From Bordetella genomosp. 1 (GTDB lineage: Bacteria; Pseudomonadota; Gammaproteobacteria; Burkholderiales; Burkholderiaceae_B): DNA of 64,000 nt. A program made the translations under genes and the position numbers. The notes below the pieces were generated by a model. It was not told where the DNA came from, ran no database searches, and saw only the letters and a program-made list of their open reading frames with translations. Numbering within the stretch: position 1 is the first letter of the stretch; each line of letters starts with the position of its first letter. The stretch is taken from positions 186,001 through 250,000 of the forward strand of contig NZ_NEVL01000007.1 in assembly GCF_002261335.1 (NCBI RefSeq). Reading direction: 5' to 3'. Positions 1 through 64,000 of this stretch are shown in pieces.

Positions 1-1
1 G

Positions 2-1636
2 CGCTTCACGCAGTGGGCCACGCTCAACCCGCTGACCTTCCGCAACAAGCTGCTGCTGATCGAGGCCGAACAGGCACGCCTGCGCGGCGATGCGCTGACC
101 GCGCTCGTGCGCTACGAGCAATCGGCCAACAGCGCGGCCACCGCGGGCTTCGTGCACGAAGAGGCGCTGGCCCACGAGTTCGCCACGCTGCTGTGCGAGG
201 CCCACGGCCTCGTCACGGCCGGCCGCCAGCACCTGCAGGCCGCCACCGACGCCTACCGCCGCTGGGGCGCCGACGAGAAGGAGGCACGGCTGGCGCGCGC
301 GCACCCGGTGTTCGAACGCGGCCGCCACGGCGGCGCCTCGCTGCTCGCGCATGGCGGCGGCCTCGACTGGGAGACCGGGCTGAAGGCGGCCCAGGCCCTG
401 TCCGGCGAGGTCGTGATGGACCGTCTGGTCCAGACCTTGATGAGCAACCTGATCGTGCACGCCGGCGCCGACTACGGCCTGTTGCTGCTGCTGCACGACG
501 GCACGCCGCGCATCGAGGCCGCGGGCCGCGTGGTTGACGGCAGCGTGGCCGTCACGGTCGCGCCGGCCGAGCCCACCGAACAGGCGCTGCCGTTGGCGGT
601 GCTCGACAACGTGCTGCGCACCCGCAAGACGCTGGTGCTGGCCGACGCGGCGCTCGAAGCGCCTTCGCTGTTCGGCCCGCTGGGCGCCAAGCCGCTGCGC
701 TCCGTGCTGTGCCTGCCCCTGATCCGCGGCGGCGCGCTGATCGGCGCCTGCTACCTGGAAAACAATCTCGCGCCGCGCGTGTTCGACGCGCGCCGCACCG
801 CCGGCCTGGAAGTGCTCGCGCCGCAGGTCGCGCTCAGCCTCGAAACGGCGCGGCTCTATGCGGAGCTGATCGAGCAGAACAGCCGCCGCACGCAGGCCGA
901 GGCGAGCCTGCGCAACGCGCGCGCCGAGCTGGCACGCACCTCGCATCTCACCACCATGGGCAGCCTGGCCGCATCGATCGCCCACGAGATCAACCAGCCG
1001 CTCACCGCCGTCGTGTCCTCGGTCGATGCCAGCAAGCGCTGGCTCGCGCGCGCCACGCCTGACATCGGCGAGGCGCTCGAGGGGCTGGCGCACGTCAGGC
1101 ACAACGCCATGCGCGCCGCGGACATCGTGCGCGCCCTGCGGGCGCTGGCGCGCCAGGCGCCCGCCGTGATGGCGCCGCAGCAGCCCGACGGCATCGTGCG
1201 CGAGGTCGTGGAGATGGTGCGCGAAGACATCGATGCGCGCGGCGTGCGGCTGGTGCTGGACCTGCAGGCCGGCATGGCGCGGGTCAACGCGGACCGCGTG
1301 CAGCTGCAGCAGGTCGTGCTCAATCTCGTCACCAATGCGCTCGACGCCATGGCCGACACCGCCGCCGACCAGCGCGTGCTCACCGTGTGTTCGGCGCTGC
1401 GGCCGGGCGAGGTCTGGGTCAGCGTGGCGGACCAGGGCAGCGGCATTCCGGAGGCGGTGCTGGAACGGGTCTTCGATCCGTTCTTCACCACCAAGGCCCA
1501 TGGGCTGGGCATGGGCCTGGCGATCTGCCGTTCGATGATCGAGGCGCATGGCGGCACGCTGGAGGCGGCCACGCAGGCGCCCTCGGGCGCACGCCTGCGC
1601 TTTTGCCTGCCGCTGCTGGACGCGGCGATCGGCTGA
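2..1636 (+). CDS. Sensor histidine kinase, C-terminal part (left end cut)
   Basis: The frame is open from base 2, so the N-terminus lies outside the window; 544 residues are visible. They show a helical tail of the kind that follows AAA-type ATPase modules, a GAF domain (about 165-315), a HisKA domain with phospho-acceptor His328 in AHEINQPL, and an HATPase_c domain (N box NLVTNALDAM, G1 DQGSGIPE, G2 GLGMGLAI). This fits the tail of the very large Ser/Thr-kinase/ATPase/GAF/histidine kinase proteins of proteobacteria; that full architecture is inferred. Its stop codon abuts that of the facing response regulator, its likely partner. Confidence 0.85.
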   Translation, partial: RFTQWATLNPLTFRNKLLLIEAEQARLRGDALTALVRYEQSANSAATAGFVHEEALAHEFATLLCEAHGLVTAGRQHLQAATDAYRRWGADEKEARLARAHPVFERGRHGGASLLAHGGGLDWETGLKAAQALSGEVVMDRLVQTLMSNLIVHAGADYGLLLLLHDGTPRIEAAGRVVDGSVAVTVAPAEPTEQALPLAVLDNVLRTRKTLVLADAALEAPSLFGPLGAKPLRSVLCLPLIRGGALIGACYLENNLAPRVFDARRTAGLEVLAPQVALSLETARLYAELIEQNSRRTQAEASLRNARAELARTSHLTTMGSLAASIAHEINQPLTAVVSSVDASKRWLARATPDIGEALEGLAHVRHNAMRAADIVRALRALARQAPAVMAPQQPDGIVREVVEMVREDIDARGVRLVLDLQAGMARVNADRVQLQQVVLNLVTNALDAMADTAADQRVLTVCSALRPGEVWVSVADQGSGIPEAVLERVFDPFFTTKAHGLGMGLAICRSMIEAHGGTLEAATQAPSGARLRFCLPLLDAAIG

Positions 1637-2290
1637 TCAGGCCTCGGTGTCGAGCGCGGCTTCGCAGATGCCGAGCTGCTGTGCCATCAGCACCAGGTCG
1701 GCGAAGGTGCGCGCCCGCATCTTGCGCATCGCCTGGCCGCGGTGGATCTTGACGGTGACCTCGCTGATGCCGATCTCGCCGGCGATCTGCTTGTTGAGCA
1801 GCCCGCGCACGGCCAGGCCCATCACCTCGCTCTCGCGCGGCGTGAGGGTCTGGTAATTGGCGCGGATCTCGTCGGCGCGGCGCGACTGCTGCCGGCGCAG
1901 CCGGTCTTTCTCGAGCGCGGCCGCCACGGCATCGAGCAGGTCCTGGTCGCGAAAGGGCTTGGTGAGGAAATCCTCGGCGCCGCCCTTCATGGCGGTCACG
2001 GTCATGGCGATGTCGCCATAGCCGGTCATGAAGATGATGGGCACGTGCACGCCCTGCAGGCGCAGCCGCGTCTGGAGTTCCAGTCCGCTGGGGCCGCGCA
2101 GGCGCACGTCGAGCAGCAGGCAGCTGGGCACGTCGGGCAGCGGGGCATCGAGCAACTCGGCGGCCGAGCCGTAGAGCGCAACCTGCAATCCCACGGAACG
2201 CAGCAGGCTGCCCAGCGCCGTACGCAGATCGGCATCATCGTCGACGATCAGGACCAGGGCTTCGCCGCCTTCGGCATTGGGGACACGCAC
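1637..2290 (-). CDS. FixJ/NarL-type two-component response regulator
   Basis: 217 residues. The N-terminal receiver has all key residues: the VDDDAD acidic cluster, phospho-acceptor Asp in LLLDVRL, Thr in FMTGYGD and Lys in LTKPF. The C-terminal LuxR-type helix-turn-helix reads TPRESEVMGLAVRGLLNKQI. It starts at GTG, preceded by AGGAG eight bases upstream. It is convergent with the histidine kinase and divergent from the isochorismatase-fold hydrolase gene across 427 bases, so it is a plausible regulator of that operon. It resembles TodT/StyR/FixJ proteins; the signal is unknown. Confidence 0.9.
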   Translation of the reverse strand: MRVPNAEGGEALVLIVDDDADLRTALGSLLRSVGLQVALYGSAAELLDAPLPDVPSCLLLDVRLRGPSGLELQTRLRLQGVHVPIIFMTGYGDIAMTVTAMKGGAEDFLTKPFRDQDLLDAVAAALEKDRLRRQQSRRADEIRANYQTLTPRESEVMGLAVRGLLNKQIAGEIGISEVTVKIHRGQAMRKMRARTFADLVLMAQQLGICEAALDTEA

Positions 2291-2390
2291 GCTCGGATCT
2301 CCTGCTCGCTTTCAGGTCGAAGGACCGGAGAAAACAGGTGGCCGCCGACGTGATTCGGGCAGCACCGATCCCCCTGAAAGCCGGTGCCGA

Positions 2391-2425
2391 ATTATATCTG
2401 CGACGATTGCTTGCGCACGCAATCG
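2391..2425 (-). promoter_or_regulatory. Candidate promoter and inverted-repeat operator
   Basis: On the minus strand a perfect TATAAT hexamer (2391-2396) points toward the response regulator gene. Its upstream side overlaps a perfect 7-base inverted repeat CGATTGC-N8-GCAATCG (2404-2425), where a regulator could block or assist RNA polymerase. No good -35 is seen. Apart from this the 427-base divergent gap 2291-2717 shows no gene; the promoter of the rightward operon was not identified. Confidence 0.4.
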
Positions 2426-2717
2426 AACAATCCGTTGCAGGTGCCCGATCTCATACCTTTGGATGAGCCGGCCGCCCGTGCGCAGCCGGTGCGCCCCGGC
2501 GTGCACCGGCATGGCGCATGCCGGGCAGGGCGGCCCAGGCAAGACGCGCGTCTCACGCCGCGCGCGGCGGGGTAATACCAACGAACAATGGTCCGCGCCC
2601 GCGCGCCGCTCTAGTCTCTGGCCGGGCTTGCGGACGTGCACGCGCCGCCGCCCGCCACGTGGCGCGCCCATTCGCAGCGCCGCGGGCCACTCCATTCGAC
2701 CTCCGAGGTTCCTCATC

Positions 2718-3410
2718 ATGTCCAATCCGAAACTCGAAGTACTGACCCCCCAGAACAGTCAGATCATCTTCATCGATCACCAGCCCCAGATGGCCTTCGG
2801 CGTGCAGTCGCTGGACCGCCAGACGCTGAAGAACAACGTCGTCGGCCTGGCCAAGGCCGCCAAGGTGTTCGACATCCCCACCGTCATCACGACCGTGGAA
2901 ACCGAGTCGTTCTCCGGTTATACCTATCCCGAGCTGCTCGATGTGTTCCCGGAGCAGAAAGTGCTGGAGCGCACCTCGATGAACTCGTGGGATGACCAGA
3001 AGGTGCGCGACGCGCTGGCCGCCAATGGCCGCAAGAAGGTCGTCGTGGCCGGCCTCTGGACCGAAGTCTGCAACACCACCTTCGCGCTGTGCGCGATGCT
3101 GGAAGGCGACTACGAGATCTACATGGTCACCGACGCCTCCGGCGGCACCTCGAAGGAAGCGCACGACATGGCGATCCAGCGTATGGTTCAGGCCGGCGTG
3201 GTGCCCGTGACGTGGCAGCAGGTGTTGCTGGAATGGCAACGCGACTGGGCCCGCCGCGACTCCTACGACGCCGTGATGGCCATCGCCAAGGAGCACTCCG
3301 GCGCCTACGGCATGGGCGTCGACTATGCCTACACGATGGTCCACAAGGCCAAGCAACGCACCAAGACGAACCACGAAGCGATCGCTCCGGTGGCCGCGCC
3401 GGTTCGCTGA
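2718..3410 (+). CDS. Isochorismatase-fold (YcaC-like) cysteine hydrolase
   Basis: 230 residues, the full family length. Isochorismatase-like hydrolases use an Asp-Lys-Cys triad; here Asp lies in FIDHQPQM near residue 16 and the nucleophile Cys in TEVCNTTFA near residue 117. The pattern fits the YcaC branch of unknown substrate rather than true isochorismatase. The ATG at 2718 begins the conserved protein; the frame stays open upstream but without family similarity. It is the first gene of a rightward cluster and is followed after 70 bases by an amidohydrolase, so both may act on one imported amide- or imide-like compound (inference). Confidence 0.88.
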   Translation: MSNPKLEVLTPQNSQIIFIDHQPQMAFGVQSLDRQTLKNNVVGLAKAAKVFDIPTVITTVETESFSGYTYPELLDVFPEQKVLERTSMNSWDDQKVRDALAANGRKKVVVAGLWTEVCNTTFALCAMLEGDYEIYMVTDASGGTSKEAHDMAIQRMVQAGVVPVTWQQVLLEWQRDWARRDSYDAVMAIAKEHSGAYGMGVDYAYTMVHKAKQRTKTNHEAIAPVAAPVR

Positions 3411-3480
3411 ACCCCGCGCCGCCCCGACGCTGAAACACCGCCGCGCCCTCCGGGGCGCGGTGGCACGCCCGGAGAACCTC

Positions 3481-5343
3481 ATGACACAGACCACCCCCGA
3501 CCTCATCCTGATCAACGGCAAGTTCGCCACCCTGGACCGCCAGAATCCGCAGGCCAGCGCCGTGGCGATCCAGGATGGCCGTTTCAGCGCCGTGGGCGAA
3601 CGCGACGACATCATGCGCACCGCCGGCCCGGCCACGCGCGTGGTCGATCTGCAGGGACGCCGCGCGATTCCCGGCCTGATCGACAGCCACATGCACATCA
3701 TCCGTGGCGGCCTGAACTACAACCTCGAACTGCGCTGGGACGGCGTGCGCTCGCTGGCCGACGCCATGCGCATGCTCAAGGAGCAGGCCGACCGCACGCC
3801 CGCGCCGCAATGGGTGCGCGTGGTGGGCGGGTTCACCGAGCACCAGTTCGCCGAGAAGCGGCTGCCCACCATCGAAGAGCTGAACGCCGCCGCGCCCGAC
3901 ACGCCGGTGTTCATCCTGCATCTGTATGACCGCGCCCTGCTCAACGGCGCCGCGCTGCGCGCCGTGGGCTACACCAAGGACACGCCGAACCCCGCGGGCG
4001 GCGAGATCATCCGCGACAGCGCCGGCAATCCCACCGGCCTGCTGCTGGCCAAGCCGAACGCCACCATTCTGTATTCCACGCTGGCCAAGGGCCCCAAGCT
4101 GCCGGCCGAATACCAGAAGAACTCGACGCGCCACTTCATGCGCGAGGTCAACCGGCTCGGCGTGACTGGCGTGATCGACGCCGGCGGCGGCTTCCAGAAC
4201 TATCCCGACGACTACCAGGTCATCGAAGAACTGCACAAGGAAGGCCAGCTCACGGTGCGCCTGGCCTACAACCTGTTCACCCAGAAGCCCAAGGAAGAGC
4301 TGCAGGACTTCAAGAACTGGTCCAACACGGTCCAGCCCGGCCAGGGCGATGACCTCTACCGCCACAACGGCGCCGGCGAGATGCTGGTCTACACCGCCGC
4401 CGACTTCGAGGACTTCCGCGTCGAACGCCCCGAGATGGCACCGTCGATGGAAGCCGATCTCGAACCCGTGGTGCGCCTGCTGGCCGAGAAGCGCTGGCCG
4501 TGGCGCCTGCACGCGACCTATGACGAGACCATCTCGCGCGCGCTCGACGTGTACGAGAAGGTGGCGCGCGACGTGCCGTTCGAGGGCCTGAACTGGTTCT
4601 TCGATCACGCCGAAACCATCACCGACCGCAACATCGACCGCATCGCCGCGCTGGGCGGCGGCATCGCCGTGCAGCATCGCATGGCCTATCAGGGCGAGTA
4701 TTTCGTGGAGCGCTACGGCTCGCGCGCGGCCGAGGCCACGCCGCCGATCAAGCGCATGCTCGAGCGCGGCGTGAAGGTCGGCGCCGGCACCGACGCCACC
4801 CGCGTGGCCTCCTACAACCCGTGGGTCTCGCTCTACTGGCTCACCACCGGCAAGACCGTGGGCGGCATGTCGCTCTATCCGCAGGCCAACGTGCTCGACC
4901 GCGACACGGCCCTGCGCCTGTGGACCGAGGCCAACACCTGGTTCTCGACCGAAGTGGGCAAGAAGGGCCAGATCAAGATCGGCCAGCTGGCCGACCTGGC
5001 CGTGCTCTCGGCCGACTACTTCAGCGTGCCCGGCGACGAGATCCAGGACATCACGTCGGTGCTGACCGTGCTGGGCGGCACCGTGGTGCACGGCAGCGAC
5101 GAGTTCCGCGACCTCGCCCCCGAGCTGCCGCCGGCCATGCCCGACTGGTCGCCCGCGCGCCATCACGGCGGCTACGCGCCCCGGCCGCAACTGGCCACGC
5201 GCGGCGCGGCGATGAAGTCGCTGTGCGCATGCAGCACCCGCTGCGGCGTGCACGGCCACGCGCACGCGTGGGGCAACGAGGCGCCGGTCTCCGACCAGAA
5301 CAGCTTCTGGGGCGCCCTGGGCTGCTCCTGCTGGGCGTTCTGA
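3481..5343 (+). CDS. YtcJ-type amidohydrolase with Cys/His-rich tail
   Basis: 620 residues with a GGAG ribosome site in front of the ATG. The N-terminal part has the composite beta-sandwich and the metal-binding motif DSHMH of the amidohydrolase 3 family; further motifs are FDHAETI, AVQHRM and GAGTDATR. The family hydrolyses C-N bonds of varied amides, formamides and cyclic substrates; the substrate here is unknown. The last 45 residues are unusual, with CACSTRCGVHGHAHAW and then GCSCWAF, a possible extra metal site. It lies between the isochorismatase-fold hydrolase and a DoxX protein whose start follows two bases after its stop. Confidence 0.88.
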   Translation: MTQTTPDLILINGKFATLDRQNPQASAVAIQDGRFSAVGERDDIMRTAGPATRVVDLQGRRAIPGLIDSHMHIIRGGLNYNLELRWDGVRSLADAMRMLKEQADRTPAPQWVRVVGGFTEHQFAEKRLPTIEELNAAAPDTPVFILHLYDRALLNGAALRAVGYTKDTPNPAGGEIIRDSAGNPTGLLLAKPNATILYSTLAKGPKLPAEYQKNSTRHFMREVNRLGVTGVIDAGGGFQNYPDDYQVIEELHKEGQLTVRLAYNLFTQKPKEELQDFKNWSNTVQPGQGDDLYRHNGAGEMLVYTAADFEDFRVERPEMAPSMEADLEPVVRLLAEKRWPWRLHATYDETISRALDVYEKVARDVPFEGLNWFFDHAETITDRNIDRIAALGGGIAVQHRMAYQGEYFVERYGSRAAEATPPIKRMLERGVKVGAGTDATRVASYNPWVSLYWLTTGKTVGGMSLYPQANVLDRDTALRLWTEANTWFSTEVGKKGQIKIGQLADLAVLSADYFSVPGDEIQDITSVLTVLGGTVVHGSDEFRDLAPELPPAMPDWSPARHHGGYAPRPQLATRGAAMKSLCACSTRCGVHGHAHAWGNEAPVSDQNSFWGALGCSCWAF

Positions 5344-5345
5344 TC

Positions 5346-5780
5346 GTGGCGGCCCCCTTGTCCCACCCGGCACGCGGGGCCAGCCTGCCACGGCTGGCGC
5401 TGTTGCTGCTGTGCGCCGCCTACATCCAGGGCGGGCTGGTCAAGCTGTTCGACTTCGGCGGCGCCGTGGCCGAGATGCAGCACTTCGGCCTGCCGCTGCC
5501 CGCCGTGGCCGCGGCGCTCACCATCGTGCTCGAACTGGGCGCCCCCGCGCTCATCGTCTGGGGCCGCCAGCGCTGGCTCGGCGCGCTCGCGCTGGCCGGC
5601 TTCACGCTGGCCGCCACCTTCATGGCGAATCGCTTCTGGGAGGCCCCCGCCGAGGCGCGCTTCATGATGACCAATGCGTTCTTCGAGCACATTGGCCTGG
5701 TCGGCGCGCTGCTGCTGGTGGCCTGGCTCGACCTGCGCGCGCGTCGCGCCCGCAATGACTGGCGCACAGTCCATGCCTGA
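5346..5780 (+). CDS. DoxX-like inner-membrane protein
   Basis: About 144 residues with four hydrophobic helices, including RLALLLLCAAYIQGGLVKLF and a second near LTIVLELGAPALIVWG, as in the DoxX family of quinone- or redox-linked membrane proteins. The best start is GTG at 5346, two bases after the amidohydrolase stop; there is no convincing ribosome site, so translational coupling is likely. The next in-frame ATG lies inside the protein. Its role in the cluster is unknown; a redox or detoxification function is the usual guess for the family. Confidence 0.75.
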   Translation: MAAPLSHPARGASLPRLALLLLCAAYIQGGLVKLFDFGGAVAEMQHFGLPLPAVAAALTIVLELGAPALIVWGRQRWLGALALAGFTLAATFMANRFWEAPAEARFMMTNAFFEHIGLVGALLLVAWLDLRARRARNDWRTVHA

Positions 5781-5803
5781 GCGCCTCCTCTCCTTTCCGT
5801 TGT

Positions 5804-5817
5804 TTGCGCGCGCAACC
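5804..5817. repeat. TTGCGCGCGCAACC palindromic repeat, copy 1
   Basis: TTGCGCGCGCAA is a perfect 12-base palindrome followed by CC. The same 14 bases occur at 15567 and 30555, in each case between genes. This copy lies between the DoxX and XapX genes. It could be a regulator site or part of a dispersed stem-loop element. Confidence 0.5.
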
Positions 5818-5885
5818 ATTGCGCCGCAGCGCGGCGCCGCGCGCGCCGCCAACCCCGCATAACGACACTTTCCGTCGAGGCTGTC

Positions 5886-6164
5886 ATGAAGATCTATCTC
5901 GTTTCCCTGGGTGCCGGCGTGCTGGTCGGCGTCATCTACGCGCTCATGCAGGTGCGCTCGCCCGCGCCGCCGGCCGTGGCCCTGCTGGGGCTGCTGGGCA
6001 TGCTGGTCGGCGAACAGGTGGTGCCGCCGGTCAAGCGCTGGATCGCCGGCGAACCGGTCACCATCTCCTGGTTCCATTCCGAATGCGTGCCCAAGATCAC
6101 CGGCACGCCGCCCAAACCGCTGGCCGCGGCGCCCGCGCGCAAGGAAGACGGCCCGGCGGCCTGA
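5886..6164 (+). CDS. XapX domain (DUF1427) small membrane protein
   Basis: 92 residues. The N-terminal half, MKIYLVSLGAGVLVGVIY followed by SPAPPAVALLGLLGMLVGEQ in two segments, matches the XapX/DUF1427 family, which has two hydrophobic helices and no known function. The tail is polar and Ala/Pro/Lys-rich. It lies 105 bases after the DoxX gene and in the same direction, so it probably closes the hydrolase cluster. XapX proteins are often found beside isochorismatase-like or amidohydrolase genes (recalled, not checked here). Confidence 0.8.
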   Translation: MKIYLVSLGAGVLVGVIYALMQVRSPAPPAVALLGLLGMLVGEQVVPPVKRWIAGEPVTISWFHSECVPKITGTPPKPLAAAPARKEDGPAA

Positions 6165-6293
6165 GCGCGCCTGCTGGCGTCGCGACGAGGCGGCACGGGC
6201 CCGCCCTCGTGGCCGCGAACGCCGCGCGCGGGGCGCTACGGAGCCCGCGCCGGCATGCTAGATTGAGCGGATCCGCCCTCGCCTCGCCCGCCC

Positions 6294-7508
6294 ATGGATC
6301 CGATGATCGCGGCGGCCGCCCGCGCCCTCGCCGGCGGCGCACCGCTCGACGCGCTCAATCATCTCGCTGCCCGTGACGACGCGCCCGCGCTCGCCCTGCG
6401 CGGCAGCGCGCTGGCGCAGATCGGCGAGCTGGAGCACGCGCGCCGCCTGCTGCAGCGCGCGGCCAAGGCCAGCCACGCCGACAGCCCGGAACGCGCGCGC
6501 TGCGTCGTCGCGCTCGCCGACGTCGCACTGGCCGCGCGCCACCTCGATCACGACACCACCACGCTGGCCGCGGCCTGCGAGGTGCTCGCGCGCCACGGCG
6601 ACATGCTCAATGCGGTTCACGGCCGCCTGCTGGCCGCGCGCCGGCTCACGCTGATCGGCCGCGCCGACGCCGCCCGCCAGATCCTGGACGCGCTCGATAC
6701 GGCGCGCCTGCCGCCCGCCTGGCGCGCGATGCGTTCGCTGGTGCGGGCCGAGCTGGCGCTGCGCGCCTTCGAGCCCGCCCTCACCGAGCGCGCGCTAGAC
6801 CAGGCGCGCCACGACGCGCATGCCGCCGGCATCGCCACGCTGACGCGCGAAATCGAGGCGGCGAGGCGCCTGCTCGCGCTGCCCATGGCGCTGCTGCGCG
6901 ACGGCGCCGCACCGCGGCCGGTCACGCTGGCGCAACTGGTGCAGGTGCGGCAGGGCCGCTGGCTGGTCGACGCGTGCCGACTGGCGGTGCACTCCCGCGA
7001 CACCACGGTTGCGCTCGCAACCCGCCCGGTCCTGTTCACGCTGGTGCGCACGCTCGCCGAGGCCTGGCCCGCCGTCGTGCCGCGCGAGGCCCTGATCCAG
7101 CGTGCCTTCCGCATCCGCGACGCCGACGACACGCTGCGTGCCCGCCTGCGCGTCGAGCTCGGCCGCCTGCGCCCCCTGCTGCCCGGCGCGGCGCGCATCG
7201 AGGCCAGCGGCGCGGGCTACGCGTTGCGTCTCGCGCCGGCGCAGCGCGCCGCCGTGCTGACCTGGCCCGGCAACGAGCGCCATGGCGCGGTGCAGGCCCT
7301 GCTCGCCGACGGCCAGGCCTGGTCCAGCTCCGCGCTCGCCCTGGCGCTGTCCACCAGCCAGCGCAGCGTGCAGCGCGCGCTCGACGCGCTCGCGGCCGAA
7401 GGCCTGGCGCTCCCCTATGGCCGGGGCCGGACGCGACGCTGGCGCATCGCGCCGCTGCCCGGCTTCGCGCCACGCTTGTTACTCCCGCCGGTGACGCCGC
7501 CGCAATAG
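6294..7508 (+). CDS. Predicted regulator: TPR-like helices plus two winged helices
   Basis: 404 residues. The first 200 form Ala/Leu-rich helical pairs resembling tetratricopeptide repeats. Residues 230-325 resemble an OmpR-type winged helix (ATRPVLFTLVRTLAEAWPAV, later IEASGAGYALRL). A second short winged helix follows (SSALALALSTSQRSVQRALD). No receiver, signal peptide or membrane segment is seen, so it should be a cytoplasmic DNA-binding protein. It is followed within 35 bases by a beta-propeller gene, which it probably controls. I do not recognise a named family; the domain reading is by eye. Confidence 0.6.
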   Translation: MDPMIAAAARALAGGAPLDALNHLAARDDAPALALRGSALAQIGELEHARRLLQRAAKASHADSPERARCVVALADVALAARHLDHDTTTLAAACEVLARHGDMLNAVHGRLLAARRLTLIGRADAARQILDALDTARLPPAWRAMRSLVRAELALRAFEPALTERALDQARHDAHAAGIATLTREIEAARRLLALPMALLRDGAAPRPVTLAQLVQVRQGRWLVDACRLAVHSRDTTVALATRPVLFTLVRTLAEAWPAVVPREALIQRAFRIRDADDTLRARLRVELGRLRPLLPGAARIEASGAGYALRLAPAQRAAVLTWPGNERHGAVQALLADGQAWSSSALALALSTSQRSVQRALDALAAEGLALPYGRGRTRRWRIAPLPGFAPRLLLPPVTPPQ

Positions 7509-7541
7509 GATGGCGCCATGAACCCCACGAACGGAGGCATC

Positions 7542-8186
7542 ATGACCACCCCGCAACGGCAGTCCCCCGCGCAGATCCTGCGTGAATATCGCTTTCCCGA
7601 GGTGCCCGGCGTGCACGGCGTCACCCACGACGGCCACCACGTCTGGTTCGCCGCCGACGACGGCCTGCGCGCCTTCGACCCCGGCAGCGGCCGGCAGGTG
7701 CGCCACCTGGACCTGCCCGCCGACGCCGGCACGGCCTTCGACGGCAAGCACCTCTACCAGATCGCCGGCGACCGCATCCAGAAGATCGCGCTCGACAGCG
7801 GCGAGGTCGTCGGCTCCGTGCCCGCGCCCGGCGACGGCCAGAACTCCGGCATGGCCTGGGCCGAGGGCTTTCTCTGGATCGGCCGCTACCACGAAGACCG
7901 CATCCTGCAGGTCCGGCCCGACACCGGCGAGGTGCTGCGCAGCCTGCCCTCCACCCGCCACGTCACCGGCGTGAGCTGGGTCGACGGCGAGCTCTGGCAC
8001 GGCACCTGGCAGGACGACGCCAGCGACCTGCGCCGCATCGACCCGCGCGACGGCCAGGTCCTGTGCGTGCTCGACATGCCCCCCGGCACCGGCGTCTCCG
8101 GCCTCGAGTCGGATGGCGCGGACACCTTCTATTGCGGCGGCGGCGACGAGGGCCTGGTGCGCGCGGTGCGCCGCCCGCGCGGCTGA
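7542..8186 (+). CDS. Beta-propeller protein (glutamine cyclotransferase/SMP-30-like)
   Basis: 214 residues built of repeated blades, seen as HHVWFAADDGLRAFDP, KHLYQIAGDRIQKIALD, GFLWIGRYHEDRILQV and GELWHGTWQ. The fold resembles the glutaminyl cyclotransferase, virginiamycin B lyase and SMP-30 group; no catalytic site can be assigned. No signal peptide, so cytoplasmic. GGAGG five bases before the ATG at 7542 decides the start over an upstream ATG at 7518. It forms an operon with the preceding regulator and may act as its sensor or effector (inference). Confidence 0.7.
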   Translation: MTTPQRQSPAQILREYRFPEVPGVHGVTHDGHHVWFAADDGLRAFDPGSGRQVRHLDLPADAGTAFDGKHLYQIAGDRIQKIALDSGEVVGSVPAPGDGQNSGMAWAEGFLWIGRYHEDRILQVRPDTGEVLRSLPSTRHVTGVSWVDGELWHGTWQDDASDLRRIDPRDGQVLCVLDMPPGTGVSGLESDGADTFYCGGGDEGLVRAVRRPRG

Positions 8187-8207
8187 CCGCAGTCCGACCG
8201 CCCAACG

Positions 8208-8245
8208 AAAAGCCCGGCCCTCTTGCGAGAGGCCGGGCTTCGGCT
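8208..8245. terminator. Bidirectional terminator between beta-propeller gene and ssb
   Basis: A perfect 10-base stem AAGCCCGGCC/GGCCGGGCTT is flanked by A-rich sequence on the left and CGGCTTT on the right. It lies between the converging beta-propeller and ssb genes and can end both transcripts. Confidence 0.8.
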
Positions 8246-8267
8246 TTGTGCCGGAGGCAGGCAGCGA

Positions 8268-8774
8268 TCAGAACGGAATATCGTCGTCCATGTCGGCCAG
8301 GTTGGCGCCGGCGGGAGCCGGGGCCGGGCGCGATTGCTGCTGGGCCGGGCGCTGGGGCGCCGGGGCGCGCTGCTGGCGCTGCTGCGGGGCCTCGTCGTAG
8401 CCGCCGCCACCGCCGTAGCTGCTGTCGCCGCCGCCTTCGCGGCCGCCGAGCATCTGCATCTGGTCGGCGACGATTTCGGTGCTGTAGCGGTCAGCGCCGG
8501 TGTCCTTGTCTTGCCACTTGCGGGTCTTGAGGCGGCCTTCGATGTAGACCGAGCGGCCCTTCTTCAGGTATTCGCCGGCGATTTCGGCCAGGCGGTTGTA
8601 CATGACGACGCGGTGCCATTCGGTTTCTTCGCGGCGCTCGCCGCTCGCCTTGTCTTTCCACTGGCTGGTGGTGGCGATCGAGACGTTGCAGATGGCGGCG
8701 CCATCCGGGCTGTAGCGCACCTCGGGGTCGCGCCCCAGGTTGCCGACGAGAATCACTTTATTGACCGATGCCAT
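8268..8774 (-). CDS. ssb: Single-stranded DNA-binding protein
   Basis: 168 residues. The OB fold (1-110) begins [20 protein letters not shown]; a Gly/Gln/Pro-rich linker follows, and the acidic tip DMDDDIPF, which recruits partner proteins, ends it. SSB coats single-stranded DNA in replication, repair and recombination as a tetramer. The start at MASVNK is fixed by homology and by GAGGGA just upstream. Its position next to an MFS gene and the divergent uvrA is a common betaproteobacterial arrangement. Confidence 0.97.
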
Positions 8775-8877
8775 GACCGATGTCCCTCTATGGTTGTGTG
8801 CTCCCCGCCCCGCCCCCGGAGGACGGCACCGGCGGCGCACAACGGTAAATGCTGAATGGGTCAGGCCTCAACGAACA

Positions 8878-8903
8878 CGCCGGTTTCGGACAGGAAACCG
8901 GCG
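8878..8903. repeat. Inverted repeat upstream of ssb
   Basis: A perfect 10-base stem CGCCGGTTTC/GAAACCGGCG with a 6-base loop lies between the MFS stop and the ssb start, on the transcript leading into ssb. It has no T-tract, so it may be a weak terminator of the MFS transcript or an operator for ssb. Confidence 0.45.
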
Positions 8904-9013
8904 TCACGGGGAGAAACCTGGATTTGACCGTCATTATCGACGATTCGCGGCCCGCCCGCAAAGCCGGAGCGGGACACGGGAAGCACGGTTTTGTAACCGC
9001 CCTTGCGGCCGCC

Positions 9014-10198
9014 TCAGGCCAGGGGCTTGAGCGCCCAGGTGACGGCGAGCCACAGCAGCGACAGCGCCGCCGCGGCCCAGAACACGCCGCCGGCGCCGGC
9101 ATGGGCGGCAATCCAGCCGCCCAGCAGGCCGCCGGTGAACAGGCCCGCGGCCTGGGCGGTGTTGTAGAAGCCCAGCGCCAGGCCCTTGTAGGCCTGGGGC
9201 GCCACGCGCGACACCAGCGAAGGCTGCAGCGCCTCCAGCACGTTGAATGCCACGAAAAAGCCCGTGAGCGCCAGGACCAGCGGGTAGAAGCCGGCCCCGG
9301 CGGCCGCGGGCAGCAGCGCACAGACCAGGATCAGCAGCGCCACCGACGCACGCAGCGCGCCCCGGTGCGCGCGCCGCTTCTCGGCGACGAACACCACCGG
9401 CACCATCAACACGAACGAGACCAGGATCACCGGCAGGTAGACGTGCCAGAGCGACTGCGCCGGCAGGTCGCCCAGCTTCAGCAGCAGCGCCGGCACGACC
9501 ACGAACAGCGCCACCTGGATCAAGTGCAGCACGAACACGCCGAAATTCAGCCGCAACAGGTCGCCGTGCAGCAGCACCTCGCGCGGGCTGGCGTTCATGG
9601 TGCGGGCGCCGGTGCGCGGCACCACGGGCACGACCCAGCGCGCCACGGCGAGGCAAGCCAGGCCCAGGCAGGCGATGGTCCAGAACAGGCCGTGCAGGCC
9701 CCAGGCGCCGACCAGCACCGGTGCGAGCACCAGCGACAGCGCGAACGACAGGCCGATGGAGGCGCCCACCATGGCCATGGCGCGGGTGCGCACCTCGTCG
9801 CGGGTGGCATCGGCCAGCCAGGCGGTGACGGCGGCCGAGATGGCGCCGGCGCCCTGGATCGCGCGCCCCACGGTAATCCAGAACACGTCGTCGGCCAGAG
9901 CACAGACCACGCTGCCCGCCACGAACAGCAGCAGGCCCAGCAGCACCACCGGACGGCGGCCCCAGCGGTCGGAGGCCAGTCCGAACGGAATCTGCATGAT
10001 GGCCTGCGTCAGGCCATACATGCCCAGCGCCAGGCCCACGCGCACCGGATCGTCGCCGCCGGGCAGGCCCTTGGCGGCCACGGCGAACACCGGCAGCAGC
10101 AGGAACAGCCCCAGCATGCGACAGGCGAACAGGCCCGCCAGCGCGACGCTCGCGCGGCGCTCGGATGGGGTCAGTTTCAGCGTGGGATGGGCTGCCAT
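9014..10198 (-). CDS. MFS transporter
   Basis: 394 residues with about twelve hydrophobic helices. The major-facilitator motif A is visible as GLASDRWGRRP between helices 2 and 3. The substrate is unknown; it resembles YajR/drug:proton antiporters. The start at MAAHPTLKLTPSERR is chosen because the long open region further upstream has no family character. It sits between uvrA and ssb and is transcribed toward ssb. Confidence 0.88.
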   Translation of the reverse strand: MAAHPTLKLTPSERRASVALAGLFACRMLGLFLLLPVFAVAAKGLPGGDDPVRVGLALGMYGLTQAIMQIPFGLASDRWGRRPVVLLGLLLFVAGSVVCALADDVFWITVGRAIQGAGAISAAVTAWLADATRDEVRTRAMAMVGASIGLSFALSLVLAPVLVGAWGLHGLFWTIACLGLACLAVARWVVPVVPRTGARTMNASPREVLLHGDLLRLNFGVFVLHLIQVALFVVVPALLLKLGDLPAQSLWHVYLPVILVSFVLMVPVVFVAEKRRAHRGALRASVALLILVCALLPAAAGAGFYPLVLALTGFFVAFNVLEALQPSLVSRVAPQAYKGLALGFYNTAQAAGLFTGGLLGGWIAAHAGAGGVFWAAAALSLLWLAVTWALKPLA

Positions 10199-10679
10199 GG
10201 AAATTTGGGGCGGAACAGGAAAACAGAAACGCGGCCCCGGCGACGGCACGGCCCCGGCCGCGCCCCGAGGGACCGGCCGCCAGGCCCGCATACACGGCAG
10301 GGATCGGCGCGCTATAGTACCAAGTTGGCCTTTGAAACTGCTTAAACCGGGCCGGATGAGGGCAAGGCGGCGCCGGGCATGCGGGCGCAGGCGTGGGTAC
10401 GGATTGGGCCGCGGCGCAAGCGGCGGCCGCAACCGCAGACCGAGTCAGGCTCCGCCCCGCACCGAACGCCGCAGCCGTCTTTCTGCCCGGGTCCCGCCTG
10501 CCTGCAACGCGACGGCGTCATGATCCGACGCCGGATGCGGCTGCGGGCTGGTCTGGCGCCGATCCGCCCCCATCTGACCAGGATGGCCGGGACGGCGGCG
10601 CCCGCCGGGCAGCGACAAAGGGCCGTGCAACACCGAACCCGGTGCGCCGTCAGCGCGCCGGGCGACTCGCGGAAGAGCT
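10199..10679. other. Divergent intergenic region, MFS/uvrA
   Basis: 481 bases with no gene that can be supported. An AT-richer patch CTATAGTACCAAG near 10313 may hold a promoter in either direction, but no well-spaced -35 is seen. No LexA-like box was recognised, although uvrA is SOS-controlled in some other bacteria. Confidence 0.4.
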
Positions 10680-13538
<2,859 letters not shown>

Positions 13539-13611
13539 ACTGCCCGTCTGCGGGCCGGCTCGCCGCCGGCCCGTGCTTCGCGCCCGTGGCGCGCTTCCAG
13601 ACGGCTGGCTT

Positions 13612-14271
13612 ATGTACACCCTGTTCATCGGCAACAAGAATTATTCCTCCTGGTCCTTGCGGGCCTGGCTCGCGCTGCGCGCCGCCGGCGTGCCGTTCGA
13701 GGAGCGCAAACTCGGTCTGTGCACCGACGACTTCGCCGCCCAGCTCGGCCGCATCACGCCGGCCGGCCTGGTGCCGGTCCTGCTCGACGGCGACTTCGCC
13801 GTCTGGGACTCGCTGGCCATCTGCGAATACGCGGCCGAGCGCCATCCGGAGCTCGCCCTGTGGCCCGCCGATCCGCGCACCCGCGCACGCGCCCGCTCGA
13901 TCTCCGCGCAGATGCACAGCGGCTTCGGCCAGCTGCGCTCGCTGATGCCCATGAACATCGAGGCGCACCTGCCCGGCATCGACCTCGGCGCCGCCCAGCA
14001 AGACATCTCGCGCGTGCAGGCCATCTGGCAGGACACCCGCGCCGAGTTCGGCCAGGGCGGTCCATTCCTGTTCGGCCGCTTCAGCATCGCCGACGCGTTC
14101 TATGCGCCCATCGTGTCGCGCTTCACCACCTACGGCGTGGCCGCAGCCGGCCCGGTGCGCGACTACATGGACGCCGTGCTCGACCTGCCCGCCATGCGCG
14201 AGTGGACGGAGGGCGCGCTGGCCGAACAGACCTTCGTCGCCATCGACGAGCCGTACCGCACGCATCGTTGA
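13612..14271 (+). CDS. Glutathione S-transferase family protein
   Basis: 219 residues. The N-terminal thioredoxin-like domain starts MYTLFIGNKNYSSWSLRAWL, with the catalytic Ser/Tyr region at NYSSWS and the glutathione-binding GLVPVLLDGD...WDSLAICEY. The all-helical C-terminal domain ends near the stop. It resembles the YfcF/maleylacetoacetate isomerase-like branch; the substrate is unknown. The start is set by homology, since the frame is open further upstream and no strong ribosome site is seen. Confidence 0.88.
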   Translation: MYTLFIGNKNYSSWSLRAWLALRAAGVPFEERKLGLCTDDFAAQLGRITPAGLVPVLLDGDFAVWDSLAICEYAAERHPELALWPADPRTRARARSISAQMHSGFGQLRSLMPMNIEAHLPGIDLGAAQQDISRVQAIWQDTRAEFGQGGPFLFGRFSIADAFYAPIVSRFTTYGVAAAGPVRDYMDAVLDLPAMREWTEGALAEQTFVAIDEPYRTHR

Positions 14272-14296
14272 AGCCTGGAAGGTTGTCCGCGCAACC
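14268..14296 (+). repeat. Dispersed stem-loop repeat, copy A
   Basis: TTGAAGCCTGGAAGGTTG followed by TC and CGCGCAACC. The first 18 bases recur exactly, inverted, at 30564-30581, again followed by CGCGCAAC after two differing bases. GGTTG and CAACC can pair. This copy overlaps the GST stop codon. Confidence 0.6.
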
Positions 14297-14432
14297 AGCG
14301 CGGGCGGCCCGCCATCTACCGACCTCGCAGTCGGTTACGCCGCACCGGCCCGCGCCTGGGCATGGGGTGAACTTGAGGTAAATTTGCTGCTGCTGTTACA
14401 GCGCCTGCCGTTTTCCCCACTCGCCCCGCCTC

Positions 14433-15515
14433 ATGGACGCTTCTTGTGAACTCCGGATCGCCAGCGCCCTTTACGAGGGCGTGGCCGACACACAGCAATG
14501 GCAACGCGCATTGCGCATGGCGGCGCGCGCCGTCGACACCGATCGCTGTGCGCTGCTGGCCCGCGACCGCGACACCGACCAGGTGCGCGTGATCGAGATG
14601 GCCGGCCTGAGCGATGCGCTGCTGGCCGAGTACGAGGCGCACTATCACCGCATCGACGAGGTGCTGCCCAGCGTCGATCGCCTGCCCAGCGGCAACTGCC
14701 TGCTGGACCAGCGCGACATCGGCGTCGAGACCATGCAGCGCTCGCCGTTCTACCAGGATTTCCTGCATCCCCACGGCATCGGCTCGCTGATGGTGACGCG
14801 CACGCTGCACACCGAAGACACCGAATGGAGCATGTCGTTCCAGCGCGGCACGGACCAGGGCTATTTCGAGCCCGAGCACGAACAGATCCTGTTGCGCATG
14901 CTGCCGCACTTCCGCCGCGCGCTGAAGTTGCGCGTGCAACTGGGTGAGCTCGAACAGCGCGCCCGCCTGGGGCGCGCCGCGCTCGACACCTTCGCCACGC
15001 CGTTGCTGCTGTGTTCGATGGCCGGACGCGTGCTGCTGGCCAACGACGGCGGCGAGGCCTGGTTCCGGCGTGCCGGCGCCCAGGTCATGAACCTGCCCGC
15101 GTGGCGCCGCCTGCTGACGCGCGCCACCGCGAGCGCCGGCATGGTGGGCGCGCTGGCCGATGCCCACCGCCTGCCCGACGGCACGCTGCTGATCGCGTTG
15201 CCCGCGCCGGCCTCGTTGCGCGAGGCCGCGGGCCGCGACGAGCCGCTCGCCCTGATCCTGGTCCACACCCACCTCACGCCCCGCCCCGTGCCGCACGGCG
15301 TGCTGCGCGAACTGTTCCGGTTGAGCGCGGCCGAGTGCCGTCTGCTGGACTGCCTGGTCAATGGCGCCACGCTGGCGCAGGCGGCCGCGCAGCTCGGTAT
15401 CGCGCTCGAGACCGCGCGCACCCAGAGCAAGGCCGTGCTGCAGAAGACCGGCGCGCAGCGCCAGGCCGCCCTGCTGCGCATGATCAGCGTGCTGCAGAGC
15501 CCCGCCCCGCACTGA
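14433..15515 (+). CDS. LuxR-family transcriptional regulator (orphan)
   Basis: 360 residues. A GAF/PAS-like sensor region occupies about 1-280 and a LuxR-type helix-turn-helix the last 65 (LSAAECRLLDCLVNGATLAQ, then ETARTQSKAVLQKTG). There is no receiver domain and no adjacent LuxI-type synthase, so the ligand and targets are unknown. It begins at ATG 14433. The neighbours are a GST and the dgt end of the aro operon, neither obviously related. Confidence 0.85.
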   Translation: MDASCELRIASALYEGVADTQQWQRALRMAARAVDTDRCALLARDRDTDQVRVIEMAGLSDALLAEYEAHYHRIDEVLPSVDRLPSGNCLLDQRDIGVETMQRSPFYQDFLHPHGIGSLMVTRTLHTEDTEWSMSFQRGTDQGYFEPEHEQILLRMLPHFRRALKLRVQLGELEQRARLGRAALDTFATPLLLCSMAGRVLLANDGGEAWFRRAGAQVMNLPAWRRLLTRATASAGMVGALADAHRLPDGTLLIALPAPASLREAAGRDEPLALILVHTHLTPRPVPHGVLRELFRLSAAECRLLDCLVNGATLAQAAAQLGIALETARTQSKAVLQKTGAQRQAALLRMISVLQSPAPH

Positions 15516-15526
15516 CCAAAGCTCGA

Positions 15527-15544
15527 CAGTGACGCGCGTCACTG
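15527..15544. repeat. 18-base perfect palindrome downstream of LuxR gene
   Basis: CAGTGACGCGCGTCACTG is a perfect palindrome 12 bases after the LuxR stop codon. It has no T-tract after it. It may be an operator or a terminator stem. A further inverted repeat, TGATGCGAC and GTCGCATCA separated by 13 bases, lies near 15667-15697. Confidence 0.5.
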
Positions 15545-15566
15545 ACGCGCAGCCCCCTCCCGATCA

Positions 15567-15580
15567 TTGCGCGCGCAACC
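15567..15580. repeat. TTGCGCGCGCAACC palindromic repeat, copy 2
   Basis: Exact 14-base match to the copies at 5804 and 30555. It lies 22 bases after the 18-base palindrome, between the LuxR and dgt genes. Confidence 0.5.
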
Positions 15581-15773
15581 GCTTGCCACGGCGCCTGGCG
15601 CTGTCGAGAAAAAGACAGGAATTCTGGGGATATCGGCTGCGCCGACAAAAAAGAACCGCCGACTCTGATGCGACGGGAGCCCCGATTGTCGCATCACAGT
15701 GGGCGGGAAAGCACGGCGAATGTGCATCCACGATGCTATGGGTCCCGGGCCTGCGACGCATCACCCCTTGGGG

Positions 15774-15814
15774 TGAAAAAGCCCGCAACCTAGGGTTCTA
15801 CCCAGGTAGCGGGC
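15774..15814 (-). terminator. Terminator of the aroK-aroB-dgt operon
   Basis: Read on the minus strand, a stem of 14 positions with two mismatches (GCCCGCTACCTGGG pairing with CTAGGTTGCGGGC-type arm) is followed directly by TTTTT. It lies 20 bases after the dgt stop. Confidence 0.85.
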
Positions 15815-15834
15815 GAGACGCACGTCTTGCCCGC

Positions 15835-16992
15835 TCAGCCCATGTCGAACAACCGCCGATGCTCGCTGATGGCGTAGCGATCGGTCATGCCGGCGATGTA
15901 GTCGGAGATCGCGCGCGCCTGCGTCACCTCGGTGTCGCGGCGATAGTCGGGCGGCAGCAGGCGCGGGTCGTCGAGGAACACCTCGAACAGCTCGCGCACG
16001 ATGCGGCGCGCCTTGCGCGTCATGCGCACCACCTGGTAGTGGCGATAGAGATTGTCGAACAGGAATTTCTTCAGCTGATCGGCCTCGCGGCGGATCTCGG
16101 GCGAGAAGCCCGCCAGCGGGCCGGCCCGGCGCGCCTCGTCGGCGCTGGCCGGCGCGGCATGCAGGATGCGCTCCTGCGAGGTGCCGGTGAGATCCACGAT
16201 CAGGGTGTTGATCATGCGCCGGATGGTCTCGGCGGTGGCGCGCCGCGTGGGCAGGCGCGGATATTTCGCCAGCACCGATTCGTAGTGGCGCGCGAAGATG
16301 CCCACCTCGAGCAGCTGCTCGATCGTGATCAGGCCCGAGCGCAGGCCGTCGTCGATGTCGTGGTTGTTGTAGGCGATCTCGTCGGCCAGGTTGGCCAGTT
16401 GCGCTTCGAGCGAGGGCTGCGTGCGGTCGATGAAGCGCTGGCCCACGTCGCCCAGCTGGCGCGCATGCGCCGCCGAGCAATGCTTGAGGATGCCTTCGCG
16501 CGTTTCGAAGCAGAGGTTCAGGCCGTTGAACTCGGCGTAGCGCTCCTCGAGCTCGTCGACCACGCGCAGGCTCTGCAGGTTGTGCTCGAAGCCGCCCGCC
16601 TCGGGCACCAGCTCGCGCATGCAGGCGTTGAGCTCGTCCTGGCCGGCATGACCGAACGGCGTGTGGCCGAGGTCGTGCGCCAGCGCGATGGCCTCGGTCA
16701 GGTCTTCGGACAGCCGCAGGCTGCGCGCCAGCGTGCGCGCGATCTGCGCCACTTCGAGGCTGTGCGTGAGGCGCGTGCGGAACAGATCGCCCTCGTGATT
16801 GACGAAGACCTGGGTCTTGTACTCGAGGCGGCGAAACGCGTTCGCATGCACGATGCGATCGCGGTCGCGCTGGAATTCGCTGCGGTTTTCCGGCGCCGGC
16901 TCCGGGTGCCGGCGGCCGCGGCTGCGGGCGGGGTCGGATGCATAAGAAGCCAATTCGTTCATCGCACTCACCACCGTCCCGCCCTCGCTCAT
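15835..16992 (-). CDS. dgt: dGTP triphosphohydrolase-like protein
   Basis: 385 residues. It splits dNTPs to nucleosides and tripolyphosphate. The HD-domain metal ligands are seen in THSLEVAQ and [13 protein letters not shown], with a further Asp in [12 protein letters not shown]. The ATG overlaps the aroB stop as ATGA, so translation is coupled; a second start at MNELAS ten residues later is possible. It is the last gene of aroK-aroB-dgt, followed by a clear terminator. Confidence 0.95.
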
Positions 16993-18065
16993 TGAATCGT
17001 TCGTTGCAGTACCGCTGCCACCGCCGCCTGCGGCGCGCCGCGCGTGACGGCCTCGCCGATGCGCGGCAGCAGCACGAATTTGATCTCGCCGCCCTCGGTC
17101 TTCTTGTCGACCTGCATCAGCGCGATCCAGCGTTCCAGCCCCAGGTCGGGTGCCACCACCGGGCAGCCGATGGCCTGCACGAGCGCGCGCACCCGCGCCA
17201 CGTCGGCCGCCGGGAAGCCGCAGACCTCGGCCGACAGCTCGGCCGCCTGCACCATGCCGCAACCGACGGCCTCGCCGTGCAGCCACTCACCATACCCCAG
17301 GCCCGACTCGATGGCATGGCCGAACGTGTGGCCCAGGTTGAGAATGGCGCGCAAGCCGGACTCGCGCTCGTCCTTGCCCACCACCTGCGCCTTGAGCTCG
17401 CAGGAACGGCGGATCGCATGGGCCACGGCGTCGGCGTCGAGCGCGCGCAGCGCGGCCGCGTTCTGCTCACACCAGTCCCAGAAGACCGGATCCAGGATCA
17501 GGCCGTATTTGATGACCTCGGCCAGGCCCGCCGACACCTCGCGCGCGGGCAGCGTCTGCAGCACGTCGGTGTCGATCTCGACGGCCACCGGCTGGTAGAA
17601 CGCGCCGATCATGTTCTTGCCCAGCGGATGGTTGACCGCCGTCTTGCCGCCCACCGACGAATCCACCTGCGCCAGCAGCGTGGTCGGCACCTGCACGAAG
17701 CGCACGCCGCGCATGTAGACGGCCGCGGCGAAGCCGGTCATGTCGCCGATCACGCCGCCGCCCAGCGCCACCAGCACCGCGCGGCGGTCCAGGCGATTCT
17801 CGAGCATGGCGTCGAAGATGAGGTTGAGCGTCTGCCAATCCTTGTGCGCCTCGCCGTCGGGCAGCTCGATGCGCAGCACCTTGCGGCCCGTGCGCGCCAG
17901 CGCCGCCTCGGCGCGCGCGCCGTAGAGCGCGCCCACGGTGGGATTGGTGACGATGGCGATCGTGGTGGCGTCGGCGGGGATGGCCTCGTCCAGGCGATCG
18001 ATGCGGCCGGGCGCGATGCGGATCGGGTACTGGCCGCCCGGGGTGTCGACTTCTACAACGTTCAT
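16989..18065 (-). CDS. aroB: 3-dehydroquinate synthase
   Basis: 358 residues. It converts DAHP to 3-dehydroquinate, the second step of the shikimate pathway. NAD-binding [11 protein letters not shown], substrate-binding [13 protein letters not shown] and the metal ligands in [16 protein letters not shown] and GEAV are all present. Its ATG overlaps the aroK stop (ATGA) and its stop overlaps dgt, so the three genes are tightly coupled. Confidence 0.98.
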
Positions 18066-18709
18066 GAGGTGTGCTTCTCGTACGCCTGCAGCTTGGGCAG
18101 GATGGATTTGACCAGCGTCGTGATGGGGGCCGATCCGGTCTCGATCACGAGGTCGGCCACCTCGACATACAGCGGCTCGCGCTTGACCATCAGGTCGCGC
18201 AGCGTGCCGCGCGGATCCGCGGTGGCCAGGAGGGGACGGTTGCGGTCGCGGCAGGTGCGGCGGTAGAGCTCGTCCACGCTCGCGCGCAGATACAGCACGA
18301 TGCCGCGTGCCTTGAGGGCCGCGCGATTGTCGTCCGCGAGCACCGCGCCCCCGCCGGTGGCGAGAATAATCCCGCGCCGTTGGGTACACTCTTGCAGAGC
18401 AGCCGCCTCGCGCCGCCGGAATCCCGCCTCGCCCTCGATCTCGAAGATCACCGGCACGCGCACGCCGCAGCGCGCCTCGAGCTCATGATCCAGATCGACG
18501 AAGTCGCGTCCCAGCGCACGCGCCAGGCCACGGCCGATGGTGGTCTTGCCGGCCCCCATCATCCCGACCAGGAAGATCGGCAGATCGTGCGGCAGGTGCA
18601 GCAACGGTTCCACGCATTCCGCGGGGCACACAGGCGCCGCGGCTTCAGGGCAATCGTCGGGCAACGGGTCAGGATCGGACTCGTCGCAAGTGTGGGCGGA
18701 AAGATTCAT
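18062..18709 (-). CDS. aroK: Shikimate kinase
   Basis: 215 residues. It phosphorylates shikimate with ATP. Walker [17 protein letters not shown], the substrate site [16 protein letters not shown] and the lid RNRPLL are complete. About 45 Asp/Pro/Cys-rich residues precede the core, longer than in E. coli AroK; the ATG at 18709 or a later in-frame start could be real. A GATAAT hexamer at 18716-18721 lies so close that the transcript would have almost no leader. Confidence 0.95.
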
Positions 18710-18734
18710 ATCGGCATTATCCCATCGCCGCCAG

Positions 18735-18762
18735 TTGCCCGCTTACCACAACGATTTATTTT
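18735..18762 (+). promoter_or_regulatory. Candidate mrcA promoter
   Basis: TTGCCC and TATTTT are separated by 16 bases, a fair sigma-70 match, about 60 bases before the mrcA start in the divergent aroK/mrcA gap. Confidence 0.4.
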
Positions 18763-18822
18763 GTTACAGAAACCGGCCATCCCTCAGCGGGTCGGGCCGG
18801 AGATCACCGTAAAATCGCCGCG

Positions 18823-21261
18823 ATGAGCAAGCGTCCGAATTCCAAAGAAGAGCAGTCCGCCCCCAGCGGGTCCCCGTTTTTGCGATTTTTCGTCAAGACC
18901 GGCATTTTCTGTGCGGGCCTGGCGCTGTGTGGCGCATTGCTGGCCGGCATGGCGCTGGCGCTGGCCTGGCCCAATCTGCCCGACCTGCACGCCATGACCG
19001 ACTACCGGCCGCGCGTGCCGCTGCGCGTCTACACGGCCGACAAGGTCCTGATCGGCGAGTTCGGTGAAGAGCGCCGCAACGTGCTTCGCTTCAACGAGAT
19101 TCCCGACGTCATGAAGTCGGCCGTGCTCGCGGCCGAAGACGACCGCTTCTATCAACACGGCGGCATCGACTGGATGGGGGTGGCGCGCGCGGGCCTCACC
19201 AACCTCGTCAACATGTCCAAGACGCAGGGCGCCAGCACGATCACGATGCAGGTCGCGCGCAACTTCTATCTCTCTTCCGAAAAGACGTACTCGCGCAAGT
19301 TCTACGAACTGCTGCTCACGTTCAAGATCGAGAACGAGCTCACCAAGGACCAGATCCTCGAGCTCTACATGAACCAGATTTACCTGGGCCACCGCGCCTA
19401 TGGCTTCGCCGCCGCCTCGCGCACCTACTTCGGCAAGCCGCTGTCGCAGGTCACGCCCGCCGAGGCCGCCATGCTGGCCGGCATCCCGAAGGCGCCGTCG
19501 CGCTTCAACCCGATCTCGAACCGTCCGCGCGCCGAGCTGCGCCAGCGCTACGTGCTGGGCCGCATGTATTCGCTGGGCTATCTCACCGAGCCGGAATACA
19601 AGGAAGCGATGGCCCAGCCCATCGTGATGAAGTCGGCCGAGGGCACCCCCGCCGGCGGCTATGCGATCCACGGCGAATACGTGGCCGAACTGGCGCGCCA
19701 GCTGCTCTACGGCGTGTACCAGGACAACCTGTACTCGCGCGGCATCAACATCTACACCACGGTCACCTCGAAAGACCAGGAAGCCGCCTACCGCGCCGTG
19801 CGCGAAGGCGTGCTCGAGTACACGCGCCGCGCGCCCTACCCGGGCCCGGAAGAGCAACTCGAGATGCCGGCCGGCACCGAAAGCAATCCGCAGGCCCTCG
19901 ATGACTTCCTCGACGGCGTGTTCGACAAATACCCCGACAGCGCCGACCTGCTCACCGCGCTGGTGCTGTCCGCCAGCCCCACCGAAGTGAAGGTGGCGCG
20001 CAGCTCGCGCGAGATCATCTCGATCACCGACAAGAAGGCGCTCGGCGTGATCGCGCGTTCGCTCAACGACAAGGCCAAGCCCGAACAGCGCCTCAAGCGC
20101 GGCTCGGTGGTCTACATCCACAAATACAACGACGGCTGGGAAGTGATCAACATGCCGTCGGTGCAGGCGGCCTTCGTGGCCCTCGCCCCGCAGGACGGCG
20201 CGATCCGCGCGCTGGTCGGCGGCTTCGACTTCTATCGCGGCAACTTCAACCGCGTGACGCAGGCGTGGCGCCAGCCCGGCTCCAGCATCAAGCCCTTCAT
20301 CTACGCGGCTTCGCTCGAGCGCGGCCTGACCCCGGGCACGCAGATCTCCGACCAGCCGTTCGAGCTCTCGGCCGCGCAGACCGGCTCCAAGGCCTGGCAC
20401 CCCAAAAACTACGGCAACCAGTACGAGCCCATGCTGACGATGCGCCAGGGCCTGTACAAGTCGAAGAACATGGTCTCGATCCGCATCCTCGAGGCGATCG
20501 GCCCGCAGTATGCGCAGGAATACCTGACCCGCTTCGGCTTCGACAAGGCACGCCAGCCGGCCGTGCTGCCGCTCGCGCTCGGCGCGGGCTCGGTCACGCC
20601 GCTGCAGCTGGCCGGCGCGTTCTCGGTATTCGCCAACGGCGGCTATCGCGTCACGCCGTTCCTGATCGACAAGGTCACCGACAGCTCCGGCAAGGTGCTG
20701 ATGCAGGCCCGTCCGGTGGTGGCGGGCGACGCCGCGGCGCGCGCGATCGATCCGCGCACCGCCTGGGTCGCCGACGACATGCTGCGCGGTGTCGCCACCA
20801 GCGGCACGGCCGCGCGCGCCCGCGTCATGCTCAAGCGCAACGACCTGGCCGGCAAGACCGGCACCACCAACGAATCGGTCGACGCGTGGTTCTCCGGCTA
20901 CACGCCGAGCCTCGTGGCCACCGCCTGGCTGGGCTTCGACCAGCCGCGTTCGCTCGGCTCGCGCGAAACCGGCGGCGGCGCCGCCATGCCGATCTGGGTC
21001 GATTTCATGCAGGAAGCGCTCAAGGGCGTGCCCGAAGAGAAGCAACGTCCGCGTCCCGACGGCCTGCTGGCCGAGGGCGGCGACTACTATTTCTCGGAAT
21101 TCCCGCCCGGACAGGCCGTGGCGCGGCTGGGGCTGCCGCAGGCGGGCGATGCGCTCGGCGACTTCCTGAACGGCCTGACCGGCCAGGAAGGCCCGATCCG
21201 TGCCGCGCCGGGCGTGGGCGCGAGCTCGTCGCAACCCTGGTCGCAGAACATCCCGTTCTGA
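18823..21261 (+). CDS. mrcA: Penicillin-binding protein 1A
   Basis: 812 residues. This bifunctional peptidoglycan synthase has one N-terminal membrane anchor (FFVKTGIFCAGLALCGALLA), a GT51 glycosyltransferase domain (EDDRFYQHGGID, QGASTITMQVARN) and a transpeptidase domain with active Ser in GSSIKPF, SKN in SKNMVS and KTG in GKTGTTNES. It acts in the periplasm at the inner membrane. It is divergent from aroK; the pilMNOPQ genes often found between these two are absent. Confidence 0.97.
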   Translation: MSKRPNSKEEQSAPSGSPFLRFFVKTGIFCAGLALCGALLAGMALALAWPNLPDLHAMTDYRPRVPLRVYTADKVLIGEFGEERRNVLRFNEIPDVMKSAVLAAEDDRFYQHGGIDWMGVARAGLTNLVNMSKTQGASTITMQVARNFYLSSEKTYSRKFYELLLTFKIENELTKDQILELYMNQIYLGHRAYGFAAASRTYFGKPLSQVTPAEAAMLAGIPKAPSRFNPISNRPRAELRQRYVLGRMYSLGYLTEPEYKEAMAQPIVMKSAEGTPAGGYAIHGEYVAELARQLLYGVYQDNLYSRGINIYTTVTSKDQEAAYRAVREGVLEYTRRAPYPGPEEQLEMPAGTESNPQALDDFLDGVFDKYPDSADLLTALVLSASPTEVKVARSSREIISITDKKALGVIARSLNDKAKPEQRLKRGSVVYIHKYNDGWEVINMPSVQAAFVALAPQDGAIRALVGGFDFYRGNFNRVTQAWRQPGSSIKPFIYAASLERGLTPGTQISDQPFELSAAQTGSKAWHPKNYGNQYEPMLTMRQGLYKSKNMVSIRILEAIGPQYAQEYLTRFGFDKARQPAVLPLALGAGSVTPLQLAGAFSVFANGGYRVTPFLIDKVTDSSGKVLMQARPVVAGDAAARAIDPRTAWVADDMLRGVATSGTAARARVMLKRNDLAGKTGTTNESVDAWFSGYTPSLVATAWLGFDQPRSLGSRETGGGAAMPIWVDFMQEALKGVPEEKQRPRPDGLLAEGGDYYFSEFPPGQAVARLGLPQAGDALGDFLNGLTGQEGPIRAAPGVGASSSQPWSQNIPF

Positions 21262-21341
21262 GGTGGAGGCCGCGCCCGCGGGCGCGGCAGTCGGATCGGG
21301 TGAGCGGCCGGCCCAGGGAAACCGGGCCGGCGCAGACAGCG

Positions 21342-21366
21342 GGCCGGCATGCAGCCGGCCTCGTCT
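21342..21366 (+). terminator. Candidate mrcA terminator
   Basis: GGCCGGC and GCCGGCC form a 7-base stem followed by TCGTCTTT. It lies 80 bases after mrcA and touches the end of the converging cyaY gene. Confidence 0.55.
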
Positions 21367-21696
21367 TTACAGCTTGACGCTGACCGGCACGCCGGCAGCC
21401 GCGGAACAGATCTGCGACAGCGCATCGGGCAGGCCCGGGCCGCCGCGCGTGTCGTTCCAGCGCTGGCCGTCGTAGCGGTAATGGAAACCGCCGGTACGGG
21501 CGGCAACCCACAGTTCCTGCATGGCCGCCTGGCTGTTGACCACGACGTGGGTGCCGTCCTCGAACACGAGGGTCAGCACATTGCCGCTGCGGGTGGCCTC
21601 GACGTCGACATCGAGCGATGCGGCCCAGTCGTCGGCCTGGCTCTCGATCGAGTCGAGCACCTGATCCACCAAGGCAAGAAATTCGGTTTCGGTCAT
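21367..21696 (-). CDS. cyaY: Frataxin-like iron-sulfur cluster assembly protein
   Basis: 109 residues, the family length. CyaY binds iron and IscS and modulates Fe-S cluster building. The acidic first helix (TETEFLALVDQVLDSIESQ) and the sheet residues NSQAAMQELWVAAR, GGFHYRYDGQRWNDTRGG are typical. It is divergent from lptM-lysA with only 31 bases between the two starts, and convergent with mrcA. Confidence 0.95.
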   Translation of the reverse strand: MTETEFLALVDQVLDSIESQADDWAASLDVDVEATRSGNVLTLVFEDGTHVVVNSQAAMQELWVAARTGGFHYRYDGQRWNDTRGGPGLPDALSQICSAAAGVPVSVKL

Positions 21697-21727
21697 AATC
21701 TAACCTGCAATGATTACGGAGTTCCCA

Positions 21728-21934
21728 GTGTTCCACATGGCTTTTGGCCGCATGGCTCTACGCATTGTAGCCACGCTTGCCGCGGCTGGCCTGCTGGCCG
21801 CCTGCGGCTACCGTGGTCCACTCTACCTGCCGAACGACGGCACGGGCAAACCGGGCCAGGGCAACGCCTCGCAGCGCAAGCCGGAACCGGCGATCAACGC
21901 CCCCCAGAACGACACCACCACCCTGCCGAACTAA
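21728..21934 (+). CDS. lptM: LPS-translocon maturation lipoprotein LptM (YifL-like)
   Basis: About 68 residues. A short signal sequence ends in the lipobox LLAACGYRGPLYLP, where Cys becomes acylated; the CGYRGPLYLP block is the hallmark of YifL/LptM, which helps LptD fold in the outer membrane. A Pro/Asn-rich tail follows. GGAG at 21718-21721 sits six bases before GTG 21728, favouring that start; ATGs at 21710, 21737 and 21752 are alternatives. It is 12 bases ahead of lysA, the usual arrangement. Confidence 0.85.
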   Translation: MFHMAFGRMALRIVATLAAAGLLAACGYRGPLYLPNDGTGKPGQGNASQRKPEPAINAPQNDTTTLPN

Positions 21935-21946
21935 GGCCTGCTTCTC

Positions 21947-23236
<1,290 letters not shown>

Positions 23237-23260
23237 CGCCGTCGGGCGCGCGCCATGCAA

Positions 23261-23292
23261 AAGGCCCCGTGCATGCACGGGGCCTTGTTTTT
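23261..23292. terminator. Terminator between lysA and ccsB
   Basis: A perfect stem AAGGCCCCGTGC/GCACGGGGCCTT is followed by GTTTTT. A run of A on the left makes it usable for the converging ccsB transcript too. Confidence 0.9.
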
Positions 23293-23309
23293 GGGCACTC
23301 GCCGCGGCG

Positions 23310-24650
23310 TCAGAGCTCGCCGTAGGAGTGCAGGCCCGACAGGAACATGTTCACGCCCAGGAAGGCAAAGCCGGTGATGAGCAGGCCCACGAGCGCCCAG
23401 TAGGCCGCCATCGAGCCGCGCAGCCCCTTGATGAGGCGCATGTGCAGCCAGGCCGCGTAGTTGAGCCACACGATCAGGGCCCAGGTTTCCTTCGGGTCCC
23501 ATTGCCAGTAGGCGCCCCACGCATCGGCGGCCCACAGCGCGCCGAGCACGGTGGCCACGGTGAAGAACGCGAAGCCGATCGCGATGGCGCGATACATGAT
23601 GTCGTCGAGCACCTCGAGCGACGGCAGGGCCTGCGCGATGCGGCGGCGCGCCAGCAGGATGCTGCCCACGATCACCGCCCCCACGCCGCCATAGATCATC
23701 CAGGTGGCCGACAGCCCGTCGGTGCGGAACACCATCGGCTCGGCGCACAGCAGCACGCCCAGCACGAACAGCGGCGCCAGCTTTTTCCAGGAGGTGGTCT
23801 CGCCATGCTGCTTGACCAGATAGGCGAAGCCCACCATCGCGGCTAGCGAGAACGTGCCGTAGCCGATGAAGTTGGCGGGCACGTGCAGCTTCATCCACCA
23901 GCTCTTGAGCGCCGGCACCAGCGGCTGGATCTGCCCGGCGTCACGCGTGAACGAATACCAGAGCAGGAACACGATCGACGAGGAGATCACCAGCAGCACG
24001 AAGCCGCCCAGCGCGCGGGTCGCGTACTTGCGCTCGTAATAGAGATAGAACAGCGCCGTGATGAGCGCGAACAGCACGAACACCTCGTACAGATTGCTCA
24101 CCGGGATGTGGCCCAGGTCCGGGCCCATCAGGTGGCCTTCGCGCCAGCGCACCAGCAGGCCGGTCGTGCCCGCGAACACCGCGCCCCACGTGAGCGCCGT
24201 GCCCAGCCACGCCGAGGTGGGGCTGACGATGCCGATCCAGTAGCAGACCGTGGCCAGCATGAACAGCGCGCACATCCACAGGATGGCCGATTGCGACGAC
24301 AGCAGATACTTGAGGAAGAACACCTGCTCGGCGCGTACCAGATCGTTCTGGTAGAGCGTGAGGGCCAGCCCCACGGCCAGCGCACAGGCCACCATCAGGC
24401 GGCGCAGCGGGCGCCACAGCCAGCCCAGCCAGGTGAGCGCCGGCACGGTGCCGCACAGGATGAGCTTCTCGTAGTAGTCCATCGACTGGCTGAAGCGCGT
24501 CAGGGCATAGCCCGCGCCCACGGCCAGCAGCACGAAGAACACCAGGTCGGTCCAGTCGGGACGGCCGCGCTGCGCGCGGTTGTCGCCGGTCTGGGAAAAC
24601 GTGCTGCTCCAGTTCGAATCGGGGAGCGGCGGGCGGGTGGTGGTATTCAT
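23310..24650 (-). CDS. ccsB: Cytochrome c biogenesis protein CcsB/CcsA (System II)
   Basis: 446 residues, many transmembrane helices. It carries the haem-handling WWD-type motif (WGAYWQWDPKETWAL) and conserved histidines. With ResB it forms the System II synthetase that moves haem outward and ligates it to apocytochrome c. ATG 24650 follows GAGATC and lies 8 bases after the resB stop; the two are one operon. Naming varies (CcsA, CcsB, ResC). Confidence 0.95.
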   Translation of the reverse strand: MNTTTRPPLPDSNWSSTFSQTGDNRAQRGRPDWTDLVFFVLLAVGAGYALTRFSQSMDYYEKLILCGTVPALTWLGWLWRPLRRLMVACALAVGLALTLYQNDLVRAEQVFFLKYLLSSQSAILWMCALFMLATVCYWIGIVSPTSAWLGTALTWGAVFAGTTGLLVRWREGHLMGPDLGHIPVSNLYEVFVLFALITALFYLYYERKYATRALGGFVLLVISSSIVFLLWYSFTRDAGQIQPLVPALKSWWMKLHVPANFIGYGTFSLAAMVGFAYLVKQHGETTSWKKLAPLFVLGVLLCAEPMVFRTDGLSATWMIYGGVGAVIVGSILLARRRIAQALPSLEVLDDIMYRAIAIGFAFFTVATVLGALWAADAWGAYWQWDPKETWALIVWLNYAAWLHMRLIKGLRGSMAAYWALVGLLITGFAFLGVNMFLSGLHSYGEL

Positions 24651-24658
24651 GGCTGATC

Positions 24659-26746
24659 TCAAGACCGGCCCAGGCCCTTCATGGCCTGGTCGAACCGGTC
24701 GAATTCCTGATTGAAGTCCAGTGTACGCTTCTGCGAGGTCATGGCCGCCTGGACGTCGGTGCCATGGCCTTCACGGGCGGGGCTGAGCCAGACCCAGATG
24801 CGGCGGTCGCGGATATAGAACATCGAGAACACGCCGACGATCAGCAGCAGGCAGCCCAGGTACACGGCGTTCTTGCCCGGCGTGCGGCTCACCTGGAAGC
24901 CGCTGGCCTGGATGTGCTGGAAGTCGCTGAGCGCAAACAGCACCGGCGCCGGATACAGCGTGAGGTCGGACATCGCGCCCAGCGCCACCTGCTGCCAGCG
25001 GCTGGCCTGCTCGGCCTGCGGACCGGTGTCGGGCAGCGGCGGCATGCCGTTGCGTTCGCGCATGATGGCGCGCACGTCGTACATGGTGCTGCCCAGCAGG
25101 CGCAACACCACGCCGGCGGCACGCTCGGTCTCGCTCGGATCGGTGCCCTGCTGCAGCAGCTCGGCCAGCGCGCGCAGGCCACCGCTGGCGTAGGTGTCGA
25201 GCCCGCGTTGCGCGGCCGCGCTCAGGGCCTGGCGATCGGCGCCCGCAGGCAGGTTGCGCTCCACGAAGCGGCGCACCGCCTCGGCCCGCACCGTCGGATC
25301 GGCCAGCGCCGCGCGCAGCCGCAGGAACTCAGTGGGCGAGCCGTCCTCGTCGACCGGGATGCGCACGTAGCCGAAATTCTGCGCCGGGTTGTCGCGCACG
25401 CCGGCCAGCAGCACCGGCACGCCGTCGAGGTCGATCGGCAGCATGTACACGCGGTAGTCGCGCGCCTGGCCGGCCTCGTCGACCAGCTGATACTCCACCG
25501 TGGGGCCGACGTTGCGCAGGTTTTCGTTCTTGCGGCCCGCGGCGCTGCCGGTGACGGCGGCCAGATGCTCGGAGAAGTCCTGGCGCTTGGCGGCCTGCGG
25601 CCCGTTGGCGTTGATTTCCTCGACGTTGATCGGGCGCAGGTCGGTGACGCGCAGCTTCAGGCTCTGCGTGGTCTGGCCGTTGATGCGCGCGCTCAGGTCG
25701 TTGGTTTCGTCGACCGCGCCGTCCACCTTGAACGGCGCGCCGCCGCCCTGCAGCGGATAGCCGGTCAGCGTGACCTTGCTGCCGCCGTCGCCCATGTTGC
25801 TCTGGTAGACCGTCACGCCCTTGTAGCGCAGCGGCTCGTTGACCTCGATCACCGACTTGAAGCTCTTGCCCGTGTCCGGATCCGTGACCTCGACATGGCT
25901 GGCGAACCGGCTCGGCATGCCGGTGGAGTAGTACTCCACGTCGAACTTGTCGAGCTTGAGCGTGAACGGCAGCGGCTGCACCAGCACGCCATCGCCGATC
26001 ATGACCAGGGCGGTGTTGCGCGCCGCGCCTTCCGGCACCAGCACGTTGGCGCGGAAGCTCGGGTTGGCGAGCGGCAGGCGGCCGCTCTGCGGCACGTCGG
26101 CGATCAGCATGTTGTCGACGATCGGCGTCTTGCCGGCAAACATCATCTGCAGTCGCACGGGCAGCTCGCTGTCGAGCAACCCGCCGATACAGATCACCAC
26201 CATCGCCGCGTGGGCACAGATGTAGCCCAGGCGGTTGGCGCTGCCCTTCTTGGCAGCCAGCAGCACGCCATCGCCATCGCGGCGCTCGCGCACGGCGTAG
26301 CCCTGGCGGCGCAACAGCGACCGCACCTCGCCTTCGGTGCCGGCCACGTTCATCGCGGTCTGCGTCTGCACGCGGTGCGGGAACGCGCGCAGGCTGGAGG
26401 CGCGCACGTGCTCGCGGAACGAGCGCGCGTCGCGCAGCATCTTGGGCGCATTGCGAATCAGACAGACCGAGGTGGAGACCACCAGAAAGCCCATGATCAG
26501 CAGGAACCACCAACTGTTGTAGACGTGCCAGATCGAGAACTTGTCGAACACCTCGTACCAGAACGGGCCGAACTGATCGATGTAGTTGCTGGCCGGGCGG
26601 CCCTGCGGCAGCACCGTGCCGACCACGCTGGCCACGCAGATGAACATCAGCAGGCTGACGGCGAAGCGCATCGAGCCCAGCAGCTCGAACAGGTCACGCG
26701 GCAGGCTGCGCAGGCGGGAGGGGGAGGAAATGGCGGTTTGATTCAT
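24659..26746 (-). CDS. resB: Cytochrome c biogenesis protein ResB
   Basis: 695 residues. It has three N-terminal membrane helices (FAVSLLMFICVASVVGTVL, a second near residue 70, a third near 195), a long periplasmic domain and a last helix (AVYLGCLLLIVGVFSMFYI). It is the partner of CcsB in System II. The ATG has no purine-rich ribosome site: a terminator hairpin with its T6 run ends one base before it. Homologues begin at a similar place, so the start is plausible. Confidence 0.95.
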   Translation of the reverse strand: MNQTAISSPSRLRSLPRDLFELLGSMRFAVSLLMFICVASVVGTVLPQGRPASNYIDQFGPFWYEVFDKFSIWHVYNSWWFLLIMGFLVVSTSVCLIRNAPKMLRDARSFREHVRASSLRAFPHRVQTQTAMNVAGTEGEVRSLLRRQGYAVRERRDGDGVLLAAKKGSANRLGYICAHAAMVVICIGGLLDSELPVRLQMMFAGKTPIVDNMLIADVPQSGRLPLANPSFRANVLVPEGAARNTALVMIGDGVLVQPLPFTLKLDKFDVEYYSTGMPSRFASHVEVTDPDTGKSFKSVIEVNEPLRYKGVTVYQSNMGDGGSKVTLTGYPLQGGGAPFKVDGAVDETNDLSARINGQTTQSLKLRVTDLRPINVEEINANGPQAAKRQDFSEHLAAVTGSAAGRKNENLRNVGPTVEYQLVDEAGQARDYRVYMLPIDLDGVPVLLAGVRDNPAQNFGYVRIPVDEDGSPTEFLRLRAALADPTVRAEAVRRFVERNLPAGADRQALSAAAQRGLDTYASGGLRALAELLQQGTDPSETERAAGVVLRLLGSTMYDVRAIMRERNGMPPLPDTGPQAEQASRWQQVALGAMSDLTLYPAPVLFALSDFQHIQASGFQVSRTPGKNAVYLGCLLLIVGVFSMFYIRDRRIWVWLSPAREGHGTDVQAAMTSQKRTLDFNQEFDRFDQAMKGLGRS

Positions 26747-26747
26747 G

Positions 26748-26778
26748 AAAAAAGAGGGGCCGAGTGAGCCGGCCCCTC
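26748..26778 (-). terminator. Terminator abutting the resB start
   Basis: On the minus strand a 9-base stem GAGGGGCCG/CGGCCCCTC-type hairpin (26754-26778) is followed by TTTTTT (26748-26753) and then C and the resB ATG. It would end the upstream cytochrome c transcript, or attenuate entry into resB-ccsB. Confidence 0.85.
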
Positions 26779-26894
26779 ACATAGACAGCAAGGCCCCGGA
26801 GGGGTTCCGGGACCGGACGGGCGCGCGGCGGCGGGCCTGACGGACCGCCACCATGCTAGCGCACCCCGGCCGCGCAAACCGCCACGGCCTTGAT

Positions 26895-27596
26895 CTAGCG
26901 CAGACCCGCCGCGTAATCCGCGACCGCCTTGATGTCGGCATCGGACAGGCGATCGGCGATCTGGTGCATGGGCTCGTTGGTGGCCCGCTCGCCGCTCCTG
27001 AACAGCTTGAGCTGCTCTTCGAGGTACGAGGGGAACTGGCCGGCGAGGCGGGGATACTGGCCCGGGATGCCGGCGCCCGTGGGGCTGTGGCACGAGGCGC
27101 AGGCCGGCACGCTGCGCTCGGGCAGGCCGCCGCGCCAGATCTTCTGGCCGCGCTCGACGAGGCTCTCGTGGCCGGCGGTGGCCGGTTGCGAGAGCGCCTG
27201 CTGGGCCAGATAGAGGGCAACGTTCTGGATATCCTGAGGGGAAAGCGGTTGCGCGACGGCGGACATCGGCGTGGGATTGCCGCCTGCGCCGAGCCGCGCC
27301 GGCAGCTTTTCGCCGTCTTTGACGCGGAAATCCTGCAGCTGCTTGACCAGGTACTCGTGGGGCTGGCCCGCGAGATTGGGATTGGCCGGGATGCTGCTGT
27401 TGCCTCCCGGTCCGTGACAGGTGATACAGGCGATGATGCCACGCGCCGCGTCGCCCCCTTGATAGAGCTGGGCGCCTTTGGCCGCATCAGGCTTGGTCGG
27501 GGCAGAGGCCCCATCAGCGGCGAAACTGGTAGTCATGACGGTGGCACCGAGCACAAGCCCGCCTGCAGCCATCATCCGGGACAGCACACGCTTCAT
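26895..27596 (-). CDS. Diheme cytochrome c (c4 type)
   Basis: 233 residues. After a Sec signal peptide (MKRVLSRMMAAGGLVLGATV...FAADG) come two class I cytochrome domains with haem motifs CITCH and CASCH and distal methionines near TPMSAV and NEPMHQ. It is a periplasmic electron carrier that feeds terminal oxidases. The start is chosen by the signal peptide and GAGG upstream. It precedes resB-ccsB, whose products mature it, and diverges from engB. Confidence 0.93.
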   Translation of the reverse strand: MKRVLSRMMAAGGLVLGATVMTTSFAADGASAPTKPDAAKGAQLYQGGDAARGIIACITCHGPGGNSSIPANPNLAGQPHEYLVKQLQDFRVKDGEKLPARLGAGGNPTPMSAVAQPLSPQDIQNVALYLAQQALSQPATAGHESLVERGQKIWRGGLPERSVPACASCHSPTGAGIPGQYPRLAGQFPSYLEEQLKLFRSGERATNEPMHQIADRLSDADIKAVADYAAGLR

Positions 27597-27801
27597 GTAA
27601 ACCTCGACGTTCGGATGTCGATTCGAGCACATTGCAGCTGCTGTTCAGCATCTGCCTGCATGCCCGACGCCTGCCCGCGCGAACGGTTCTCATACTGCTT
27701 TTGCCAGCCCCCGGCAGCTCGGCCCATGATGTCCGGCAAGCCCGCAGGTAGCCGCCCCCACGCGCGGGGACCACTGTTGCAAACGCCGGATTATACAATA
27801 G

Positions 27802-29481
<1,680 letters not shown>

Positions 29482-29487
<6 letters not shown>

Positions 29488-30411
29488 GGTGGCCGGCGCC
29501 GCAGGCGCCGGCCGCAGCCCCAGCCACGTGCCCGAGAGCACGCAGGCCAGCCCCGCCAGATGCAGCAGGGTGATGCGCTCACCCAGGAAGATGGCGGCCG
29601 CGAGCAGGCCGAAGATGGGCAGCCAGTTCACGAACATCGCCGCGCGGCTCATGCCCAGGCGCGCGATGCCGGCGTTCCAGAGCAGGTTGCACACGCCCGA
29701 GGCGATCACCGCCGAAAACACCACCACCACCCAGGGCCAGAGGTCGGACGACCAGGACTCGGCGCGATAGGTGTCGGCCGACAGCGCCGCATGCAGCGTG
29801 AGCGAGATCGCCCCCACGAGATACATCCACCAGAGGATGGTGAGCGGATCCAGGGCGCGCGACACGCGCTGGATCACCAGGCCGCCGAACACGAACACGA
29901 TCACGGCGAACAGGGCCAGCAGGTCGCCCGCGCCGGCCTGCGCCACCTGGCCGCCGCTGCCGGCCACCACCAGCGCCACGCCGCCCAGGCCCAGCGCGGC
30001 CGCGCCGATGCGCGACGAGGTGAGCCGCTCGCGATAGAACACCGCGGCCAGCACCACCGACCAGAGCGGGCTGGTGGCCATGATGAGCGTGGCGTTGGCC
30101 GCCGTCGTCATGCGCAGCCCGCTGACCAGCGCGATCTGGTGGGCATAGACCACCAGCACACCCGCCGCGGCCAGCCAGCCGGCCTGCGCCAGCGTGAGGC
30201 GCGGAATGCGGCCCTTCTTGAGCAGCACGAAGGCCGACACCGCGGCGAAGGCGACCACGATGCGGATGGCCGCCACCACGTAGATGTCCATCTGGCTGGT
30301 CAGGTATTTCACCGCCACCAGATTCACGCCCCACGTCGCCATCACGAGCATGAGCTGCGCGTACACCTGGCCCGTGCGGACCGGTGCGGAATCGGAAGGA
30401 TGTGTGGACAC
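29482..30411 (-). CDS. EamA-family (DMT) transporter
   Basis: About 309 residues with ten hydrophobic helices in two EamA repeats, for example AQLMLVMATWGVNLVAVKYL at the start and NWLPIFGLLAAAIFLGE in the second half. The family exports metabolites such as amino acids; the substrate is unknown. The likely start is GTG 30411 (STHPSDSAPVRTG); an in-frame GTG or ATG nearer helix 1 is possible and no good ribosome site settles it. Confidence 0.8.
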
Positions 30412-30553
30412 GGTGTGGGCGCGCCGCGGGCGCAGGGGATGGGAGAGCTCCCATACTACCGTCAGTGCGCGAGCCGCGTCAGCACGGGGCCTGCGGGCGA
30501 CGGGGGATCGGGCGCGCGCTGTTGCGCGCATGCCGCACGCCCGCGGCCCGCCC

Positions 30554-30581
30554 GTTGCGCGCGCAACCTTCCAGGCTTCAA
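30554..30581 (-). repeat. Dispersed stem-loop repeat, copy B, with palindrome copy 3
   Basis: On the minus strand TTGAAGCCTGGAAGGTTG (30564-30581) repeats 18 bases of the element at 14268 exactly and runs into GCGCGCAAC. On the plus strand the overlapping 30555-30568 is the third exact TTGCGCGCGCAACC. It lies between the EamA start and the dsbD stop, in a 180-base gap without a gene. Confidence 0.6.
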
Positions 30582-30592
30582 GCGATGGCGCG

Positions 30593-32515
30593 TCAGGGAG
30601 CGAGCGCGCGATCCAGGCTGGCCTCGAAGCGGCGCGCGTCCTGGAAGCCGATCACGCGGGCATCGCCCAGCTCGCGGCCGCCGGCCGCGAAGAACATGAT
30701 GCCCGGCGGGCCGAACAGGCGGAAGCGCTTGAGCAGCGCGCGGTCGTCGGCGTTGTTCGCGGTCACGTCGGCCTGCAGCAGCAGCATGCCGCTCATCTTG
30801 GCGGCCACCGCGGGATCGGTGAAGGTGAAGCGCTCCATTTCGCGGCACGACACGCACCAGTCGGCATAGAAGTCCAGCATCACCGGGCGATCGCTGCGGG
30901 CCAGCACCGCATCGAGCTCGGCCACCGAACGCACGCGCTGGAAGCCCGCCTTGGCGCCCGCGGCCTGCACGGGCGCGCCGGAGTCGCGCGCGGCCAGGTG
31001 CCCCAAGGGCTGCAGCACGTCGCGGCCACCGCTCAGCGCGCCCACCAGCCAGGCCAGCGCCAGCAGCGCCAGCAACAGGCCCAGGCCCTTGCCGAACATG
31101 CGCGCGGTGGCGCGGCCGGCCGCCACGGGCAGCGGCTCGAAGGCGCGCAGCATCACCGCCCCCACCAGCGCGAGGAAGGCCCAGCCCAGCATCTGCACCC
31201 AGGTCGGCAACACCGGAATCAGCATCCACCAGGCTGTGGCCAGCAGCAGCATGCCGAACAGCCGCTTCACGCCGTCCATCCAGGCCCCGGCCTTGGGCAG
31301 CAGGGCGCCGGCCGAGGCGCCGACCACCAGCAGCGGCACGCCCATGCCCCAGGCCAGCGCGAACAGCGCCGAGCCGCCCAGCAACACGTCGCCGGTCTGC
31401 GAGATGTAGAGCAGCGCGCCCGCCAGCGGCGCGGCCACGCAGGGGCCCACGATGAGCGCCGAGATCGCGCCCATCAACACCGCGCCGGTGACGCGGCCGC
31501 CCGGAATGCGGTTGGCCCGCTCGGTCAGGCGCGATTGCAGCGCGGCGGGCACCTGCAGGGTGTAGACGTCGAACATCGCCAGCGCCAGCAGGGCCAGCAG
31601 CACGGCGAACAGCGTCAGGATCCAGGGCGTCTGCAGCCAGGCCGCGAGGCCGGCGCCGCTCAGGCCGGCCGCGACGCCGAGGGCGGTATAGACCACCGAC
31701 ATGCCCAGCACATAGGCCGCGGCGAGGCCCAGGCCGCGGCTGCGCGACGGCGCGCGCGCGGCATCGCCGCCCAGCACGATGGAGGACAGGATGGGAATCA
31801 TGGGCAACACGCAGGGCGTGAGCGAGAGCAGGATGCCCAGCAGCAGGAACACGCCTGCCGTCTGCAGCCAGCCCAGGCCGCCGATGGCATCGGCCAGGCC
31901 GGTGTCGCCGGCGCCGAGCAAGGCGCCCAGCCCGCCCGACGCGCCGGCGCCCGACGCAGCGGCGCCCGACGCACCCGGCACGCTGGACGACGACGCGGCG
32001 CGGGCCGGGCCCGCCAGCGCGAAGCCGCCCGCGACCGGCGTGAGCGCCACGCTGTGATCCATGGGCGGATAGCACAGGCCGGCATCGGCACAACCCTGGC
32101 TCGTCATGGTGATGCGCAGCGGCGCGCCATTGCCGCCCGAGAGTGGCACGCGGATCACGATGTCCTTGTGATAGACCTCCATGTCCTTCTCGAACGTGGG
32201 GTCGTATTTGACCTCGCCGGCCGGATACACGGCCTCGCCCAGCGTGACGGCCTGCGCCGGGTTCACGCTCAGGCCGAAGCGCTCGCGGTACATGTAGTAG
32301 CCGGGCGCCACCTTGTAGCGCAGCTCGAGCGTGTCGGGCGCCGGCAGCGCGGCACTGAACACGAATGCCTTTTCGGGATCGAGGAAGTCGGCCTCGGTGG
32401 CGGCGTGGGCGCGCGGCGCGAGCGCCAGCCAGAACGCCACCAGGACCATCAGCAACCACGTCCAGCGGAGGACGGGATCGGGACGGGACGCACGGACTCG
32501 CAACGAGGACGACAT
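30593..32515 (-). CDS. dsbD: Thiol:disulfide interchange protein DsbD
   Basis: 640 residues. A signal peptide ends near LAPRAHA. The periplasmic alpha domain has the Cys pair in SQGCADAGLCYPP; the membrane domain of about eight helices has Cys in TPCVLPM and GPCVAAPL; the thioredoxin-like gamma domain has CVSC (YADWCVSCREM). It passes electrons from cytoplasmic thioredoxin to periplasmic DsbC and cytochrome maturation. It follows cutA by 12 bases, a conserved pair. Confidence 0.96.
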   Translation of the reverse strand: MSSSLRVRASRPDPVLRWTWLLMVLVAFWLALAPRAHAATEADFLDPEKAFVFSAALPAPDTLELRYKVAPGYYMYRERFGLSVNPAQAVTLGEAVYPAGEVKYDPTFEKDMEVYHKDIVIRVPLSGGNGAPLRITMTSQGCADAGLCYPPMDHSVALTPVAGGFALAGPARAASSSSVPGASGAAASGAGASGGLGALLGAGDTGLADAIGGLGWLQTAGVFLLLGILLSLTPCVLPMIPILSSIVLGGDAARAPSRSRGLGLAAAYVLGMSVVYTALGVAAGLSGAGLAAWLQTPWILTLFAVLLALLALAMFDVYTLQVPAALQSRLTERANRIPGGRVTGAVLMGAISALIVGPCVAAPLAGALLYISQTGDVLLGGSALFALAWGMGVPLLVVGASAGALLPKAGAWMDGVKRLFGMLLLATAWWMLIPVLPTWVQMLGWAFLALVGAVMLRAFEPLPVAAGRATARMFGKGLGLLLALLALAWLVGALSGGRDVLQPLGHLAARDSGAPVQAAGAKAGFQRVRSVAELDAVLARSDRPVMLDFYADWCVSCREMERFTFTDPAVAAKMSGMLLLQADVTANNADDRALLKRFRLFGPPGIMFFAAGGRELGDARVIGFQDARRFEASLDRALAP

Positions 32516-32527
32516 GGACAACTCTGC

Positions 32528-32869
32528 TCAGTCGGCGCCGGGCGCGGCGGTCTGTTCGCGCACCCAGTCGAGATAGGAGGCGATACCGCCGATCACCGGC
32601 ACCACGATGATTTCGGGAACGTCGTAGGGATGCAGCCGCGCCAGCGCCTGCACCACCGCGTGATGGCCGCCGTAGGTGGTCTTGATCGTGATGGGCACCT
32701 CCTCGGCGCCCTCCACCTCGCCTTGCCAGCGATAGATGGACAGCACGGGCGCGCCGAGGTTCACGCAGGCGGCCAGGCCGTCTTCGACCAGCTCGTGCGC
32801 AATCCGTTTGGCCAGCAGCATGTCGGGCGCATTGCTGATGATCAGTACGACGTCGTCATCGCGCAACAT
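32528..32869 (-). CDS. cutA: CutA1 divalent-cation tolerance protein
   Basis: 113 residues, the trimeric CutA1 length. Typical blocks are NAPDMLLAKRIAHELVEDG, LAACVN, YRWQGEVE and PYDVPEIIVVP. It is linked genetically to copper tolerance in E. coli, but the biochemical role is unclear. CAGGAG six bases before ATG 32869 fixes the start. It forms an operon with dsbD. Confidence 0.95.
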   Translation of the reverse strand: MLRDDDVVLIISNAPDMLLAKRIAHELVEDGLAACVNLGAPVLSIYRWQGEVEGAEEVPITIKTTYGGHHAVVQALARLHPYDVPEIIVVPVIGGIASYLDWVREQTAAPGAD

Positions 32870-32974
32870 GGACACTCCTGATTTAAGGCGGGTGCGGGGC
32901 AACTCGGGGTATTTTATCGGGAAGAGACGGGTGTCACTTCCCGCACGCCCAGGAGACCGCCAGGAGGCCGCGCC

Positions 32975-33412
32975 ATGCCGGATTCATGCTTGTTCTGTCG
33001 AATTGCCCGGCACGAGCTGCCCGCCCACGTGGTGCACGAAGACAGCCGCACGCTGGCGTTCCTGGATATCCACCCGGTGCGGCCGGCCCACGTGCTCATC
33101 ATCCCGAAGCAGCACTACCCGTATTTCGAAGACATGCCCGCCGACCTCGCCGGCCACATCGTGAACCTCGGCCAGCGCCTGGCGCGCCAGATGAAGCGCA
33201 TGTACCAGGTCGAGCGCGTGGGCCTGGCCTTCACGGGCATCCACGTGCCGCATGCGCACGCCCACATCGTGCCGATGCATCATCCGCACGACATCACCTC
33301 CACGCACTACATCGCCGAGCAGGACCTGACCTTCGTCATGCCGCCCCAGGCCGATGCCGAACAGCTCAAGGCGCTCGCCGAGGAGTTGCGCGGCGCGCTC
33401 GGCGGCAACTGA
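32975..33412 (+). CDS. HIT-family nucleotide hydrolase/transferase
   Basis: 145 residues. The N-terminal CLFCRIARHELPAHVV and the histidine triad HAHAHIVPMHH are diagnostic; the middle His is the nucleophile acting on nucleotide phosphoramidates or dinucleotides. The substrate is not predictable. It diverges from cutA across 105 bases and converges on the ribosomal operon. Confidence 0.92.
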   Translation: MPDSCLFCRIARHELPAHVVHEDSRTLAFLDIHPVRPAHVLIIPKQHYPYFEDMPADLAGHIVNLGQRLARQMKRMYQVERVGLAFTGIHVPHAHAHIVPMHHPHDITSTHYIAEQDLTFVMPPQADAEQLKALAEELRGALGGN

Positions 33413-33458
33413 GCCGGGCCCACCGCGCCGCGCGGGTACGCGTGGCTACCCTGCCCTG

Positions 33459-33491
33459 CAAAAGCAAAAGCGGACCACGAGGGTCCGCCTT
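33459..33491 (-). terminator. Terminator of the alpha ribosomal operon
   Basis: On the minus strand the stem AGGCGGACC/GGTCCGCTT-type hairpin is followed by TTTTGCTTTT. It lies 20 bases after the rplQ stop. Confidence 0.8.
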
Positions 33492-33512
33492 TGCCGCTAA
33501 TGCTCGACCGAT

Positions 33513-33905
33513 TTACTCGGCGGCGTCAGCTTCCGAAGCATCCACTTCCGGACGGTCGACCAGCTCCATGAAAGCCATGGGAGCGTTGTCGCCCTGACGG
33601 AAACCCATCTTCAGGACACGGGTGTAGCCGCCGTTGCGGGCCGCGTAGCGCGGGCCGATTTCGGCGAACAGCTTGACCACGGCGTCGCGATCGCGCAGAC
33701 GGGCAAAAGCCAGGCGCTTGTTCGCGAGCGTGGGCTCCTTGCCCAGCGTGATGAGGGGTTCGATGACGCGGCGCAGTTCTTTCGCCTTGGGCAGCGTGGT
33801 CTTGATCGCTTCGTGAGTGATCAGCGAAACGGCCATGTTGCGGAACATGGCGAGACGGTGGCTGCTGGTGCGGTTGAGCTTGCGAAGGCCGTTACCGTGA
33901 CGCAT
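33513..33905 (-). CDS. rplQ: Ribosomal protein bL17
   Basis: 130 residues, starting [20 protein letters not shown] as in all L17 proteins. It binds the 23S rRNA near the exit-tunnel side of the large subunit. An acidic tail ([14 protein letters not shown]) ends the protein. AAGGAAA precedes the ATG. It is the last gene of the alpha operon, behind rpoA, with a 15-base-pair hairpin in the gap. Confidence 0.98.
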
Positions 33906-34021
33906 GGTGTATTTCCTTTGAATCTAAGACGGCGTTTCCGCCATCTGGTTATCCGGTTCTTCTATCGCCTGTTGCCAGGACGCGGTCCGGTAGAAAAATT
34001 GCATCGACTGATGCGCGGTTC

Positions 34022-34055
34022 GTCCCGGGCGCCGGCGCCTGCCGGCGCCCGGGAC
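34022..34055. repeat. Very stable hairpin between rpoA and rplQ
   Basis: Two 15-base arms (GTCCCGGGCGCCGGC and its exact complement) are joined by a 4-base loop. No T-tract follows on either strand, so it is more likely an RNA-processing or pausing signal than a terminator. Confidence 0.75.
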
Positions 34056-34091
34056 ATCGGCGGCGGACACATGCCCGCCACCGGGTGTTGC

Positions 34092-35078
34092 TTACGGGCG
34101 CTCGAGGCCCAGCGGGGGCCAGTTTTCGAGCTTCATGCCCAGCGTCAGGCCGCGTGCGGCCAGCACTTCCTTGATCTCGTTGAGCGACTTGCGACCCAGG
34201 TTCGGGGTCTTGAGCAGTTCGTTCTCGGTACGCTGGATCAGGTCGCCGATGTAGTAGATGTTTTCGGCCTTCAGGCAGTTGGCCGAACGCACCGTCAGCT
34301 CCAGGTCGTCGACCGGACGCAGCAGCACCGGGTCGATCTGCGGCGTGCCGCGGACCGGGGCTTCGTACGAATCGCCAGCGCCTTCGAGGGCGGCGAACAC
34401 CGAGATCTGGTCCATCAGGATGCGGGCCGATTGGCGCACCGCTTCCTCGGGCGAGATCACGCCGTTGGTTTCGATGTCCAGGACCAGCTTGTCCAGGTCG
34501 GTACGCTGTTCCACACGGGCGCTTTCGACCGAGTAGCTCACGCGGCGAACCGGCGAGAACGAGGCGTCCAGCACGATCCGGCCGATGGTGTGGGTGCGGT
34601 CTTCCGACAGCGCGCGCACGTTACCGGGCACGTAGCCACGGCCCTTCTCGACCTTGATCTGCATTTCCAGCTTGCCGGCATCGGTCAGATTGCAGATCTG
34701 GTGATCGGGGTTGATGATCTCGACGTCGTGCGGCAGCTCGATGTCGCTGGCCAGGACGGCGCCAGCACCGTTCTTGCGCAGCACCAGCGTGACTTCGTCA
34801 CGGTTGTGCAGCTTGAAGACCACGCCCTTCAGGTTCAGCAGGATGTCGACGACATCTTCGCGAACACCGGGGATGGTCGAGTATTCGTGCACCACGCCCG
34901 TCATTTGCACTTCGGTCGGCGCGTAGCCGGTCATCGAAGACAGCAGGATGCGGCGCAGGGCGTTGCCCAGCGTATGGCCGTAGCCGCGTTCGAACGGCTC
35001 CATCACGATCTTGGCGTGATTGGCGCGAACCGGTTCGACTTCAATGGAACGCGGCTTCAGAAAACCTTGAGTGGACAT
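34092..35078 (-). CDS. rpoA: RNA polymerase alpha subunit
   Basis: 328 residues. The N-terminal domain (1-235, dimerises and binds beta/beta') and the C-terminal domain (250-320, DNA UP-element and activator contact; [35 protein letters not shown]) are complete. GAAAAGGAAAT precedes the ATG. It follows rpsD after 214 bases that contain a long hairpin, and precedes rplQ. Confidence 0.99.
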
Positions 35079-35181
35079 GTACTGATTTCCTTTTCAATAC
35101 CCTCGGTTCGTTACACCGATAAGGCTGATGGAAGAGTGGGACTGCGAAAAAATCAACGATGCGGCAGCACCGTTCATTACT

Positions 35182-35228
35182 ACCGCAAAGCCCGCCACGC
35201 CAAAAATGGCGAGGGCGGGCTGTGCGGT
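35182..35228. repeat. Long imperfect hairpin between rpsD and rpoA
   Basis: ACCGCA...AGCCCGCC...CGCCA pairs with TGGCG...GGCGGGCT...TGCGGT around a TTTT loop on the minus strand, about 20 pairs with small bulges. It lacks a T-tract and could adjust rpoA expression relative to ribosomal proteins. Confidence 0.65.
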
Positions 35229-35292
35229 AAGACTTGCGCGGCTGATCGCGGGGATACAGCGCGGGCCCCGTACGAGACGGGACCTGCGGGCA

Positions 35293-35916
35293 TCAACGCG
35301 AGTACAGTTCGACGACCATCGATTCGTTGACGTCACGAGCGACGTCAGCGCGATCGGGTGCCGACTTGAACGTACCGGCCATCTTGTTGGTGTCGACTTC
35401 GACCCATTGCGGAATGCCGATGCTCGAAGCCAGGTCCAGCGCTTCGCGGATACGGCCTTGCTTCTTGGCAGCTTCACGCACGGTGATGATGTCACCAGCC
35501 TTGACCAGGATCGAGGCGATGTCGGCGGTGTGGCCGTTCAGTTCGATGGCGCGGTGGCTCACCAGCTGGCGAGCTTCGGCGCGCGTCGAGCCGAAGCCCA
35601 TGCGGTAGACCACGTTGTCCAGGCGCGATTCGAGCAGCTGGATCAGGGTCTCGCCGGTGTTGCCACGACGACGTTCGGCTTCAGCGAAGTACTTGCGGAA
35701 TTGCTTTTCCAGCACGCCGTACATGCGCTTGAGCTTTTGCTTTTCACGCAGCTGCAGACCGTAGTCCGAGGTGCGGGCACCCGAGGTGCGGCCGTGCTGG
35801 CCGGGCTTGGAATCCAGTTTGCACTTGGAGTCCAGCGAGCGACGGGCGCTCTTCAGGAACAGGTCAGTACCCTCGCGGCGCGAGAGCTTGCACTTGGGTC
35901 CAGTATAACGAGCCAT
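35293..35916 (-). CDS. rpsD: Ribosomal protein uS4
   Basis: 207 residues, starting [21 protein letters not shown]4 is a primary 16S rRNA binder that starts assembly of the 30S body; the S4 RNA-binding domain is seen in [20 protein letters not shown]. In E. coli it represses the alpha operon; whether it does here is not visible. It sits 12 bases after rpsK. Confidence 0.99.
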
Positions 35917-35928
35917 TTGGATTCCCTA

Positions 35929-36330
35929 TTAGATACGACGACGCTTCGGCGGACGGCAGCCGTTGTGCGGGACGGGCGTGATATCGGCAATGCTCGAAAT
36001 CTTGATGCCCAGCGCATTCAGCGCGCGCACCGACGATTCGCGGCCAGGACCGGGGCCCTTGATGCGAACTTCGAGGGTCTTGATGCCGTATTCCATCGCC
36101 ACGCGGCCAGCCGTTTCGGCAGCAACCTGTGCAGCGAACGGCGTCGACTTGCGCGAGCCCTTGAAGCCCGCGCCACCCGAGGTAGCCCACGACAGAGCGT
36201 TGCCCTGGCGATCGGTGATGGTGATGATGGTGTTGTTGAAGGACGCGTGAACGTGCGCGATGCCGTCCGAGACGTTCTTCTTGACCTTTTTGCGCACGCG
36301 CGAGGCGCCGCTGGTAGAAGCTTTCGCCAT
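35929..36330 (-). CDS. rpsK: Ribosomal protein uS11
   Basis: 133 residues. S11 lies on the platform of the 30S subunit beside the Shine-Dalgarno helix. The family blocks [19 protein letters not shown] and [13 protein letters not shown], and the ending CRPPKRRRI, are present. A basic, Ser/Lys-rich N-terminus is normal for betaproteobacteria. It lies between rpsM and rpsD. Confidence 0.99.
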
Positions 36331-36344
36331 AATCTATTCCTCGA

Positions 36345-36710
36345 TTATTTCTTCAGGGACGCAGCAGCACGACGCGGGCCCTTGCGGGTGCGAGCGTTGG
36401 TGCGAGTGCGCTGACCGCGAACGGGCAGGCCGCGCTTGTGGCGCATACCGCGGTAGGTTCCCAGATCGATCAGACGCTTGATCGAGAGCTGCACTTCACG
36501 ACGCAGGTCGCCTTCGACGGTGAACACGCCAACGTGTTCACGGATGCGCTCCAACTCAGCGTCGGTCAGATCTTTGACCTTTTTGGTAACGGGCACACCA
36601 GCAGCTTCGCAAATTTTGCGGGCGCGCGTACGACCGATGCCAAAAATGGCGGTCAGGCCGATCTCGGCGTGCTGTTGCGGCGGAATGTTAATGCCAGCAA
36701 TACGGGCCAT
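36345..36710 (-). CDS. rpsM: Ribosomal protein uS13
   Basis: 121 residues, starting [21 protein letters not shown]13 forms the head-to-50S bridges and touches the P-site tRNA through its basic tail ([17 protein letters not shown]). It is the first gene of the classic alpha group, after rpmJ. Confidence 0.99.
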
Positions 36711-36751
36711 GACTGTTCCTTGATTTAATCCGTTGCGTACCGCTAACCAGG

Positions 36752-36865
36752 TTAGCCTTGACGCTGCTTGTGACGCGGGTCGGTGCAGATGACACGCACC
36801 ACGCCGTGACGTTTGATAACTTTGCAGTTGCGGCAGATCCGCTTAACCGATGCCATTACTTTCAT
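36752..36865 (-). CDS. rpmJ: Ribosomal protein bL36
   Basis: 37 residues, too short for most gene tracks: [20 protein letters not shown] and then [15 protein letters not shown]. The zinc ribbon is intact (CRNC, later Cys and His), so this is the zinc-binding form. GGAG lies 6 bases before the ATG. It sits between infA and rpsM, its standard place. Confidence 0.97.
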
Positions 36866-36900
36866 GGTTGACTCCTAATTTTCCGTAATCCGGTTCCGCA

Positions 36901-37119
36901 TCACTTGGAGCGGAAAACAATTCTTGCTCGTGTCAGGTCATAGGGCGTGAGCTCCACTGTGACCTTGTCTCCGGGCAGAATCCGGATGTAATGCATGCGC
37001 ATCTTGCCGGAAATGTGCCCTAACACCACGTGGCCGTTTTCGAGCTTGACGCGAAATGTCGCGTTGGGGAGGTTCTCAAGAACCTCGCCCTGCATCTGGA
37101 TGACGTCGTCCTTTGACAT
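36901..37119 (-). CDS. infA: Translation initiation factor IF-1
   Basis: 72 residues, a single OB fold ([20 protein letters not shown]...[14 protein letters not shown]). IF-1 occupies the A site of the 30S subunit during initiation. It lies 9 bases after secY and before rpmJ. Many betaproteobacteria keep a second infA elsewhere; that cannot be judged here. Confidence 0.98.
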
Positions 37120-37128
37120 TCTCTTTGC

Positions 37129-38454
37129 TTACCGCAGAGGCATTCCCGAGCCCTTGAAGTTGGCCTTCTTGAGCAAGGAATCGTACTGGTGCGACATCAT
37201 GTAGGCCTGAACTTGCGCCATGAAATCCATCGTCACCACAACGATAATCAACAGGGACGTTCCACCAAAGTAGAACGGTACGTTCCAACGCATCACCAAG
37301 AATTCCGGCAGCAGGCACACCAGCGTGATGTAGAGGGCACCAGCCAGCGTGAGACGCATCAGAATCTTGTCGATGTAACGCGCGGTTTGCTCACCAGGAC
37401 GAATGCCCGGGACGAACGCACCGCTCTTCTTCAGGTTATCTGCCGTTTCGCGGCTGTTGAACACCAGAGCCGTGTAGAAAAAGCAGAAGAAGATGATCGC
37501 GACCGAATAAAGCGTGATGTAAAGCGGTTGACGAGGTTCGAGCGCAGCAGCCAGGTCGCGCAGCCACAGCATGCTGTTGCTGCTCGAGAACCAGCTCGTG
37601 ACCGTGGCCGGGAACAGAATGATCGACGATGCGAAGATCGGCGGAATCACCCCTGCCATGTTCAGCTTGAGCGGCAGATGCGAGCTCTGACCACCATAGA
37701 CCTTGTTGCCCACTTGGCGCTTGGCGTAGTTGACCGTGATCTTTCGTTGACCACGTTCGACGAACACCACGAACGCCGTGACCAGCACCACCAGAGCGAC
37801 GATGAAGAGGGCCGAAACCACCGACATCGCATTGGTACGCACCAGGTCGAGCAGACCCGCCAGCGCCGTGGGAAGACCCGCGACGATACCGGCAAAGATC
37901 AGGATCGAGATGCCATTGCCCAGACCACGTTCGGTGATCTGTTCACCCAGCCACATGACGAACATGGTGCCGGTGACCAGGGTCACCACGGTGGTGAAGC
38001 GGAAGATCATTCCCGCATCGATCACCAGACCAGGTTGCGATTCCAACGCCACCGAAATGCCCACAGCCTGCACCAGCGCCAGCAAAACCGTGCCGTAGCG
38101 GGTGTATTGGGTGATCTTGCGCCGGCCGGCCTCGCCCTCTTTCTTGAGCGCTTCCAGCGACGGCACCACCACCGACATCAACTGCATGATGATGGATGCC
38201 GAAATGTACGGCATGATCCCCAGGGCAAAGATCGAAAAGCGCGAAAGCGCACCGCCCGAGAACATGTTGAACAGGCCCAGGATCCCGCCCTGGTTCTGGC
38301 GGAACAAGTCCGCCAGCGCGTCCGGATTGATGCCCGGAACAGGGATGTGAGTACCGAGACGGTAAACCACGAGGGCGAGAATCAGGAACACGAGACGGCG
38401 CTTGAGATCGCCGTACCGCGAACCGGATTTGCCCAGTGCCTGCGCATTAGCCAC
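37129..38454 (-). CDS. secY: Protein translocase subunit SecY
   Basis: 441 residues with ten transmembrane helices. SecY is the channel of the Sec translocon in the inner membrane. The plug region and family signatures ([50 protein letters not shown]) are present. It lies after rplO and before infA, as is usual in the spc operon. Confidence 0.99.
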
Positions 38455-38468
38455 GCGTCACCTCGCTA

Positions 38469-38909
38469 TCAAGCAAGCGAACCGCCCGCGGCTTCGACAG
38501 CGGCGCGAGCGCCGGCCGTTGCCGTGATGCCGCGAAGCACCACTTTGCGCGAGAGTTCACCCGACTTGATGACCTTGGCGTAACGCACGCTTTGGCCAAC
38601 CACGCCAGCCGCCTTCAGGGCCTGGACGTCGACTTCTTCGACGGTCAGGGCCTGCAGATCGGAGAGGCGCACTTCGGCGTACAGATGCTGACCGAGCGGG
38701 GTGAAACCACGCTTGGGCAGACGACGCTGCAGCGGCATTTGACCGCCTTCGAAGCCAACCTTGTGGAAACCGCCCGAGCGCGACTTCTGGCCCTTGTGAC
38801 CACGGCCGGCGGTCTTACCCAGACCCGAACCGATACCACGGCCGACGCGGCGCTTGGCATGCTTGGAGCCCTCAGCGGGCTTCAGCGAATTGAGTTGAAT
38901 ATCCGACAT
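38469..38909 (-). CDS. rplO: Ribosomal protein uL15
   Basis: 146 residues. The Gly/Arg-rich N-terminal arm ([19 protein letters not shown]) reaches into the 23S rRNA and the globular C-terminal half follows ([20 protein letters not shown]). It is a late assembly protein of the 50S subunit, placed between rpmD and secY. Confidence 0.99.
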
Positions 38910-38918
38910 CGTGATTCC

Positions 38919-39104
38919 TTAGGCTTCCGAGACGGTCACGAGGTAATCCACTTTACGGATCATCCCGCGCACTTCGGGCGTGTCGACCAGCACGCGGCTG
39001 CTGTTGAGACCGCGCAGACCCAGGCCGCGAACCGTGTCGCGGTGGGATTGCTTGGTACCGATCACCGAGCGCACGAGCGTAACTTTGATCTGTTTCTGAG
39101 CCAT
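38919..39104 (-). CDS. rpmD: Ribosomal protein uL30
   Basis: 61 residues: [20 protein letters not shown], then [20 protein letters not shown]. This small ferredoxin-like 50S protein is dispensable or absent in some lineages but intact here. It is 3 bases from rpsE and 9 from rplO, so they are translated together. Confidence 0.98.
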
Positions 39105-39107
39105 GAT

Positions 39108-39629
39108 TTACCCCAGGATCTCTTCGACGGACTTGCCGCGCTTGGCAGCAACTTCCGCCGGAGTCAGGGATGCGCGCAGACCGTTCAACGTGGCGCGAAC
39201 CATGTTGTAGGGGTTGCTCGAGCCGAGGCTCTTGGCAACCACGTTACGCACACCCATCACTTCGAAAATAGCGCGCATCGGGCCGCCGGCGATAACGCCA
39301 GTACCTTCAGCGGCCGGCGAGATCAGCACCGTCGAGGCGCCGTGCTTGCCCACAACGGTGTGGAACAGCGTGCCGTTCTTCAGAGCAACCTTGAACATGC
39401 CGCGGCGGGCCTGTTCCATCGCCTTCTGGACCGAGACCGGCACTTCACGCGCCTTGCCCTTGCCCATGCCGATGCGGCCGTCGCCGTCGCCAACCACGGT
39501 CAGCGCTGCGAAGCTCATGGTGCGACCACCCTTCACAACCTTGCTGACGCGGTTGACCGCGATCATTTTTTCGCGCAGGCCGTCGTCGTTCTCTTTTTCC
39601 GCGGCGCCCTTGCCTTGTACTTTAGCCAT
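39108..39629 (-). CDS. rpsE: Ribosomal protein uS5
   Basis: 173 residues. S5 helps form the mRNA entry channel and governs decoding accuracy. The N-terminal dsRBD-like domain contains [20 protein letters not shown]; the C-terminal domain has [20 protein letters not shown]. No deviation at the usual spectinomycin loop stands out. It lies between rplR and rpmD. Confidence 0.99.
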
Positions 39630-39644
39630 TTGACAGATCCTCGC

Positions 39645-40010
39645 TTAGAACTTCAGGCCGGCTTCACGCGCGGCATCGGCCAGCGCCTTGACGCGGCCAT
39701 GGTAACGAAAGCCCGAGCGATCGAAGGCAACCAGTTCGATACCGGCGGCCTTGGCCTTTTCGGCAACACGCTTGCCCACCAGGGCGGCTGCGGCGGCATT
39801 GCCACCGGCACCCGACTGGCCAGCCAGTTGGTTGCGCACTTCGGCTTCCAGCGTCGAGGCGCTGACGACCACACGATCGCCTTCCGGCGAAATGATGTTG
39901 GCGTAGATGTGCAGGTTCGAGCGGAACACCGAGAGGCGATGAACGCCCAGCTGGGTGATCTTCCGACGAGTCGGAACTGCACGACGCAAACGGGATACTT
40001 TTTTGTCCAT
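39645..40010 (-). CDS. rplR: Ribosomal protein uL18
   Basis: 121 residues. L18 binds 5S rRNA and brings it to the central protuberance of the 50S subunit. Blocks [39 protein letters not shown] and [20 protein letters not shown] are typical. It lies 15 bases before rpsE and 21 after rplF. Confidence 0.99.
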
Positions 40011-40031
40011 GATTCGTCCTTGCGTGCGCCG

Positions 40032-40565
40032 TTATTTCTTCTTGGTTTCTTTGATGACGACGCGTTCGTCCGAGTAACGCACGCCCTTGCCCTTGTAGGG
40101 TTCGGGTTCGCGGTACGCGCGGATTTCAGCGGCCACCTGACCGACGACTTGCTTGTTCGGGCCCTTGATGACGATTTCCGTCTGGGTCGGGCATTCGGCC
40201 TTCACACCGGCGGGCAGCTTGTGCACGACGTCGTGGGAGAAACCGAGCTGCAGCTTGACGGCTTCGCCCTGGATCTGGGCACGATAGCCCACGCCCACGA
40301 GGTTCAGCTTGCGTTCGAAGCCCTTGCTCACGCCGGTCACCATGTTGGCGACCAGAGCGCGCACGGTGCCCGACATGGCGTTGGCGTGACGCGAATCGTC
40401 GGCGGCGGCAAACGTCAGCTTGCTGCCTTCCAGAACGACATTCACGTCACCGGTCAGCGCCTGGTTCAGCGTGCCCAGCGGGCCCTTGACGGTGATCTGG
40501 TCCTGCTGGATGTTGGCTTCAACACCCTTGGGCAGTTCGACCGGATATTTAGCGATACGCGACAT
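40032..40565 (-). CDS. rplF: Ribosomal protein uL6
   Basis: 177 residues with two related domains. L6 sits near the sarcin-ricin loop where translation factors bind. The signature [20 protein letters not shown] and the ending [20 protein letters not shown] are diagnostic. It lies between rpsH and rplR. Confidence 0.99.
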
Positions 40566-40577
40566 TAGAATTTCTCC

Positions 40578-40973
40578 TTAGGCCACGTAGCACAGCACTT
40601 CGCCGCCCACGCCATTGGCGCGAGCCTTGCGGTCGGTCATCACGCCGCGCGAGGTCGAAACGATAGCCACACCCAGGCCGTTCATGACCTGAGGAATGCT
40701 GGTACGGCCCTTGTAGATACGCAGACCAGGGCGCGAGACGCGTTCGATGCGCTCGATGACCGGACGGCCGGCGTAGTACTTCAGGGTGATCTCGAGTTCA
40801 GGCTTGGCCTGGGTACCCTTGATCTCGAAGCCATCGATATAGCCTTCATCTTTCAGCACAGTGGCGATAGCCACTTTGAGCTTCGAGGAGGGCATGTTCA
40901 CCGTGACTTTGTCGACTTGCTGCGCATTGCGAATGCGGGTCAGCATATCGGCGATGGGATCGCTCATGCTCAT
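40578..40973 (-). CDS. rpsH: Ribosomal protein uS8
   Basis: 131 residues. S8 binds helix 21 of 16S rRNA; in E. coli it also represses the spc operon at rplE. Blocks [37 protein letters not shown] and [20 protein letters not shown] are present. AGGAG 7 bases before the first of two close ATGs selects MSMSDP as the start. Confidence 0.99.
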
Positions 40974-40983
40974 ATTCGTTCTC

Positions 40984-41289
40984 CTACCAGCTGGCCTTGG
41001 TCATGCCGGGCACTTCGCCCTTCATGGCCATTTCACGCAGTTTGTGACGGGTCAGGCCGAACTTGCGGAACACACCGCGCGGACGACCGGTGACCACGCA
41101 GCGATTGCGCTGGCGAGTCGGGTTGGCATTGCGCGGCAGCTGTTGCAGCTTGAGCCGAGCTTGGTAACGTTCTTCGTCGGTCTTCGACTGGTCGTCGATA
41201 ATCGCCTTCAATTCGGCGCGCTTGGCAGCGAACTTGTCTGCCAGCTTGGCGCGCTTGATGTCGCGATTGATGAGGGAGAGTTTAGCCAC
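40984..41289 (-). CDS. rpsN: Ribosomal protein uS14, zinc-free form
   Basis: 101 residues, the long form of S14. The C-terminal block [20 protein letters not shown] keeps only one Cys, so no zinc ribbon forms. S14 belongs to the 30S head. It lies between rplE and rpsH. Confidence 0.99.
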
Positions 41290-41301
41290 GTCATCAGCCC
41301 C

Positions 41302-41841
41302 TTAGTTACGGAACGGGAAGCTGAAGGCCGTCAACAGCGCCTTGGCTTCTTCGTCGGTCTTGGCGGTGGTGGTGATGCTGATGTTCAGCCCACGCAGCGC
41401 GTCGATCTTGTCGTACTCGATTTCGGGGAAAATGATTTGCTCTTTCACCCCGATGTTGTAGTTGCCACGGCCGTCGAACGCACGACCCGAGATGCCGCGG
41501 AAGTCACGAACGCGCGGCAGCGCGACCGCAACCAGGCGATCCAGGAATTCGTACATGCGTTGACCACGCAGCGTGACCATGCAACCGATCGGGTAGTTTT
41601 CACGGATCTTGAAACCCGCGATAGCTTTGCGCGTCTTGGTGATGACGGGCTTTTGACCGGCGATCTTGGTCAGGTCCGAGACAGCGTGCTCGATGACCTT
41701 CTTGTCGGCGACCGCTTCCGAGACACCCATGTTCAGGGTGATCTTGGTGATGCGGGGCACTTCCATGACGCTTTTGTAGCCGAACTTGGCTTGCAGGTCG
41801 CCAGCGACCTTGCTCTTGTAAAACTCTTGCAAACGAGACAT
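41302..41841 (-). CDS. rplE: Ribosomal protein uL5
   Basis: 179 residues. L5 binds 5S rRNA and contacts the P-site tRNA. Blocks [33 protein letters not shown] and [20 protein letters not shown] are typical. In E. coli the S8 repressor binds at its start; no such structure was examined in detail here. Confidence 0.99.
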
Positions 41842-41853
41842 GTCTTTCGCCCC

Positions 41854-42177
41854 TTACGCCTTGGCGCCGACCACGGCACCATTGGAACGGAACACGCGAA
41901 CCTTGCTGCCGTCTTCTTCGATCTTGATACCGACGCGGTCGCCCTTGCCAGTCGCAGGATTGAACAGCGCGACGTTCGAGATATGGATCGGGAGCGTCTT
42001 TTCGACGATGCCGCCGGGGTTGTTGGCCATGGGATTGGCCTTCACGTGCTTCTTCACGACGTTCACGCCTTCGACCAGAACGTGGTCGGCGTCAACGCGG
42101 GCCAGCACGGTGCCGCGACGGGTCTTGTCGCGGCCAGTCAGAACGATGACTTCGTCGCCTTTACGGATCTTGTTCAT
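41854..42177 (-). CDS. rplX: Ribosomal protein uL24
   Basis: 107 residues. L24 is an early assembly protein of the 50S subunit near the tunnel exit. The KOW motif is seen in [20 protein letters not shown] and the block [20 protein letters not shown] follows. It lies 10 bases after rplN and 12 before rplE. Confidence 0.99.
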
Positions 42178-42187
42178 CGTGGGCTCC

Positions 42188-42556
42188 TTACAGCACTTCC
42201 GGGGCCAGCGACACGATCTTCATGAAGCGCTCGGTACGCAGTTCACGCGTAACGGGCCCGAAGATGCGGGTGCCGATGGGCTCCAGCTTGGCATTGAGCA
42301 AAACGGCGGCATTGCCACCGAAGCGAATCAGCGAACCGTCCTTACGGCGCACGCCCTTGGCGGTACGAACCACCACAGCGTTGTAGATTTCGCCTTTCTT
42401 GACGCGTCCGCGCGGGGCCGCATCTTTGACGCTCACCTTGATGATGTCGCCGATTCCGGCATAGCGGCGCTTGGAGCCACCGAGCACCTTGATGCACATG
42501 ACTGCACGCGCACCAGTGTTATCGGCCACGTCCAGCGTGGTCTGCATTTGGATCAT
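42188..42556 (-). CDS. rplN: Ribosomal protein uL14
   Basis: 122 residues: [20 protein letters not shown], then GGNAAVLLN and [14 protein letters not shown]14 joins bridge B8 between the subunits. AGGAAAAATC leads to the first ATG. It opens the spc operon; unlike the textbook order, rpsQ is not next door but 1.4 kb upstream. Confidence 0.99.
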
Positions 42557-42892
42557 GATTTTTCCTGTTCCAACTTAACTGAAAACACGCCCTTCCCGGA
42601 TGGGGAGGCCCGTCTTTCCTGCCAGTTTTGGTCCCGTCAGGTCCGCCACCTCGTCGAGAATGACGCGATGCCGACCCTGGGTTGAAATCCTGCGGAAATT
42701 TCCCTGCAAAGTTAGCCGAAGCGGCACTAGGCAGATCACCAGGTCATCCGCCCTGAACCTCGCATCCTCGGGCACTGCTGGAATCACTGCGGCTTGATCG
42801 CCGCTGCGGATTCTGCGTCGTGCGCCCGGGGGTTTCTGAAAAGCTCCAGCGAAACTGGTACCTAGGCCAACCCAACTAACAATTTGGGAAAG
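42557..42892 (-). other. spc operon leader, about 335 bases
   Basis: Between the predicted spc promoter and rplN lie about 335 bases with no supported gene. The length is unusual and could hold an RNA control element; no clear known motif was recognised. Confidence 0.4.
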
Positions 42893-42898
42893 CTGGTT

Positions 42899-42927
42899 AT
42901 TCTAGCCCGCCCATTTGGCAAACGCAA
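42899..42927 (-). promoter_or_regulatory. spc operon promoter
   Basis: On the minus strand TTGCGT and TAGAAT are separated by exactly 17 bases. It is placed to transcribe rplN onward and is needed because a terminator closes the upstream S10 operon. Confidence 0.6.
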
Positions 42928-43210
42928 GTCTGTTTTGCCTGGAAAAACAAGGACGTGTGCGCTTGCCACAACAGCCGGCGCCCGGGACGAACCGCGGGAT
43001 GCGGCATCCACCCTAGGCCTGGTGCCGCGCAGTCGCTCGCACTTTGCGCGAGACAGCCGCAGACAGGCGCCTGCAACGTAAGTGAGCACTTCCCTGACGC
43101 GGCGTCGGCGCGCCGCTCCCGGCATCCTGGGGCGGCATCGCCCCCGCCCATCGGGCCTCATGCGCTACTGTTGGCGCCCCGCGACGCCCGGCCGCGGCGG
43201 CGCCGTCCCT
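42928..43210. other. Gap between coiled-coil gene and spc promoter
   Basis: About 280 GC-rich bases with small GC hairpins but no supported gene and no T-tailed terminator. Confidence 0.35.
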
Positions 43211-43816
43211 CTACTTCACGCGGCGGCTCAGGTCGCTGACGCTGCGCTGCGCGTCACCGGCGCTGTCCCGCGCCGACCTGGCTTCCTGCTGGGCCGATTT
43301 TGCATCCTGCTGCGCCGACTTGGCCGCCTGCTGCGCGGCGCTGGCGTCGCGCTGGACCGCGGCCAGCTCCTTTTGCAATTGGGCGACCGAACGCTGCAGG
43401 TCGTTCACCTGGTTGCCGCCGGCGGATTTGTCGACCACCTTGCCCTGCTGCTCGAGGCCGCGGCGCAGGTCGGCCAATGCCTTGGCCTGCTCATCCCCGG
43501 TACGTCGCAGCGCCTGGATCACCCCCGCCTGCTCCTCGACCTGGCGCTTGAGCGCCTCGTTGCCCTGCTGCAGCTTGTCGATGTTGCGCGTCGCCTCTTT
43601 CAGCTCCGTCAGCCTCACGTATACGGGCAAGCCGTTGGCGGCGTCGATCGCGACGAGGCTGCTCTCCAGGAGCGACGGCCATTTGATCTCGTCGGCCTGC
43701 ACGCCGGCGGCCTGGACCGACATGCTGCCGAGCGCCAGCAGCAATGCGCCCGCGGCCAGGCGCAGTTGGCCGGCACGGGTTTGACACGCGGACTTGCCTG
43801 AATATGCACGCATCAT
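43211..43816 (-). CDS. Secreted coiled-coil protein of unknown function
   Basis: 201 residues. CGGAGAAATC precedes two ATGs in tandem. A signal peptide (LRLAAGALLLALGSMSVQAAG) is followed by a short globular part (DEIKWPSLLESSLVAIDAAN, VYVRLTELKEATRNID) and then about 140 residues of Gln/Ala-rich coiled coil, ending in short repeats of the type SAQQDAKSAQQEARSA. It is predicted periplasmic. It sits alone between rpsQ and rplN and right after the S10 terminator, so it needs its own promoter. No family recognised. Confidence 0.75.
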   Translation of the reverse strand: MMRAYSGKSACQTRAGQLRLAAGALLLALGSMSVQAAGVQADEIKWPSLLESSLVAIDAANGLPVYVRLTELKEATRNIDKLQQGNEALKRQVEEQAGVIQALRRTGDEQAKALADLRRGLEQQGKVVDKSAGGNQVNDLQRSVAQLQKELAAVQRDASAAQQAAKSAQQDAKSAQQEARSARDSAGDAQRSVSDLSRRVK

Positions 43817-43863
43817 GATTTCTCCGGATCGGTTCGCCCATTGCGAACGCGCGCTCAGCATAG

Positions 43864-43877
43864 GTCCGGATCCGGAC
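43864..43877. repeat. Palindrome GTCCGGATCCGGAC
   Basis: A perfect 14-base palindrome about 50 bases before the coiled-coil gene. A TATGCT hexamer (43857-43862, minus strand) follows it, so it may be an operator over that gene's promoter. Confidence 0.4.
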
Positions 43878-43891
43878 GAAAAACCGCAGGC

Positions 43892-43928
43892 AAAAAAAAA
43901 CGGCATGGAAACCTGTTCCATGCCGTTT
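43892..43928 (-). terminator. Terminator of the S10 operon
   Basis: On the minus strand ACGGCATGGAA and TTCCATGCCGT form an 11-base stem with a 5-base loop, followed by nine T. It lies 40 bases after rpsQ and should stop transcription before rplN. Confidence 0.93.
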
Positions 43929-43966
43929 CATCACCATCGCGGCGCGAGCCGCGAATGGCGTCGTAC

Positions 43967-44248
43967 TCAGATGACGCGTGCCGCTTCGATCAGGCGCACC
44001 ACCGTCCACGCCTTGGAGCGGGAGATGGGACGGCCTTCTGCGATTTCAACGGTATCGCCTTCGTTGTACTGGTTCGATTCGTCGTGCGCCTTGTACTTGG
44101 CCGAGCGCATGATGATCTTGCCGTAGATGGGGTGCTTCACGCGGCGTTCGACGAGAACGACCACGGTCTTGTCCATCTTGTTGCTGACGATCTTGCCGAC
44201 CAGCGTACGTTGACGCTTCGCGACCTGGGTGTTTTGCGTTTCGCTCAT
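43967..44248 (-). CDS. rpsQ: Ribosomal protein uS17
   Basis: 93 residues. S17 binds 16S rRNA helices 7 and 11 early in assembly. Blocks [20 protein letters not shown] and [19 protein letters not shown] are typical. It follows rpmC by 2 bases and is the last gene of the S10 operon here, ahead of a strong terminator. Confidence 0.99.
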
Positions 44249-44250
44249 GT

Positions 44251-44442
44251 TTAGTTCCCTGCCTTTTGGGTCAGCAAGGTGCGCACACGCGCGATGTCGC
44301 GACGCACATTGCGCAGCTGGCGGTGGTTAGCAAGCTGCTGCGTGGCCTTCTGCATACGCAGACCAAATTGCGCCTTCAGCAGGCTTTCGAGCTCTTTGCC
44401 CAGCTCGGCGGCGTCTTTCGAACGGAGTTCGCTAGCTTTCAT
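44251..44442 (-). CDS. rpmC: Ribosomal protein uL29
   Basis: 63 residues forming two long helices: [20 protein letters not shown] and [20 protein letters not shown]29 lies at the tunnel exit and helps dock SRP and trigger factor. It sits between rplP and rpsQ with almost no spacing. Confidence 0.99.
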
Positions 44443-44454
44443 ATTGTGTACTCC

Positions 44455-44871
44455 TTAAGCACCGATATGACGCGCAACGAACGTGGTGGCGATCGGCAGC
44501 TTGGCAGCGGCCAGGCGGAACGCCTCGCGCGCCAGCTCTTCGCTGACACCTTCCATTTCGTAGAGCACCTTGCCGGGCTGGATTTCAGCGACCCAGTACT
44601 CCGGGTTGCCCTTACCGTTACCCATCCGGACTTCAGCCGGCTTTTGCGAGATCGGCTTGTCGGGGAAGATACGGATCCAGATCCGGCCACCGCGCTTGAT
44701 GTGACGGTTGATGGCACGACGAGCGGCTTCGATCTGACGCGCGGTCAGACGGCCACGGCCGGTAGCCTTCAGGCCGAATTCGCCGAAGGACACGTGCGTA
44801 CCACGAGTCGCCAGACCCGTGTTGCGGCCCTTCTGCTCCTTGCGATACTTTCTGCGAGAGGGTTGCAGCAT
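44455..44871 (-). CDS. rplP: Ribosomal protein uL16
   Basis: 138 residues. L16 helps place the acceptor arm of the A-site tRNA. Blocks [36 protein letters not shown] and [19 protein letters not shown] are typical. It starts 2 bases after the rpsC stop. Confidence 0.99.
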
Positions 44872-44873
44872 GG

Positions 44874-45665
44874 TTATTCTCCTTCAGGAGCCGGAGCCGC
44901 GTCCGCCTTGCGGGGACCACGACCGCGACCACCCGGACGACCGTTGCGGGCACCTTCCGGACGATCGCCACGGGGGGCGCGACGCGGACGACGCTCTTCT
45001 TCACGCGGGGCGGCGGTCTCGACGGGCAGCTCGCCATTGGCCAGCATGTCGCCCTTGTAGACCCACACCTTGATGCCGATCACACCGTAGGTGGTGTGGG
45101 CTTCGGAGGTGCCGTAGTCGATGTTCGCCTTCAGCGTGTGAAGCGGCACACGGCCTTCGCGGTACCACTCGGTACGCGCAATTTCGATACCGTTCAGACG
45201 GCCCGAGCTCATGATCTTGATGCCCTGGGCGCCCAGACGCATCGCGTTCTGCATGGCGCGCTTCATGGCGCGGCGGAACATGATGCGCTTTTCGAGCTGC
45301 TGCGAGATCGAGTCGGCGATCAGCTGAGCGTCGGTTTCCGGCTTGCGGATTTCCTCGATGTTGACGTGCACGGGCACGCCCATCAGACGCTGCAGATCGG
45401 CCTTCAGGCTTTCGATGTCTTCGCCGCGCTTGCCGATCACCACGCCCGGACGAGCCGAGTAGACGGTGATGCGTGCATTCTTGGCGGGACGCTCGATGAC
45501 CACGCGACCAACGGAGGCGCTCTTGAGCTTCTTCTTCAGGTATTCGCGGACGCGGATGTCTTCAGCGAGCATGCCGCCGAAGGCCTTGTCGTCTGCGTAC
45601 CAACGCGAAGACCAGTTACGGGTGACCGCGAGACGGAACCCAGTGGGGTGAATTTTCTGACCCAT
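44874..45665 (-). CDS. rpsC: Ribosomal protein uS3
   Basis: 263 residues. S3 forms part of the mRNA entry tunnel and helicase site. The KH domain ([20 protein letters not shown]) and the C-terminal domain ([18 protein letters not shown]) are complete. A basic Arg/Pro/Gly-rich tail of about 40 residues makes it longer than E. coli S3, as in many betaproteobacteria. Confidence 0.99.
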
Positions 45666-45674
45666 CGTGACTCC

Positions 45675-46004
45675 TTAGGCTCCGACCTTGACCGTGATAT
45701 GGCAGGTCTGCTTCTCGATACGGTTGCCACGGCCCTTGGCGCGAGCCGAGAAACGCTTCATCGATTGCGCCTTGTCCACGAAAATCGTGGTGACCTTCAG
45801 CTCGTCGATATCGGCGCCGTCGTTGTGCTCGGCGTTGGCGATGGCGGACTCGACAGCCTTCTTCAGGATGACGGCAGCCTTCTTCGGCGAGAAGGTAAGG
45901 ATGTTCAGGGCTTGAGCCACCGACTTGCCGCGGATCAGGTCCGCGACGAGACGAGTCTTCTGAGCCGAGATGTGAACACCACGGATAATGGCAGTAGTTT
46001 CCAT
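45675..46004 (-). CDS. rplV: Ribosomal protein uL22
   Basis: 109 residues. L22 lines the peptide exit tunnel with its long hairpin. Blocks [39 protein letters not shown] and [18 protein letters not shown] are typical. No insertion or deletion is obvious in the hairpin loop. It lies between rpsS and rpsC. Confidence 0.99.
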
Positions 46005-46007
46005 CGC

Positions 46008-46283
46008 TTACCTCTTCGCCTTCTTGTCCGCGGCGTGACCCTTGAACGTACGGGTCAGCGCGAACTCGCCCAGCTTGTGACCGACCATGTTCTCGTTGAT
46101 GTAAACGGGAACGTGTTGACGGCCGTTGTGCACAGCGATCGTCAGGCCGATGAATTCCGGCAGGACCGTGGAACGACGCGACCAGGTTTTGATCGGCTTC
46201 TTGTCTTTGCCCGCGACTGCCGTATCCACCTTTTTGATCAGGTGGGCATCGACAAACGGGCCTTTCTTGATCGAACGTGACAT
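46008..46283 (-). CDS. rpsS: Ribosomal protein uS19
   Basis: 91 residues: [20 protein letters not shown], then [20 protein letters not shown] and [21 protein letters not shown]19 pairs with S13 in the 30S head. It lies 12 bases after rplB and 3 before rplV. Confidence 0.99.
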
Positions 46284-46295
46284 AGTGTTCGCCTC

Positions 46296-47123
46296 TTACT
46301 TGCGCTTGCGCCGTTGGACGATCATATTGTTCGTCCGCTTGTTGCGACGGGTCTTGAAGCCCTTCGCCGGAGTACCCCACGGGCTGACCGGTTCGCGAGC
46401 TTCGCCGGTACGGCCCTCACCACCACCGTGCGGGTGGTCGATCGGGTTCATGGCCACACCACGAACCGTCGGGCGGATACCGCGCCAACGCATGGCGCCG
46501 GCCTTGCCGATCTGGCGCAGGCTGTGTTCTTCGTTACCGACTTCACCGATGGTGGCACGGCATTCGATGTGCACGCGGCGAACTTCGCCGGAGCGCAGGC
46601 GAACCTGAGCGTACGTGCCTTCGCGGGCCATCAGGACGGCGGAAGCGCCGGCCGAACGAACCATCTGAGCACCCTTGCCCGGGATCATTTCGATGCAGTG
46701 AATCGTCGTACCCACCGGGATGTTGCGGATCGGCAGGGTGTTGCCGGCGCGGATCGGGGCTTCGATGCCCGAGATCAGCGTGGCGCCCACTTCCAGACCG
46801 CGCGGAGCGATGATGTAACGACGCTCGCCGTCGGCGTAGCACAGCAGCGCGATGTGAGCCGTACGGTTGGGGTCATATTCCAGACGCTCAACCTTCGCCG
46901 GGATGCCGTCCTTGTTGCGACGGAAATCGACGATACGGTAGTGCTGCTTGTGACCACCACCACGATGGCGCACGGTGATGTGGCCATTGTTGTTGCGGCC
47001 CGAGCCACGGGTCTTCTTTTCGAGCAGGCCGGCGAACGGTTCGCCCTTGTGCAGGTTCGGGCTGACAACCTTCACCATGCCACGACGGCCAGCCGAGGTC
47101 GGCTTTACTTTAACGAGGGCCAT
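46296..47123 (-). CDS. rplB: Ribosomal protein uL2
   Basis: 275 residues. L2 is needed for subunit joining and peptidyl-transferase centre assembly. Blocks [20 protein letters not shown] and [17 protein letters not shown], containing the conserved His near the active centre, are present. Its ATG directly follows the rplW stop. Confidence 0.99.
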
Positions 47124-47420
47124 TTACTTCACCTCCGCAAAGTCGATTTCCTGGCCTTCCTTGAGCGACACGTAGGCCTTGCGCTCATTACGGCGACGAC
47201 CAACGAATCGGCCAAAGCGCTTGACTTTGCCCTTACGGTTGAGGACCTGCACGGCTTCGACCTGCACCTTGAACAGCAGTTCGACGGCAGCCTTGATCTC
47301 CGGCTTGGTGGCATCAGCCACGACACGGAAAGCGATTTGCTGATTCTTTTCGGCAACGAACGTGGCTTTTTCAGTCACGACCGGCGCCAGAATGACTTGC
47401 ATCAAGCGTTCGGCGTTCAT
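47124..47420 (-). CDS. rplW: Ribosomal protein uL23
   Basis: 98 residues. L23 is the docking site at the tunnel exit for trigger factor and SRP. Blocks [20 protein letters not shown] and [20 protein letters not shown] are typical. It overlaps the rplD stop by four bases (ATGA). Confidence 0.99.
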
Positions 47421-48034
47421 CCCAGCATCTCCTCGAGTTGAGCGATGGCCGGCTTGGTGATCAGCACTTTCTTGTAGTGGATCAGCGACAACGGATCGGC
47501 ATAACGGGACTCGATCACGGCAACGTGCGGCAGGTTGCGCGTGGCGAGGTAAACATTTTCATCGACGGCGTCGGTGATGATCAGGACCGAATCCAGACCC
47601 AGCGACTTCAGCTTGGCGGCAGCCAGCTTGGTCTTGGGCGACTCGAGCGAGAAAGTATCGACAACAGCGATGCGGTCTTCACGGGCGAGCTGCGACAGAA
47701 TCGAACGCAGGCCAGCGCGGTACATCTTCTTGTTGACCTTCTGGCTGAAGTTCTCTTCGGGCGAGTTCGGGAACGTGCGACCACCCCCACGCCACAGCGG
47801 CGACGAGGTCATACCGGCGCGAGCGCGGCCGGTACCCTTCTGGCGCCAGGGCTTCTTGGTGGAGTGCTTGACTTCGGTACGGTCTTTCTGGGCGCGGTTA
47901 CCGCTGCGTGCGTTGGCCTGGTAGGCAACGACGATCTGGTGAACCAGCGCTTCGTTGAAATCGCGACCGAAGATGGTGTCGGGCGCGCTGAACGTAGCGG
48001 CCTGACCTTGATCGTTCAGGAGCTTGAGATCCAT
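47417..48034 (-). CDS. rplD: Ribosomal protein uL4
   Basis: 205 residues. L4 lines the exit tunnel with the loop [20 protein letters not shown] and, in E. coli, represses the S10 operon through its leader. Here the same loop may exist, since the rplC leader contains hairpins. It lies 4 bases after rplC and overlaps rplW. Confidence 0.99.
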
Positions 48035-48038
48035 TTAC

Positions 48039-48728
48039 TTACGCCCCCTTCTTCGCCGGCGCCTTGATGGCCGGACGGACGATGACATCGCCACCTGCGT
48101 GGCCGGGGACAGCGCCCTTGACCAGCAGCAGACCGCGTTCGACGTCGACGCGAACCACGTCGAGGTTTTGAACGGTGCGGGTGACATCACCCAGGTGACC
48201 AGCCATGCGCTTACCCGGGAAAATACGACCCGGATCTTGAGCTTGACCGATAGAACCCGGAACGCGGTGCGAGCGCGAGTTACCGTGCGAAGCGCGTTGC
48301 GAACCGAAGTGGTGGCGCTTGATGGTACCGGCGAAACCCTTACCGATGGTCGTACCCGTGACGTCGACCTGTTGGCCGGCTTCAAAGATCGATTCGACGG
48401 CGATCACCGAACCAGCCGTGAATTCGGCGGCGCGGGTGGGATCGAGACGGAATTCCTTCAGGATGCTGCCGGCTTCGGCGCCAGCCTTGGCGTAATGGCC
48501 GGCCTGAGCCTTGGCCACGCGCGAGGCGCGACGGGTGCCATAAGTCACTTGGATGGCGGCGTAGCCGTCGGATTCCAGGGACTTGACTTGAGTCACACGG
48601 TTGTTGGACACGTCCAGCACGGTCACCGGGATGGATTCACCTTCCTCGGTAAAAATGCGGGTCATGCCGACCTTGCGACCCACCAGACCCAGCCGATGGG
48701 CGGCGGGCGTGGGTGTCGTATTCGACAT
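48039..48728 (-). CDS. rplC: Ribosomal protein uL3
   Basis: 229 residues. L3 starts 50S assembly and reaches the peptidyl-transferase centre. Blocks [40 protein letters not shown] and [15 protein letters not shown] are typical. GGAG six bases before ATG 48728 ([11 protein letters not shown]) is preferred to an ATG four codons earlier. Unlike E. coli it begins a transcription unit without rpsJ. Confidence 0.98.
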
Positions 48729-48768
48729 CGTTTTCTCCATTCCCGACTGCGATTGGTCGGGGCTAATC

Positions 48769-48793
48769 GGGCAAAAGGTAACGGCCTTTGCCC
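48769..48793 (-). promoter_or_regulatory. Hairpin in the rplC leader
   Basis: On the minus strand GGGCAAAGG pairs with CCTTTTGCCC with one bulged base. It lies 41 bases before the rplC start. A second hairpin, CTTGCCA-TTTTG-TGGCAAG, lies at 48880-48898. Together they could form an L4-responsive leader like that of the E. coli S10 operon. Confidence 0.45.
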
Positions 48794-48901
48794 TACAGGA
48801 CTAAGTAACCAAGACGCCTGCGCCACCAGCCAGTTGAGAGTCCTGACCGTAAAGCGTGAGGCACGCGCCCATAGTTGCTCTTGCCACAAAATGGCAAGCT
48901 T

Positions 48902-48934
48902 CGCATATTAGCATGCTTTTTTCTGACAACACAA
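48902..48934 (-). promoter_or_regulatory. Candidate promoter for rplC onward
   Basis: On the minus strand an extended -10 TGCTAATAT (TAATAT at 48905-48910) lies 18 bases from TTGTGT (48929-48934); an overlapping TTGTCA 16 bases from TATGCG is an alternative. Confidence 0.5.
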
Positions 48935-49151
48935 GCACTTAGCGCGCTTATCCCCTGCGCGCGGGCCGCCCGGATGTGCAATCCGCACAACACCAAGCGC
49001 GGTGTTTTTTCGGGGCCGGTTGGGCGGGCTCGGCAGCGCTCGCGCTGCCCTGCCCCGCGGTCACCGCAGGAGCGCAAGCGGGCAGAAAAGTCAGTGGATG
49101 CTCACTGTCGTGCCACGTGGCGCCGCGGCGGGGCACGGCTTACCGCGCGCT
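48935..49151. other. Gap between rplC promoter and rpsJ terminator
   Basis: About 215 GC-rich bases without a supported gene or a clear site. With the leader it makes a 500-base space between rpsJ and rplC. Confidence 0.4.
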
Positions 49152-49188
49152 CAAAAACAAAATGGCCGCGCCCCGGAGGGTGCGGCCA
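49152..49188 (-). terminator. Terminator after rpsJ
   Basis: On the minus strand TGGCCGC and GCGGCCA pair, with an inner CCC/GGG pair, and TTTTGTTTTT follows. It lies 42 bases after the rpsJ stop and closes the str-tuf-rpsJ unit. Confidence 0.88.
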
Positions 49189-49230
49189 CTTCTACGAACC
49201 TGCCTGTTGCCAGGCCAGCTCGAACCAGCC

Positions 49231-49542
49231 TTACTGCAGCGCGATTTCGACGTCGACGCCGGCCGGCAGATCCAGACGCATCAGGGCGTCCACGGTCTTG
49301 TCGGTCGGATCCACGATGTCCATCAGGCGCTGATGGGTGCGGATTTCGAACTGGTCACGCGAGGTCTTGTTGACGTGCGGCGAACGCAGGACGTCATAGC
49401 GACGGATACGCGTGGGCAGGGGAACCGGACCGCGCACGACAGCGCCGGTACGCTTGGCGGTGTCGACGATTTCCGCTGCGGACTGATCGATCAGCTTGTA
49501 ATCGAAGGCCTTCAGACGGATGCGGATCTTTTGGTTTTTCAT
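49231..49542 (-). CDS. rpsJ: Ribosomal protein uS10
   Basis: 103 residues: [40 protein letters not shown] and [21 protein letters not shown]10 belongs to the 30S head and, as NusE, to antitermination complexes. It follows tuf by 60 bases that hold a UUCG hairpin, and is separated from rplC by a terminator. Confidence 0.99.
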
Positions 49543-49564
49543 GGCGTTTCCTAAAGAACGAGAT

Positions 49565-49588
49565 GCGGAGGCGGCGAACCGCCTCCGC
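49565..49588 (-). repeat. UUCG-loop hairpin between tuf and rpsJ
   Basis: In the transcript GCGGAGGCGG and CCGCCUCCGC form a perfect 10-base stem closed by UUCG, a very stable tetraloop. AUCUCGUUCUUU follows, a weak U-rich tail, so it may partly terminate or mark an RNA end that lowers rpsJ relative to tuf. Confidence 0.75.
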
Positions 49589-49602
49589 TGATGGGTGCAG
49601 CT

Positions 49603-50793
<1,191 letters not shown>

Positions 50794-50871
50794 GATCTCA
50801 ATCCTTCAACTTTCAAGGAAATTTGGATATTTGCCGCGCCCCCCGGATCACGAGAGACGCGGCGACGGTTT

Positions 50872-52974
<2,103 letters not shown>

Positions 52975-52991
52975 GGTAGATAGTCCTTGAT

Positions 52992-53462
52992 TTACCAGCG
53001 GAAATGGCTGAAGGCCTTGTTGGCTTCGGCCATCTTGTGCGTGTCTTCGCGCTTCTTCATTGCGGCGCCACGACCTTCGGAGGCGTCGATCAGTTCGCCA
53101 GCCAGACGCAGATCCATCGACTTCTCGCCACGCTTCTTGGCGGCTTCACGGAGCCAACGCATAGCCAGGGCCAGGCGGCGCACGGGGCGCACTTCAACCG
53201 GCACTTGGTAGTTGGCACCGCCAACGCGGCGGGACTTCACTTCGACGATCGGCTTGATGTTGTTGATGGCCAGGGAGAAGACTTCGATCGGCTCTTTGCC
53301 GGTCTTGGCCTGGACTTGCTCGAGGGCACCATAGATGATGCGCTCGGCGACGGCCTTCTTGCCGTCCAGCATCACAACGTTCATGAACTTGGCGAGCTCG
53401 ACGCTGCCGAACTTGGGATCGGGCAGGATCTCGCGCTTGGGTACTTCGCGACGACGGGGCAT
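52992..53462 (-). CDS. rpsG: Ribosomal protein uS7
   Basis: 156 residues. S7 starts assembly of the 30S head and, in E. coli, represses the str operon by binding the rpsL-rpsG gap. Blocks [39 protein letters not shown] and [20 protein letters not shown]-like ending are present. Here that gap is 169 bases. Confidence 0.99.
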
Positions 53463-53631
53463 TTTGCTTCCTTGTGTCTGTTCAGTTGAACCGTGTTGTT
53501 TTCACACGGCCATGGCCGCCTAGAGAGACGACCCCTTACGTGCTGCACACCATTCCAGCATTGCTACTGGCGCAGCTGCACACCTCCCGGGTGACGCCAT
53601 TGCGTCCCTGGGGTACTTCCGGATACTGCGA

Positions 53632-54009
53632 TTAAGCCTTCTTCGGGCGCTTGGCGCCGTACTTCGAGCGGGCTTGCTTACGGTCCTTGACGCCTTGCAG
53701 GTCGAGGGAGCCGCGCACGATGTGGTAACGCACACCGGGCAAGTCCTTCACACGACCGCCACGCACCAGAACGACCGAGTGCTCCTGCAGGTTGTGGCCT
53801 TCGCCGCCGATGTACGAAATGACTTCGTAACCGTTGGTCAGACGCACCTTGGCAACCTTACGCAGAGCGGAGTTCGGCTTCTTGGGGGTGGTGGTGTAGA
53901 CACGGGTGCAAACGCCGCGACGCTGGGGGCAATTTTCCAGCGCGGGGCTCTTGCTCTTGATGATGCTGACTTCGCGCGGCTTGCGCACGAGTTGGCTAAT
54001 GGTAGGCAT
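53632..54009 (-). CDS. rpsL: Ribosomal protein uS12
   Basis: 125 residues, starting [13 protein letters not shown]12 lies at the decoding centre. Lys43 in [12 protein letters not shown] and the Lys in [13 protein letters not shown] are the wild-type residues, so no classical streptomycin-resistance change is present. It is the first gene of rpsL-rpsG-fusA-tuf-rpsJ. The promoter lies unusually far upstream. Confidence 0.99.
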
Positions 54010-54489
54010 GACCTTTGAAATCCCTTTTACGTACCACTGGTAAGTACTTTCGTACTCGTGTCCTCCGGGCGCCTTACTGCGGGGCCTGGAGAGGCAGTTC
54101 ACGCAAAACCGCCCCTGACGTGTCATCTACGTAAAAGAGCGGGTCTTGCGGGCAAAAACGCGCAGAGTCGTCCGTGTCGAACCGGGGCAGACATCGCCTC
54201 GGGGCGGCTTGGAAACCGGATATTGGACTGGGACAGTAGCGGGCGAAGAATTCGGCAGTATGACGCCCCGAATACACCGTATCGGAAACGCCACAAAGAC
54301 TGGCTTGCGGCCTGGCGGATTCGTGACGCACCCACCCTGGCCGGACCCGGGTAGCCCGGATCTGCGCTGCCGGCCTGCCATGGGAGTAAACCCCGCGCGA
54401 CAAGACCACCAGCAACTCCTCTTTATCCCGGCACCGCAACCCCACGATCAGTGACCGGAAGTGGCTTTGCGCGCGCATAAAGCAGTAAG
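54010..54489 (-). other. Leader region of rpsL, about 480 bases
   Basis: No supported gene lies between the predicted str promoter and rpsL. No closer good promoter was found, so a long untranslated leader is predicted. Short inverted repeats are present but no known RNA family was recognised. Confidence 0.45.
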
Positions 54490-54495
54490 CCCTTC

Positions 54496-54524
54496 AGCTT
54501 AGCTTAGTTATCCACCGCTGTCAA
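54496..54524 (-). promoter_or_regulatory. str operon promoter with DnaA-like box in the spacer
   Basis: On the minus strand a perfect TTGACA (54519-54524) and TAAGCT (54496-54501) are 17 bases apart. The spacer contains GGTGGATAA (54508-54516), which differs from the DnaA box by one base. Confidence 0.6.
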
Positions 54525-54848
54525 AGCGGGGTGCTCATTTTTTGCACGACGAGGCCGGGAGGCCGGCGACAGTGTCGCATCGACGCCCCTTCGGGGCAAC
54601 CGCGGGAGCCGCGTGCGCCCCCCAGCAGCGCCTGGACGTGGCGCCCTTCCCGGGGGCACGCCTGCGCCCGGCAACGCCGTCGCCGGATCATGCGACCCCG
54701 TTATCCACAGGCCTGTGCACACGGACGCTGACGGTGTTTGTACGAGTGCAAGCGTTCACTTATCCACAGGGCGCGGGCGTGCGATCGCGCGCCGCGCCGC
54801 GGCCACACGGGAGAACGCCGCGCAGGCAATGGCGGCGCGCGGCCGCCG
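54525..54848. other. Intergenic region with DnaA-box-like sites
   Basis: Two exact TTATCCACA sites (54701-54709 and 54760-54768) and the near match at 54508 lie within 260 bases, all in the same direction. No gene is supported and no clear terminator for the response regulator at 54849 was seen, only GC-rich hairpins. Confidence 0.55.
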
Positions 54849-55568
54849 TCAGGGGTTGGCGAACAGGTAGCCGCTGCCGTAGACCGTGCGGATCGGCAGG
54901 ATCACGCCCGCCTGCTCGGCCTTGCGGCGCAGCCGGCTGACCACCACGTCGATGCTGCGCGCCCCGGTCACGCGGGTGGCGACACCATCCGCGGCCAGCT
55001 CCTCGGCGAGCTGCTCGCGCGTCACCGCGCGGCCCGGCGATTCCAGCAACACCCGCAGGATCTGGCGCTCGTTGGCCGACAGCGACAACAGCACGCCGTT
55101 CGGCGCCCCCAGGGTCCAGTCCTGGTCGCGCAGCTCCCAGCGGCTGGTGTCCGCAGGGTCGAGCGCGATCAGGTCCGTGGGCGCGGGCTCGTTGAGCCAG
55201 ACCGGCAGGCGCCGCGCCAGCGCGAGCAGCACGCCGGCGAGCTCGCGATCATCGAGCGGCGCGGGCAGGCAGGCGTCCGCCCCGCTCTGCAGGCAGCGCA
55301 GGCGCGCCTCGGTGGGCAGGTCGGCGCCCGTCACGATCACGCCCAGCCCGGCGGAGCCGCGCAGACGTGCGATCAGGGCGTAGCCGAGTTCTCCCAGATC
55401 GGAGATATCCAGGATCACGGCGTCGTAGTTTTCCTCGGCCATCAGGCCGAAGAGTTCAAGCGGGGTCGAACAGCCCCGCGCGGAGATACCCGCTTGCAGC
55501 AGCACAGAGATGGTTTGAGTGCGGCTGGCTGCATCGGGCACCATGAGGAGTGTGCTCAATTGCTTCAT
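54849..55568 (-). CDS. OmpR-type regulator with degenerate receiver
   Basis: 239 residues. The receiver-like domain (1-120) keeps Asp54 (VILDIS) and Thr80 (VIVTGAD), but the acidic pair is reduced to Asp12 (MVPDAA) and the invariant Lys is Ala103 (CLPAPLDD), so normal phosphorylation switching is unlikely. The C-terminal winged helix is intact (LSANERQILRVLLESPGRAV, then SIDVVVSRLRRKAEQ and TVYGSGYLF). It diverges from a canonical OmpR-type regulator; both may share the control region between them. Confidence 0.88.
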   Translation of the reverse strand: MKQLSTLLMVPDAASRTQTISVLLQAGISARGCSTPLELFGLMAEENYDAVILDISDLGELGYALIARLRGSAGLGVIVTGADLPTEARLRCLQSGADACLPAPLDDRELAGVLLALARRLPVWLNEPAPTDLIALDPADTSRWELRDQDWTLGAPNGVLLSLSANERQILRVLLESPGRAVTREQLAEELAADGVATRVTGARSIDVVVSRLRRKAEQAGVILPIRTVYGSGYLFANP

Positions 55569-55674
55569 GACCAGACCTTGTCTCGCCGCGGCACCGTGCC
55601 GTGGCGTCGCACCCGTTGGAACCCACTGCGACAGGGACCTCGATGCGAATGCACCCAGTGTGGCGCTTTATTGC

Positions 55675-55734
55675 GTCAATCCCCAGTCAATATTCGTCAA
55701 GTTTGCAGTGTTTAACCCTCGAAATCCGGTCAAT
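55675..55734. promoter_or_regulatory. Phased GTCAA direct repeats
   Basis: GTCAAT at 55675, 55686 and 55729 and GTCAAG at 55696 lie in one direction with offsets of 0, 11, 21 and 54 bases, close to whole turns of the helix. OmpR-family dimers bind such tandem half-sites. They lie in the 257-base space between the two divergent regulator genes. Confidence 0.55.
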
Positions 55735-55825
55735 CTGTATCACAATACGTCACGCATGTTTATGATGCGCTTCGCCCCGAAGCGTTTTATGCGCGTGGCG
55801 CCCGAGCGGCGCGACGCTCTCCTCC

Positions 55826-56533
55826 ATGGCCATGAAAATCGCATCGCTCGAAGACGACCTGGACCAGGCGCGGCAGATCCAACAGGTGTTGGTGGATGCC
55901 GGGTATGAATGCCGCAGTTTCCAGAAGAGCCAGGACCTGCTGGCGGCCCTGCGCACGGACGCATTCGATCTGATCCTGGTCGACTGGCAGCTGCCGGACA
56001 TCGACGGCGACGAAGTCGTGCGGCGCCTGCGGGCGCGCTACGGCAACAGCGCCGCCATCATTTTCCTGACCAGCCGCAACCAGGAGGAAGACCTGGTCGA
56101 AGGCCTGCGCGCGGGCGCCGACGATTACATCGTCAAGCCGCTGCGCCCCGCCGAGCTGCTGGCACGCGCCGGCGCGCTCCTGCGCCGCACGCAGCCCTCG
56201 CGGCCCGATCTCACGGCGTTCAGCGTGGCGCAGTACCGCATCGATCCCGCCGAGCGCACGATCACCCTGCACGGCGAAGCCATTTCGCTGCCGCCCAAGG
56301 AATACGAGCTGGCGCTGATCTTCTTTCGCAACGTGGGCCGGCTGATGTCGCGCGATCTGCTCGCCGAAAGCGTGTGGAACCGCGAGATTCCCGCCACCTC
56401 GCGCACGCTCGACACGCACCTGTCCAACGTGCGCCAGAAGCTGCAGCTGCGCCCCGAAAACGGCGTGCGCCTCACCTCGTCATATGCGCTGGGCTATCGC
56501 CTCGACCTGGTGGCCGATTCGCCCGCCGCCTGA
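55826..56533 (+). CDS. OmpR-type response regulator
   Basis: 235 residues. The receiver is complete: Glu9-Asp10-Asp11, phospho-acceptor Asp53 (LVDWQLPDIDG), Thr82 and Lys104 (YIVKPL). The winged helix follows (LPPKEYELALIFFRNVGRLM, SRTLDTHLSNVRQKL, SSYALGYRL). No strong ribosome site is seen; MKIAS two codons later is an alternative start. It heads a rightward series with the LysM-FecR gene and the CHASE2 histidine kinase, its probable partner. Confidence 0.92.
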   Translation: MAMKIASLEDDLDQARQIQQVLVDAGYECRSFQKSQDLLAALRTDAFDLILVDWQLPDIDGDEVVRRLRARYGNSAAIIFLTSRNQEEDLVEGLRAGADDYIVKPLRPAELLARAGALLRRTQPSRPDLTAFSVAQYRIDPAERTITLHGEAISLPPKEYELALIFFRNVGRLMSRDLLAESVWNREIPATSRTLDTHLSNVRQKLQLRPENGVRLTSSYALGYRLDLVADSPAA

Positions 56534-56558
56534 TTTGCGCAGCACAAGGAGTATGTCA

Positions 56559-57671
56559 ATGAACCGGATCGCCCGGTACGTCTGTGCATGGATCGCAGGC
56601 GCCCTCGCCCCCCTCGCCATCGCCCAACCGGCCGGCGCACTCGGCGACGACTTCATCTTCCGCATCCGCTCGGGCGATACCCTGATCGCGCTTGCGGCGG
56701 CCTACACGGGTTCGGAGGCGAACTGGAGCCGGCTGCAGTCGCACAATGCCATCTCCAATCCGTATGCGCTGCCGGTCGGCATGGAGCTGCACATCCCGCT
56801 GTCCATGATTCCGATGGTGACCAGCGCCGCGCAGGTCGTGCACGTCGCTGGCAGCGCCAGCATGGCGACCGCGTCGCTGCGCGCCGGCATGACGGTGCCC
56901 GAAGGCGGCACCATCACCACCGCCCCCGACGGCTTCGTGACACTGCGCCTGTCGGACGCCACCGAAGTGACGATCCCGCCCTCAACCTCGATCACGCTCG
57001 AACGCGTGCGGCAGTTTGCACGCGTGCCGCTCACGGATTCGGTCATGCGCGTGAACGCCGGCAGCGTCGAATCGCGCGTGGCGCCGGCGGGTCAGGGCGT
57101 GGGCCGCTTCGAGATCCGCACGCCGGTGGCGGTCACGGGCGTGCGCGGCACGCGCTTTCGCGTCGACAGCTCGGCGCAGGGCGCGAGCCAGACCGTGCTC
57201 GAGGGCAGCGTGCGCCTGCAGCCGCACGCCCCCGACACGGCCGCGGCCCCGGCCACGACGACCAGGCCGATCAACGTGCAGGCCGGCCAGGGGGCGCAGG
57301 TGCGCGCCGACGGCTCGTTTGCCGGCGTGCGTGCGCTGCTGCCGGCGCCGACCCTGGGCGAGCCCACGCGCGGCGGCGCCGCCAGCGTCGAGGTCGTGCC
57401 GGTGCCGGGCGCGGTCGCCTATCGGGTGCGCGTGTCGCGCGATGCGCAAGGCATGCTGCTGGTCTCCGAACAACGCGCGCCGGGCCCGGTGCTGCGCTTT
57501 ACGGCGCCGGGCGCCGGCACCTATCATGTCGGCGTCAGCGCCATCGACGCGGAGGGCCTGGCAGGCTTCGAGACGCGCCGTCCGTTCGAAGGCGCCAATG
57601 CGCTGGTCTCGGCCGGCGGCCTGCCGGTCCAGAGCGGCACCGGTGGCATCATCATCCTGAGCGACTACTGA
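56559..57671 (+). CDS. Secreted LysM-FecR domain protein
   Basis: 370 residues. A signal peptide (MNRIARYVCAWIAGALAPLA) leads to a LysM domain (about 35-85: FRIRSGDTLIALAAAYTG, NPYALPVGMELHIP), which binds glycan chains, and a FecR domain (about 100-260: VPEGGTITTAPDGFVTLRLS, VAVTGVRGTRFRVDS). A fibronectin-like C-terminal part follows. AAGGAG seven bases before ATG 56559 sets the start. It is probably periplasmic and could report cell-wall state to the histidine kinase 16 bases downstream. No FecI sigma factor or TonB receptor is nearby. Confidence 0.85.
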   Translation: MNRIARYVCAWIAGALAPLAIAQPAGALGDDFIFRIRSGDTLIALAAAYTGSEANWSRLQSHNAISNPYALPVGMELHIPLSMIPMVTSAAQVVHVAGSASMATASLRAGMTVPEGGTITTAPDGFVTLRLSDATEVTIPPSTSITLERVRQFARVPLTDSVMRVNAGSVESRVAPAGQGVGRFEIRTPVAVTGVRGTRFRVDSSAQGASQTVLEGSVRLQPHAPDTAAAPATTTRPINVQAGQGAQVRADGSFAGVRALLPAPTLGEPTRGGAASVEVVPVPGAVAYRVRVSRDAQGMLLVSEQRAPGPVLRFTAPGAGTYHVGVSAIDAEGLAGFETRRPFEGANALVSAGGLPVQSGTGGIIILSDY

Positions 57672-57687
57672 GCCTGCCCATCGCATC

Positions 57688-60021
57688 GTGCCCCCTGTCC
57701 TGCCCCATGATCGCCGGCAACTGACGCAACGCTCCAGCATCGCGCTCACCTGCCTGCTGGTGGCGTTCGCCGCGCTGATGGGCGCGCTGGCAGGACTCGG
57801 GCGCATCGACCAGACCCTGTACGACCGCGCCATCTCGCTCATCAGCCGGCCCGCGCCCACCGACCTGGTGCTCGTCACGGTCGACGACGAAAGCATCGCG
57901 GCGCTCGGGCGCTGGCCCTGGACCCGCCGTACGCATGCCGCCCTGCTCGACCAGCTGCGCGAGGCGCGCGCGGTCGGGCTGGACCTGATCTTTTCCGAGG
58001 CCGACAGCAACGACCCGCAGGCCGACGCCGTCCTGGCCGATGCCATCCGGCGCCACGGGCATGTGGTGCTGCCCATCGTGCTCGACGACCTCGCGCGCGC
58101 GCAGACCTATCAACCGCCCATCCCCACGCTCGCCAACGCGGCGGCCGGCCTGGGCTTCATCAACATTCCGCTCGATCCCGACGGCGTGGTGCGCGAGACC
58201 GCGTGGAATCGCAAGGTGGGCGGCGTGCCCGTGCCGCACTTCGTGCTGTCGCTCATGGCGACGGGCGGCGAAGCCGCCGCGGCGCGCGCCTTCGGCCAGC
58301 GTTTCGGCGCGGAAGACCAGTCGCTGATTCCGTTCGCCGGGCCCCCGGGCCATCTGCGCACCGTGTCGTATCTGAGCGTTCTGCAGGGCCAGGTGCCGCC
58401 CGAATGGTTTCGCGACAAGTATGTGCTGGTGGGGGCCTGGGCCACGGGTCTGAGCGATGCCTTCCCCACGCCGGTCTCGCATCGCGCCAGCGGCATGGCC
58501 GGGGTCGAGATCCTCGGCAATCTGCTGCAGGCCGCGCGCCAGGAGATTTCGTTGCGCGCCGCAACCCCGTGGGAGAACGCGCTCGCCGCCGCCCTGCCGG
58601 TGCTGCTGCTGTGCCTGGTGCTGCGCCACGCATCGCCCAAGACCTCGCTGCTGCTGACCGTGTTGCTGCCGTGGATCATCCTCCCGGGCGCGTTGCTGAT
58701 GCTGCGCTACGGCGGCATCTGGTTTCCGCCCGCCGCGGCGCTCCTGGGCGTGGCGATCTGCTATCCGATCTGGAGCTGGCGCAGCCAGGAGACGGTGCTG
58801 CGCTACATGGACACCGAGCTGCGCCGCTTGCGGCGTGACTATGCGCCGGTGCTGAACCTGCCACGCCAGCCCTCGCTGCTGGGCCAGCGCTCACTCGAAG
58901 ACCGGCTGGGCCAGCTGCGCGACGCGCTGGCGCTGGTGCGCAACCTGCGGCGCTTCCTCACCGACGGGCTCGAGGGCATGCCCGACCCGACGCTGGTGTT
59001 CGACGTGACGCAGCGCCTGCAATTCCGCAACCGCGCGGCCGTGACCTTCTTCCGCAGGCTCAGCGCACGTTCGCCGCACGTGGGACAGCAGGCGGCGGAC
59101 CTGCTGGCGCGGGCCGTGCCCGGCGATGCCTCACGCGCGCAGATCCGGCTGGCGATGGACCGGGCCGCCGAGTCCGATGCGCGCGCGGGCTGGAGCGCGG
59201 AGGTCGAGGTACGGGACGGCGCGGCGCGCGACCTGATCGTGAAGTGCGCCCCCATCCACAACACCGACGGCCAGTTCGTGGGGACCATACTCACGCTCAG
59301 CGACATCACGACGATCCGGCAGGCGGAGCGGCACCGCGAGGAAACGCTGCGCTTCATTTCGCACGACATGCGGGCGCCGCAGAACTCGATCCTCGCGCTG
59401 ATCGACATGCGCGCGCGCGAACTCGACGCGCCCGACGAAACGCTGACGCGCATCGCCCAGCTCTCGCATCGCACCTTGCACCTGGTCGATGGCTTCGTGC
59501 AGCTCACGCGCGCGGAGTCGGTGAAGATGGCCGTGGTGCCTTTCGATCTGGCGGAGCTGCTGCGCGAAGTGGCCGACGACTTCTGGGCGGCCGCGCGTGC
59601 GCGCGAGATCACCGTGACGCTGACCGAGCCGCTGCCCGCCGCCGACGTGGCGGGCGATCAGGCGCTGTTGCGCCGCGCGTTGGGCAACCTGCTCGACAAC
59701 GCCATCAAGTACAGCCCCTTGGGTAGCAACGTGACCTGCAGCGTCGCGGCACAAGGCACGACGTGGGTGGTGTCGATACACGACGAAGGGCCCGGCATCG
59801 CCGCCGCCGATCTGCCGACCGTGTTCCAGCCGTTCACGCGCGTGGGCGCGGCGGAACGCGCCGACGCGGGCGGCGCGGGCCTGGGCCTGGCGTTCGTGCG
59901 GGCCGTGGCCGAACGCCATCACGGCAGCGCCGACGTCATCAGCATGCCCGGCCGCGGCTCGACCTTTCTGTTGCGCCTGCCGCGCGCGATCCAGACGGCC
60001 GAACCCCGCGAGACGCCCTAG
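57688..60021 (+). CDS. CHASE2-PAS sensor histidine kinase
   Basis: 777 residues. An N-terminal helix is followed by a periplasmic CHASE2 domain (about 45-290: VLVTVDDESIAALGRWPWTR, VLVGAWATGLSD), three further helices (about 300-370), a PAS-like domain (435-545), HisKA with His559 (RFISHDMRAPQNSIL) and HATPase_c (NLLDNAIKYSP, DEGPGIAAADL, GAGLGLAFV). It starts at GTG without a clear ribosome site, suggesting coupling to the LysM-FecR gene. Its stop shares CTAG with the facing pseudokinase gene. The likely target is the OmpR-type regulator two genes upstream. Confidence 0.92.
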   Translation: MPPVLPHDRRQLTQRSSIALTCLLVAFAALMGALAGLGRIDQTLYDRAISLISRPAPTDLVLVTVDDESIAALGRWPWTRRTHAALLDQLREARAVGLDLIFSEADSNDPQADAVLADAIRRHGHVVLPIVLDDLARAQTYQPPIPTLANAAAGLGFINIPLDPDGVVRETAWNRKVGGVPVPHFVLSLMATGGEAAAARAFGQRFGAEDQSLIPFAGPPGHLRTVSYLSVLQGQVPPEWFRDKYVLVGAWATGLSDAFPTPVSHRASGMAGVEILGNLLQAARQEISLRAATPWENALAAALPVLLLCLVLRHASPKTSLLLTVLLPWIILPGALLMLRYGGIWFPPAAALLGVAICYPIWSWRSQETVLRYMDTELRRLRRDYAPVLNLPRQPSLLGQRSLEDRLGQLRDALALVRNLRRFLTDGLEGMPDPTLVFDVTQRLQFRNRAAVTFFRRLSARSPHVGQQAADLLARAVPGDASRAQIRLAMDRAAESDARAGWSAEVEVRDGAARDLIVKCAPIHNTDGQFVGTILTLSDITTIRQAERHREETLRFISHDMRAPQNSILALIDMRARELDAPDETLTRIAQLSHRTLHLVDGFVQLTRAESVKMAVVPFDLAELLREVADDFWAAARAREITVTLTEPLPAADVAGDQALLRRALGNLLDNAIKYSPLGSNVTCSVAAQGTTWVVSIHDEGPGIAAADLPTVFQPFTRVGAAERADAGGAGLGLAFVRAVAERHHGSADVISMPGRGSTFLLRLPRAIQTAEPRETP

Positions 60022-61346
60022 CGGAACGTGTGGGTGATGGTGGTGGTGCGGCCCGGCTTGACCTCGATCGTGGTCTGGTAGGGCGGCAGCTCGGCATTGC
60101 GCACGGTGACGCTGTATTTGCCGGGCAACAGGCGCAGCTCTTTGAGCGGCGGACTGATGCCGCGCTTGGCGCCGTTGATCCAGATCTCGCCCCATGGCAT
60201 CACGTTGATGCGCACCAGCACGCGCGCGGGCGCGGGCTCGTTGGCGGGTGCCGCGGTTTCGCCCGGCGTCTCGGCCGGGGCGGCGTTCGGGCCGGTGCCT
60301 GTCTGCGGCCGTTCGCCGGTGTCTCCCGCCGTGGCCGCGCCGGGCGCCGCGGCGGTGCCGGCCGGATTCGTCGTGCCGTTGCCGGTGGCAGGCGGCGTGG
60401 CCGCGCTGCGGGTCTCGGGCTTCGCGGCGGCGCCATTCGCCGGCGTCGTGGCGGCCGGCAGGCCGCCGAGCGGCGGCGGCTCGGGCGGCAAGGCAGGCGG
60501 CGACACGGCCGGGCCGGCCTGCTGGCCCGCCGAGCCGATCGGCGGGACCATGGATTCGGAAGCGGTAATCACGCCCTTGGGCACGGCTGCGAGCCGGTTC
60601 CACCAATAAAAGCCGACACCGGCGGCGATGGCGATCAGCAACAGCACGAACAGCACCGCGCCGACCGAGGGCCGCGGCTGCTGGGGCTGGACCTGCTCGG
60701 CCCGCGGCGCGTCCACGCTGACCGAAATGGGCGCGATGGTGGCGAGCTCGGTGTCGTCCTGCACGGGGGCGAACGCGAGCAGCGCGGCCAGCGCCTCGAT
60801 GCTTTGGGGCCGGTCGGCGGGACGCACGGCCAGGCCGGCATCGATGGCGGCCAGAAACTCGCGGTCGTAGCGCGGCAGCTCGCGCTCGGCGAGCGGCACG
60901 TAGGTGTCGTTCACGACACGCTCGGGCGCCGGCGGCGGCACGCTGCCGGTGACGAGCGAATGCGCCATCGCACAGAGCGAATAGATGTCGCTCCAGGGGC
61001 CGCGCGGCCAGTCCGGCGTCTGGGCGTAGAACTCGAAGGGCGCGAAACCGGGCGTGGGCGCGGGCAGGTGCCCGTCGTGCTGGCGCGGCTGGGCCTGCGC
61101 GGCCAGCAGGTGGGCCCGGCCGTTTTCATCCAGGCCGACCGAATGGGTGCTGATGTCGGCGCAGATCCGGCCGCGTTCGTGGATGGAAGACAGGGGCGCG
61201 AGCAGCTCCGCCAGCACGCGCTTGATGCGCGATTGGGGAACGCCACCGCCGATCGTGGCCGCGATGGCGGACAACGGGCGGTGGGCCAGGGGGGCGGCGC
61301 CGTCGAACGGGCCGCGCGGAGTCGAGGAGCCGGCGGGAAAGGACAT
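60018..61346 (-). CDS. Membrane pseudokinase with PEGA domain
   Basis: About 442 residues. Residues 35-200 match the C-lobe of Ser/Thr kinases: helix E, a catalytic loop HERGRICADISTHSVGL, APFEFY for the APE motif and WSDIYSLCAMAHSLVTG. The N-lobe with Gly loop and Lys is missing; HRD is CAD, the loop Lys and Asn are Ser, and DFG is absent, so it should be inactive. A membrane helix (VLFVLLLIAIAAGVGFYWW), a Pro/Ala/Thr-rich linker and a periplasmic PEGA domain (LVRINVMPWGEIWINGAKRG) follow. The start at MSFPAG is the best of several. Confidence 0.75.
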   Translation of the reverse strand: MSFPAGSSTPRGPFDGAAPLAHRPLSAIAATIGGGVPQSRIKRVLAELLAPLSSIHERGRICADISTHSVGLDENGRAHLLAAQAQPRQHDGHLPAPTPGFAPFEFYAQTPDWPRGPWSDIYSLCAMAHSLVTGSVPPPAPERVVNDTYVPLAERELPRYDREFLAAIDAGLAVRPADRPQSIEALAALLAFAPVQDDTELATIAPISVSVDAPRAEQVQPQQPRPSVGAVLFVLLLIAIAAGVGFYWWNRLAAVPKGVITASESMVPPIGSAGQQAGPAVSPPALPPEPPPLGGLPAATTPANGAAAKPETRSAATPPATGNGTTNPAGTAAAPGAATAGDTGERPQTGTGPNAAPAETPGETAAPANEPAPARVLVRINVMPWGEIWINGAKRGISPPLKELRLLPGKYSVTVRNAELPPYQTTIEVKPGRTTTITHTFR

Positions 61347-61571
61347 ATCACTCAGTACGCGCCGCCGGGCCCCGTCGGGATCCTGCCTCGGCGGATCCGA
61401 CACGGCACCACGGCGCATCAGCACGAAAAACAATCGGAATCGCCAGGGCGGCCCAGGTAAAACCGTACACCAGGAAGCCCGCCTTGACGATATCATTTGC
61501 ACCGCCGGTAGCCTCGTTGCGACATCCCGGCGGCGCAAGCATAAACCACAGCCACAGGATTGCCCGTCACC

Positions 61572-61982
61572 ATGTCTGTAAAGACCCTCCCAACCGTTGC
61601 CGCACGCTGCCTTTCCCCGCTGCTTTTCGCCGCCCTGGCGGGCTGCGCCGTGACCCGTGGCGAGGCGCCCGAAGCGCCGGCCACCACCGAAGCGGTGGCC
61701 GCCGTGGAACAGGCCCGCGAGAGCTACGCCGCCGGACGCTACGGCGAGGTCATCCGCCTGGTCGCCACCTCCGACGACATCGCGCTGGCCCCGCGCGCAC
61801 TGCGCGTCGAGGCCTTCAAGCTGCAGGCGTTCAGCTATTGCGTGAGCAACTATCGCCAGCTCTGCGAGGACGCCTTCGTGCGCATCCTGGCGCTGCAACC
61901 GGACTTCGCGCTGGCGCCCAACGAGGCCGGCCACCCCAACTGGGGCCCGGTGTTCCGCACCGCCCAGCAGCGCGTGCGCTGA
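61572..61982 (+). CDS. Small lipoprotein, TssQ-like
   Basis: 136 residues. A lipoprotein signal ends in LFAALAGCAVTRG; the mature part is helical and TPR-like (AVAAVEQARESYAAGRYGEV, FKLQAFSYCVSN) and ends HPNWGPVFRTAQQRVR. The pattern recalls the TssQ family of type VI secretion-associated lipoproteins, from memory and unchecked; no type VI gene is in the window. It diverges from the pseudokinase gene across 225 bases and converges on rpoC. Confidence 0.7.
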   Translation: MSVKTLPTVAARCLSPLLFAALAGCAVTRGEAPEAPATTEAVAAVEQARESYAAGRYGEVIRLVATSDDIALAPRALRVEAFKLQAFSYCVSNYRQLCEDAFVRILALQPDFALAPNEAGHPNWGPVFRTAQQRVR

Positions 61983-62035
61983 CACCGCTCCCCGGCCCGG
62001 CCGCGAGCGGCGAGCCAAGCTTACTTGACGCACAA

Positions 62036-62077
62036 AAGAAAACGCCGGCATCGCTGCCGGCGTTTTCTTTTTGGGGC
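62036..62077. terminator. Bidirectional terminator after rpoC
   Basis: AACGCCGGC and GCCGGCGTT pair around ATCGCT, with A-rich sequence on one side and TTTTCTTTTT on the other. It closes rpoBC and the facing lipoprotein gene. Confidence 0.92.
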
Positions 62078-62110
62078 GGGCACGAAGCCCGCCCCGAGGG
62101 GCGATGACGA

Positions 62111-64000
62111 TTACTCGTTCGAACCTTCGGCGTCGGCCTGGGGCGCGTCGCCTTCCGGCTCGGAACCCACCGTGACCGGTGCGTCTTCGAACGGGTTGGC
62201 GAGCTGACGAGCGGCTTCGCGCTCGGCGGCTTCCAGCGCTTCCTTGTCCTTGCGGGCAAGGTGATACGCCAGACCGGTACCTGCCGGGATCAGACGACCC
62301 ACGATCACGTTTTCCTTCAGACCGCGCAGATCATCACGCTTGCCCATGATCGCCGCTTCGGTCAGCACGCGGGTCGTTTCCTGGAACGACGCCGCGGAGA
62401 TGAACGAATCGGTCGACAGCGAGGCCTTCGTGATACCGAGCAGCACGTTATCGTAGATGGCCGGACGCTTGTTCTCGGCGAGAACGCGATCGTTCTCGTT
62501 GAGCAGCTCCGAACGCTCGACCTGCTCGCCGGGGATGAACTCGGCGTCGCCCGGATCGGTGATGTTCACACGGCGCAGCATCTGACGAACAATCACTTCG
62601 ATGTGCTTGTCGTTGATCTTCACGCCCTGCAGACGGTACACGTCCTGGACTTCGTCGACGATGTAGGTCGCCAGTTTCTCGATACCCTGCAGGCGCAGGA
62701 TGTCGTGCGGGTCGGCCGGGCCGTCGACGATCATTTCGCCCTTGTTCACCACCTGGCCGTCGTGCACCAGAACCTGCTTTTCCTTCGGAATCAGGAACTC
62801 GTGGCTCACGCCTTCGAGGTCGGTGATCACCAGACGCTGCTTGCCCTTGGTGTCCTTGCCGAACGAGACCGTGCCAGTGACTTCGGCGAGCATGCCGGCA
62901 TCCTTGGGCGAACGGGCTTCAAACAGCTCGGCCACGCGCGGCAGACCGCCGGTAATGTCGCGGGTCTTCTGCGATTCCTGCGGAATACGCGCCAGCACTT
63001 CACCCACGGCCACTTGCTGCGAGTCACGCACGGTGATCAGCGCGCCCACCGGGAACGAGATGTTCACGGCGTGATCGGTGCCGGCGATGCGGACGTCGTC
63101 GCCCGCTTCGTTGACCAGCTTGATCTGCGGACGCATGACGACCTTGCCGCCGCGCGTCTTGGGCGTGATCACGACCAGCGTGGACAGGCCGGTGACTTCG
63201 TCGACCTGCTTGGCGACGGTGACGCCTTCTTCGATGTTCTCGAAGCGCACGGCACCGGCGTATTCCGACACGATCGGACGGGTCAGCGGATCCCACGTGG
63301 CCAGACGGGTACCGGCCTTGACGGCTTCGCCGTCGCCGACCAGCACGGTCGCGCCGTACGGGATCTTGTGACGTTCGCGCTCACGACCGTTGTCGTCGAA
63401 GATCGCGAGTTCGCCCGAACGCGAGATCGCCACGCGCTCGCCCTTGGCGTTGGTCACGTAACGCATCGTGCTCGTGAAGCCGACCGTACCGTTGGACTTG
63501 GTTTCCACGGCGCTGGCCAGTGCCGAACGCGACGCCGCACCACCGATGTGGAACGTACGCATCGTCAGCTGCGTGCCCGGTTCACCGATCGACTGAGCGG
63601 CGATGACGCCGACGGCCTCACCGACGTTCACGTGCGAACCGCGGCCGAGGTCGCGGCCATAGCAGTGCGCGCACAGACCATGACGGGTTTCGCAGGTCAG
63701 CGGCGTGCGGACCTTCACTTCGTCGACGCCGATGCGATCGATCATGTCGACCAGATCTTCGTCGAGCAGCGAGCCGGCGGTGATCGCGGTTTCCTGCGTG
63801 TCGGGGTTGACGATGTCGATCGCAGCCACGCGGCCGAGGATACGGTCGCGCAGCGGTTCGATGACTTCACCACCTTCGACCAGCGCCTTCATCGAGTAGC
63901 CGTGCGAGGTGCCGCAATCGTCTTCGGTGATCACCAGATCCTGCGTCACGTCGACCAGACGACGGGTCAGGTAACCCGAGTTTGCCGTCTTCAGTGCCGT
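62111..64000 (-). CDS. rpoC: RNA polymerase beta' subunit, C-terminal part (right end cut)
   Basis: The frame is open to the window edge; 629 C-terminal residues are visible. They include the second zinc site (CGTSHGYSM, then [16 protein letters not shown]), the trigger-loop-side block [20 protein letters not shown], and the jaw and C-terminal regions ending in an acidic tail. It is the catalytic large subunit of RNA polymerase, last in the rplKAJL-rpoBC group. rpsL, often its neighbour, lies 8 kb away beyond the signalling block. Confidence 0.99.

Follow-up and report, generated by a model that had tools for sequence, protein, structure and literature searches.

The window, a 64,000-nucleotide stretch of Bordetella genomosp. 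1 DNA on contig C7 of a 5.6-Mb, 7-contig assembly (G000), carries six genes between rpsL and rpoC, at the place and on the strands given in a preliminary description whose domain calls also proved correct (Table 1). These are an atypical OmpR-family regulator (degRR), a canonical OmpR/CreB-type response regulator (RR2), an exported LysM-FecR protein, a CHASE2-PAS histidine kinase, a PEGA pseudokinase and a TssQ-family lipoprotein. Two of the reading frames admit longer versions: the LysM-FecR frame may open at 56484, within RR2 (the better start is 56559, 25 bp past the RR2 stop), and the pseudokinase most likely begins at 61346, the open frame to 62051 being an upstream extension. One promoter-like site was found before the operon and another inside the LysM-FecR gene; because a scan for terminators found none, transcription units can only be proposed.

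Table 1 Genes and candidate regulatory features between rpsL and rpoC, in window coordinates
Feature	Position	Strand	Evidence or remark
rpsL	53632..54009	-	One boundary of the block; ORF extends to 54126
degRR, atypical OmpR-family regulator	54849..55568	-	Pfam Response_reg 31.9 bits, Trans_reg_C 54.7 bits
Divergent promoter region common to degRR and RR2	55569..55825	.	
Direct repeat AGTCAATATTCGTCAAGTTTGCA, candidate regulator box	55685..55707	+	Conservation with degRR
Promoter-like hexamers ATCACA-16-TATGAT for the operon	55739..55766	+	TATNAT block recurs in alignment
RR2, canonical OmpR/CreB-type response regulator, BiofilmReg component 1	55826..56533	+	Pfam Response_reg 89.5 bits
LysM-FecR exported protein, BiofilmReg component 2	56559..57671	+	Pfam FecR 55.2 bits, LysM 29.9 bits
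CHASE2-PAS-HisKA-HATPase histidine kinase, BiofilmReg component 3	57688..60021	+	Pfam CHASE2 176.7 bits, HATPase_c 94.2 bits
PEGA pseudokinase: PpkA-like kinase C-lobe, one TM helix, PEGA domain	60018..61346	-	Profile against PDB
TssQ-family lipoprotein	61572..61982	+	NCBIfam NF038027 122.2 bits (cut-off 65); lipobox LAGC, read by eye
rpoC, 3' part	62111..63949	-	Other boundary of the block

Judged by gene order and domains, which are identical to those of a published operon, the regulator, the LysM-FecR gene and the CHASE2-PAS kinase gene, standing in that order on one strand, are the BiofilmReg operon described by Voronina et al. 2016, who list three-gene versions for Bordetella and Achromobacter (PMC5192318). 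In the window, RR2 has the receiver Asp, Lys and acidic pair of a canonical OmpR-type regulator, with EDD, VDW and KPL motifs, and corresponds to the CreB-type regulator of that operon. BiofilmReg is also marked by a LysM-FecR start within the regulator gene and by genes that no promoter separates; the two possible starts and the promoter-like sites given above bear on this. The preliminary description had held that no described system has this gene set, which is wrong for the core, whereas its proposal of an envelope-sensing role is reasonable. The mutant data on BiofilmReg come from B. contaminans only, in which a plasposon in the regulator abolished biofilm formation (PMC5192318). What distinguishes the window from the published operon is its surroundings: as far as the available text of that paper goes, it describes no atypical divergent regulator and no pseudokinase/TssQ pair, the fourth gene that it gives for Burkholderia BiofilmReg is a DUF4136 gene rather than any of the Bordetella additions, and a term search finds rpoC, rpsL and PEGA nowhere in its main text (PMC5192318). 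Among open-licence PMC papers, judged by title and abstract, none was found on the extended gene set.

To place the insert in context, we searched for rpsL and the rpoC C-terminus in 101 genomes (rpsL protein matched in 99 of the 101) and found both in 97, 57 from the window's family and 40 from other families of the order. As the preliminary description assumed, the two genes are normally neighbours: in the other families, they share a contig in 38 of 40 genomes, with a median gap of 205 bp and a gap of at most 1.2 kb in 34 of the 38. In the window's family, by comparison, they share a contig in 51 of 57 genomes, the median gap is 7548 bp and only 8 of the 51 gaps are at most 1.2 kb. The insert is thus real and also typical of the family, so that one special to this genome can be ruled out.

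Occupancy of the site was assessed gene by gene. Matches to the CHASE2 kinase were obtained in 52 of the 101 genomes. In the window's family, 36 of the 41 genomes that carry it have it no more than 15 kb from rpoC or rpsL; none of the 11 such genomes in other families does, and contig breaks may hide some cases. In these 36 family genomes, RR2 was present in 36, LysM-FecR in 30 (missing in G004, G008, G010, G011, G012 and G013), degRR in 16, the pseudokinase in 15 and TssQ in 11. The full set of six is found in 11 of the 18 genomes from three genera (Bordetella (g1), g4 and g16), two of these 11 (G007 and G014) having broken frames. The 18 genomes from other genera of the family all carry the three-gene core, with degRR in one (G045) and the pseudokinase/TssQ pair in none at the site, a result with which whole-genome searches agree where the fetched stretches stop short of rpoC; the core, therefore, does not need the pair. 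With occupancy varying gene by gene, a single six-gene unit is ruled out, and the earlier view of the six genes as one unnamed system fails for the core, which is already named and occurs independently of the rest. What survives of it is the extension of the core, which is specific to Bordetella and two nearby genera. Across six genome pairs, dN/dS for the six genes ranged from 0.06 to 0.30 (LysM-FecR and TssQ being comparable in four of the pairs).

We favour, with moderate confidence, a reading in which a BiofilmReg-type operon that senses the envelope has been joined, in Bordetella and two nearby genera, by a dedicated local regulator and by an exapted pair of T6SS type. The strongest competitor, somewhat less probable though far from negligible, is that the site is an insertion hotspot in which the BiofilmReg core and the pair are chance neighbours, sharing a place and no function. 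Same-contig rpoC–rpsL gaps in the family run from <1 kb to 53 kb (two genomes with gaps >1 Mb left out), and other cargo has been found there: in G023, T6SS genes (TssK, TssM, TagF and ClpV-like) lie between rpsL and rpoC, flanked by the pseudokinase and TssQ with the same divergent ends, and in G019, VgrG and DUF2169/pentapeptide genes (Pfam) lie in the gap, again flanked by the pair, with no match to the core kinase in either genome. The absence of the pair beside the core in the other genera fits chance neighbours as well. Against them stands the fact that pseudokinase and core have stayed side by side, in one and the same orientation, in 15 genomes (TssQ being present in 11) spread over three genera, while the proteins diverged to 40–50% identity; within these genera, the pseudokinase is never absent without degRR being absent as well (G013, with no match either in G008 and G012, genomes that are only 73% and 77% complete, respectively).

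The local regulator of the favoured reading, degRR, departs from the canonical OmpR pattern of a receiver Asp, a conserved Lys and an acidic pair. Among 16 orthologues, of which the G014 sequence is disrupted close to its end, the acceptor Asp never varies (16/16), the conserved Lys is lost (16/16) with varied residues in its place and the acidic pocket is eroded; the DNA-binding wHTH is strongly conserved. Atypical regulators of the OmpR type can function without phosphate. The invariant Asp leaves some room for a single kinase to have both degRR and RR2 as outputs, phosphorylating degRR via a divergent pocket, but the uniform loss of the Lys to varied replacements and the erosion of the pocket make this improbable. 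In the favoured reading, degRR is a local regulator that would act independently of phosphate.

A candidate target for it lies in the promoter region that it shares with RR2. All 15 degRR genomes from the three genera carry the repeat AGTCAANNTTCGTCAANTTTGCA in this region with ≤2 mismatches, and a box with <6 mismatches on either strand occurs in 0 of 22 genomes without degRR, three of them (G008, G012 and G013) from the window's own genus (this comparison adds G025 and G056, which have the kinase elsewhere, to the 36 genomes above). The distant degRR genome, G045, follows the pattern less clearly: its best box has 6 mismatches, no better than those of the degRR-less G056 and G055 (shuffles equally good: 6, 0 and 3 of 200 for G045, G056 and G055, respectively), and a looser half-site scan matched G045 and 1 of 15 degRR-less genomes (the AT-rich G053). 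In the window's genome, the box is single at ≤3 mismatches (reversed control, 0), a genome-wide scan having returned no second degRR box, and it stands ~30 bp upstream of a promoter-like pair for RR2 (the region contains 2 such pairs, against 0.5 expected). From this co-conservation, degRR may bind the box; shared ancestry by itself could account for some of what is seen.

A profile of nine site copies of the pseudokinase searched against the PDB matched PpkA (5hnv), the T6SS Thr-kinase, at 6.3e-38 over the C-lobe (~160 residues), the next chain reaching 1.5e-4, and a PEGA domain follows at the C-terminus (19.6 bits, slightly below the Pfam cut-off of 20.8). Kinase catalysis depends on the VAIK Lys, HRDxxxxN and DFG motifs. 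Here, unlike in PpkA, the N-lobe is absent (none was seen in the copies viewed in full), HRDISLDN reads CADISTHS and DFG reads AAQ; the catalytic-loop Asn and DFG are gone in the aligned copies from both the site and T6SS clusters (three partial rows of 38, G064, G081 and G096, were left out). The AlphaFold model of the pseudokinase, from a two-row alignment, was too poor for use (pLDDT 41.6); that of TssQ is all-helical (pLDDT 83.8), and its Foldseek matches were TPR-like folds, none at E ≤0.001. An alignment of the 11 intergenic stretches upstream of both genes revealed no common box, only a TATNAT-like block. A genome contig scan returned one locus only, in Bordetella genomosp. 5, which carries the pseudokinase. 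In three genomes from other families (G066, G073 and G087), a homologous kinase keeps HRD and DFG and directly precedes TssQ, suggesting that an active kinase-PEGA/TssQ module was probably ancestral; the modules of G066 and G073, built on a full Ser/Thr kinase, share with the window's pair a C-terminal PEGA-like part and a TssQ neighbour, and adjoin a PP2C gene (both) and an FHA gene (G073). The window's copy differs from these in having lost half of the kinase and in its divergent orientation relative to TssQ.

Both proteins point towards type VI secretion, and the pair may have arrived with it. The window's genome has a second, paralogous pair on contig C4, divergent and ~8 kb apart, flanking TssJ, TssK, TssL and TagF, and its TssC and TssK matches are on C4 as well, placing the window's pair outside the T6SS cluster, in contrast to PpkA. 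The presence of T6SS genes in G023 exactly at the site, with the same divergent ends, and of the pair at the site in G019 and G060 (~7 kb apart) led us to consider that the pair represents what remains of the two ends of a T6SS cluster formerly located there. In a pseudokinase tree (38 rows), the 15 copies at the site in the three genera make up one clade (100/100), and 8 copies from loci also holding TssK group together (87/86); at its deeper forks, the tree does not fix the order of site, T6SS, G019/G060 and G023 copies, so that this origin is at most allowed. The TssQ tree (33 rows) was poorly resolved.

In some relatives, the pair is retained without T6SS. Five genomes of the same genus (G001, G003, G006, G007 and G014) keep the site pair, and neither TssK nor TssC was found in any of them (G002 and G005 have TssC, with TssK only weak); between G001 and G006, omega is 0.15 for the pseudokinase and 0.14 for TssQ. 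The pair, which looks like T6SS leftovers, persists under purifying selection in relatives without T6SS. The same separation is seen in the 101 genomes, of which 41 have TssQ, 39 have TssK and 24 have both, leaving 17 with TssQ only and 15 with TssK only; TssC was absent from 9 of 9 tested among the 17. That the pair still serves T6SS, as a displaced accessory of the C4 system, draws on the PpkA-like C-lobe, the T6SS association that NCBI gives for the TssQ family and the C4 paralogues, but it is the least probable of the alternatives, given that the C4 cluster carries its own copy and that pair and TssQ alike persist where TssK and TssC are missing.

For the extended BiofilmReg operon, our preferred reading, the following working is proposed on the precedent of CHASE2 systems elsewhere. 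In Campylobacterota, CHASE2 receptors are repeatedly found beside proteins with FecR domains and TPR proteins, an arrangement like the one described here except that the output there is an adenylate cyclase rather than a histidine kinase (PMC9239204, as far as its available text goes), and CHASE2 cyclases of S. meliloti are reported to sense via an outer-membrane protein, NsrA (PMC13001267, with the same proviso). By analogy, the exported LysM-FecR protein, seated on peptidoglycan, would be a co-sensor for the periplasmic CHASE2 domain, reporting the state of the envelope; the kinase would phosphorylate RR2, which would govern surface or biofilm genes; and degRR, binding the single direct-repeat box, would set expression of the operon and of itself. 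Tail to tail behind the kinase, the pair would contribute a membrane protein that joins a dead PpkA-type C-lobe to a PEGA domain in the periplasm, and a TPR-like outer-membrane lipoprotein of the TssQ family. Most likely, it would act independently of T6SS, either as an envelope scaffold that spans the membranes or as an accessory to the sensor. A scaffold suits two proteins that would together reach from the inner membrane through the periplasm to the outer membrane, one with its TM helix and PEGA domain, the other as a helical lipoprotein. The suggested link between pair and sensor derives from their conserved adjacency in the 15 genomes, and a tight one is disfavoured, since G004, G010 and G011 keep the other genes, among them the kinase, RR2 and the pseudokinase, without LysM-FecR or TssQ, and the cores of the other genera lack the pair. 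The fullest form of the proposal, in which a dead half of a PpkA kinase and TssQ were removed from T6SS and built into an envelope/biofilm circuit as a scaffold, under a phosphate-independent, single-site regulator, is correspondingly tentative, and we regard it as rather unlikely in all its parts.

Together, these results correct the earlier view of the system as undescribed, since its core can be tied to an operon already in the literature, one for which a mutant has a biofilm phenotype, and they caution that a 'TssQ' annotation is not proof of T6SS, since TssK was unmatched in 17 of the 41 TssQ-positive genomes. The core is ordinary, and the lineage-specific extension is the interesting part: it raises the question of why Bordetella without T6SS keep a truncated T6SS-type kinase and TssQ, under purifying selection, beside an envelope sensor.

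Membership of NF038027, the NCBIfam TssQ family to which the lipoprotein of the six-gene block belongs and which is associated by name with T6SS, extends beyond genomes with a match to the T6SS marker TssK: 17 of the 41 genomes with an NF038027 match have none. The three NF038027 loci inspected among these 17 genomes (G064, G073 and G096) all adjoin Ser/Thr kinases.

The block also varied in composition and integrity among the genomes compared. At the site in G004, G010 and G011 (loci L041, L045 and L046, respectively), LysM-FecR and TssQ are absent and the other block genes are kept, possibly reflecting a joint loss of these two envelope-anchored parts. Frames appear broken in several block genes of G014 (locus L048), namely the kinase, LysM-FecR and the regulators. 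The kinase frame is also split in G007 (locus L044, 10000-12286), where rpsL (C1:3293231) and rpoC (C1:19227) lie 3.27 Mb apart, a pattern resembling that left after a rearrangement within the rpoC-rpsL interval; the 2016 BiofilmReg operon paper reports that the kinase of B. pertussis 18323 is damaged (PMC5192318).

Within the window itself, a long antisense frame (see table) is most likely a high-GC shadow ORF.

Long antisense open frame in the window
Feature	Position	Strand	Length	Remark
Open frame	49591-52983	+	1130 aa	Opposite apparent tuf and fusA (recognized by eye)

Among family genomes, the same-contig rpoC-rpsL gap spans <1 kb to 53 kb, with two more genomes outside this range (>1 Mb), and in G023 T6SS genes sit between rpoC and rpsL. 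This interval is a hotspot for insertions in the window's family (for example, in G056, G022, G023 and G043).
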